Below, piece by piece: positions 1-38,113 of a stretch of DNA of 38,113 nucleotides; position 1 is the first letter of the stretch; each line of letters starts with the position of its first letter. The notes beneath the pieces were generated by a model. That model saw nothing but the letters and a program-made list of their open reading frames with translations. It did no database searches and was not told the DNA's origin. A program made the position numbers and the translations under genes. This DNA is from Ignavibacteria bacterium (GTDB lineage Bacteria > Bacteroidota > Ignavibacteria > UBA10030 > SZUA-254). Location: contig JACOSY010000032.1 in the NCBI GenBank assembly GCA_016178595.1, forward strand, positions 1 to 38,113. The letters run 5' to 3'.

Positions 1-93
1 AAGGACATCCTTTACTCCTGCTCTGGTGAATGGAATGCTTCCCCGTGCAGGATATAGGGAATCTTCCAGCAATTTTCGTTTAGATTTTTCCAT
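1..93 (-). CDS. N-terminal fragment of an unknown protein (runs off the window)
   Basis: A minus-strand reading frame opens at 93 and stays open for 31 codons to the window edge. The ATG has a strong Shine-Dalgarno site, GGAGGT, eight bases upstream (complement of 102-107), which is the main reason to call it. The visible peptide begins MEKSKRKLLEDSLYPARGS and is rich in basic residues near its start, with no signal peptide. It is transcribed divergently from the Lys/Met-rich protein gene to the right. I do not recognise the family from 31 residues. Confidence 0.5.
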   Translation of the reverse strand, partial: MEKSKRKLLEDSLYPARGSIPFTRAGVKDVL

Positions 94-143
94 GAGGCAA
101 TACCTCCGTTTTATTTAGATTTTTAATGAGTCAATGCGATTCG

Positions 144-172
144 TTGACTTTCAGGCGCACGTTCTCTACATT
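144..172 (+). promoter_or_regulatory. Sigma-70-type promoter for the Lys/Met-rich protein gene
   Basis: TTGACT at 144-149 and TACATT at 167-172 are separated by exactly 17 bases. Transcription would begin near 179 and give a leader of about 53 bases before the ATG at 232. The match to the housekeeping consensus is good at both hexamers. This is a sequence reading, not a mapped start. Confidence 0.6.
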
Positions 173-231
173 TGTGCAAACAATTCACTTCACAAGTACT
201 ACTCACTGACTGATTTAGGAAGGGAAACACT

Positions 232-615
232 ATGAAGAAATTACTCGTAATACTCGCAGTCGTTGTAGCGTTTGTCGCTGCCCAAAGCCGTCTTGCGGCG
301 CAGGATAAGCCTGCAGAGAAGATGAAGAAGAAAGGCGAGATGATGCAGAAGAAAGGAGAGATGAAGGAAAAGAAGGGCGAGATGAAAGAAGCCGCCGGAG
401 AGAAAATGGAGAAGAAGGGTGAAATGATGGAGAAGAAGGGTGGGGACATGGGCAAGGAAGGAATGGAAAAGGCCGGCGAAAAGATGGAGCATAAGGGCAA
501 GGTCATGAAGCACAAGGGTGGCAAGATGTCGAAGAAGGGTGAGATGATGATGAAGAAGAAAGGCGAGAAGATGGAAAAGAAGGGCGAGGAGATAAAGAAA
601 GACGGCGGCAACTAA
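232..615 (+). CDS. Secreted low-complexity Lys/Met/Glu-rich repeat protein
   Basis: A 127-residue protein with a classical signal peptide (residues 1-24: KK, a hydrophobic core, then a probable cut after LAAQ). The mature part is almost entirely degenerate 6-8-residue repeats built on KKGEMM, with variants KMEKKGE and EHKGKVMKHKGG. Lys, Met, Glu and Gly dominate; there is no Cys and no aromatic residue in the mature part. It is strongly basic and probably extended or helical. Own promoter upstream and a strong terminator downstream make it monocistronic. Similar low-complexity pentapeptide-like secreted proteins are annotated only as hypothetical. Binding of polyanions or of soft metals through Met is possible, but nothing here proves it. 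Confidence 0.8.
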   Translation: MKKLLVILAVVVAFVAAQSRLAAQDKPAEKMKKKGEMMQKKGEMKEKKGEMKEAAGEKMEKKGEMMEKKGGDMGKEGMEKAGEKMEHKGKVMKHKGGKMSKKGEMMMKKKGEKMEKKGEEIKKDGGN

Positions 616-641
616 GCCGCGACGAAAATTTTCCATTACAG

Positions 642-677
642 AAGAAAGCGATGTTGACAGCATCGCTTTCTTTGTTT
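642..677 (+). terminator. Rho-independent terminator after the Lys/Met-rich gene
   Basis: A perfect 12-base stem (642-653 pairs with 661-672) closes a 7-base loop, TTGACAG, and is followed by a T-rich run. The loop is also the -35 hexamer of the next promoter. Confidence 0.85.
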
Positions 678-682
678 ATATT
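654..682 (+). promoter_or_regulatory. Promoter for the molybdoenzyme operon, nested in the terminator
   Basis: TTGACA at 654-659 lies exactly in the loop of the upstream terminator hairpin. After a 17-base spacer made of the hairpin's right arm and T run comes TATATT at 677-682. Transcription should start near 689, about 17 bases before the ATG at 706. The -35 is a perfect consensus match. Confidence 0.7.
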
Positions 683-705
683 GGCTCATTAGGAAAAAGA
701 ATGCT

Positions 706-1425
706 ATGGGTCTCTCCACGCCGAATTCCAGGTTCTTATCGAAACGCAGAAAAATTCTTCAGCTTGCACCGCTTGCACTCCTTGCTGGATGTGATTACTC
801 TGCAGGCGGCCGCACGACATCATTTCTTCGGACCTTCCAGCAATTCAATGATTGGGTTCAGTCGAAAGTCTTTGATCCAAATAAACTTGCACCCGAGTAC
901 TCCGACAACGACCTGACGCCGGAGGATGGCTTCCGCATCAACGGGTACGACACTGACCGGCCAGATATCGACATCGAGAAGTGGACGCTCACAGTTCAGG
1001 GACACGTGCAAAAACCCGGCGAGTACACGCTTCAACAAATCACGTCTCTGCCCAAGCGTGTGATGAACACGCGACATTGCTGCGTGGAAGGGTGGAGTAT
1101 GATTCCAAAGTGGGGTGGAACGTCTCTTCGAAACCTTCTTGAGCTTGCCGGCGCTGATATCACCGCGAAGTATGTTGCCGTCGAGTGCGGCGACGATTAC
1201 AACACGTCGTTCGATATGACGAGTGTTCTTCACCCGCAGTCGATCCTTTGTTATGAAGCATATAATAAACCCCTCGTGCTTGAACACGGCGCACCTGTTC
1301 GCATCGTTATGCCGACGAAGCTCGGCTACAAGAGCGCAAAATGGATTCATACCCTCACGGTGACAAATGAAAAACCCGGAGGATACTGGGAAGATCAAGG
1401 ATATGATTGGTTCGCTGGATTGTGA
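706..1425 (+). CDS. Exported sulfite-oxidase-fold molybdopterin oxidoreductase (YedY/MsrP-like)
   Basis: 239 residues of the oxidoreductase molybdopterin-binding domain family (PF00174). The N-terminus carries paired arginines (SKRRKILQL, residues 12-20) and a lipobox-like LLAGC ending at Cys29, so it is probably a Tat-exported and possibly lipid-anchored periplasmic protein. The cofactor-binding segment RHCCVEGWS (residues 123-131) holds the expected molybdenum-ligating cysteine, C126 in the CVEGWS context. The C-terminal segment KLGYKSAKWIHTLTV is typical of the family. I chose ATG 706 because AGGAAAAAGA lies just upstream and it gives the signal sequence in frame. It heads an operon with a lipoprotein and a cytochrome b, which could supply or accept electrons much as MsrQ does for MsrP. 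The substrate is unknown. Confidence 0.9.
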   Translation: MGLSTPNSRFLSKRRKILQLAPLALLAGCDYSAGGRTTSFLRTFQQFNDWVQSKVFDPNKLAPEYSDNDLTPEDGFRINGYDTDRPDIDIEKWTLTVQGHVQKPGEYTLQQITSLPKRVMNTRHCCVEGWSMIPKWGGTSLRNLLELAGADITAKYVAVECGDDYNTSFDMTSVLHPQSILCYEAYNKPLVLEHGAPVRIVMPTKLGYKSAKWIHTLTVTNEKPGGYWEDQGYDWFAGL

Positions 1426-1428
1426 GCG

Positions 1429-1653
1429 ATGAGAGTTGCCTGTGCTATACTGATCATTAGTTTCATGATTGCAAGCCTTGCTGGCTGTGCACGCCGCGGA
1501 GATTGCGTGCTTGTTGTTGAGAAAACGAAAAGCTACCACACCGACAATTGTGCGCGGATTCACATGGCGCACGCCGCGTGGATGACGCGAGATGAGGCAC
1601 GGGCACGAGATTGCAAGCCTTGTCCGGGCTGCAAACCGGATAGGGGATTATAA
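1429..1653 (+). CDS. Small Cys/His-rich lipoprotein, putative metal-binding
   Basis: 74 residues. Residues 1-20 are a lipoprotein signal ending in the lipobox SLAGC (Cys20). The mature part has the spaced motif Y-H37-x3-C41-x3-H45 followed by DEARARDCKPCPGCKP with C62, C65 and C68. This resembles the short YHxxxC...PCxxC metal-binding modules found on Ada-type and nuclease-associated domains. It starts four bases after the molybdoenzyme stop and ends one base before the cytochrome b start, so it is translated in the same unit. A role as a zinc or haem-handling accessory of the redox pair is an inference from position. Confidence 0.75.
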   Translation: MRVACAILIISFMIASLAGCARRGDCVLVVEKTKSYHTDNCARIHMAHAAWMTRDEARARDCKPCPGCKPDRGL

Positions 1654-1654
1654 C

Positions 1655-2281
1655 ATGACGACGAATCGAGAATATCATCATCCGCTTATCGTTCGGCTCA
1701 CGCACTGGTTGAACTTCATAGCACTCGGCATTATGGTACTGAGCGGCCTGCGCATTTACAACGCTGCACCAATCTGGGATTTCAGGATTCCATCAGCCTT
1801 CACTTTTGGCGGCTGGCTTGCGGGTGCACGCCAGTGGCACTTCTTCGCCATGTGGCTCTTCGCTCTGAATGGTGCTCTATGGGTAGTGTACAATCTTGTC
1901 AGCAAGCACGGAAGGATGACGACGCTCTTCTCACGAAAAGATTCATCCGGCATTCTCCCGATGCTTCAATACTATCTTCGCATCCGGAAAGAACATCCGC
2001 CGGTGAAGAAGTACAACTCCCTCCAGAAGCTCGCCTACACCACGATACCGCTTGCGGCTGTCGGCGCGATACTGAGCGGCATGGCAATTTACTGGCCGGT
2101 GCAGTTCGGGTGGATCACGAAACTCTTCGGCAACTATGATACCGCACGCATCTGGCATTTCGTTTTCATGGCGTTGCTCGTGCTCTTCTTCGTCGGCCAC
2201 ATCGGCATGGTCGTTCTTGCGGGCTGGGGCAATTTTTTTTCGATGATTACGGGATGGAAAAGAGTGAAAACAGATTCATGA
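1655..2281 (+). CDS. Membrane-bound b-type cytochrome (cytochrome b561/thiosulfate reductase type)
   Basis: 208 residues with four to five predicted membrane helices. It opens HHPLIVRLTHWLNFIALGIMVLSG, the typical first haem-binding helix of PF01292 (Ni-hydrogenase/thiosulfate-reductase cytochrome b), with further histidines in WHFFAMWLFALNG and IWHFVFMALL that can serve as haem ligands. ATG 1655 is chosen over upstream starts because it is one base after the preceding stop, has AGGGGA before it, and gives the family-typical short N-terminus. It is the likely quinol-side electron partner of the exported molybdoenzyme. Its stop codon lies inside a 7-base repeat array. Confidence 0.88.
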   Translation: MTTNREYHHPLIVRLTHWLNFIALGIMVLSGLRIYNAAPIWDFRIPSAFTFGGWLAGARQWHFFAMWLFALNGALWVVYNLVSKHGRMTTLFSRKDSSGILPMLQYYLRIRKEHPPVKKYNSLQKLAYTTIPLAAVGAILSGMAIYWPVQFGWITKLFGNYDTARIWHFVFMALLVLFFVGHIGMVVLAGWGNFFSMITGWKRVKTDS

Positions 2282-2331
2282 TACACGATTCGGGAAGCAC
2301 GATGGTTCCGTATTCATGATTCTTGAATCCA
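2273..2331 (+). repeat. Degenerate GATTCAY heptamer array over the cytochrome b stop codon
   Basis: Seven near-copies in 7-base phase: GATTCAT, GATACAC, GATTCGG, GAAGCAC, GATGGTT, then after a short shift TATTCAT, GATTCTT and GAATCCA. The cytochrome stop codon (2279-2281) is inside the array, which then fills most of the gap to moaA. The same unit recurs inside the moaC-mogA gene at 4503-4530. Confidence 0.6.
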
Positions 2332-2371
2332 TACCCTTGCATCTCATCCCATTCCTTTTTACGTTAATCAT

Positions 2372-3379
2372 GTGAACGGTTCTCCTCCTCATATTCTCCG
2401 CGATTCCTTCGGCAGGATTGTCAATAACCTTCGCATCTCGGTTACGGACAGGTGCAACTTCCGCTGTCGCTATTGCATGCCGGAAGAGGGGATGGTCTGG
2501 ATGAACAAGCGCGAGCTGCTCACGTTTGAAGAAATTGCCCGCCTTGTTTCCCTCTTCGCAACACTTGGTGTGACAAAGATTCGCCTGACGGGCGGCGAGC
2601 CGTTGATGCGCAAAGAGCTTTACATTCTTATCGAGCAGCTGCACTGTATCTCCGGTATCCGCGATATTGCGCTCACGACGAACGGCTACTTCCTTGCCGA
2701 ACAGGCAAAGGTGCTTGTGCGAGCAGGTCTCAATCGCATCAACGTGAGCATGGACTCGCTCAACCCGCAGACATTTTCCACGATGGTTAGAAGGGACTAT
2801 CTCCACAAAGTCTGGGAAGGGCTGGATGCTGTGGAGAAACTTCCCATTCGTCCGATCAAGGTAAACGTTGTCCTCATTCGCGGCATCAACGATCATGAGA
2901 TCGAAGAATTTGCGCGGCTTGTACGCACGAAACCATTTGTGGTTCGGTTCATCGAATTCATGCCCATCGGTTCCGACGATGGATGGTCGATGGAGAAAGT
3001 CGTTCCGACTCGTGAAATTATAGAGCGCATCAATGCGATGGGCGATTCGAAGCTTGTTCCGGTTGAGTATCATGGCGATCAACCCGCCGACCGATATACG
3101 TTTGACGATGGAGCAGGAGAAATTGGCTTCATCAGTTCCGTGAGCGAGCCATTCTGTTCGTCGTGCAACCGTGTGCGCATCACCTCCGATGGCAAACTGC
3201 GCACGTGCCTTTTCTCTCTCCATGAAACCGACCTCAAGTCGATGCTGCGCGGCGGCGTGAATGACGATGAAATCAAGCAGACAATCATCGATGCTGTTTG
3301 GAAAAAAGAGGAAGGACACCTCATCAACCGCCCCGGCTTCGTGCGACCGGAGAGGACAATGAGCCAGATAGGAGGATAA
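2372..3379 (+). CDS. moaA: GTP 3',8-cyclase MoaA (molybdenum cofactor step 1)
   Basis: A 335-residue radical-SAM enzyme that, with MoaC, converts GTP into cyclic pyranopterin monophosphate in the cytoplasm. The N-terminal cluster motif TDRCNFRCRYCMP has C28, C32 and C35; the SAM-binding LTGGEP follows. The second cluster ligands are in PFCSSCNRVR (C262, C265) and RTCLFS (about C279). The protein ends in GG-type residues (SQIGG) as full-length MoaA does. The start is GTG 2372, two bases inside an overlapping ATG that runs straight into TGA; no Shine-Dalgarno site is visible. Family-typical LRDSFGRIVNNLRISVTDRC follows directly, so no longer start is needed. Confidence 0.96.
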   Translation: MNGSPPHILRDSFGRIVNNLRISVTDRCNFRCRYCMPEEGMVWMNKRELLTFEEIARLVSLFATLGVTKIRLTGGEPLMRKELYILIEQLHCISGIRDIALTTNGYFLAEQAKVLVRAGLNRINVSMDSLNPQTFSTMVRRDYLHKVWEGLDAVEKLPIRPIKVNVVLIRGINDHEIEEFARLVRTKPFVVRFIEFMPIGSDDGWSMEKVVPTREIIERINAMGDSKLVPVEYHGDQPADRYTFDDGAGEIGFISSVSEPFCSSCNRVRITSDGKLRTCLFSLHETDLKSMLRGGVNDDEIKQTIIDAVWKKEEGHLINRPGFVRPERTMSQIGG

Positions 3380-3409
3380 GGATGCCAATTGCACCCAGGT
3401 GTTTTACGC

Positions 3410-3433
3410 TACGATTAACAACTCTTAATCGTA
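3410..3433. promoter_or_regulatory. Perfect inverted repeat between moaA and the next gene
   Basis: TACGATTAA (3410-3418) and TTAATCGTA (3425-3433) are perfect inverted copies around the 6-base spacer CAACTC. No T run follows on either strand, so it is not a standard intrinsic terminator; an operator or mRNA hairpin is as likely. Confidence 0.45.
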
Positions 3434-3513
3434 CAAGGTTAAACTTTCGGCGTATCTCCATTGTCTACTGTTCAGAATAAATAACGACATCCAACAACAG
3501 CGGAGAAACGATA

Positions 3514-3837
3514 ATGAAAACAGCAGCAATCCTCGCAATCATTCTGATGCTCACCTTCGCCGGAAGCGTCTTTGCGCAAACGCAGACGCCGCAGGTCGAT
3601 GCGCGCGAAAAGAACCAGCAGGAACGCATCAAAGAAGGCGTCAAGAGTGGTGAGCTTACCGGCGGGGAAACCCGCAGACTCGAGGCCGAGCAGGGGAAGA
3701 TCAAAGCCGACGAGATGAACGCGAAGGCCGACGGCAAAGTGACACCCGCAGAACGCCGTCACATCAAGCGTGAACAGAATCGCGCCAGCCGTCATATCTA
3801 TAAGAAGAAGCACAACGCACGCGAACGCGGCAACTGA
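3514..3837 (+). CDS. Small periplasmic charged protein, function unknown
   Basis: 107 residues. Residues 1-21 are a clear signal peptide (MKTAAILAIILMLTFAGSVFA, cut before QTQ). The mature part is helical and highly charged, with two related halves: SGELTGGETRRLEAEQGKI and DGKVTPAERRHIKREQNRA. The pattern xGxVTxxExxxLxxEQxxI is shared with secreted hypothetical proteins found in Proteobacteria and Bacteroidota, and the DGKVTPAE segment loosely resembles an EF-hand loop. The gene lies between moaA and moaC-mogA but ends at its own terminator, so it need not be part of cofactor synthesis. Confidence 0.8.
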   Translation: MKTAAILAIILMLTFAGSVFAQTQTPQVDAREKNQQERIKEGVKSGELTGGETRRLEAEQGKIKADEMNAKADGKVTPAERRHIKREQNRASRHIYKKKHNARERGN

Positions 3838-3869
3838 CAAAACTGTTCACCAACGCATCGTGATCAATG

Positions 3870-3899
3870 AACCGCACACTTCGTGCGGTTTGTTGTTTT
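3870..3899 (+). terminator. Rho-independent terminator after the small periplasmic protein
   Basis: AACCGCAC (3870-3877) pairs perfectly with GTGCGGTT (3883-3890) around the loop ACTTC, followed by TGTTGTTTT. Confidence 0.85.
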
Positions 3900-3920
3900 A
3901 TAGAGGATGCTTCGCGCAAG

Positions 3921-3949
3921 TTGATTTTTGCATCCCGCCGTCGTACTTT
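3921..3949 (+). promoter_or_regulatory. Candidate promoter for moaC-mogA, near-leaderless transcript
   Basis: TTGATT (3921-3926), 17 bases, TACTTT (3944-3949). The predicted start near 3956 is only about two bases before the ATG at 3958, which fits the absence of any Shine-Dalgarno site there. The -10 match is weak. Confidence 0.4.
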
Positions 3950-3957
3950 ACAGCATC

Positions 3958-4881
3958 ATGAATTCCTACGCAACGCGAGACGTCTCGACCAAGTCCAACA
4001 CGCTCCGCACTGCCAAAGCCATTGCCGTTCTGAGGGTTTTGCCAGTGACACTCGAAGCAATCCGGACCGGCAATGTCCCTAAAGCCGATCCTATCGGCGT
4101 TGCAAAAGTTGCCGGCATTCAATCGGCAAAGAACACGAGCCTGCTGATCCCGTATTGCCACCAGGTGCCGCTCGATTTCATCGGTGTTGATATCGAGCTT
4201 GGCGCTGATGCGATAACCGTTACGACTACCGTGAAAGCAATCTGGAAGACCGGCGTCGAGATGGAAGCGCTTGTTGCGGCATCCACAAGCGCACTGGCGC
4301 TCTATGATATGCTGAAGATTATCGATAGCGGTATGGAGATCGTTTCCGTTCGATTGGTGGAGAAAAAAGGAGGCAAGTCTTCCATCAAAGAATCCGGAGA
4401 AGGGCTTACTGCCGCAGTGTTGGTGTTGAGTGATTCGGTCAGCGGCGGACGAACGGAAGACCAATCCGGAAAAGTGTTGGTAGAAAAATTGAAGGCGTTG
4501 AGGATTCATGTTTCACGATTCAAGATTCTCCCGGACGATTGTGGAACGATCGAGAAAGAGTTGAAAAACCTGGCTGACAACGAGAAAGTCGATCTTATCG
4601 TGACGACCGGTGGGACAGGTATCAGCCCACGCGATGTAACGCCGGAAGCGACGCTCACAGTCATTGAACGGCGGCTTGAAGGAGTCGAAGAGACGCTGAG
4701 AAATTTTGGACAGAACCGGCTTCCGACGGCAATGCTTTCTCGCGTCGTCGTCGGCATCCGCGGCAAGTCGCTCATCGTGAATCTCCCCGGCTCAAAAGGC
4801 GGAGTGGAGGATGGCATGAACGCGATCTTTCCCTCCATTCTCCATACGTTTAGGATGATGAAGGGGGAAGGGCATGACTGA
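3958..4881 (+). CDS. moaCB: Bifunctional MoaC-MogA/MoaB fusion (molybdenum cofactor synthesis)
   Basis: 307 residues in two domains. Residues 1-150 are cyclic pyranopterin monophosphate synthase (MoaC): VPKADP, NTSLLIPYCHQVPL, TGVEMEALVAASTSALALYDMLK with the catalytic Asp-Met-x-Lys region, and KKGGKSS at the domain end. Residues about 155-307 are molybdopterin adenylyltransferase (MogA/MoaB): AAVLVLSDSVSGG, TTGGTGISPRDVTPEAT and the NLPGSKGGVEDGM nucleotide/pterin-binding segment. So one polypeptide covers an early and a late step of the pathway. Such MoaC-MoaB fusions are known in several phyla. ATG 3958 fits the MoaC N-terminus; longer starts read back toward the terminator. Codons for residues RIHVSRFKIL consist of four GATTCAY repeat units. 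The stop codon abuts an AGGTNNN array. Confidence 0.94.
   Translation: MNSYATRDVSTKSNTLRTAKAIAVLRVLPVTLEAIRTGNVPKADPIGVAKVAGIQSAKNTSLLIPYCHQVPLDFIGVDIELGADAITVTTTVKAIWKTGVEMEALVAASTSALALYDMLKIIDSGMEIVSVRLVEKKGGKSSIKESGEGLTAAVLVLSDSVSGGRTEDQSGKVLVEKLKALRIHVSRFKILPDDCGTIEKELKNLADNEKVDLIVTTGGTGISPRDVTPEATLTVIERRLEGVEETLRNFGQNRLPTAMLSRVVVGIRGKSLIVNLPGSKGGVEDGMNAIFPSILHTFRMMKGEGHD
4503..4530 (+). repeat. GATTCAY heptamer array inside the MogA-domain coding sequence
   Basis: Four in-phase units, GATTCAT, GTTTCAC, GATTCAA and GATTCTC, lie in the moaC-mogA reading frame and encode IHVSRFKIL. The same unit forms the array at 2273-2331. The protein stays family-like in length here. Confidence 0.5.
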
Positions 4882-4911
4882 GGTTTTAGGTAAAAGGTTA
4901 TAGGTGTTAGG
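4881..4911 (+). repeat. Left AGGTNNN array, inverted repeat partner of 5281-5311
   Basis: Four 7-base units AGGTTTT, AGGTAAA, AGGTTAT, AGGTGTT and the start of a fifth, AGGTGGG. The first base is the last base of the moaC-mogA stop codon, and the GTG start of the four-helix-bundle gene is in the fifth unit. Against the reverse complement of 5281-5311 it matches at 26 of 31 positions. Confidence 0.75.
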
Positions 4912-5285
4912 TGGGAAACGAAATCAAGAGCTTCGAAGACTTGGAAGTGTACAAGAAGCTCGTTCACCTACATTTAGAAGTGAACGACTTGACCCTCAAG
5001 TTTCCGAAACATGAGATGTATGAGCTTGGCTCACAGCTGCGTCGGTCTTCAAATTCAATTCCCGCAAATATCGCCGCAGGCCGGAACAATAAGCACGTTG
5101 CTATATATCTTGAAGGAATTAACAGAGCGTTTGGCGAATTGCAAGAGACGAGACATCATCTTTTTGTTGCATTCAAGAAAGGTTATCTCGAGAAGCAGGT
5201 ATACGAAGACTGCAAAGATCGATACGAGGAATGTGGTAGAATGCTCAGGGGTTTACAGCAATCGCTTCAAAAGTTTAAAGCCTAA
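4911..5285 (+). CDS. Four-helix-bundle protein (23S rRNA intervening-sequence / S23 family)
   Basis: 124 residues of the TIGR02436/PF05635 four-helix-bundle family, which includes proteins encoded in 23S rRNA intervening sequences and resembles the RNA-binding Avd accessory protein of diversity-generating retroelements. Hallmarks: SFEDLEVYKKLVHLHLEV near the start, FPKHEMYELGSQLRRSSNSIPANIAAG in the middle, and helical GELQETRHHLFVAFKKGYL later. The start is a GTG at 4911 inside the left array; the stop TAA (5283-5285) is inside the right array. The gene sits in an operon of molybdenum genes to which it is functionally unrelated, and its two flanks are inverted repeats of each other, so it looks like a small inserted element. 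The biochemical role is unknown. Confidence 0.9.
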   Translation: MGNEIKSFEDLEVYKKLVHLHLEVNDLTLKFPKHEMYELGSQLRRSSNSIPANIAAGRNNKHVAIYLEGINRAFGELQETRHHLFVAFKKGYLEKQVYEDCKDRYEECGRMLRGLQQSLQKFKA

Positions 5286-5311
5286 CACCCATCACCTTTC
5301 ACCTATGACCT
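5281..5311 (-). repeat. Right AGGTNNN array, inverted partner of 4881-4911
   Basis: Read on the minus strand, units AGGTCAT, AGGTGAA, AGGTGAT, GGGTGTT and AGG. It contains the stop codon of the four-helix-bundle gene at one end and the ATG (5305) of the next gene at the other. In RNA the two arrays would form a stem of about 31 base pairs with five mismatched positions enclosing the whole open reading frame. Confidence 0.75.
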
Positions 5312-5910
5312 TACTCGATAAGAAACGCTTCGTCCCCGGCATCAACTCTTTCGGAAAAGAAAAAACCCCTCCCGGCCAGGTTGCGACAGTCAAGTTTCCC
5401 GTCCTCACCTACGGCGCGACGCCGGAGATTGACACAAAAGATTGGAGCTTCAAAGTCTGGGGAGAAGTTGAAGAGGAAAAACAGTGGACGTGGGACGACT
5501 TCATGAAGCTCCCGCAAACAACAATCCGTGCCGACTTCCATTGCGTTACACATTGGAGCCGCTTCGATGACTATTGGACCGGCGTTCTCTTCAAAGACCT
5601 TGTCAAGTTTATCAGGATAAAGCCCACGGCAAAATTCGTCATGCAACATGCGTATGGCGGATACACGACGAACAACGCCATCGACGTCATGCTCAATGAA
5701 GACGTCATCCTTGTGCATACCTTCAATGGCGCACCGCTTCCACGTGCGCATGGCGGGCCGATGCGCGTCTTCACGCCGCGCCGCTACGCGTGGAAAGGTG
5801 CGAAGTGGGTGAACGGCTTGGAATTCATGACGAAGGATCGTGCGGGTTTTTGGGAAATGAACGGATACGATACGCCTGCCGATCCGTGGAAGGAAGAGCG
5901 GTACGGGTAG
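5305..5910 (+). CDS. Cytoplasmic sulfite-oxidase-fold molybdopterin oxidoreductase
   Basis: 201 residues, PF00174 family, without a signal peptide. The molybdenum-ligating cysteine is C80 in RADFHCVTHWS; YGGYTTNNAIDVML, HGGPMRVFTPRRYAWKGAKWVNGLEF and the C-terminal WEMNGYDTPADPWKEERY are characteristic of the short YedY-like group. ATG 5305 lies within the right AGGTNNN array; a longer in-frame extension would run back through the four-helix-bundle gene and is implausible. It is a paralogue in fold, not a close copy, of the exported enzyme at 706. Its substrate and redox partner are unknown. It would share transcription with moaC-mogA if the array element is read through. Confidence 0.9.
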   Translation: MTLLDKKRFVPGINSFGKEKTPPGQVATVKFPVLTYGATPEIDTKDWSFKVWGEVEEEKQWTWDDFMKLPQTTIRADFHCVTHWSRFDDYWTGVLFKDLVKFIRIKPTAKFVMQHAYGGYTTNNAIDVMLNEDVILVHTFNGAPLPRAHGGPMRVFTPRRYAWKGAKWVNGLEFMTKDRAGFWEMNGYDTPADPWKEERYG

Positions 5911-5971
5911 CCGTAGTAGATGTACGATGAAAACAAACTGACAAGAATTTTTCATAACCAAAAGGTGTTCT

Positions 5972-8791
5972 ATGATCTCGCCATGTGCGACCAGCGGCAG
6001 AGAACAAATCACGGCACCAGTGTTGCAACGCCCACTGATGCGAAACACAGAACTCGTTAGAGTGATGCTCTGTGTTGTCATCGTTCTTTGTGTTTTCAAG
6101 TCGGTTGTCGTGGCAGGGGAGCACGACTTGGCACTCATCCTTCTTTCCAAGTCCGATCGCGCCATTCTATTCGATGTTCAACATGAGATCGAGAAAATGG
6201 GTGGTCGTGCATTGCACGTGTTTCCTCCCGATGCATTGGTTGCCACGGTATCCGAGCGGGCCATATCCGCGCTTCGAAATGATCCACGGATCGCACGCGT
6301 ATCGCGTGAGCCGATTGCGAGTTTTCGAGGGACAAAGATCCAAAGCATCGCAGTGCAAGCATGGGAAAAGGTTCTCCAGAACCGCCTGGCGATCGCACAA
6401 GGGTTGTATAAGACATCACGATCGGCAACTCAAGCGCAGTCGATGCAACAGGAACAGTGGAGAACCGCACCGCCGGATGTGCTTGTTCCACCGCGCGAAG
6501 CGTTCACCGTGCCTCGTTCTGTCAGGCAATCGACGTCCTCATCCGTTCCGTATGGTGCGGACTTCTACGATACCAGCGAGTTCTTCTTCGGGAGTGTCAG
6601 CATCGGAGTTCTTATTGTCGAAAGTGCTGGCAATGCCTACAATTGGTCTAACAGCCATATTACCGAAACCCTGAATGGTATCGTTGCCGGGATGGATTGG
6701 TGGGTGGCGCGCGAACCGCGGGCGAACCTGACGTTTGTTTACGACATTCATGAGCGCGTTCCGATCTCCGCCGAGCCGATCCAAGGATCGATCGGCGATG
6801 ATGTTACCTGGGGAGCCGAAGCACTTGCAGCGCTTGGATACTCCGATGATGGCGGAGTCTTCTACAATGCTCGCAAGTACTTGAACGATATCCGTAGTGC
6901 GAACCAAACGAACTGGGCCACAATGATGTTTGTCGTTGAGAGCGACCCGGCAGTGAACCTCGGCCGTTTCGCCATCGGCGGTGGATATGCTCATTCGTAC
7001 TACGGTGGTCCGTGGCTGACGATGGCACGCTACAGCACATGGGCATACAACTTCGAGAATTATTTTACATGCGTGCCCGCTCACGAGACGGGGCACAATT
7101 TTTACACCACAGATGAGTATAATTCCGTCAAAGAGCATGGTGGTTACTTCAACGGTCCGGATCAGGATGGCGCAGAGTGTATCATGAACCAGAATTCGCT
7201 TGACGGGGTCTGCGATTCGAGCCGACTGCAACTGGGATGGCGATTCACAGGCAATGAGTTCGACATCCTGAATGTTCGACCGACAATTTCACTCGAGTCG
7301 CATATACCAAATCCAACAATCGATCATACACCAAGTTACAACGGTACTGCAGTTGTTGGCCTTCTTCCGAACAACAACCCCTATGGGCAACGGCACGCAA
7401 TTTCTCTCAATACAATCACGGGTGTCGAGTATAGTCTCGATCTCAGTCAATGGCTTTCGACAACGGCATCCAACCCCGGATGGGATACGGGTTCAGAGAG
7501 TTTTTCTTTCATTTCATCGGTGTTGCCGGCGGGAACGTATACTTTCTCTGTTCGTGCAACCGATAATCGGGGCAGCTCATCCGACAACGCAAGTGACTTG
7601 CTTGCAATTACGAACAGCACGGTGACGGTTGGAGAAGATTGGAACCTTATCTCAAGTCCATTCCGTGTGCAGGACGCTCGGGCAACTATTCTTTTCCCCG
7701 GTGCCACCTCATCACCGTTTGCCTTCGATGGACGCTATATCACGCAGGATACGATCAACCATGGCTTGGGGTATTGGCTGAAGTTCAGCGCGGCCGATTC
7801 GATTGCCATTGACGGCTCGGAACTCCTCGATGACACAGTGCATGTTCACGGCGGATGGAACATCATTGGTTCCCTGGCGGAGCCATTCCCGGTGAATGAG
7901 CTTGTGGCCGTTCCGCCGCTTGTCGTTCTCTCGTCGGTCTACGGATATTCCAGCGGTTTCGGGTACCTTCCAGTCGGCCTCATCGAGCCGGGCAAAGGTT
8001 ATTGGATTCGAGTCAATGGTGCCGGAAACATTACGATGCACGTTCCGCCTTCGGGTGCCGCCAGCGCCGCGCAAACCTTAGTGATGCCTGGGCAGTCAAG
8101 CGACTTCTCCCGGCTCACTTTCGCCGACAGTACAGGGAAAGTGAGGACATTGCTCTTTACCACTTGCGCAACTCTCGTTCATCCTGAATACTATGAACTT
8201 CCTCCGCCTATTCCGTCAAGCGTCTTTGATGTCCGCTTTACTTCACAACGCGGGATTGAAATCCTCTCTTCGAGTTCCACTGGGTTACTGATTGAAACGC
8301 AGGCCGTTCATGGTCCGCTGTACGTGTCATGGAAGATTGCCTGGACTGATCGCGGGACAATTCTCGATGCCGGTGGTCAAAGTGTCTCCCCATTGCAGCT
8401 TTACGGTACGGGCACGGCAATACTCAACGAGCCGGCAGCGGATCGAATGACGCTGCGTCTCGAGGACCAAGTCACACACGGAGTTGCACGACAATTCGCT
8501 CTGTATCAATCGTATCCGAATCCCTTCAATCCCACAACAGAAATTGTGTACGAGCTCGCTGAAGAAGCAAGGGTCACACTGACGATCTCGGACCTGATTG
8601 GCCGGCAGGTTGTGACCCTTGTCGACAATGTCGAGAGTGAGGGAATGCACAGGGTGGTCTGGAACGCCGAGACAAATCAGTTAACTGCCGCCGCGAGCGG
8701 CATGTACTTCTACACGATAGTTGCAACACCGACGCTCAATGGCGCTCGACGGATGTCCACCGATACCCGGAAGATGTTGCTTGTCCGATAG
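5972..8791 (+). CDS. T9SS-secreted protein with an HEXXH metalloprotease motif
   Basis: 939 residues. An N-terminal hydrophobic segment (VMLCVVIVLCVFKSVVVAG, about residues 31-49) is the signal peptide, preceded by an unusually long n-region; ATG 5972 has AAAGGTG six bases upstream, while an internal ATG at 6038 would give a shorter, more normal signal but has no ribosome site. Around residues 371-381 lies HETGHNFYTTDEY, a zinc-protease-like HEXXH with downstream acidic residues, followed by GPDQDGAECIMNQNS, which resembles the Met-containing turn region of metzincins. A beta-rich linker and a DWNLISSPF domain follow. The end (from YQSYPNPFNPTTEIVYEL to KMLLVR) is a type-A T9SS sorting domain. 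It is likely a secreted or surface protease; peptidase activity is inferred. Confidence 0.85.
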   Translation: MISPCATSGREQITAPVLQRPLMRNTELVRVMLCVVIVLCVFKSVVVAGEHDLALILLSKSDRAILFDVQHEIEKMGGRALHVFPPDALVATVSERAISALRNDPRIARVSREPIASFRGTKIQSIAVQAWEKVLQNRLAIAQGLYKTSRSATQAQSMQQEQWRTAPPDVLVPPREAFTVPRSVRQSTSSSVPYGADFYDTSEFFFGSVSIGVLIVESAGNAYNWSNSHITETLNGIVAGMDWWVAREPRANLTFVYDIHERVPISAEPIQGSIGDDVTWGAEALAALGYSDDGGVFYNARKYLNDIRSANQTNWATMMFVVESDPAVNLGRFAIGGGYAHSYYGGPWLTMARYSTWAYNFENYFTCVPAHETGHNFYTTDEYNSVKEHGGYFNGPDQDGAECIMNQNSLDGVCDSSRLQLGWRFTGNEFDILNVRPTISLESHIPNPTIDHTPSYNGTAVVGLLPNNNPYGQRHAISLNTITGVEYSLDLSQWLSTTASNPGWDTGSESFSFISSVLPAGTYTFSVRATDNRGSSSDNASDLLAITNSTVTVGEDWNLISSPFRVQDARATILFPGATSSPFAFDGRYITQDTINHGLGYWLKFSAADSIAIDGSELLDDTVHVHGGWNIIGSLAEPFPVNELVAVPPLVVLSSVYGYSSGFGYLPVGLIEPGKGYWIRVNGAGNITMHVPPSGAASAAQTLVMPGQSSDFSRLTFADSTGKVRTLLFTTCATLVHPEYYELPPPIPSSVFDVRFTSQRGIEILSSSSTGLLIETQAVHGPLYVSWKIAWTDRGTILDAGGQSVSPLQLYGTGTAILNEPAADRMTLRLEDQVTHGVARQFALYQSYPNPFNPTTEIVYELAEEARVTLTISDLIGRQVVTLVDNVESEGMHRVVWNAETNQLTAAASGMYFYTIVATPTLNGARRMSTDTRKMLLVR

Positions 8792-8870
8792 CGGAACCCT
8801 CAGGAACAAATACAATTTTAAAAACATTGTACAACTGAACGAAGTTCGTGATACTCCTACGAAAGGTTCC

Positions 8871-9491
8871 GTGAGAAGACCCGCACGCATAACAGGTATT
8901 CTCATCTTCATTGTTCTAAGTTTTCAGGCAGTGATCGCCTTGGAGAAACGCAAGGGAACTGTCCGTCTGAACCAATCGATTCAGTGTACGAACCAATGTG
9001 ATACCTACTATTTGGAACCGGATGCGACGTACGATGTCATCTACCTTAAACCGGACGGAATGACACAGATTAGCCTTCGCCAGTATCAAGACATGCACGT
9101 GGAAGTTACGGGGTATCAGGCACGATGTAATCTCTGCACCGATTTATTCGTAACGGAGATACGTCTTCTCCCAACGACGACGGATGTTACCCTTATCGAT
9201 GGACATGCTCCGGCGGCAACAATGCTCGAGCAAAATTACCCTAATCCTTTTAATCCGTCGACCACAATTCATTACAATCTCCACGAGCGGGCGGACGTGA
9301 TGCTTGCTGTTTTCAATGTTCTTGGGACTGAGATGACAAGACTGGTCTCCGCCGCGCAATTACCCGGGCGGTACAGTATCACCTGGGATGCATACGGCCA
9401 GCCCGATGGCTTGTATTTTTGTCGATTGACCACTTCGATCGATGGGGGCGCAAGGTGGTCGACCGTTAGGAAAATGTTGTATGTGAAATAA
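8871..9491 (+). CDS. Small T9SS-sorted secreted protein
   Basis: 206 residues if read from the GTG at 8871, which follows GAAAGG at suitable spacing and immediately gives a signal peptide (RRPARITGILIFIVLSFQAVIA). The frame is open upstream into the preceding gene, so the start is not certain. The mature N-terminal part (about 100 residues) has four cysteines in two pairs, QCTNQC and RCNLC, that could form disulfides, and no recognised domain. The last 80 residues are a T9SS sorting domain starting QNYPNPFNPSTTIHYNL and ending KMLYVK. It directly follows the HEXXH protein and may be co-transcribed with it. Confidence 0.75.
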   Translation: MRRPARITGILIFIVLSFQAVIALEKRKGTVRLNQSIQCTNQCDTYYLEPDATYDVIYLKPDGMTQISLRQYQDMHVEVTGYQARCNLCTDLFVTEIRLLPTTTDVTLIDGHAPAATMLEQNYPNPFNPSTTIHYNLHERADVMLAVFNVLGTEMTRLVSAAQLPGRYSITWDAYGQPDGLYFCRLTTSIDGGARWSTVRKMLYVK

Positions 9492-9516
9492 GAAGGCGCA
9501 GTCGCGGACAACGCGT

Positions 9517-9550
9517 GCACAAGGTCGCTGAAGACAACACTTGTGCTTTT
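9517..9550 (+). terminator. Probable terminator after the T9SS pair
   Basis: GCACAAG (9517-9523) pairs with CTTGTGC (9540-9546) across a 16-base loop and is followed by TTTT. The loop is long, so termination may be weak. Its right arm overlaps the -35 of the rmuC promoter candidate. Confidence 0.5.
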
Positions 9551-9569
9551 AGGGAATTTTTATTAGTAT
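9541..9569 (+). promoter_or_regulatory. Candidate promoter for rmuC
   Basis: TTGTGC (9541-9546), 17 bases, TAGTAT (9564-9569), giving a leader of about 60 bases. As at 654, the -35 is part of the upstream terminator hairpin. Confidence 0.45.
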
Positions 9570-9636
9570 AACTCAATGATGAAATACGTATTACCCTGCC
9601 GAAGATGATGACCAACGCTGACCGATCTAAGGATTT

Positions 9637-10728
9637 ATGACAGATATTGCGCTCGTTGCACTCATTGTAATCTCCTCTATCGTACTCTTCTTGTTTGCCC
9701 GCCGGCAGGGACTGAAATCTTCCGTACGTGACGCACAATCCGTCCTCATGATGCAGCAATACGTGGAATCCCTTCGCAATGACCTTCGCGATAGCCTGCA
9801 CAAAATTACCGAGAATGTGAACCTGCAACTTGCTCACGTCACGCAACAGATCCAATCGCAGACGCACAACGTCGGAGACCGGCTGGATACGGCGGCGCGC
9901 GTCATTGGCGACGTGCAGAAAAATCTCGGTGAACTCGGTAAAGCCACACAAGAAATCAAAGAACTCGGTCAGAGCGTTTCGAAACTCGATGAACTTCTGC
10001 GTGCACCAAAACTGCGCGGCGGACTTGGAGAGTTTCTTCTCGAAGACCTCCTGCGTCAGGTGTTGCCGGCAGACCACATTACCATGCAGCATCGCTTTCG
10101 TAACGGCTTCGTTGTTGATGCGATCATCCGTACCTCGGATCGCATTGTTCCGATCGACTCGAAGTTTCCTCTTGAGAATTTTCGGAAGATGATTGCCGGC
10201 AATGATGACGCCGACCGCAGGAGCTATCAGAAGGCATTCACGAACGACGTCAAGAAACACATTGATGCCATTGCAGAGAAGTACATCCTGCCCGATGAAG
10301 GGACATTCCCGTTTGCACTTATGTACATTCCTGCGGAGAACATTTATTACGAAGTGATCATCAAAGATGAATACGCCGACGGCGACAGCATGTATAGTTA
10401 CGCACTTCAGCGTAAAGTTGTCCCCGTTTCTCCGAATAGCTTCTACGCCTATCTTCAGGTCATTGCACTCGGACTTCGCGGCCTGCGTATCGAAGATAGC
10501 GCTCGCGACATTCAAAACACGCTGGCGCGACTTCAAGGTGATGTCGTTCATTTGCGCGAAGTGTTTGACACGATGGGTATTCACCTCGACAACGCACGGA
10601 AGAAATATGACGATGCGGACAAGCGCCTTTCAAACTTCGAAGGGAAACTTGAGCGCATCGCCGATGACCGGCTTGCCAGCGACCAACCCTCAGCCGCAGC
10701 GCTGGAAGAAGCAAAACTCTTTGTGTGA
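9637..10728 (+). CDS. rmuC: RmuC-family DNA recombination protein
   Basis: 363 residues. An N-terminal membrane anchor (IALVALIVISSIVLFLFA, residues 4-21) is followed by a long coiled coil (about 35-115) and the RmuC nuclease-like domain: RGGLGEFLLEDLLRQVLP, GFVVDAIIRTSDRIVPIDSKFPLENF, and FALMYIPAENIYYEVI, ending with a second helical segment. RmuC limits inversions and rearrangements at short inverted repeats in E. coli, and the fold is related to restriction-type endonucleases. AAGGA before ATG 9637 supports the start. It probably heads a transcription unit continuing through the Sua5-type gene and cyclase. Confidence 0.93.
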   Translation: MTDIALVALIVISSIVLFLFARRQGLKSSVRDAQSVLMMQQYVESLRNDLRDSLHKITENVNLQLAHVTQQIQSQTHNVGDRLDTAARVIGDVQKNLGELGKATQEIKELGQSVSKLDELLRAPKLRGGLGEFLLEDLLRQVLPADHITMQHRFRNGFVVDAIIRTSDRIVPIDSKFPLENFRKMIAGNDDADRRSYQKAFTNDVKKHIDAIAEKYILPDEGTFPFALMYIPAENIYYEVIIKDEYADGDSMYSYALQRKVVPVSPNSFYAYLQVIALGLRGLRIEDSARDIQNTLARLQGDVVHLREVFDTMGIHLDNARKKYDDADKRLSNFEGKLERIADDRLASDQPSAAALEEAKLFV

Positions 10729-10777
10729 AAAATCTTTTTCACTATGTTCATTCATCATCAATTGGAGGAAGATTGCC

Positions 10778-11398
10778 ATGAACCTTAGGGTACATCCTAC
10801 GCATCCACAAGGCAGACACATTCGTCGTGCCGTCGAAGTCCTCACGGCAGGCGGCGTCATCATCTATCCGACAGATACCGTCTATGGTATTGGCTGCAGC
10901 ATCTTCAATACCAAAGCCGTCGAACGTATTTATCAAATCAAGCAACAAGATCGCACCAAACCTTTCAGTTTCGTTTGTTCCGATTTGAGCAACATCAGTG
11001 AATATGCAAAGGTTTCAAACAGCGCATATCGATTCATGAAGCAGCTCATCCCCGGACCGTATACGTTTATTTTGCCGGCAAGCCGCCTGAAACAACTTCC
11101 TAAGAGCATGATCTCGAAACGAAAAACCGTTGGCATCCGCGTACCGAACAACCCCATCTGCCAGGCAATCGTGAAAGAGCTCGGCCATCCGATCTTGAAC
11201 GCAAGCTTAGTCGATGAACGCCGTGAGATCATTATCGACCCGGAGATCGTTCGGGAACAATTTGAACGCCGCGTAGACCTTATCCTGGAAGGTGGAAACA
11301 GCCTCCAGGAATTTTCGACAGTTCTCGATCTCACCGATGAGCAGCCCATCGTCGTGCGAGAGGGTGCCGGGGATGTTAGCACGTTAATTGCAGCGTAG
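10778..11398 (+). CDS. Sua5/YciO/YrdC-family protein, YciO-like
   Basis: 206 residues. Motifs of the YrdC fold: GGVIIYPTDTVYGIGC (residues about 26-41), KPFSFVC, PGPYTFIL, RKTVGIRVPNNPICQAI and the C-terminal VVREGAGDVSTLI. The order, length and the VDLILEGG segment match E. coli YciO more closely than TsaC. TsaC/Sua5 makes threonylcarbamoyl-AMP for the t6A tRNA modification; the YciO branch has the same fold but its activity is less settled. GGAGGA at 10764-10769 before ATG 10778 decides the start. An ORF reading back into rmuC exists but is a frame artefact. Confidence 0.9.
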   Translation: MNLRVHPTHPQGRHIRRAVEVLTAGGVIIYPTDTVYGIGCSIFNTKAVERIYQIKQQDRTKPFSFVCSDLSNISEYAKVSNSAYRFMKQLIPGPYTFILPASRLKQLPKSMISKRKTVGIRVPNNPICQAIVKELGHPILNASLVDERREIIIDPEIVREQFERRVDLILEGGNSLQEFSTVLDLTDEQPIVVREGAGDVSTLIAA

Positions 11399-11418
11399 AA
11401 GGGAACTCGTACGAACGA

Positions 11419-12141
11419 ATGTACCTGAAGCGTCACTCTCTCACGCTCACCGACAAGCAGTCGCTGATTCACGGCGAGAAGGTCGATGTCATTGCCGTCT
11501 ATGCCGATCTCCGCGACTTTGCACAATGGTCGCTCAGGTCGACGGCATCGGAAGTGACTCGCATTATTGAAATTGTGTACGACCGCGTCATCCAGCTTGC
11601 CTTCTTCTACAAGCACACGTTTCATAAATTCCTTGGCGATGGGTTTGTTTTGATCTGGGAAGTGAACGACCACGGCTCACGCGCCGAGGCACTGCACTGG
11701 GCGTTAGCTGCATCATTCGAGATTCACAAGCGGTACTGGTACCTTGCGTCAAGGTTGCATTTCCCTTCACCAACCGGTTTTGGGATCGGCATTGCGTGTG
11801 GCGAGGTTGTGAGGATCGATCCCGAGACATTTATCCCGGAGTTGAATGAACCCGATTTTGTCGGCTACCCGATGAATTGCGGCGCGCGCCTTCAAAAACT
11901 TGCCGGGCCCTACGGTACTGTGCTTGACAGTAAAGGCGTCGACATCGCGCTCAAATGTCCCGATCGCGTGCTCAGGGAGAAAAATAATATTCTTCGACTG
12001 GAACTCGTCAAACCGAACAATAAGTCAATCGCCCTCGCAGATAAATTCACCGGTTTGCATGAAGATGATGTCTTCGGTTTCCGCTTTGTCACGTGGCCAT
12101 ACGTGAAAGACGCACTCTGGCATGTCGATGGACGACCATAG
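11419..12141 (+). CDS. Stand-alone class III nucleotidyl cyclase-like protein
   Basis: 240 residues consisting of little more than a class III adenylate/guanylate cyclase domain. The first metal-binding Asp is D30 in VYADLRDFAQWS, the second D74 in HKFLGDGF, with K70 at the position that reads the purine in adenylate cyclases. GFGIGIACGEV and DFVGYPMNCGARLQKLAG give the conserved later strands, including the Asn and Arg near the transition-state site. Both metal aspartates are present, so activity is plausible. There is no sensor domain in the chain; the last 20 bases overlap the gene for a membrane protein, which may provide membrane attachment or sensing. Confidence 0.85.
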   Translation: MYLKRHSLTLTDKQSLIHGEKVDVIAVYADLRDFAQWSLRSTASEVTRIIEIVYDRVIQLAFFYKHTFHKFLGDGFVLIWEVNDHGSRAEALHWALAASFEIHKRYWYLASRLHFPSPTGFGIGIACGEVVRIDPETFIPELNEPDFVGYPMNCGARLQKLAGPYGTVLDSKGVDIALKCPDRVLREKNNILRLELVKPNNKSIALADKFTGLHEDDVFGFRFVTWPYVKDALWHVDGRP

Positions 12142-12601
12142 GATCAGCTCGTTTATTTCCTTCGATACTCCGGTGAGTCCTGTAACCGGAATGCTCCGCA
12201 TCAGTGTGTGGAGCGTGGCCATTGCTTGTCTCCTCAGTGTAGGATACGCCGGATACGAAGGCTGGCACAGAGAATGTATTCCGGGATTTCTCGTTGTCGA
12301 CGCGATGTTTTCATTCTTTCTGTGGGGAGCGCACAGGCAATGGACAATCACCATGACGCCGATGATCAAGCGGGTTCCCCGGTGGATCGCACGTATGACG
12401 AAGTTTCCGTTTTGGTACATAGCAGGAGGAATCGGCTATGTATGTGGCATGCTTGTTGCCAAAGAACTCGACCTGCTGATTGTGTATGATCGGCCGGTAA
12501 AGTTGCTTTTCTTTTTCGGCGGCAAGTTTGCAATTGCCGTACAACTAACGGTGTCTTTGGTATTCTACAGAAAAAACATGCTCAAGACCATCGATGCATG
12601 A
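12122..12601 (+). CDS. Membrane protein of unknown function overlapping the cyclase gene
   Basis: 159 residues with about four membrane helices: ISVWSVAIACLLSVGYAG, FLVVDAMFSFFLWGA, FWYIAGGIGYVCGMLVA and LLFFFGGKFAIAVQLTVSLVF. A cytoplasmic N-terminus of about 24 residues starts within the cyclase gene (ATG 12122; a second ATG at 12128 is possible), so the two are translationally coupled. I recognise no family. The tight overlap suggests it works with the cyclase, but that is inference. Confidence 0.75.
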   Translation: MSMDDHRISSFISFDTPVSPVTGMLRISVWSVAIACLLSVGYAGYEGWHRECIPGFLVVDAMFSFFLWGAHRQWTITMTPMIKRVPRWIARMTKFPFWYIAGGIGYVCGMLVAKELDLLIVYDRPVKLLFFFGGKFAIAVQLTVSLVFYRKNMLKTIDA

Positions 12602-12631
12602 TTGGTCGAGAGCGAGGAAGGAGCACACATC

Positions 12632-12823
12632 ATGACGCGAACGGAACAACACAAGATTGTTGAAGCACTCGTGGACTACCTCCATAAGATGGATGGCAGC
12701 GAGCTCGATGAGTTCGAGATGATGCGCAAACGCGACCGCGACGACGAAGATCTCGACGCACTGTCCCGCCATACTCTGACCGAGCTGTATGTGAAGTACG
12801 TTCCCGAACGTTTTCGCAGGTAA
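12632..12823 (+). CDS. Small charged protein, unknown
   Basis: 63 residues, chosen at ATG 12632 because GAAGGAG lies nine bases upstream; a TTG directly after the previous stop is less likely. The sequence is helical and heavily charged (MRKRDRDDEDLDAL), with HKIVEALVDYLHKMDG at the start. No cysteine and no membrane segment. It lies between the membrane protein and the AddB-like nuclease; no function can be assigned. Confidence 0.65.
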   Translation: MTRTEQHKIVEALVDYLHKMDGSELDEFEMMRKRDRDDEDLDALSRHTLTELYVKYVPERFRR

Positions 12824-12875
12824 GCGATCGAACGGGAGGATTCAGCAAAAGGTACCGTCACCTTTCAACAGCCAT

Positions 12876-15800
12876 ATGCCTGTCATCCTCAAGAAATACT
12901 ACCACTCTTCCCTCGCCGACGTTGATGCGGAAATTTTCGCACGACTTCGGGACGGTCGTGTGCGGTCATTCATTCACGTCGTGCCGACGAAGCGAAAACT
13001 GAGAGACGCTCACCGCGCCTACATCCATGCCGTACCGCAGGGGATCGTGCCGATGCCGTGGCTTTTCACCCTCGAGATGCTTGCAGGAGAACTCTACAAC
13101 CTTCTCGGTACACCGAAGCAGCTTGTAGAAGGTCCCACGCAGGCTGTGCTTGTGAACGAAGCAATTCAGAGCGTGAGCGCGTCATTCACATATTTCCGAC
13201 TGCGGCGGGGTTCCCGTCTTCACAAGGGAACATTTCAAAAAATTGTGAATGTCGTTAACAAACTGAAAGAGCAAGGCGTTTATTCGTCATTACTCCACGC
13301 CGAACTCGATGCTGCTGATACCGACGAACAGGCTAAATTGCGCGACATCCAACTGATCTACGATGAATACGAGCGAAAACTCGGTATGCAATTTATCGAT
13401 CCAGCGGGACGAAGCAAACAGGTCAACGATGAATGGGATGATTCATCATCGGCACTGAGCGTGAAAAAGCGCTTCGATGGAGTCGATACCGTTTTTGTCT
13501 CGGGATTCGATGAATTCTCCAACCCTGAACTCACGATGCTGGATCACCTTTCGAATGTTCCCGGGATTGCCATGGTTGTCTCGTTCGATTATCATGCCGG
13601 GAACGATCAAATTTTCGGTCACCTGCGCGAAAACTTTGAAAAGCTCCTCGACATAGGATTTATACAAGAACGCGTCGCGCGTTCAACGACACAAGCATTT
13701 GCAGAGCACATCGCGGCCAACCTCTTCCGTTATGATTCTACGGCTGAGCGATTGAGCTGCACAATGTCGGTTACACTTCTCGATGCCGAAGAGAGGGAGA
13801 AAGAAATTGAACTGATCGCAAAGCTCATCAAACATCTTGCTCTTGAACGGCCGGATCGGGACTTGAGCAAAGTGTGTGTTGCAATATTTCAGCCACAACG
13901 GTACACAAACCTCATCCGTGAAGTGTTCGCGCGGTATGGGATTCCCGCCAACGTCACCGACCGGTATGCTCTTGACCAGTCTCCTTTTGTTGTCTCGCTG
14001 CTTTCACTTCTCGCGGTCCAGCAGAACGACTTCCGTCTCACCGATCTCATGCGTGCCTTGTCGAGTCCATTTTTCAGGTTCGGAGACGGTGGAAAGCAGG
14101 ATGTCGATGCCGGGAACCTGTACGAAGTTGCAACCCGGCTCAAAATCGTTATTGGCAGATCGACGTGGGAGAGTCGTATCGATCAGCGTCTCCGGAATCT
14201 TGCAACGGAACTCGCTGAGGTTGACGACGAAACAGAAGAAATTCGTTTGCAGCGGGAGGAAGCAATGCTTCGAAAAGCGAAGCAGGATCTCTCTCGCGTT
14301 ACAAACGTCCTTGCACCCTTTGCCGGGATGATAACGCCGCTGGAGTTCAAACACAATGTCGATGAGTTGCTCAAAAAGTTGCACACGGTGGAATGTCTTG
14401 TCGGAGTATCGCGCACGCTTGTTGGCAACGAGCAGCTCGAGAAAGATGTTCGGGCATATCAGAAATTCCTGAATTTTCTCAATGATTTTCTCGGCATCCT
14501 CGTGCTTGGGCAAAACGGGAACGCCAAGGAGCCGCTTTCCTTCTATACAGAACGATTGCGGGCAGCCATCCCGCAGGTTCGCTATAACGTGCGTCAACAA
14601 TATGGCAACGGCGTGCAAGTGACATCCTTTGATGAGACACGAGGACTGTCGTTCGATGTTATGATCATTGCCGGCCTCGTCGACGGCGAATTTCCTCCCG
14701 TCTACCAGCCCGAGATTTTTTTCAGCAATACACGCCGGGAAAAGAAGGAACGCTATCACCTCACCGAACACCGTTATCTCTTCTATCAAGCGTTGACCAA
14801 CTTCAGCGAACATCTCTATATAACTATTCCCCGGTGCGACGATGAAACGCCGCTTGTCCCATCGTCCTTCATCGATTCCCTGTTGAATACTGTCGTGCTC
14901 GATGACAGGCGGGCTGCGCTTCCGCCGGAACTCACCGGGCCGATCTACTCTGAAGATGAATTGCTGCAACACATTGGCGCGATCGCCGGGCGCGAGAATA
15001 CGGAGGTTGTGGAACGTGAGCTGGCGAAGTACCCGGATATTCTTGAAGTCCTTGAACATATTCGTCGCGCAATTATGGTCGAGAAAAGTAGAATCGAGGG
15101 ACCTGAGACGATGCCGGAGTATAATGGTCGGATCGGTCGGCATGTGAGCGCAGAGGCACGAACAGTATTGGATCGTTTTCGTCACCGGATCTATTCGGTG
15201 ACGCAGCTTGAGTCGTACGGCTGTTGCCCGTTCCAGTTCTTTGCGGATAAAGTCTTGCGGCTGCATGTCGTTCCCGAAGCACGCGATGGCGTTTCACCGC
15301 TGGAACGCGGCGGCGTGCTGCACGAAGTGCTCTTCGAGTTTTACTCGGCGCGCCGCGAGCGGGGAAATACCTCGCTTGCCAATTGTTCCGATGACGAATT
15401 CCTGGAAGCCGTTCATGATCTTACTACTCGTGCGCGAACAAAGCTCGATGCCCTTGCGGCTTTCGACATCTTCTGGGATGTGGAAAAAGAACTCATCCTC
15501 GGCGCCAGAAACCGGAAAGGGATTCTTGAAGAATTTCTGCAGAAGGAAAGAGACAGCACGCTGAAGGTAGAGCCGGCATATTTCGAGGCTGCCTTCGGAT
15601 CCAAAGTCGGCTCGAAACGAAAGACGGATCCTCACCTCAGTTCCGAAGATCCTATTGCTGCCGGCAATGTCCAATTGCGGGGAAAGATCGATCGTGTCGA
15701 CATTGGAGACGGTCTCTTCACGATTATCGACTACAAAACCGGCGCGAAGCTCGCCGGCCGAAAAGAAATCGATCTCGGTATGAGCTTGCAGCTTCCCATT

Positions 15801-16184
15801 TATCTCTTTGCCGTAGAACAGATGCTTTCCACACACCATAACCGGACGGTGAAAGCCGCGGCCGGAGTGTACTACAAACTCAAAAGCCCTGTCAAGCCGC
15901 AGCTTGGTATCGGGAGCGCGGAACACCGCGGTACGGCATTCGAGTCAAGCACGCGCAACACGAACCTCCTTCCTTCCGATGATGAGCTGAAACAGATCGT
16001 CGATCAAGCGATCACGTATGTCAATACGTATGTCGATAGTATTACGCGAGGAGAGTTTCCTGTTGAGCCGAAAGTTCCCGCCGAAGTATGCCGGTATTGC
16101 GACTTCCAAACGATTTGCCGGATCAAAAGCCGGGTGGTCGATCAACCGGACGAAGGTAATAGTGCGGTCGATGGAGATGAATGA
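12876..16184 (+). CDS. AddB-like / PD-(D/E)XK-family exonuclease protein
   Basis: 1102 residues. The C-terminal third is a RecB/AddB-type nuclease: VTQLESYGCCPFQFFADKVL (about 778-797), GGVLHEVLFEFYS, GKIDRVDIGDGLFTIIDYKTG (about 936-956; the metal-binding Asp and the Asp-x-Lys), and a QLPIY helix. The Cys near residue 783 together with CRYCDFQTIC (about 1071-1080) matches the four-cysteine iron-sulfur staple of AddB. The N-terminus resembles a UvrD/AddB helicase-like region, but the usual Walker A (GxxGxGKT) is not seen where expected (IHVVPTKRKLRD). It probably acts in double-strand-break end processing, yet no AddA is adjacent. ATG 12876 is adopted; it overlaps the next gene by four bases at its end. 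Confidence 0.85.
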   Translation: MPVILKKYYHSSLADVDAEIFARLRDGRVRSFIHVVPTKRKLRDAHRAYIHAVPQGIVPMPWLFTLEMLAGELYNLLGTPKQLVEGPTQAVLVNEAIQSVSASFTYFRLRRGSRLHKGTFQKIVNVVNKLKEQGVYSSLLHAELDAADTDEQAKLRDIQLIYDEYERKLGMQFIDPAGRSKQVNDEWDDSSSALSVKKRFDGVDTVFVSGFDEFSNPELTMLDHLSNVPGIAMVVSFDYHAGNDQIFGHLRENFEKLLDIGFIQERVARSTTQAFAEHIAANLFRYDSTAERLSCTMSVTLLDAEEREKEIELIAKLIKHLALERPDRDLSKVCVAIFQPQRYTNLIREVFARYGIPANVTDRYALDQSPFVVSLLSLLAVQQNDFRLTDLMRALSSPFFRFGDGGKQDVDAGNLYEVATRLKIVIGRSTWESRIDQRLRNLATELAEVDDETEEIRLQREEAMLRKAKQDLSRVTNVLAPFAGMITPLEFKHNVDELLKKLHTVECLVGVSRTLVGNEQLEKDVRAYQKFLNFLNDFLGILVLGQNGNAKEPLSFYTERLRAAIPQVRYNVRQQYGNGVQVTSFDETRGLSFDVMIIAGLVDGEFPPVYQPEIFFSNTRREKKERYHLTEHRYLFYQALTNFSEHLYITIPRCDDETPLVPSSFIDSLLNTVVLDDRRAALPPELTGPIYSEDELLQHIGAIAGRENTEVVERELAKYPDILEVLEHIRRAIMVEKSRIEGPETMPEYNGRIGRHVSAEARTVLDRFRHRIYSVTQLESYGCCPFQFFADKVLRLHVVPEARDGVSPLERGGVLHEVLFEFYSARRERGNTSLANCSDDEFLEAVHDLTTRARTKLDALAAFDIFWDVEKELILGARNRKGILEEFLQKERDSTLKVEPAYFEAAFGSKVGSKRKTDPHLSSEDPIAAGNVQLRGKIDRVDIGDGLFTIIDYKTGAKLAGRKEIDLGMSLQLPIYLFAVEQMLSTHHNRTVKAAAGVYYKLKSPVKPQLGIGSAEHRGTAFESSTRNTNLLPSDDELKQIVDQAITYVNTYVDSITRGEFPVEPKVPAEVCRYCDFQTICRIKSRVVDQPDEGNSAVDGDE

Positions 16185-16510
16185 TTATGAGGCCTGTGAA
16201 GATCACGCGGCCGGCAGCCGCAACTCTCGCAATCGAATGGGATGATGGACACAAAGGACGGCACACGCTTGCCATCCTGCGGAAGTATTGTCCGTGTGCC
16301 GGCTGCAAGACTGAGATGGAGTCGAACAAAGGATCGTCTCTGCTGCCAATCATCAAACAGGGACAGAACGAGCTTCAGGCGATCGAGCCAGTCGGAAATT
16401 ACGCGCTCCAGTTTGTCTGGAAGGATGGACACCGCACGGGCATCTATACGTTCGAACATTTGCGGGAACTGTGCGAGTGTGAAGAGTGCCGGCGGGTGAT
16501 GAGGAAGTAG
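16181..16510 (+). CDS. DUF971 (gamma-butyrobetaine hydroxylase-like N-terminal domain) protein
   Basis: 109 residues, PF06155. Two similar halves are visible: LAIEWDDGHKGRHTLAILRKYCPCAGC and LQFVWKDGHRTGIYTFEHLRELCECEEC, each a Trp-x-Asp-Gly strand pair followed by a helix and closely spaced cysteines. In related proteins this module binds zinc and is sometimes attached to Mrp/ApbC iron-sulfur carriers. It is coupled to the nuclease gene by an ATGA overlap (16181-16184). A link to the iron-sulfur cluster of that nuclease is an attractive but unproven reading. Confidence 0.88.
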   Translation: MIMRPVKITRPAAATLAIEWDDGHKGRHTLAILRKYCPCAGCKTEMESNKGSSLLPIIKQGQNELQAIEPVGNYALQFVWKDGHRTGIYTFEHLRELCECEECRRVMRK

Positions 16511-16540
16511 AAGGATTCCCTTGGCACGAGACTGTGCGGT

Positions 16541-16569
16541 TTGACACTCTCTTCGAAAGTTCGTACAAT
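16541..16569 (+). promoter_or_regulatory. Near-consensus sigma-70-type promoter for the T9SS gene cluster
   Basis: TTGACA (16541-16546), exactly 17 bases, TACAAT (16564-16569). This is the best promoter match in the window. Transcription would start near 16576 and drive the three T9SS cargo genes. Confidence 0.7.
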
Positions 16570-16616
16570 GCACGGAGAAGGAGAGGCGCAGAACGCACGA
16601 CTTACTGAAATATAGC

Positions 16617-18008
16617 TTGTTTGGCCTTCCGATTCCTTTCCGAGGTAGTTGCAATTTCACACCCAAACGCACCGGTTTAACTTTTCGCAATACAGTATTG
16701 TTGCCTGCGACGAGAATCGCTCTGATCGTTGTGCTTTTGGGATTCTCCTTGAGAGTTCATGCCCAGCAGTACGGCTGGAAGGTGATTGCACGGCCAACCT
16801 CGGTACGAGGATTAGCCGCAGTGGATTTTGTAGACTCGCTGCACGGTTGGTGTGGCGGCATGGATTCCATTTATCGCACAACGGACGGCGGGAAGACGTG
16901 GCAACAAACAAATCAGCCGTACAGTGCCGGACACATTAAGAAAATCTCCTTTTCCGATATGCTTCATGGATGGGTAGTTGGAGACCTAGGTTTCACTTTA
17001 GGTATTATCTGGAGAACAACAGATGGGGGGCTCACGTGGGAGGAGCAAGTACAGCAGTATCCTCACGAATACTATGGCACGGCAACGCAGAGTATTTTCC
17101 GAAATAGTACAGTCGGTGCGATTTACTCTGGTGTTGACACCGCTCTTGTCAAGAGAACAACGAACGCAGGGATAAGCTGGCAAGATCAAGCATTCGATGC
17201 AAAGTCAACATTCCGCAAAATTATTTTCATTGACTCATTGCATGGGTGGATAACCGCAACATTGGATCAAGGTAATAACGGCGCAGTATATCATACTACG
17301 AACGGTGGTGTATCCTGGCAGCAAACACGTGTTCCCTATCCATTGGAGGCAATAAGTTTTGTTGACACACTTCATGGTTGGGCATGTGTAGTAGGGTCAG
17401 CATATTTCTATCATACTATCAATGGCGGTGCGACGTGGGATTCTCTATCCGTTGTGAGCGTATCACCAAGTGTGGGATTTGACGCTCTTTCTTTTGTAGA
17501 CACTCTGAACGGCTGGGCTTTCGGCAATACATTCTATCAGGGGATTATCAGCGAAGTAATATACAAGACAACTGATGGAGGACAAAGCTGGTCTCAAGAA
17601 TCGATAGGTTTAACAGACGACTTAGGTGATCTTTTCGATGCGAAGATGCTTGATCGTACACACGGTTGGGCAGTTGCAGGTGATGGACGAGTGCTCAGCT
17701 ATGGCATTAAAACCGGAGTTATTGAAAAGCTCCCTGGACTCCCAGACAGATTTTCCTTGCATCAGAACTTTCCCAATCCTTTCAATTCTACAACAACGAT
17801 TGATTACGAATTACTTAGCCAAGAGAGCGTCGAGCTGAAGGTCTATGATGATCTAGGAAAAGAGGTTAGAACCTTAGTTAGTGAAAGACAAGAGCCTGGT
17901 GTGTATCGGGTGCGGTTCGATGCTTCAAGTCTTGCCAGCGGCACGTATTGGTACATGCTGAAGACATTGGAGGGTCGGGAAGTTAGACAAATGATTCTTC
18001 TCAAGTAA
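16617..18008 (+). CDS. T9SS-secreted BNR/Ycf48-like beta-propeller protein
   Basis: 463 residues from a TTG at 16617; no ATG or GTG precedes the signal peptide (TRIALIVVLLGFSLRVHA, cut before QQYGW), so the start is uncertain and a purine-rich GGAGAAGGAGAG sits about 35 bases upstream of this TTG. The mature part has at least five repeats of the type DSLHGW...IYRTTDGGKTWQQ, the BNR/photosystem-assembly-factor-like propeller. The C-terminal 85 residues from HQNFPNPFNSTTTIDYEL to RQMILLK form a T9SS sorting domain. Likely an extracellular or surface protein. DNA is more AT-rich than the flanking nuclease gene. Confidence 0.85.
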   Translation: MFGLPIPFRGSCNFTPKRTGLTFRNTVLLPATRIALIVVLLGFSLRVHAQQYGWKVIARPTSVRGLAAVDFVDSLHGWCGGMDSIYRTTDGGKTWQQTNQPYSAGHIKKISFSDMLHGWVVGDLGFTLGIIWRTTDGGLTWEEQVQQYPHEYYGTATQSIFRNSTVGAIYSGVDTALVKRTTNAGISWQDQAFDAKSTFRKIIFIDSLHGWITATLDQGNNGAVYHTTNGGVSWQQTRVPYPLEAISFVDTLHGWACVVGSAYFYHTINGGATWDSLSVVSVSPSVGFDALSFVDTLNGWAFGNTFYQGIISEVIYKTTDGGQSWSQESIGLTDDLGDLFDAKMLDRTHGWAVAGDGRVLSYGIKTGVIEKLPGLPDRFSLHQNFPNPFNSTTTIDYELLSQESVELKVYDDLGKEVRTLVSERQEPGVYRVRFDASSLASGTYWYMLKTLEGREVRQMILLK

Positions 18009-18026
18009 ATTGAGAACAGTAAAGTT

Positions 18027-18953
18027 ATGAAAGTACTATTGATCATTTTCGCACTCACGTTGCCATTTTCCAACGTTTATGCACGGCAGTACGGTAGCAA
18101 GCAGGACACTCTTGTGGATGTCTTTCCTTTAAGTGTTAATCGAAAGTGGATCTATCACACAGAGAATTTTTTCATCAATAATGAGGCTAATGGATATTAC
18201 ATTAGCGATAGCGGTAGCGCTGCAATCAAAATCACCACAGAGACAGAGATGACGGATTCCACTGTATGGTTCTTCGAAGAGCATCAAAACTTCCTTCACA
18301 GGGAGGGCTTTTTGGGTGGAAGAGTGGATACCACCTATAAGGTACTGAACGTGGTAATCTTCCAACTCATTGAACTGCACGATAGTTTGCATCAAGTACT
18401 TATTCGTGGCAACTCAAGTGCGTTTCGATGGACAAGCGATTATTTCATTCCTGAGACTTCGAGAGTCTATCGATACAGGGAAGTTGACACTTTAGGAGAG
18501 GTAAGGACTTATCAAAATAATTTTCCCTACGCGGAGTATGCTAATTTATATGTTTTCAAGAAGTTGGTGGGTCTTGCTATCGGGCATCAAGCAGGCGGTT
18601 CAATTTTTGCATCGCATTCGAATGATCAACGTCTGCTTGATACGACCTTTATCGAAACAGAGGTCAAGCCAGAAAGCCAGAATCTACCAAAGTCATTTAT
18701 GGTTCATCAAAACTTTCCAAATCCTTTCAATTCAATGACAACCATAGACTATGAACTACCAGACCGAGAGAATATCTCGCTGCGAGTGTATGATATTCTT
18801 GGTAGGGAAGTTAGAACCTTAGTCAGTGAACTCCGAGAACCTGGTGTATACCGAGCGTACTTCGATGCTGGCGATCTATCAAGCGGAGTATATATCTACA
18901 CGTTACAAACACAGAACTACCAAATAAAGCGTCAGATGATTCTTCTCAAATAA
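18027..18953 (+). CDS. T9SS-secreted protein, unknown function
   Basis: 308 residues with a signal peptide (MKVLLIIFALTLPFSNVYA, cut before RQYGS). The mature N-terminal 200 residues are unrecognised: VDVFPLSVNRKWIYHTENFF at the start suggests a beta-rich domain of the kind found in other T9SS hypotheticals (a FPLxxGNxWxY-like opening). The last 85 residues from HQNFPNPFNSMTTIDYEL to RQMILLK are a T9SS sorting domain nearly identical, also at the DNA level, to that of the upstream gene. It lies 18 bases after that gene and is probably co-transcribed. Confidence 0.83.
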   Translation: MKVLLIIFALTLPFSNVYARQYGSKQDTLVDVFPLSVNRKWIYHTENFFINNEANGYYISDSGSAAIKITTETEMTDSTVWFFEEHQNFLHREGFLGGRVDTTYKVLNVVIFQLIELHDSLHQVLIRGNSSAFRWTSDYFIPETSRVYRYREVDTLGEVRTYQNNFPYAEYANLYVFKKLVGLAIGHQAGGSIFASHSNDQRLLDTTFIETEVKPESQNLPKSFMVHQNFPNPFNSMTTIDYELPDRENISLRVYDILGREVRTLVSELREPGVYRAYFDAGDLSSGVYIYTLQTQNYQIKRQMILLK

Positions 18954-18967
18954 CTATTGGAGCTATT

Positions 18968-21900
18968 ATGAAACACTGCTCTCCATCTGTCACGATTCTT
19001 TTCGCTGTTATCCTGCTTTACCTCTCAGGAGAGACATTACAGGGACAAATAAAAAAAGAATATACGCCTTTCAACGCCCCGGTCGGACCAGACCCAGGTA
19101 TTGCCTGGCGGCGCGGCTACTTCGAAGGATACACACAATCACCAAGTGTGAAACAGGGCGATACGGTGAAGTTTAGTCTAAGCACACTTGCAGCGTTCAC
19201 TCCGCCGAGCACCGTCACGACGGTTTCCTGTGCGATGAAAATCTATCGCGCCATTGGAAGGTTTATGACAGGTGATACACTGATGACAACAGAGACAAGC
19301 TTTACAGGTACATTTTATCCGTTGCACGACGCGGTAGGTGGGACAATCTATCCTGGGGATACCAGTAGATTCCCGTACGAATACCGCCGAGGATGTAACT
19401 GGCCTGTGGCAGTTTCTTATGGTGTTCCTGCAACGTGGCCGAGCGGGTTTTATTACGCAAAGATTTACAAACAAGGCTTTGAGTCCGATTCCGTGGGATA
19501 CGTTCCATTTGTTGTAAGAGCTTCAAGCCCCGGGACGTCCAAGAAAATTCTGTGTGTTATCCCATGGAATACCTATCATGCATATAACTACTGGGGTGGA
19601 GGAAGTCTCTATTGGTGGATGGGAACATTCGATTCGCCCGATCGGTGGTCAAACGGCGGCAAACTTGTACGCGTGGTCTCTTTCAGACGTCCATTTGCAA
19701 ATTTCACTTGGGCCTATGGTGAGGTGACAAGTAATTTGGGACAGTACAATCATCGCGAGCGAGCCTTCATCGCTTGGGCAGAACGGAATGGCTATTCGCT
19801 GGAGTATTGTATTGATAGTGATCTTAATAACGCGGACGGTACCGGATTTCTTAACATTTATAAGACCGCCGTCTTCCCTGGTCACTCCGAATATTGGACT
19901 CGACCCGAAAGGCGCAATATTGAAAATCAACAAACCGGTTTCAAAAGCAAGAATGGTAATTTTAGTTTCTTTGCAGCAAACAACTGCTTTTGGATGGTAG
20001 ATTATTCCCCATCTTTGCCAAGTACTAACAATCCTGATTCCATGTACTGCGACAAAGAGAACGACAATTATTTCTGGCGGAAGCAAGCGGAAGGTGGAGA
20101 GGCAAAGTTTGTTGGAATACAGTTTCAGGGGAATAATGACCCCGGACCACCAAGTCGAGCAAACATCGTTCAAAAGGCAGTCCACTGGATATTTAAATCT
20201 ACAGGTCTTGGCAATGGGGCAAGGTTTGGGTTGGGACTTTACAATGACAATCCTTCTTTGAATGTCGATTCACTTGCACTGGGTGAAGCCGACATGATGA
20301 GAACCGGTGTCTCGCCCTCAAACACCGAACTCCTTGGGAGGGTATTTATTCGAACGAAGGCGAATGGAGATCCGGATTATAATACAGTCGATAGTATTTA
20401 CTCAGATGTTGCTTACTATGAAGATACAACTACCAACAGTCGCGTGTTTGCCCCCGGCGGGATGGGATGGGATCGTTGCTTATTCGGCCAAGATTCGTCC
20501 GTCATGAGAACAATGAGTTCAAATATCCTCGACCACTTCTCATTGAGAAAGTACATTGGAAAGATATACACGATAGTGCAATGGGATGGCAATATCGAGC
20601 TTGATGGAAATGTTTACCTACTTGCAGGAAAAACATTGACGCTCAACAACACCATGACGCTCACGATTGATGCCAACGATACGCTCTTTATCGATGGCAC
20701 GCTGCAGATCAACAGCAACATCACCATCAAAGGAAGTGGAGTACTCAAAGTCAATCCCACAGGAAAAATCAATACAAACCCCAACACGATACTCACTGTT
20801 GGCAGTGGCGTCACTCTCCTCGCCCAACCAGGAAGTGTTTTTAAGTTTGGGAATGTCTCTTCTCTTGCTGATTCCGGCAAGCTCATTGCAGTAGGCACCT
20901 CAAGTCAACGTATTATCTTTACATCGACGAATACTTCGCCGGCGCCCGGAAATTGGTCGGGCATTCGGCTCTTTGGCGGTCCCAATACACTTTCCTATTG
21001 CACCATCAAGTACGCCGTGGATGGCATTACAATCAATAGCAATGCCGGTACTACTTTGCAGAGCGATTCCATCAAACAATGTGACAACGCTGGAGTCAAC
21101 GAGGTCAATTCACCTGGGTATGGAGCCTTGAGCGTGCAGAGTTCTTACCTTCAGAATAATTTCTACGGTCTCGTGAACCATAATAGCTGGGCGGAAGTCA
21201 AAAGCTCTACAGTCATATCGAACAATAGCTGGGATGGCATCGACATGTATGGTGGTGCGTACATGTACATCGATCATACCAATATCCAGAACAACTCCTG
21301 CTTTGGTATCTTCGCCACTGGCCTAGCAACAGCAGGGTACCTCGCAGCCGATGGAACCGGTGGCGGCTATAACACAGTCACCGGGAATGGGTGCACTCAG
21401 ATTTATTTGGATTCATCCGCCGCGATCTTCATCGGGGACAAGTACCAGACGTGCGATTGTATCGAAGCGCCGATTGGGATTGATATTGGCAAAAAGAAGT
21501 ACGATCCGTCCGTTCGGGCAGTCAGTTCACTTGGTTGCGATCCACCATGCACACTGAACTGGCACCAGCAAGGAGGGTACAATACGATTAATGGAATCTA
21601 TTATTGGGTCGAGAATCGCACCACATCGGGAGTCTATGCTGACCTGACCTGCTGGGGAATAACTCCGCCTCCTGCGTCTGCCTTCTACGGTACAGTGTAC
21701 CGGGATTATCCTCTCACAACCGGATGCAGTGGCGGAATGGCGATCCCATCTATTGTCCGTGCAAGTAACGGCGGCACGGAAATGACAGGGGACACTGACG
21801 GCATCCCCTTGAACCCAACAGGCGTGGCAACACTTCAGGAAGCCAGTCAGGAAGTTAAGGTGGCAGTCCGCCACGCTCTTTCACTGATTCAGGATAATCC

Positions 21901-22627
21901 CGACAGCGCTGAGTACGCCGTCCCTATGCTGATGGGCTTTGTGGGTCCAATCGGTAAATATGCCAACTTGCTTGCAAGTCCGTGGGACAGTCTGCTTCAG
22001 GATGTTGAACGCAACTCATCCTCGAACCTGCTTCGATTGCAAGCGACGGTTTACAGAATACAAACGTATCAAGTGCACGGGGAGTACGCTCGTGCGATCG
22101 CCTTGGCACGAGCAGTTCTATCGAGGATACCGAATGACGAGTTGTGGCTTTACTGTCAAGAACAAATCATCTTCGCTAATGTATCGCAAAGTGATTTGAA
22201 TACTGCTGCTAACATTTTTTCCTCCATGCAAGCGCGGGGTATGCGGATTAGTCCGAGAGCAGTGACCCATTTGGGGAAGTTTCTTTTGATGAAAGGGGCG
22301 AATGTCTCGCTGACTGGGGCTGCCGGGCTTGTGAAGTCTGGACTCCAAAGTTCCAGTGTAGCACCAAAGTATCAACTCTTGCAGAACTACCCCAACCCGT
22401 TTAATCCAGTGACCGTTATTCGCTATAGTCTCTTAAACGACGCACCTGTAGTATTGCGAGTATTTAATCCACTCGGACAGGAAGTGAAGACGCTTGTTCG
22501 GGAATTCCAAGTTGCCGGTTCGCATGAGGTGACTTTCGATGCGCATGATTTGTCAAGCGGAGTGTACTATTACCACTTACAGGCGGGAAGTTTTTCGGAG
22601 GTGCGCAAGCTTCTTCTTGTAAAGTAG
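18968..22627 (+). CDS. T9SS-secreted protein with DMFase-like and beta-helix domains
   Basis: 1219 residues. Signal peptide at residues 1-26. Residues about 190-440 match the N,N-dimethylformamidase beta-subunit-like domain (PF20254 type): VIPWNTYHAYNYWGGGSLYW, RERAFIAWAERNGYSLEYCIDSDL, FPGHSEYWTRPERRNIE and FFAANNCFWMV. Residues about 530-780 are a right-handed parallel beta-helix with LTLNNTMTLTIDANDTLFIDG-like and ITINSNAGTTLQSDSI-like turns. A helical segment (about 960-1120) precedes the sorting domain (QNYPNPFNPVTVIRYSL to RKLLLVK). It begins 14 bases after the previous gene. Whether it hydrolyses amides is unknown; in secreted T9SS proteins this domain may bind or process other substrates. 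Confidence 0.85.
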   Translation: MKHCSPSVTILFAVILLYLSGETLQGQIKKEYTPFNAPVGPDPGIAWRRGYFEGYTQSPSVKQGDTVKFSLSTLAAFTPPSTVTTVSCAMKIYRAIGRFMTGDTLMTTETSFTGTFYPLHDAVGGTIYPGDTSRFPYEYRRGCNWPVAVSYGVPATWPSGFYYAKIYKQGFESDSVGYVPFVVRASSPGTSKKILCVIPWNTYHAYNYWGGGSLYWWMGTFDSPDRWSNGGKLVRVVSFRRPFANFTWAYGEVTSNLGQYNHRERAFIAWAERNGYSLEYCIDSDLNNADGTGFLNIYKTAVFPGHSEYWTRPERRNIENQQTGFKSKNGNFSFFAANNCFWMVDYSPSLPSTNNPDSMYCDKENDNYFWRKQAEGGEAKFVGIQFQGNNDPGPPSRANIVQKAVHWIFKSTGLGNGARFGLGLYNDNPSLNVDSLALGEADMMRTGVSPSNTELLGRVFIRTKANGDPDYNTVDSIYSDVAYYEDTTTNSRVFAPGGMGWDRCLFGQDSSVMRTMSSNILDHFSLRKYIGKIYTIVQWDGNIELDGNVYLLAGKTLTLNNTMTLTIDANDTLFIDGTLQINSNITIKGSGVLKVNPTGKINTNPNTILTVGSGVTLLAQPGSVFKFGNVSSLADSGKLIAVGTSSQRIIFTSTNTSPAPGNWSGIRLFGGPNTLSYCTIKYAVDGITINSNAGTTLQSDSIKQCDNAGVNEVNSPGYGALSVQSSYLQNNFYGLVNHNSWAEVKSSTVISNNSWDGIDMYGGAYMYIDHTNIQNNSCFGIFATGLATAGYLAADGTGGGYNTVTGNGCTQIYLDSSAAIFIGDKYQTCDCIEAPIGIDIGKKKYDPSVRAVSSLGCDPPCTLNWHQQGGYNTINGIYYWVENRTTSGVYADLTCWGITPPPASAFYGTVYRDYPLTTGCSGGMAIPSIVRASNGGTEMTGDTDGIPLNPTGVATLQEASQEVKVAVRHALSLIQDNPDSAEYAVPMLMGFVGPIGKYANLLASPWDSLLQDVERNSSSNLLRLQATVYRIQTYQVHGEYARAIALARAVLSRIPNDELWLYCQEQIIFANVSQSDLNTAANIFSSMQARGMRISPRAVTHLGKFLLMKGANVSLTGAAGLVKSGLQSSSVAPKYQLLQNYPNPFNPVTVIRYSLLNDAPVVLRVFNPLGQEVKTLVREFQVAGSHEVTFDAHDLSSGVYYYHLQAGSFSEVRKLLLVK

Positions 22628-22739
22628 GAAACTGTTCGGTCGAGAATCCATAAGCCGAATTTCGTATATTATTCCTACCGAAAACGGCACATAAGTCCAC
22701 ATCGGACGTACGTGTTGTTGAAAATTACTCTTACAACTC

Positions 22740-23831
22740 ATGCCAACTCCTCTCAAACGTATCGGCATTCTCACAGGCGGTGGTGACTGCCCTGGACTGA
22801 ACGCCGTCATCCGGAGCGTGGCAAAGCCGGCGATGGCATACTTCAATGCGAGCGTGATCGGCATCCTCGATGGCTTCGAGGGTTTGGTCGAAGGCAAGAT
22901 GCGCGAGCTTTCCCACCTCGATGTTTCCGGTATCGTCAACCTCGGAGGAACCATACTCGGCACGTCCAACAAAGGAGATCCCTTCCATTACCCGGTTGAG
23001 TCTGCCGGCGGTATCGCCATCACCGATTGCTCGCGGAAGGCGCTCGACAATTATATAACATGGGGACTTGATGCTCTCGTTGCAATCGGCGGCGATGGGA
23101 CGATGAACATCGCCTACAAGTTCTCCCAGATGGGAATGAAGATTATCGGCGTGCCGAAGACGATCGACAATGACCTCGAAGCAACCGATATCACCTTCGG
23201 GTACGACTCGGCGCTTGCCGTTGCAACGGAGGCGATCGACCGGCTGCAAACGACGGCGTCGGCGCACCACCGCGTCATTGTCATCGAAGTGATGGGCCGC
23301 TACGCAGGGTGGATTGCGCTCGGCGCGGGCCTCGCCGGAGGCGCCGACGTCATTTTGATTCCGGAGATTCCCTTCAAATGGCACTCCATATTTGATTGCG
23401 TCGTGCGGCGAAGCCGGGGTGCACGCTTCAGTATTATCTGCGTCTCCGAAGGCGCGTTGCCGGAAGGCGGAAGCATTGTCGTTGCCGAGAAAGATGCCAG
23501 GCGAACCGATCCCATCCGACTGGGTGGAATTGGAAACGTCGTGGCGACACGTATCAGCGAAGCTACGGGACTTGAGACGCGCGTGACGGTTCTCGGTCAC
23601 CTGCAGCGTGGCGGCAGCCCGACAGCGTTCGACCGGATTCTCGCAACGAAGTTCGGTGCGATGGCGCTCCAGGCGGCTTCGCGCGGTGAGTTCGGAACAA
23701 TGGTCAGCCTGCATGGCGCAAATGTCATTACTGTGAAGTTGGAAGACGCGATTGCACGCCAACGACTCGTTCCACTGGATTCGCAGCTCCTCATGGCAGC
23801 GCGTGCCGTCGGTGTCGCGCTCGGAGATTGA
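22740..23831 (+). CDS. pfkA: 6-phosphofructokinase
   Basis: 363 residues, phosphofructokinase family A. GILTGGGDCPGLNAVIR at the N-terminus binds nucleotide; AIGGDGTMNIA carries Gly120 at the position that separates ATP-using (Gly) from diphosphate-using (Asp) enzymes; GVPKTIDNDLEAT has the catalytic Asp143 and Lys140, where classical ATP enzymes have Gly. VEVMGR-type (EVMGRYAGWIALG), EG-type (VSEGALPEGG) and LGHLQRGGSPTAFDR motifs complete the site. The Gly/Lys combination is that of the group III enzymes, usually ATP-dependent. The catalysed step is fructose 6-phosphate phosphorylation in glycolysis. ATG 22740 has no clear ribosome site; the stop overlaps aat. Confidence 0.95.
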   Translation: MPTPLKRIGILTGGGDCPGLNAVIRSVAKPAMAYFNASVIGILDGFEGLVEGKMRELSHLDVSGIVNLGGTILGTSNKGDPFHYPVESAGGIAITDCSRKALDNYITWGLDALVAIGGDGTMNIAYKFSQMGMKIIGVPKTIDNDLEATDITFGYDSALAVATEAIDRLQTTASAHHRVIVIEVMGRYAGWIALGAGLAGGADVILIPEIPFKWHSIFDCVVRRSRGARFSIICVSEGALPEGGSIVVAEKDARRTDPIRLGGIGNVVATRISEATGLETRVTVLGHLQRGGSPTAFDRILATKFGAMALQAASRGEFGTMVSLHGANVITVKLEDAIARQRLVPLDSQLLMAARAVGVALGD

Positions 23832-24460
23832 TGCACGGAAGGTGTGTTGCAGTGAACCCTCGCAGTCGAAAAAAATCCTCCACTATCATCGAGCCCAATC
23901 TTCTCCTGGCAGCGTATGCCTCCGGATATTTTCCGATGGCAGAATCGAGCGAAGGTGAAATCCACTGGCTCTCGCCGGATCCACGGGCAATTATTCCGCT
24001 TGACACGTTCACGATTCCCCGTAGTCTTCGTCAAATCCTGAAGAAACGGCTCTTTGAGATTCGTCTGAACACGTCGTTCGAGGAAGTCATGCGTACCTGT
24101 GCAGATCGGACGGACACATGGATTTCGGAAGACATCATTCAGAGTTACCTGCGGCTTCACAAGCTCAGATTCGCGCATAGCATCGAGACGTGGAAGGAGG
24201 GATCGCTCGCCGGCGGATTGTACGGCGTTGCGCTCGGTGCGGCGTTCTTCGGTGAGTCGATGTTCAGCCGCGTGCGCGATGCGTCGAAAGTCGCTCTCGT
24301 CCATTTGGTGGAACGCCTTCGCGTGCGGAAGTTCGAGCTTCTCGATACGCAATTCATCACACCGCACCTCGCTCATTTCGGAACGGTTGAAATTCCGCGC
24401 GACGAGTACCTTGCGCTTCTTGCAACGGCAATTCGAAAAGAACGGCGGTTTCTCGATTGA
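23831..24460 (+). CDS. aat: Leucyl/phenylalanyl-tRNA-protein transferase
   Basis: 209 residues. LLLAAYASGYFPMAESSEGEIHWLSPDPRAIIPLD is the family signature; WVSxD-like WISEDIIQSYLRLHKLRFAHSIETWKEGSLAGGLYGVALGAAFFGESMFSR is the catalytic core that moves Leu or Phe from tRNA to N-terminal Arg or Lys of proteins (N-end rule). DTQFITPHLAHFGTVEIPR closes the fold. ATG 23831 shares its A with the pfkA stop (TGATG), so translation is coupled; a TTG three bases earlier is the only alternative. ClpS/ClpA, the usual partners, are not in the window. Confidence 0.95.
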   Translation: MHGRCVAVNPRSRKKSSTIIEPNLLLAAYASGYFPMAESSEGEIHWLSPDPRAIIPLDTFTIPRSLRQILKKRLFEIRLNTSFEEVMRTCADRTDTWISEDIIQSYLRLHKLRFAHSIETWKEGSLAGGLYGVALGAAFFGESMFSRVRDASKVALVHLVERLRVRKFELLDTQFITPHLAHFGTVEIPRDEYLALLATAIRKERRFLD

Positions 24461-24485
24461 CTACGGCAGGATTTGTGGCTATATT
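24457..24485 (+). promoter_or_regulatory. Promoter for the second four-helix-bundle gene
   Basis: TTGACT (24457-24462), 17 bases, TATATT (24480-24485). The -35 contains the aat stop codon. The predicted start near 24492 lies just before the left ATTGNNTC array, so that the array would be part of the transcript. Confidence 0.65.
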
Positions 24486-24498
24486 CAAAACCGATACA

Positions 24499-24534
24499 AT
24501 TGATTTATTGGTTCAGTGAATCATCGTTTCATTT
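24499..24534 (+). repeat. Left ATTGNNTC octamer array, inverted partner of 24907-24938
   Basis: Units ATTGATTT, ATTGGTTC, AGTGAATC, ATCGTTTC and a partial ATTT, in strict 8-base phase. Units 2-4 match the reverse complement of the right array at 18 of 24 positions. It ends 17 bases before the start codon of the four-helix-bundle gene. Confidence 0.55.
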
Positions 24535-24551
24535 TTAAAGGAGGCACAATC

Positions 24552-24911
24552 ATGTACAAGACCGAGCAACTCAAACAGCGAACGAAGCAGTTTGCCCTCA
24601 GAGTCATTAAACTCTACCGTTCATTGCCGCGTACGGAAGATGCGCGCGTGCTTGGACGGCAAGTTCTTCGTTCGGCAACGTCTGTGGGTGCTAACTATCG
24701 TGCTGTCTGTCGTGCCAGAACAAAAGCGGAATTCGTTTCAAAAATTGGAGTAGTAGTGGAGGAAGCCGACGAGTCCCTCTTCTGGCTCGAGATGCTCGTT
24801 GATTCCCAGATAGTTTCGGCGAAACGAATGGAGAGTCTTCTTATCGAAGCGAACGAATTGCTTGCAATCTTTGCCGCCTCACAGAGAACGGTGAAAGCAC
24901 ACATCCAATGA
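24552..24911 (+). CDS. Four-helix-bundle protein, second type
   Basis: 119 residues of the four-helix-bundle (S23-related, TIGR02436-type) superfamily but from a different branch than the one at 4911: TKQFALRVIKLYRSLP at the start, VLGRQVLRSATSVGANYRAVCRARTKAEFVSKIGVVVEEADESLFWLEML in the core. ATG 24552 is supported by AAAGGAGG. The stop codon TGA (24909-24911) is inside the first unit of the right octamer array. As with the first copy, the reading frame is framed by inverted short-period arrays. An RNA-binding or element-maintenance role is an inference from the Avd and rRNA intervening-sequence relatives. Confidence 0.9.
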   Translation: MYKTEQLKQRTKQFALRVIKLYRSLPRTEDARVLGRQVLRSATSVGANYRAVCRARTKAEFVSKIGVVVEEADESLFWLEMLVDSQIVSAKRMESLLIEANELLAIFAASQRTVKAHIQ

Positions 24912-24938
24912 ATCAATGACCCAATGAAACAATGAGAC
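24907..24938 (-). repeat. Right octamer array after the second four-helix-bundle gene
   Basis: Four units in exact 8-base phase on the plus strand: AATGAATC, AATGACCC, AATGAAAC, AATGAGAC. The stop codon of the upstream gene is in the first unit. The downstream amidohydrolase ATG is 17 bases further on. Confidence 0.75.
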
Positions 24939-24955
24939 ATTTTTTGGAGATCACT

Positions 24956-26248
24956 ATGAAAAAACTCTTGACGCTTCTTTTCCTCTCTCACATTGTCGTT
25001 GCTCCCGCTCTTGCTCAGGAAAAGCTCCTTGCCATCAAATGTGGCAGACTCATTGATGGAAAAAGCGACAGGGTGCAACAGAATGTCACGATTCTGATTG
25101 AAGGGAAAACGATCCGGAGTGTCGGATCGTCGTTGACAATTCCAAGCGAAGCTGAGGTAGTTGATCTGAGCGGAATGACCGTTCTGCCGGGAATGATCGA
25201 CTGTCATACGCATGTTCTCTTGCAGGGTGACATCACCAGCGCCGACTACGACGAGCAGCTCCTGAAAGAATCGATTCCCTACCGCACGATCCGCGGCGTT
25301 GTGGCGGCACAGGCCGCGCTCCGGCACGGCTTCACAACCATTCGCGATGTTGAAACGGAAGGTGCGATGTATGCCGACGTCGACATCAAGAAAGCCATCA
25401 ACAACGGCGTTGTCGATGGACCGCGGATGTTCGTCTCCACGCGCGCACTCGATGTCACCGGCGCATATCCGCTTCTCGGCTACACGTGGGAATTGGAGAT
25501 GCCCCACGGTGTGCAAGTCTGTGATGGAACCGACGAATGCCGGAAGGCGGTGCGCGAACAAGTCATGCACGGCGCAGACTGGATCAAGGTGTACGCCGAC
25601 CGGAGTTACTACTTCACCGACGATGGAGCGCTTCACAGCATTCTCACGTTCACCTACGATGAGTTGAAGGCGATCTGCGATGAAGCACATAAGCTGCACA
25701 AGAAAGTTGCTGCGCACGCGATTGGCAGAGATGGCATTGAAAACTCGATTCGTGCAGGTGTCACGACGATCGAGCATGGCGACGGCTTCGATGACGAGAT
25801 GCTTGCGCTTGCAAAGAAGAGCGGCGTCTATTGGTGCCCGACACTTTTTGTGACTGAGTATGTTGCCGAGGGGCGCGCGAAGGAAGGGCGTCCCATCTAC
25901 AAGCAGATGATCAATCACCAGAGGCAGGCGTTTGCCAAAGGCGTAAAGGCAGGAGTGAAGATCGCATTCGGTACGGACGCAGGCGGGTTCGCGTGGGATG
26001 TGAATGAGGCTGTGGAGCTCAAACGGATGGTCGATGCAGGGATGAGCCCGATGCAGGCGATCGTGTCGGCGACGTCGATGGCTGCAGAGCTTCTCGATAT
26101 GAACGGAAAGCTTGGAGAAATCTCACCCGGCGCACTTGCCGACATCATCGGCCTGCAAGCCGATCCGCTGAATGATATCGGTGCCCTTGAAAGCGTGAGC
26201 TTTGTCATGAAGGATGGGAAGGTGTATAGGAATGAATTGACTCATTGA
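24956..26248 (+). CDS. Exported metal-dependent amidohydrolase (imidazolonepropionase/prolidase-like)
   Basis: 430 residues. Signal peptide MKKLLTLLFLSHIVVAPALAQ supports ATG 24956 with TTGGAGA upstream. Amidohydrolase superfamily metal ligands are visible in order: MIDCHTHVLL, the bridging Lys region DWIKVYADRSYY, KKVAAHAIGRDG, TTIEHGDGF and FGTDAGGFAWD. The family hydrolyses cyclic amides and Xaa-Pro-type dipeptides among other substrates; the exact substrate cannot be read from sequence. The stop codon (26246-26248) lies inside the back-to-back octamer array. It follows the second four-helix-bundle gene by 44 bases with no terminator between. Confidence 0.9.
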   Translation: MKKLLTLLFLSHIVVAPALAQEKLLAIKCGRLIDGKSDRVQQNVTILIEGKTIRSVGSSLTIPSEAEVVDLSGMTVLPGMIDCHTHVLLQGDITSADYDEQLLKESIPYRTIRGVVAAQAALRHGFTTIRDVETEGAMYADVDIKKAINNGVVDGPRMFVSTRALDVTGAYPLLGYTWELEMPHGVQVCDGTDECRKAVREQVMHGADWIKVYADRSYYFTDDGALHSILTFTYDELKAICDEAHKLHKKVAAHAIGRDGIENSIRAGVTTIEHGDGFDDEMLALAKKSGVYWCPTLFVTEYVAEGRAKEGRPIYKQMINHQRQAFAKGVKAGVKIAFGTDAGGFAWDVNEAVELKRMVDAGMSPMQAIVSATSMAAELLDMNGKLGEISPGALADIIGLQADPLNDIGALESVSFVMKDGKVYRNELTH

Positions 26249-26294
26249 TTCATTTTCCCATTGAATCAATGAACAAATGAGTAAATGAATCAAT
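26236..26294. repeat. Back-to-back octamer arrays (element without a gene)
   Basis: 26236-26267 is four exact-length octamers ATTGACTC, ATTGATTC, ATTTTCCC, ATTGAATC; 26268-26294 continues as AATGAACA, AATGAGTA, AATGAATC, AAT, the opposite orientation. ATTGATTCATTT (26244-26255) and its perfect complement (26283-26294) could form a 12-base stem. The unit is the same as that flanking the four-helix-bundle gene 1.3 kb upstream. Confidence 0.65.
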
Positions 26295-26303
26295 AGCTAA
26301 GCC

Positions 26304-26741
26304 ATGCGATATTCCATAACCCTTCTTCTTACGTTCATCTGCGTCGGAAATCTCCTCTCGCAGCCGGAGAAATCCATCCAGGCCGTGCTCGACAGCCAGG
26401 CTGCCGCATGGAATCGCGGCGACATCGAAGGATACATGCAAGGCTACTGGAAATCGGACAGTCTTCTCTTCACGAGCGGCGGAAAGATTCAGCGCGGATA
26501 CAGCGCGACGCTGAAAAAGTACAGGAAGAGTTACGACACGAAGGCGAAGATGGGGACGCTGAAGTTCTCCGACGTAGAAGTCACTCTTCTCTTGCCCGAT
26601 GCCGCCTGGGCCTTCGGTCATTGGGAATTGAAACGAAAAGGCGATCATCCCGAGGGCGTCTTCACGCTTATTCTTAGAAAATTTGCAGATGGATGGAAAA
26701 TCGTCCACGATCACACATCGGTTGAAGCAAGTAAAAAGTAA
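26304..26741 (+). CDS. Exported SnoaL/DUF4440-like (NTF2-fold) protein
   Basis: 145 residues. Signal peptide [19 protein letters not shown], then an NTF2-like domain: [36 protein letters not shown], the typical opening of DUF4440, and [21 protein letters not shown], the typical close. Members bind small molecules or act as isomerase-like enzymes; many are uncharacterised. No Shine-Dalgarno site is visible before the ATG. It is followed by purC with 16 bases between. Confidence 0.88.
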
Positions 26742-26757
26742 AAAGTCAAAAGGAAAA

Positions 26758-27684
26758 ATGGTCGAGCCCGTATCGCGCATCCCGTATCGCCAATCGAACA
26801 CAGCAGTATATGAGACCGACTTTCCCACGCTCCACTTTCTCAGGCGCGGCAAGGTGCGCGACGTCTACGATCTCGGCGAGCATTTGTTGATCGTTGCAAC
26901 CGACCGGCTCTCGGCATTCGACGTTGTCATGCCCCAGCCGATTCCCGGCAAGGGGAAAGTGCTGACGCAGATCTCCAACTACTGGTTCGCGATCATGAAA
27001 GACATCATCCCGAACCACATCGTTGCCACGCGAGTGGAAGATTTCCCGAAGGAATGTGAATCGTACGCCGAACAGCTACGGGGAAGAAGTGTAGTCGTGA
27101 AGAAGGCACAGCCGCTGCCAATCGAATGTGTTGTGCGAGGGTATCTCTCCGGTTCCGGCTGGAATGAATACAAAGAATCGGGAAACATTTGCGGCATCGG
27201 ATTGCCGGAAGGATTGGTGGAGTCCTCGAAGCTTCCGGAACCGATCTTCACGCCTGCGACGAAAGCCGACGTGGGGCACGACGAGAATATTTCTTTCGAG
27301 CGTGCTGCGGCAATGGTCGGGAAGGACGCCGCAGAGAACGTCCGCGACTATTCCATCGCTATCTACAAACGAGCAGTCGAGATCGCCGATGCCAAGGGCA
27401 TCATCATCGCAGATACGAAGATGGAGTTCGGATTGTACGATGGGCAGCTCATTCTTATTGACGAACTCCTCACGCCTGATTCGTCGCGCTTCTGGCCCAA
27501 AGACAACTATCAGCCCGGTCGTTCCCAGGAAAGTTTCGATAAGCAATACGTGCGCGATTATCTTCTTTCCATTCACTTCAACAAGAAACCGCCGGGACCG
27601 CAGCTACCGGAGGAAGTTATCCGGAAAACATCCGAGTTATATCGCGAAGCGCTGAAGAAGCTGACCGGGACCGGGCTCGAATAG
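26758..27684 (+). CDS. purC: SAICAR synthetase
   Basis: 308 residues, phosphoribosylaminoimidazole-succinocarboxamide synthase: it joins aspartate to CAIR with ATP in purine synthesis. Signatures: [65 protein letters not shown], and [14 protein letters not shown]. The length is that of the longer, ADE1-like type. ATG 26758 is preceded by AAAAGGAAAA; an in-frame extension into the previous gene is not supported. No other purine gene is nearby. Confidence 0.95.
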
Positions 27685-27757
27685 CGCACGGCGATCTGAG
27701 GATAGCGCCATGGCTCGCCCGGCGCAGGCCGGATTGAGCGCGCTACGAGAAAACACC

Positions 27758-27786
27758 TTGCATGCAGGAGGCAAAAAGAGTATCTT
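27758..27786 (+). promoter_or_regulatory. Candidate promoter for the peroxiredoxin gene
   Basis: TTGCAT (27758-27763), 17 bases, TATCTT (27781-27786); leader of about 45 bases to the ATG at 27839. Confidence 0.45.
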
Positions 27787-27838
27787 GCGAACAATCGTTT
27801 CTCAAAACCACTCTATCCACTTTACAGGAGATCTTATC

Positions 27839-28498
27839 ATGTCACTGCGAATCAACGATCAAGCCCCCGATTTTACTGCCGCAACCACCGATGGAACGAT
27901 CCGGTTCCACGAGTGGATCGGCAGCAACTGGGCGATACTGTTTTCCCATCCCAAGGATTACACACCGGTCTGCACCACCGAACTCGGTTACATGGCGCGC
28001 ATCGCACCGGAATTCGCAAAACGTAATTGCAAGGTCATCGGCCTCAGTGTCGATCCCGTGGAAAGTCACAAGGGATGGGCAAAGGATATTCAAGAGACAC
28101 AGGGGCACGCGGTCAACTACCCGATGATTGCCGATACGAACCTCGCCGTCTCGAAGCTTTATAATATGCTGCCTGCGGAAGAGGGCGACTCGTACGAGGG
28201 CAGGACTGCGGCAACGAATCAGACCGTCCGCTCCGTTTTTATCATCGGCCCCGACAAGAAGATCAAGCTGATGCTGACCTATCCGATGACGACGGGCCGC
28301 AACTTCGACGAGGTTCTGCGTGTTCTCGATTCCATGCAGCTCACCGCAAAGCACAAGGTGGCGACACCTGCCAATTGGAAAAATGGCGACGATGTGATCA
28401 TTGCAGGGTCCGTGTCCGATGATGACGCGAAGAAGATGTTCCCTGCGGGCTGGAAAGCTCCGAAGCCGTACTTGCGCGTCGTGAAGCAGCCGGGATAG
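27839..28498 (+). CDS. Peroxiredoxin, 1-Cys (Prx6) type
   Basis: 219 residues. The peroxidatic cysteine is C45 in HPKDYTPVCTTELG, the Prx signature with the helper Thr/Pro. VIGLSVDPVESHKGWAKDI, RSVFIIGPDKKIKLMLTYPMTTGRNFDEVLRVLDSMQLT and the C-terminal WKNGDDVIIAGSVSDDDAKKMFPAGWKAPKPYLR are typical of the Prx6 group, which reduces hydroperoxides in the cytoplasm. There is no conserved C-terminal resolving cysteine in the tail. CAGGAG before ATG 27839 sets the start. A hairpin at 28549-28570 may end the transcript. Confidence 0.95.
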   Translation: MSLRINDQAPDFTAATTDGTIRFHEWIGSNWAILFSHPKDYTPVCTTELGYMARIAPEFAKRNCKVIGLSVDPVESHKGWAKDIQETQGHAVNYPMIADTNLAVSKLYNMLPAEEGDSYEGRTAATNQTVRSVFIIGPDKKIKLMLTYPMTTGRNFDEVLRVLDSMQLTAKHKVATPANWKNGDDVIIAGSVSDDDAKKMFPAGWKAPKPYLRVVKQPG

Positions 28499-28548
28499 GT
28501 GTCATTCCAACGTTCTCTATGGTAGTCGCCAAGAAAAAGGACAAGGTA

Positions 28549-28570
28549 GGACGGGTCTCCTGACCCGTCC
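28549..28570 (+). terminator. Hairpin after the peroxiredoxin gene
   Basis: GGACGGGTC (28549-28557) and GACCCGTCC (28562-28570) pair perfectly around TCCT, followed by ATTCTTTA. The T run is imperfect, so it may instead be a dispersed palindromic repeat of the GACCCGTCC type. Confidence 0.6.
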
Positions 28571-28804
28571 ATTCTTTACTGTATTGAGAACTGTTCGGAC
28601 AGGACCGGAGTCTCCCGAAAGGATGCCTTCGGCACTTCGTCGGCGGGTTTTGTGGTTACTGGGATGGATGGAATTTGAAAACAGAGAAAAGTAAGAATGA
28701 AATCGTGCTGATGGACGAGACGAAGTATCGCGTCATTACATCTGCCAACCGGAGGCGAACCGCAATGCGTATACCTAGTGTTATGTGAGATGGCGGTACG
28801 GGGT
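28571..28804. other. Gene-poor stretch left of the insertion sequence
   Basis: Together with 28499-28570 this is about 300 bases without a confident gene. It holds a short GC-rich palindromic patch (CCGAA ... TTCGG near 28616-28633) and a 37-codon plus-strand frame from a TTG near 28674 to a TGA near 28788 (ends MRIPSVM). The latter could be a remnant of a gene broken near the insertion sequence, but I cannot identify it. Confidence 0.35.
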
Positions 28805-28810
28805 TGTAAC

Positions 28811-28853
28811 TCCTTAGAAATGTCAGGTCTTTTAACTCGATAGAACTGTCAGG
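28811..28853 (+). repeat. Left end of the insertion sequence with two TGTCAGG sites
   Basis: TGTCAGG at 28821-28827 and 28847-28853, each preceded by a GAAA/GAAC-like tract. The inner copy overlaps the transposase stop codon. Confidence 0.7.
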
Positions 28854-30166
28854 GTGGTGCAGGGTTAGAAGATACGGATTTTTTCTTTTGTGTTGTGGTT
28901 GATTTCATCGTTCGTTTCTCTACGAGGTAGCGTCCTCCAGGTCCGATGGGGTTCTTATGTCGCCATGGATGAGTCGATGCCTGACCGGGATTCTGGCTGG
29001 GTTGAACTGCTACGGCTGGTCTGGCAGCAAGAGGAGTAAGGGCGAGTTCCTGTTCATTCCAGAAAAGATGGAGTGAGCCGTCGAGCCAGGTGCGGAGGGT
29101 GACGGATCGTCCTGGAGGAGGAAGAGGAGCTTCGGACTTCTCCAGTTGGATGAACTGATTGTCGAGCGTGATGGTATAATCGTTGTAGAGGCGCCGAGTG
29201 GTTTCGAAGCAGAAGATGTTATCGAGGTCTAGTCCGTCGGATGGTCGATGAATGTCTCTCAAGCCGTCAGGATGAGCAAAGCGGGTGTTGTGTTCTTTGA
29301 GATAGGTGTGTTCAAGGAAGCGGTTGGCGGCATCGATGGTGCTGATCCGGTTCTGGCGCAGGGCTTTGACCAAACGGTCTTGATGGGTGCGGTTACTGCG
29401 TTCGACACGTCCTTTGGCTTGAGGTGAATGAGCAAGAATCATCGTGACCCCGAGACGAGCAAGAGCACGACCGACATCGGTGAGCCGTTCACCCTTGCTT
29501 GGAGGATGATAGATCTTGGCCTTATCGGTGTAGATTTCACGAGGAATACCGTAGTGTTCGACGTAGGCCTTCAGAGTGGCCAGAACATCGTGAGCATTCT
29601 CCGAAGGTGCGAAATGCATGAAGACACGCCCCGAAGCATCATCGATCGCAACCAAGAGACAGCACGCAGGGCCACGACCTTCGAACCAATCATGATGGCT
29701 TCCGTCGAACTGGATGAGTGAACCGATCTTCTGTCGCCGTTCCCGTTTGCGACGATGGGCTTTGCGTGTGCGGGCAGCCGACCACAAGCCGGCCTTGAGA
29801 AGCCAGCGGCGGAGTGTCTCATGATCAACCAGTGGCAGCGTGTCAGTGTGGTCCTTGACGATCATCTCGGCAAAGAGTGTCGGTCCATAATCTCCAGTAG
29901 CGCTCGCGGTAGAGTTCCAGAATCCGGGTGCGAATGTTCCGGGGATAGCCGCGATTGGACAGACACCCTCGCAAGCGGTGAATCAGTCCTTCATCACCCT
30001 CCGTGCGGCAGCGGGCACGGAGGCGGTACAAGTGACGCTCGGTGATGCCGAGGCTTTCAGCAGCATCACGGCAGGTCAGCTCGTCTTTGTCCAAGCGGTG
30101 CAAGACCTTCAGCCGTTCTCGTTCGTTGTAGCTCATGGTCAGTGTTCGGTGGTTGTTCTGCTTCAT
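28849..30166 (-). pseudogene. ISNCY-family transposase, interrupted by a +1 frameshift
   Basis: Two minus-strand frames join into one transposase of about 440 residues. The first part (start 30166, with AAAGGG upstream) has the helix-turn-helix segment LTCRDAAESLGITERHLYRLR and ends RERYW. The second part continues DYGPTLFAEMIVKDH and holds the DDE integrase core: IQFDGSHHDWFEGRGP with the first Asp, YTDKAKIYHPP with the second, and AHSPQAKGRVERSNRTHQDRLVKAL with the Glu. The reading frames join if one base at about 29893 is removed. No slippery heptamer is present there, so this looks like mutation rather than programmed frameshifting. The element is probably no longer self-mobile. Confidence 0.85.
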
Positions 30167-30206
30167 CTCGAATACCCTTTCTTCTAAGGGTCTCAAGATG
30201 CCTATA

Positions 30207-30256
30207 CCTGACATTTCTATCGAGTCCGAACCCTGACATTCTTAAAAAGTTATTAC
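30207..30256 (-). repeat. Right end of the insertion sequence with two TGTCAGG sites
   Basis: Minus-strand TGTCAGG copies at 30238-30232 and 30213-30207, mirroring the left end. ACTCGATAGAA is shared with the left inner region. Confidence 0.7.
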
Positions 30257-30424
30257 AGAGATCGGAGTTCTTTCGCTCGCCACTCGCATCTCTCCCCTCT
30301 TTTTCGTATCTTATCCGGCAACTCAATCACAGTTTGTTCGTACAATTCTTCTGCATGGTAATCCTGCCGATCCATGCAGCGAGTTCACTAATCCGGTATT
30401 TCTTGACATCCTATGGAGGAAAGT

Positions 30425-31800
<1,376 letters not shown>

Positions 31801-31804
<4 letters not shown>

Positions 31805-33318
31805 AACCGATCCGAATTCTCACAGCATGTCTCCCGGTAGTACTCTTAACGGTCTTCGCGACTGCAAAAGACCAACCGGGATTGAAGTTCACGGAACTCC
31901 CCAGCACAAATTCTCCGCTCGTTACCTTCCGCATTATTCTGCGTGCAGGGTCGGTCAACGATCCGCCCGGGAAGGAAGGACTCAACGCGCTCACAGCATC
32001 TCTCATTGCGAATGGAGGAACAAAGAATCTCACGTATGCTCAGGTAGTGGAGAAACTCTATCCGTGGGCAGCATCGATTGATGTGCAGCCTAATCAGGAG
32101 ATCACGACGTTCATGGGAGAAGTGCACCGCGATCATCTCGAAAAATTCTACAAGCTCTTTTCGGATCTCTTGCTGCAGCCGCGGTTCGATGAGTCGGATT
32201 TCAGTCGCTTGAAAGATGAAGCGATCAATTATATACAGAACGGTCTTCGCTCTCAAAACGATGAAGAGCTTGGCAAGCAATCACTCAACGCATTCTTATT
32301 CGACAATCATCCCTACGGAAAACTTGACGTCGGCACAGTGCAGGGGCTCACATCGATTACGCTTGACGATGTAAAGAGTTACTATAAGAACATGTATACG
32401 CAGGCGAACCTTTGGGTCGGTATAGCCGGCGGGTACTCGGCGACGCTTGTCGAGACGATCAAGAAGGATTTCGCTGCGCTTCCGGCTGGAACCTTCCGGG
32501 AAGTATCAGTCCCGGCGCCGGAACCGATCAAGGATATGGAAGTGATGGTCGTCGAGAAGCCCACGCGCGCGTACGGCGTCTCGATGGGATACGCATTGCC
32601 GATTACGCGGAAAGACAAAGACTACTACGCGCTGATGGTGGCAAACTCTTACTTTGGCGAGCATCGCACGTTCAACGGCGTGCTGATGAATCGTCTCCGG
32701 GGCGACCGCGGCTTGAACTACGGCGACTACTCCTACATCGAGAAGTTCGAAGGCGGATTGGGAAGTAACGGCGTCTTTCCCACTCTGAACACTCCGCTCC
32801 GGCAGCAGTTCTTCAGCATTTGGCTCCGTCCGGTTCAACCGGAGAACACGCACTTCGCGATCCGGAACGCGCTTTTCGAGCTGAAGAATTTGGTGGAGAG
32901 AGAACTTTCAAAAGATGATTTCGAGCAGACACGGAAGTTCGTCATCAGTTACTCAAAGCTTTCGGCGGCAACGATGAGCCGCCGGCTCGGCTACATGATG
33001 GATTCAGAGTTCTACGGCAGCGACTATTACATCGACAGAATCGATCGTGAATTGAAGATGCTCACGGTGGACGATGTGAACGCCGCGATCAAGAAATATC
33101 TTCATCCAAGCGACATCAAGATTGCCGTCGCAGTGGATGAAGGAAAAGGGAAGGACTTCCTCGATGCGATGACGTTCAACAAGCCGTCGCCGATCAAGTA
33201 CCAGTCGCCCGTCTCGCAAAACATTCTCGATCAGGACAAGCTGATTGAAGTATTTCCGCTGACGGTGAACGCGGCGAAATCGAAAGTTGTGAACGCGAAG
33301 GAGTTGTTTGAGCGATAA
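31801..33318 (+). CDS. M16 peptidase-like protein, non-catalytic partner
   Basis: 505 residues with a signal peptide (MKPIRILTACLPVVLLTVFATA). It has the M16 fold (LVTFRIILRAGSVNDPPGKEGLNALTASLIANGG), but the zinc motif HxxEH is replaced by LNALT, so it cannot bind zinc there. The central glycine-rich loop region and second half are retained. It begins inside the stop of the catalytic subunit, which supports equal expression and dimer formation. A strong terminator follows. Confidence 0.93.
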
Positions 33319-33329
33319 CAACTGTTTGG

Positions 33330-33406
33330 GAACTCATCCCTCTCCCTTCGCCCTCCCCTTCTCTTTCGCAAAGAGAAGGGGGAGGGTTGGGGTGGGGGTT
33401 GAGTTC
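33330..33406. repeat. Large palindromic repeat element after the M16 genes
   Basis: The ends GAACTCA and TGAGTTC are perfect inverse copies. Inside, CCCTCCCCTTCTCTTT pairs with AAAGAGAAG followed by GGGGAGGG, leaving one extra G. Such CCCTCTCC/GGGAGAGG palindromes are dispersed in many genomes. Confidence 0.75.
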
Positions 33407-33422
33407 CGAAGAGTTGGAGCAC

Positions 33423-33458
33423 AAAAGCCGCACCTGGGAAACCGGTTGCGGCTTTTTC
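33423..33458 (+). terminator. Rho-independent terminator of the M16 pair
   Basis: AAAAGCCGCA (33423-33432) pairs with TGCGGCTTTT (33447-33456), followed by more T-rich sequence (TCTTTTCC). Confidence 0.85.
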
Positions 33459-33467
33459 TTTTCCTCC

Positions 33468-33496
33468 TTGATTATCATCGCTCTTCCTTCTACATT
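33468..33496 (+). promoter_or_regulatory. Promoter for the sensor kinase operon
   Basis: TTGATT (33468-33473), 17 bases, TACATT (33491-33496); start near 33503, ten bases before the ATG. No Shine-Dalgarno site fits in so short a leader. Confidence 0.6.
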
Positions 33497-33512
33497 ATCA
33501 CACTATTATAGA

Positions 33513-36500
33513 ATGAAACGACGCGCCATCCTATATTACGTTTTCTCATTCGCTCTTGTTTTATCCACTCTTCTCCCTGTCAAAGCGCAAAACGAGGAGT
33601 ACGATGAGACATGGCGTTGGGTGCAGTTCACGACCGAATCGGGTTTGCCGTCCAACCGGGTGACGGAGGTGCACGAGACTTCGGACGGAACCGTGTGGGC
33701 GATTGCCGCAGGCCGGCTTGCGTGGTACGACGGTTTTCAATGGCAGCCGATGGATCTTCCTCATGACATGCTAGACAATTACTCTGTCTCGATCCTCGGT
33801 GAAGATGGAGACAGTCTGCTCATCATGGCCCGGCATACGCTCGCGATCGGTACCAAGGCCGGCTTCCGCTCTTTTCTCTCCAATTCGGTCGATCATGCAG
33901 TTTCCTTCGGACACGGAGCATTCCTCATCGTCTCCCACTCTTCGCTCTATATTTATGAGAAGGGCTCATTGAAAACCTTCGAGCCCTCACGCAAGCTCAC
34001 CGAAGGAAAAACACTTGATATTTGGAAGACGGAAAGCGGGAACTATTGGGTGAATCTCCTTACCGGCCTGTACCGGTGGGAGGGCGGATCGTGGGTACAG
34101 AAGATCGCGGCGGGATCGGTAGCGCTGTCTCCGCACTTGCTGGCCGAGAATACGATGGGATCGGGTATTCTGTCGATAGATATTCCGTTCGAGGAGCGGG
34201 GCCTCTGGGAGTGGGAGACCGGAAGTTTGCCCCGGCGTAATATGATCGAGCGTGAATTGCTCGTCCGCGCCCTCGGTATCGGACCGCACGGAGAAGTCAT
34301 TGCAGCGTACGTGTCGGGTGAAATCCGGATCAGGCAACAGGGGAAATGGCAGCCGCTGCACGTGAGTAACCCTCAGGTACAGGATATTCTCACGATCCAA
34401 TATCGGAAAAACGGCGATGTGTGGATCGGCACCGAACAAGGACTTTTTCTCTGGAGACGTTCCCCGACACTCTGGACCAATCTTCGACACCCGTCTCCGG
34501 ATCCTCGCAATTCCATCAATGAGATTCTCTTCACACACGATGGCGCTCTGTGGCTGGCAACCAATGATGGCGTCGAGATCCGGCGCACGAATGGCACAAT
34601 CGAACACATCGACCATATCGGAAACACGGAGCTCTATACTGTCACTGGGCTTGGGGAAGACGATCATGGAGCCGTATGGATATCAAGCGGCGCTTCCTTC
34701 GAAGGTGCGTTTCGCTGGGATGGTTCGCTGTGGACCCATTTTCCCATTCTCGCCCCCGAGTCGGAGAGCACGGCAGTAAAGATTCACAAGATCAAGAAGG
34801 ATCGCCGCGGGCGACTATGGTTCCTCGGCCTCGGCAAGTATTTTCAAATTCCCGGGGTCAAACAACCGGGCGCTTTCGTCATGGAAAACGGTCGCTTCAC
34901 ACGGTGGGGCGTTGAAGAAGGACTCATCAACGGCCGGGTGTACGCATTCGCCGAGGGCCTGGATAGCGCGTACTGGTTCGGTACGTTTGGCGGCATTAGT
35001 CGGTGGAAGGATGGCAGGTGGAGGCACTTCACAACGACTGACGGACTGCCGAACAACCGCGTCTTCGTCCTGGCAATCGATCACGAAAACCGGATGTGGT
35101 TTGGTGCGAACGGCCAAACGTACGGCTTAGGATACATCGAGCCGAATGGAACAGTTCATAAGTTCTCGACGGCCGATGGTCTGGTCGATAACGACGTCTG
35201 GGATATTCAAGTCGATTCGGTCGGGCGCGTCTGGGCCGCATGCAGGGGTGGACTGAATTGCTACGATCGGGGCGTCTGGCTCACTTTCGATCAGCGGTCG
35301 GGACTCGGTCACGCGCCGCTCTGGCCCGTCCTTCCCCATTGCGGAGAAGTGTACGTCGGAACGATGGGGCGAGGTCTCGCGATCCTCCATTGGGACGGCC
35401 AATTGATGCCTCCTCCGAGAGTTACAATCGATCGCCCCACGATGGAAGGGAAAAATATTCTCCTTCGCTGGCGGACTTTTGCCTATTGGGGCGAGGTTGA
35501 GCCGGCCGATCTTTTGTGTCGATACCGAATCAATGATAGACCGTGGTCACCGTGGGATCGGCGAAAAGAGGTTGTTGAGTCGCAACTTCCATGGGGACAG
35601 TACACACTAGAAGTGCAGGCAAAAAATTTGTTAGGTAGTTATGACCAACAAGGAACCCGCACGGCCCTGCTCATTCCACCGCCATTGTACTTGCAACCGC
35701 TCTTCATCTTACCGACCGGCCTGTTGATCATCGCCGTTATTGCGCTTGGCATTATTCTCCTCGTTCGTAAAAAGCGACATGACGTCGAAATTCGCAGGAG
35801 CGAAGCAAAGTTTCGCGCTGTTGCTGAGATGACTGCCTCGGCGATCTTCATCTATCACGATGCATGCTTTCTCTTTGTAAATCCGGGCGCCGAACTTCTC
35901 ACCTGTTACACCGAAGCCGAACTTTTGCGGATGCAGTTGCAGAATTTGATCCATCCAGAATACCGAGAGCGCGTGCGAGAACAAGAAAAAACTCGTTCAG
36001 GTACGACGGCGGTTCCGCATAGAATGGAATTTAAGATTGTCACGAAGCGCGGCGAGGAGCGCTGGATTGATTATACATGGGGATGGATACGATTCCAGGG
36101 TGCACCGGCCACACTTGGAACCGCGTTTGATATTACGGAACGAAAACTTGCCGAGGAAAAACTCCGTGCGCTCACCTCCGAGCTCTCTCTGACGGAAGAG
36201 CGAGAACGGAGGCGCATGGCGACCCATCTCCACGATGTTATCGGGCAAACGCTTGCGCTCTGTAAGATCAAAGTTCGCAGCATCCAAAAATCGGATGCCT
36301 TGCACGCCGCAGAGCACCATCTTCAGGAATTGAGGGAGTTGATCGAGCAATCGATCCTCCAGACGCAGGAGCTTACCTTCGAGCTTTGTCCGCCCATCCT
36401 CTACGAGCTAAGCTTTGAATCAGCAGTCGAATGGCTCACCGAGCGGCTCGGGCGACAGCATGGCATCGCCTTTTCATTCGAAAATGATAAGGGGACAAAA

Positions 36501-36890
36501 CCGCTCGCGATCGATCTCAAGATTGTTCTGTTCCAGGCAGTTCGCGAAATCCTCATCAACGCCATTAAACATGCTGAGGCGCAGCACGTTGCTGTATCAA
36601 CAGTACGCGAAGGAACGAACATCCGGATCGACATCGCCGATGATGGCGTGGGATTCGATGCAACTGCAGATCCGCGACGAACGCACTCGGGAGGTGGATT
36701 CGGATTGTTCAATATCCGGGAGCGTCTCTCTCATCTCGACGGAACACTTGCGATTAGTTCAGCACAGGGCCGGGGAACGCGCGTTACCATCACAGCGCCG
36801 TTGCACGATAACGTCCCGGATGCTGCCGGGTCTTTGTCGGTTGCAAGTCTGGAGAAGAGTGCGAACATCCAGCCAAAGGATTCCGGATGA
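33513..36890 (+). CDS. Sensor histidine kinase: periplasmic propeller, PAS, HisKA_3/HATPase
   Basis: 1125 residues. Signal peptide 1-26. A periplasmic beta-propeller of regulator-type repeats (TVWAIAAGRLAWYDGFQW, DVWIGTEQGLFLWRR, RLWFLGLGKYF, RVWAACRGGLNCYD) covers about 30-640, followed by a Y_Y_Y-like strand domain. One membrane helix (about 730-753, LLIIAVIALGIILLV) leads to a PAS domain (FRAVAEMTASAIFIYH...) and the dimerisation/phospho-acceptor motif RRRMATHLHDVIGQTL with His907. The ATPase domain has EILINAIKHAEAQ, DDGVGFD and GGFGLFNIRERL. The NarL-type kinase pairs with the overlapping regulator gene. The ligand sensed by the propeller is unknown. ATG 33513 is preferred to an upstream GTG-frame extension because it gives the signal peptide. 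Confidence 0.93.
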   Translation: MKRRAILYYVFSFALVLSTLLPVKAQNEEYDETWRWVQFTTESGLPSNRVTEVHETSDGTVWAIAAGRLAWYDGFQWQPMDLPHDMLDNYSVSILGEDGDSLLIMARHTLAIGTKAGFRSFLSNSVDHAVSFGHGAFLIVSHSSLYIYEKGSLKTFEPSRKLTEGKTLDIWKTESGNYWVNLLTGLYRWEGGSWVQKIAAGSVALSPHLLAENTMGSGILSIDIPFEERGLWEWETGSLPRRNMIERELLVRALGIGPHGEVIAAYVSGEIRIRQQGKWQPLHVSNPQVQDILTIQYRKNGDVWIGTEQGLFLWRRSPTLWTNLRHPSPDPRNSINEILFTHDGALWLATNDGVEIRRTNGTIEHIDHIGNTELYTVTGLGEDDHGAVWISSGASFEGAFRWDGSLWTHFPILAPESESTAVKIHKIKKDRRGRLWFLGLGKYFQIPGVKQPGAFVMENGRFTRWGVEEGLINGRVYAFAEGLDSAYWFGTFGGISRWKDGRWRHFTTTDGLPNNRVFVLAIDHENRMWFGANGQTYGLGYIEPNGTVHKFSTADGLVDNDVWDIQVDSVGRVWAACRGGLNCYDRGVWLTFDQRSGLGHAPLWPVLPHCGEVYVGTMGRGLAILHWDGQLMPPPRVTIDRPTMEGKNILLRWRTFAYWGEVEPADLLCRYRINDRPWSPWDRRKEVVESQLPWGQYTLEVQAKNLLGSYDQQGTRTALLIPPPLYLQPLFILPTGLLIIAVIALGIILLVRKKRHDVEIRRSEAKFRAVAEMTASAIFIYHDACFLFVNPGAELLTCYTEAELLRMQLQNLIHPEYRERVREQEKTRSGTTAVPHRMEFKIVTKRGEERWIDYTWGWIRFQGAPATLGTAFDITERKLAEEKLRALTSELSLTEERERRRMATHLHDVIGQTLALCKIKVRSIQKSDALHAAEHHLQELRELIEQSILQTQELTFELCPPILYELSFESAVEWLTERLGRQHGIAFSFENDKGTKPLAIDLKIVLFQAVREILINAIKHAEAQHVAVSTVREGTNIRIDIADDGVGFDATADPRRTHSGGGFGLFNIRERLSHLDGTLAISSAQGRGTRVTITAPLHDNVPDAAGSLSVASLEKSANIQPKDSG

Positions 36891-37537
36891 GTACTCGTAT
36901 TATTCTTGCAGACGATCATGCGATTGTCCGCGAAGGATTGAAAAGCATTCTGGAAAACGAGCTTGGGATGACTGTCGTCGCACAAGCCGAGAGCGGACGA
37001 ACAGCAGTTGATCTGGCGTTGAAATTGAAGCCGGATATCGTCATCATGGATATTTCAATGCCCGATCTCAATGGCATCGAAGCGACCCGCAGGATTCTAT
37101 CTGAATCGGCCGGTGTCAAGGTCATCGCGCTGTCGATGCATTCCGATAAACGCTATGTTGCGGAGATGCTCAAAGCGGGCGCGTCCGGGTATTTGTTGAA
37201 GCACAGTGCGCTCGATGAATTAGAGCGTGCCATTAAGACCGTTCTTTCCGACAAAACATATGTGAGTCCTGCTATTGCCGGCGTGGTAGTGAAGGACTAC
37301 ATCCAGCGCCTTGCGTCAGAATCGGAAGGATCCGTAACGCTGCTTACTCCCAAAGAGCGTGAGGTTCTGCAACTCATTGCCGAGGGTAGGTCGACGAAAG
37401 AAATCGCAGGGAAGCTCAACGTCAGTGTTCCCACAGTGGAATCCCACCGGCAGCACATCATGGAGAAACTCGATCTTCATAGTGTTGCCGAACTGACGAA
37501 ATTCGCCATTCGTGAAGGACTCACCTCTCTCGAGTAG
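36887..37537 (+). CDS. NarL/FixJ-type response regulator
   Basis: 216 residues. Receiver domain with the acidic pocket D9-D10, the phospho-accepting D55 in DIVIMDISMPDLNG, and K near GASGYLLKHS. The C-terminal LuxR-type helix-turn-helix runs LTPKEREVLQLIAEGRSTKEIAGKLNVSVPTVESHRQHIMEKL. The start overlaps the kinase stop (ATGA), so it is the cognate regulator. Palindromes just downstream (37558-37569 and 37587-37608) are candidate DNA targets or structural elements. Confidence 0.95.
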   Translation: MSTRIILADDHAIVREGLKSILENELGMTVVAQAESGRTAVDLALKLKPDIVIMDISMPDLNGIEATRRILSESAGVKVIALSMHSDKRYVAEMLKAGASGYLLKHSALDELERAIKTVLSDKTYVSPAIAGVVVKDYIQRLASESEGSVTLLTPKEREVLQLIAEGRSTKEIAGKLNVSVPTVESHRQHIMEKLDLHSVAELTKFAIREGLTSLE

Positions 37538-37557
37538 TTTTTTCCCGCCCTACGACC

Positions 37558-37608
37558 ATCGTGCACGATCGGCGTTTCTCATGTATTTCCATGACTGAAA
37601 TCATGGAA
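37558..37608. promoter_or_regulatory. Two palindromes between the regulator and the orphan sorting-domain gene
   Basis: ATCGTGCACGAT (37558-37569) is a perfect 12-base palindrome. TTCCATGA (37587-37594) and TCATGGAA (37601-37608) flank CTGAAA. Neither is followed by a T run. They lie directly upstream of a promoter-like site and may be regulator-binding sites. Confidence 0.4.
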
Positions 37609-37615
37609 TCCCTGA

Positions 37616-37644
37616 TTGCGCGACAGCCAATCCTCCCCTATCTT
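37616..37644 (+). promoter_or_regulatory. Candidate promoter for the orphan sorting-domain gene
   Basis: TTGCGC (37616-37621), 17 bases, TATCTT (37639-37644); start near 37651, followed by GGAGAAAG and the ATG at 37671. Confidence 0.45.
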
Positions 37645-37670
37645 ACTCCATCGGAGAAAGTCCCATATCC

Positions 37671-37952
37671 ATGGTCTATGAACTTACATCGCGCTTAAGC
37701 TACCCGGATCCATTCAAACCGTCAGGTGTCGAATTCGAGCTGCCCACGCATGCTGAAGTGACGCTGACACTGTTCGATCAATCCGGTCGTGAAGTTACAA
37801 CACTTCTGAAAGATAAACCCCTCGCTGCCGGCACACACACAATTGATTTTTCCGATATCAAACTCAACGGAGAAATGTATTTCTATCGGCTTTCTATTCA
37901 GATGGATGGACAAAACTTCGTCGACACGAAAAAGATCGTATTGACCAAGTAG
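37671..37952 (+). CDS. Orphan T9SS sorting-domain protein without signal peptide
   Basis: 93 residues that are almost nothing but a T9SS-like C-terminal domain: SYPDPFKPSGVEFELP (a divergent SYPNPFNP), TLTLFDQSGREVTTLL, LAAGTHTIDF and MYFYRLSIQ to KKIVLTK. No signal peptide precedes it, so it cannot reach the T9SS by the usual route. GGAGAAAG ten bases upstream and a promoter-like site suggest it is expressed. Either a truncated cargo gene remnant or a cytoplasmic protein using this fold; no neighbouring passenger domain is in frame. Confidence 0.65.
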   Translation: MVYELTSRLSYPDPFKPSGVEFELPTHAEVTLTLFDQSGREVTTLLKDKPLAAGTHTIDFSDIKLNGEMYFYRLSIQMDGQNFVDTKKIVLTK

Positions 37953-38002
37953 CATGCACCGCTTCAGAATATGATTTCATGAGTTCTACAAGGAAGTGCA
38001 AC

Positions 38003-38033
38003 ACTCCAGGAGAGAATTTGTTATTCTTGGAGT
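38003..38033 (+). promoter_or_regulatory. Hairpin directly before the IS30-type start codon
   Basis: ACTCCA (38003-38008) pairs with TGGAGT (38028-38033) and AGAAT (38013-38017) with ATTCT (38023-38027), with a 4-base bulge. The ATG follows immediately, so the structure could control access of ribosomes. Confidence 0.45.
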
Positions 38034-38113
38034 ATGGCACCTATACCACAGTATCATCAACTGTCTCTTGATGAAAGAGATCATATTGCCGTCTATCGGG
38101 CTCAGGGGTTGTC
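38034..38113 (+). CDS. IS30-family transposase, N-terminal fragment
   Basis: The ATG at 38034 opens a frame of 26 codons to the window edge. The peptide contains YHQLSLDERDHIAVYRAQGLS, the helix-turn-helix opening (xxLSxxERxxIxxLxxxGxS) of IS30-family transposases. The rest of the enzyme, with its DDE site, lies beyond the window. Confidence 0.75.
   Translation, partial: MAPIPQYHQLSLDERDHIAVYRAQGL

Follow-up and report, generated by a model that had tools for sequence, protein, structure and literature searches.

What kind of element is formed by a gene that is enclosed by two inverted arrays of short repeats and that lies between two genes of an operon without breaking it? The question is raised by a locus of an Ignavibacteria bacterium (genome of 3.1 Mb, 61 contigs). 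The window, i.e. the whole stretch of DNA that was analysed (38,113 nucleotides), is on contig C31. The gene encodes a four-helix-bundle (4HB) protein and the arrays are made of heptads. A note made earlier from the DNA letters described the whole as an element similar to rRNA intervening sequences (IVSs) but located outside rRNA. The comparisons reported here indicate that the gene and its two arrays probably constitute one small, mobile or formerly mobile, IVS-like element, whose arrays would be recognised by the cognate protein.

Structure of the element

The features of the window are given in Table 1. The earlier description (two inverted 31-base arrays of period 7, matching at 26 of 31 positions, around one S23-type gene) is exact, and the stop and start codons of the three genes are all found in or at the edges of the arrays, as claimed. 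Since the element fits the stop/start junction, the flanking genes stay intact.

Table 1. Repeat arrays and genes of the window.
Feature	Position	Strand	Characteristics a
Small ORF	232-615		Contains overlapping 21- and 24-base tandem repeats (315-599); upstream of the next gene
Oxidored_molyb gene	706-1425
moaCB, upstream host gene	3958-4881	+	Bifunctional MoaC/MoaB, NF002947; stop TGA 4879-4881
Upstream array	4881-4911	+	Unit AGGTNNN, period 7; overlaps moaCB stop, ends at 4HB start; AGGTTTTAGGTAAAAGGTTATAGGTGTTAGG
4HB gene	4911-5285	+	PF05635/TIGR02436, 124 aa; start GTG 4911, stop TAA 5283-5285 within downstream array
Downstream array	5281-5311	+	Unit AGGTNNN, inverted; carries 4HB stop and ATG of next gene; AGGTCATAGGTGAAAGGTGATGGGTGTTAGG b
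Downstream host gene, Oxidored_molyb-domain protein	5305-5910	+	Start ATG 5305
Second 4HB element, upstream arm	24499-24524	+	Period 8, degraded
Second PF05635 gene	24552-24911	+	Alternative GTG start 24516
Second 4HB element, downstream arm	24908-24933	+	Unit CAATGANN, period 8
Orphan array	26723-26761	+	Period 7, no 4HB gene; unit matches arrays of locus L004 (contig C54)
a Positions are those of the window. b Given as reverse complement; 26/31 identical to the upstream array.

The two arrays form the top inverted repeat of the window (score 18.5 in a scan of the 38 kb for spans of 250-750 nt), versus best scores of 12.0-15.5 across 20 Markov surrogates of the window. The runner-up encloses the second PF05635 gene; its score of 13.5, taken alone, is within the surrogate range.

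The protein scores 96.4 bits against PF05635, whose cut-off is 33.8, and 87.7 bits against TIGR02436, whose cut-off is 24. In its AF2 model (pLDDT 95), four helices form a clean bundle. The solved fold closest to this model is Xcc0516 (2GSC; 0.7-1.2 Å), followed by BT_0352 (2RLD) and Avd (4DWL). Across the closest solved structures, 2GSC and 2RLD, rmsd is 0.7-2.6 Å, with 28% and about 22% identity respectively. The predicted fold is also that of Avd from diversity-generating retroelements (4DWL, 8UB7).

Terminal inverted repeats are expected of a DNA transposon or a MITE and are present here. No known recombinase is encoded within the element. In a comparison of empty and filled junctions, no target-site duplication was identified; as the arrays extend into host codons, a duplication would be hard to recognise.

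The source genome has eight PF05635 matches. They correspond to about seven genes because two matches at the ends of contigs (L007 and L008, on contigs C45 and C58) seem to be the two parts of a single gene, covering positions 1-52 and 52-104 of the profile; the assembly seems to break inside this gene. In this genome, short-period arrays flank most 4HB genes on both sides, and the unit is particular to each gene. The arrays are usually inverted; those of L004 look direct.

Gain and loss at insertion sites

Presence and absence of 4HB elements at otherwise intact sites were found at two junctions, moaCB/oxidoreductase and lysA/asd. In four genomes of the same family, the moaCB and oxidoreductase genes overlap or are 4-8 nt apart, and neither a 4HB gene nor arrays are found between them. 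In a fifth genome this junction has 102 nt that resemble, by eye, degenerate array scars. The lysA/asd junction is 15-26 nt long when empty; the empty sites include one in a genome whose genus is occupied elsewhere. The earlier proposal of an insertion of gene plus arrays into an operon without breakage is thus borne out by sister genomes, whose empty sites lack the arrays along with the gene, and by the gene-specificity of the arrays.

Two relatives (L140 and L148) hold another 4HB gene at the moaCB/oxidoreductase junction. Its product shares only 35-38 identities over 100-104 residues with that of the window. With so low an identity, two or more separate 4HB insertions probably took place at this junction. 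L140 and L148 are orthologous (91/127 identical, same site), yet their units differ, each having two arms that agree by eye. At the moaCB end of L140, GCATGGGAGAAAGGGAGA of the upstream arm recurs in the downstream arm, and with it a few bases from the last codons of the host gene. Copying of one arm from the other, over the junction, would give such a pattern.

Insertion within a coding gene was also found. Four related copies of an N6-methyltransferase gene, one of them truncated by a contig end, carry a 4HB element in a loop. The reading frame of the host stays open across the whole element, in a frame that differs from that of the 4HB gene, with zero stop codons versus a mean of 7.2 in the same frame of all elements. 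Three homologues have only a short loop at the insertion position. The four copies probably derive from one insertion; the case shows that such an element can persist within a coding gene. This loop, located before motif I (L269-L281), is a hotspot for in-frame inserts. The inserts, seen in the source genome itself (L272) as well as in several relatives, include 4HB elements at one extreme and short palindrome-like repeats translated as part of the protein at the other.

Generality of the arms

PF05635 is present in 49 of 60 sampled relatives. Loci were sampled from relatives (30) and from other groups (80: Chloroflexi, Planctomycetes, Acidobacteria, Proteobacteria, Cyanobacteria, Firmicutes, Bacteroidetes and one archaeon). 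Matching inverted short-period arrays were found at both gene ends in about three quarters of 111 PF05635 loci, which belong to many phyla; about a quarter of these 111 loci have no clear arms according to flank matching. Short-period arrays at both ends, usually inverted, are found in most of the 30 loci from relatives and in most of the 80 others; the earlier note had proposed such a check on flanks of 4HB genes in related genomes. Among the 66 loci of at least 9 kb, to which the ranking of inverted repeats was restricted, the 4HB gene lies inside the top-ranked inverted repeat of the locus in 38, and inside one of the five best-ranked in 51.

Arms match within elements rather than between them. 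An arm match score of at least 14 is reached by 50% of true upstream/downstream pairs versus 1.6% of pairs permuted between elements; for a score of at least 11, the values are 76% and 7%. Autocorrelation of the arms at lags 7, 14 and 21 is 0.55, 0.51 and 0.46, versus about 0.25 in the gene. Period 7 predominates; some arms have periods 6, 8 or 9. C is scarce in the upstream arm (12%, versus 29% G; G exceeds C in 68/83). Stop codons are enriched in the arms, slightly upstream and moderately downstream.

Compared with the rest of the same loci, the vicinity of 4HB genes has a 14-fold higher density of period-7 arrays. Enrichment near the genes is 7- to 8-fold for periods 8 and 9, with small counts, and absent for periods 6, 10 and 11.

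Other small ORFs were seen within inverted repeats. In L065 (14828-15300), a GIY-YIG-type ORF (by eye) is flanked by GTCATTGCGAGGAACGAAGCAATC in inverted orientation, an arrangement that resembles 4HB elements. In L095 (2576-3221), an inverted repeat surrounds a DUF559/Vsr-like endonuclease ORF (by eye), again a small ORF-in-inverted-repeat unit. In L058 (12865-13201) and L115 (13722-14027), about 300 nt are enclosed within inverted CACAGAG-type repeats such as CCACAGAGACACAGAGG.

Relation between array unit and protein, and orphan arrays

The array unit differs between 4HB genes, agrees within a gene and follows the protein across phyla. Among cross-phylum pairs of proteins, the unit is shared in 48.5% of those at least 55% identical and in 3.5% of those less than 40% identical. 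In a Mantel test of unit against protein, none of 500 permutations reached the observed correlation. Common descent could account for part of this sharing among related proteins.

Arrays without a 4HB gene (orphans) match the 4HB unit of their own locus at a score of at least 15 in 26% of cases, versus 1.4% for units of other loci. In the source genome, two or three of the four orphan arrays match its own 4HB units: the one of the window matches L004, and one or two of the three others match L005.

The distribution of orphans was estimated from sampled stretches of genomes. No period-7 array was found outside 4HB flanks in 501 kb from relatives' genomes with at most one PF05635 gene, versus 35 away from 4HB genes in 825 kb from relatives' genomes with at least four. 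A replicate sample across the phylum of the window gave 0 in 344 kb versus 19 in 335 kb. Pooled, these are 0 arrays in 845 kb (32 genomes with at most one gene) and 54 in 1160 kb (57 rich genomes). Such arrays occur in 19 of the 57 rich genomes and in none of the 32 poor ones (Fisher p 8e-5 on raw counts that ignore phylogeny), and a few genomes hold many of them. Arrays of other periods show no such difference between 4HB-rich and 4HB-poor genomes in the same samples. The earlier note named two findings that would speak against it; both were looked for, and neither came out that way. At empty sites the arrays are missing, and the possibility that arrays are equally common without 4HB genes does not agree with the enrichment near the genes nor with the absence of arrays from sampled genomes with at most one.

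These data bear on a simple alternative, in which the arrays are ordinary slippage-prone intergenic repeats and 4HB genes land in or near them by chance. Heptanucleotide repeats are the commonest of those of 5-11 nt in most surveyed genomes and were ascribed to polymerase slippage (reviewed in PMC4679880); the existence of orphans would also fit. However, empty sites have no array, both gene ends carry an inverted pair of the same unit, the unit follows the protein clade, and the 845 kb from 4HB-poor genomes are devoid of arrays. Chance landing is therefore scarcely probable and already largely refuted.

Comparison of sequences establishes the association of arrays with elements at large, the joint gain of gene and arrays at sites that are empty elsewhere, the tracking of the protein by the unit and the match of orphans to resident units. 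Recognition of the arrays by the protein, which the earlier note considered, is supported indirectly, by a unit that follows the protein clade across phyla; binding itself, like movement of the element, is what we infer from sequence.

Predicted pairing of the arms in RNA

The arrays could instead act in the transcript, by pairing into a stem that holds the ORF in its loop, for processing by, for instance, RNase III, as in 23S rRNA IVSs. The predicted fold pairs the arms of the window element into a 33-bp stem, in Coxiella, RNase III cuts inside a stem of the IVS, which has heptads (PMC4990558), and 4HB elements have a strong co-directional bias: neighbours are on the same strand on both sides in 54 of 63 elements versus 157 of 265 control genes, the latter being mechanical ORFs and thus a rough control. 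Against this, the register match between arms does not go beyond the common unit (30 vs 31, p 0.19), G-U pairs on the sense strand are not in excess (85 vs 75, p 0.48), folding of the whole element is unremarkable (z -1.62) and some elements, such as L004, have direct instead of inverted arrays. A first test for base-by-base register was discarded, because its alignment had been selected and its null had not; the fair version gave a null result, the arms matching at the unit level only. The claim that the transcript folds like an IVS, taken as a functional one, does not hold up in these three tests (register, G-U bias, folding). Formation of an RNA stem and its cleavage by RNase III, although possible, are unsupported by them, and this reading is regarded as doubtful.

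Candidate mobilisation mechanisms

Two enzymes were considered for a mobile element of this type. The first is a Y1 transposase (IS200/RAYT-type), which would move the gene and its arrays by acting on the arrays. In 60 genomes, Y1_Tnp counts rise with 4HB counts (rho 0.71, p 1.5e-10) and the source genome has 11 Y1 matches. However, most of the sampled Y1 genes lie next to compact hairpins, and they have no period-7 flanks (lag 7 0.263), and six genomes have 4HB genes yet zero Y1 matches. Given these hairpin flanks, the correlation may correspond to a shared tolerance of repeats or to a helper role; Y1 counts in the same genomes could reflect general repeat tolerance. Mobilisation by Y1 is considered unlikely.

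The second is a host reverse transcriptase, recruited by the Avd-like protein. The modelled fold is that of Avd, the partner of the reverse transcriptase of diversity-generating retroelements (4DWL, TM 0.77), and a sense RNA intermediate would fit co-directional insertion. However, RVT_1 was not found in the source genome by profile search, which argues against an obligate role, allowing for the fragmented assembly. Among the relatives, RVT_1 occurs in 12 of 60 and shows no correlation with the number of 4HB genes (rho -0.02). This mechanism is thus very improbable.

Relation to known elements

The closest relatives in plan are the 23S rRNA IVSs with an S23p ORF (Coxiella, Leptospira). They share with the window element the protein family, a size of about 430 nt and terminal inverted repeats enclosing a short ORF (26/31 matching arms in the window); the Coxiella IVS also has heptameric repeats beside the ORF (PMC4990558). 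They are located in rRNA, whereas the window element lies between moaCB and an oxidoreductase gene, and the unit of window-type elements varies from gene to gene, unlike 23S rRNA IVSs. No Rfam match was found anywhere in the window. Because it is outside rRNA, the window element is not a 23S IVS; its plan is still that of an IVS. The designation as IVS-like outside rRNA is therefore apt, heptads being found also in the true 23S rRNA IVS of Coxiella (PMC4990558). Insertions in 16S and 23S rRNA genes of CPR bacteria also contain PF05635 ORFs (PMC11270868).

The REP/RAYT systems are similar in having a gene with flanking repeats and dispersed orphans that match the repeats of the resident gene; the likeness extends to the absence of 4HB orphan arrays from sampled genomes with at most one PF05635 gene. 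They differ by compact hairpins and a Y1 HUH transposase, versus distant inverted 7-mer arms and a PF05635 gene. Diversity-generating retroelements, which have an Avd of the same predicted fold, differ by their reverse transcriptase, RVT_1 being undetected in the window's genome.

The heptamer repeats of Xanthomonas (GGGAATC), Nostoc (GGGGATT) and Beggiatoaceae/cyanobacteria (TAACTGA) have the same period and are mostly intergenic. Heptamer repeats are known in cyanobacteria and Bacteroidetes (PMC4679880). For Xanthomonas, convergent inverted pairs were reported, and no general association with mobile elements (PMC4692102). No link with 4HB genes was found, and no mobile source is named, in the text of the papers on these heptamers (PMC4692102, PMC4679880). 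In a search of an open-access library, heptads were tied to the PF05635 family only in the Coxiella IVS, and no accepted source for the over-representation of bacterial heptamers was found. The link between heptads and 4HB genes proposed here was not encountered in this library.

Proposed model and significance

The preferred reading is a mobile or formerly mobile element of about 430 bp, related to the rRNA IVSs that carry the same protein. The arrays would be its two ends and would be recognised by the cognate Avd/S23-like protein, directly or via a partner. Located between co-directional genes, the element would ride on host transcription; co-directional insertion in operons fits the use of host transcripts. 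Orphan heptad arrays would be either remnants or non-autonomous copies, in the way that REPs relate to RAYTs. The element is widespread and mobile-looking, and the locus described here is one copy of it.

A broader proposal is more tentative, and somewhat less than evenly favoured: the Avd/S23-like protein would recognise, and perhaps generate, its own heptad arrays, the elements would be the source of most bacterial heptamers, and a protein-to-unit recognition code would be readable from sequence.

PF05635 proteins are common and multi-copy, and their tie to heptads gives both a testable function. Cognate pairs of protein and array can be read from hundreds of genomes. The tie also points to a general element of which rRNA IVSs would be a special case, and 4HB elements may explain many of the heptad repeats of bacterial genomes.
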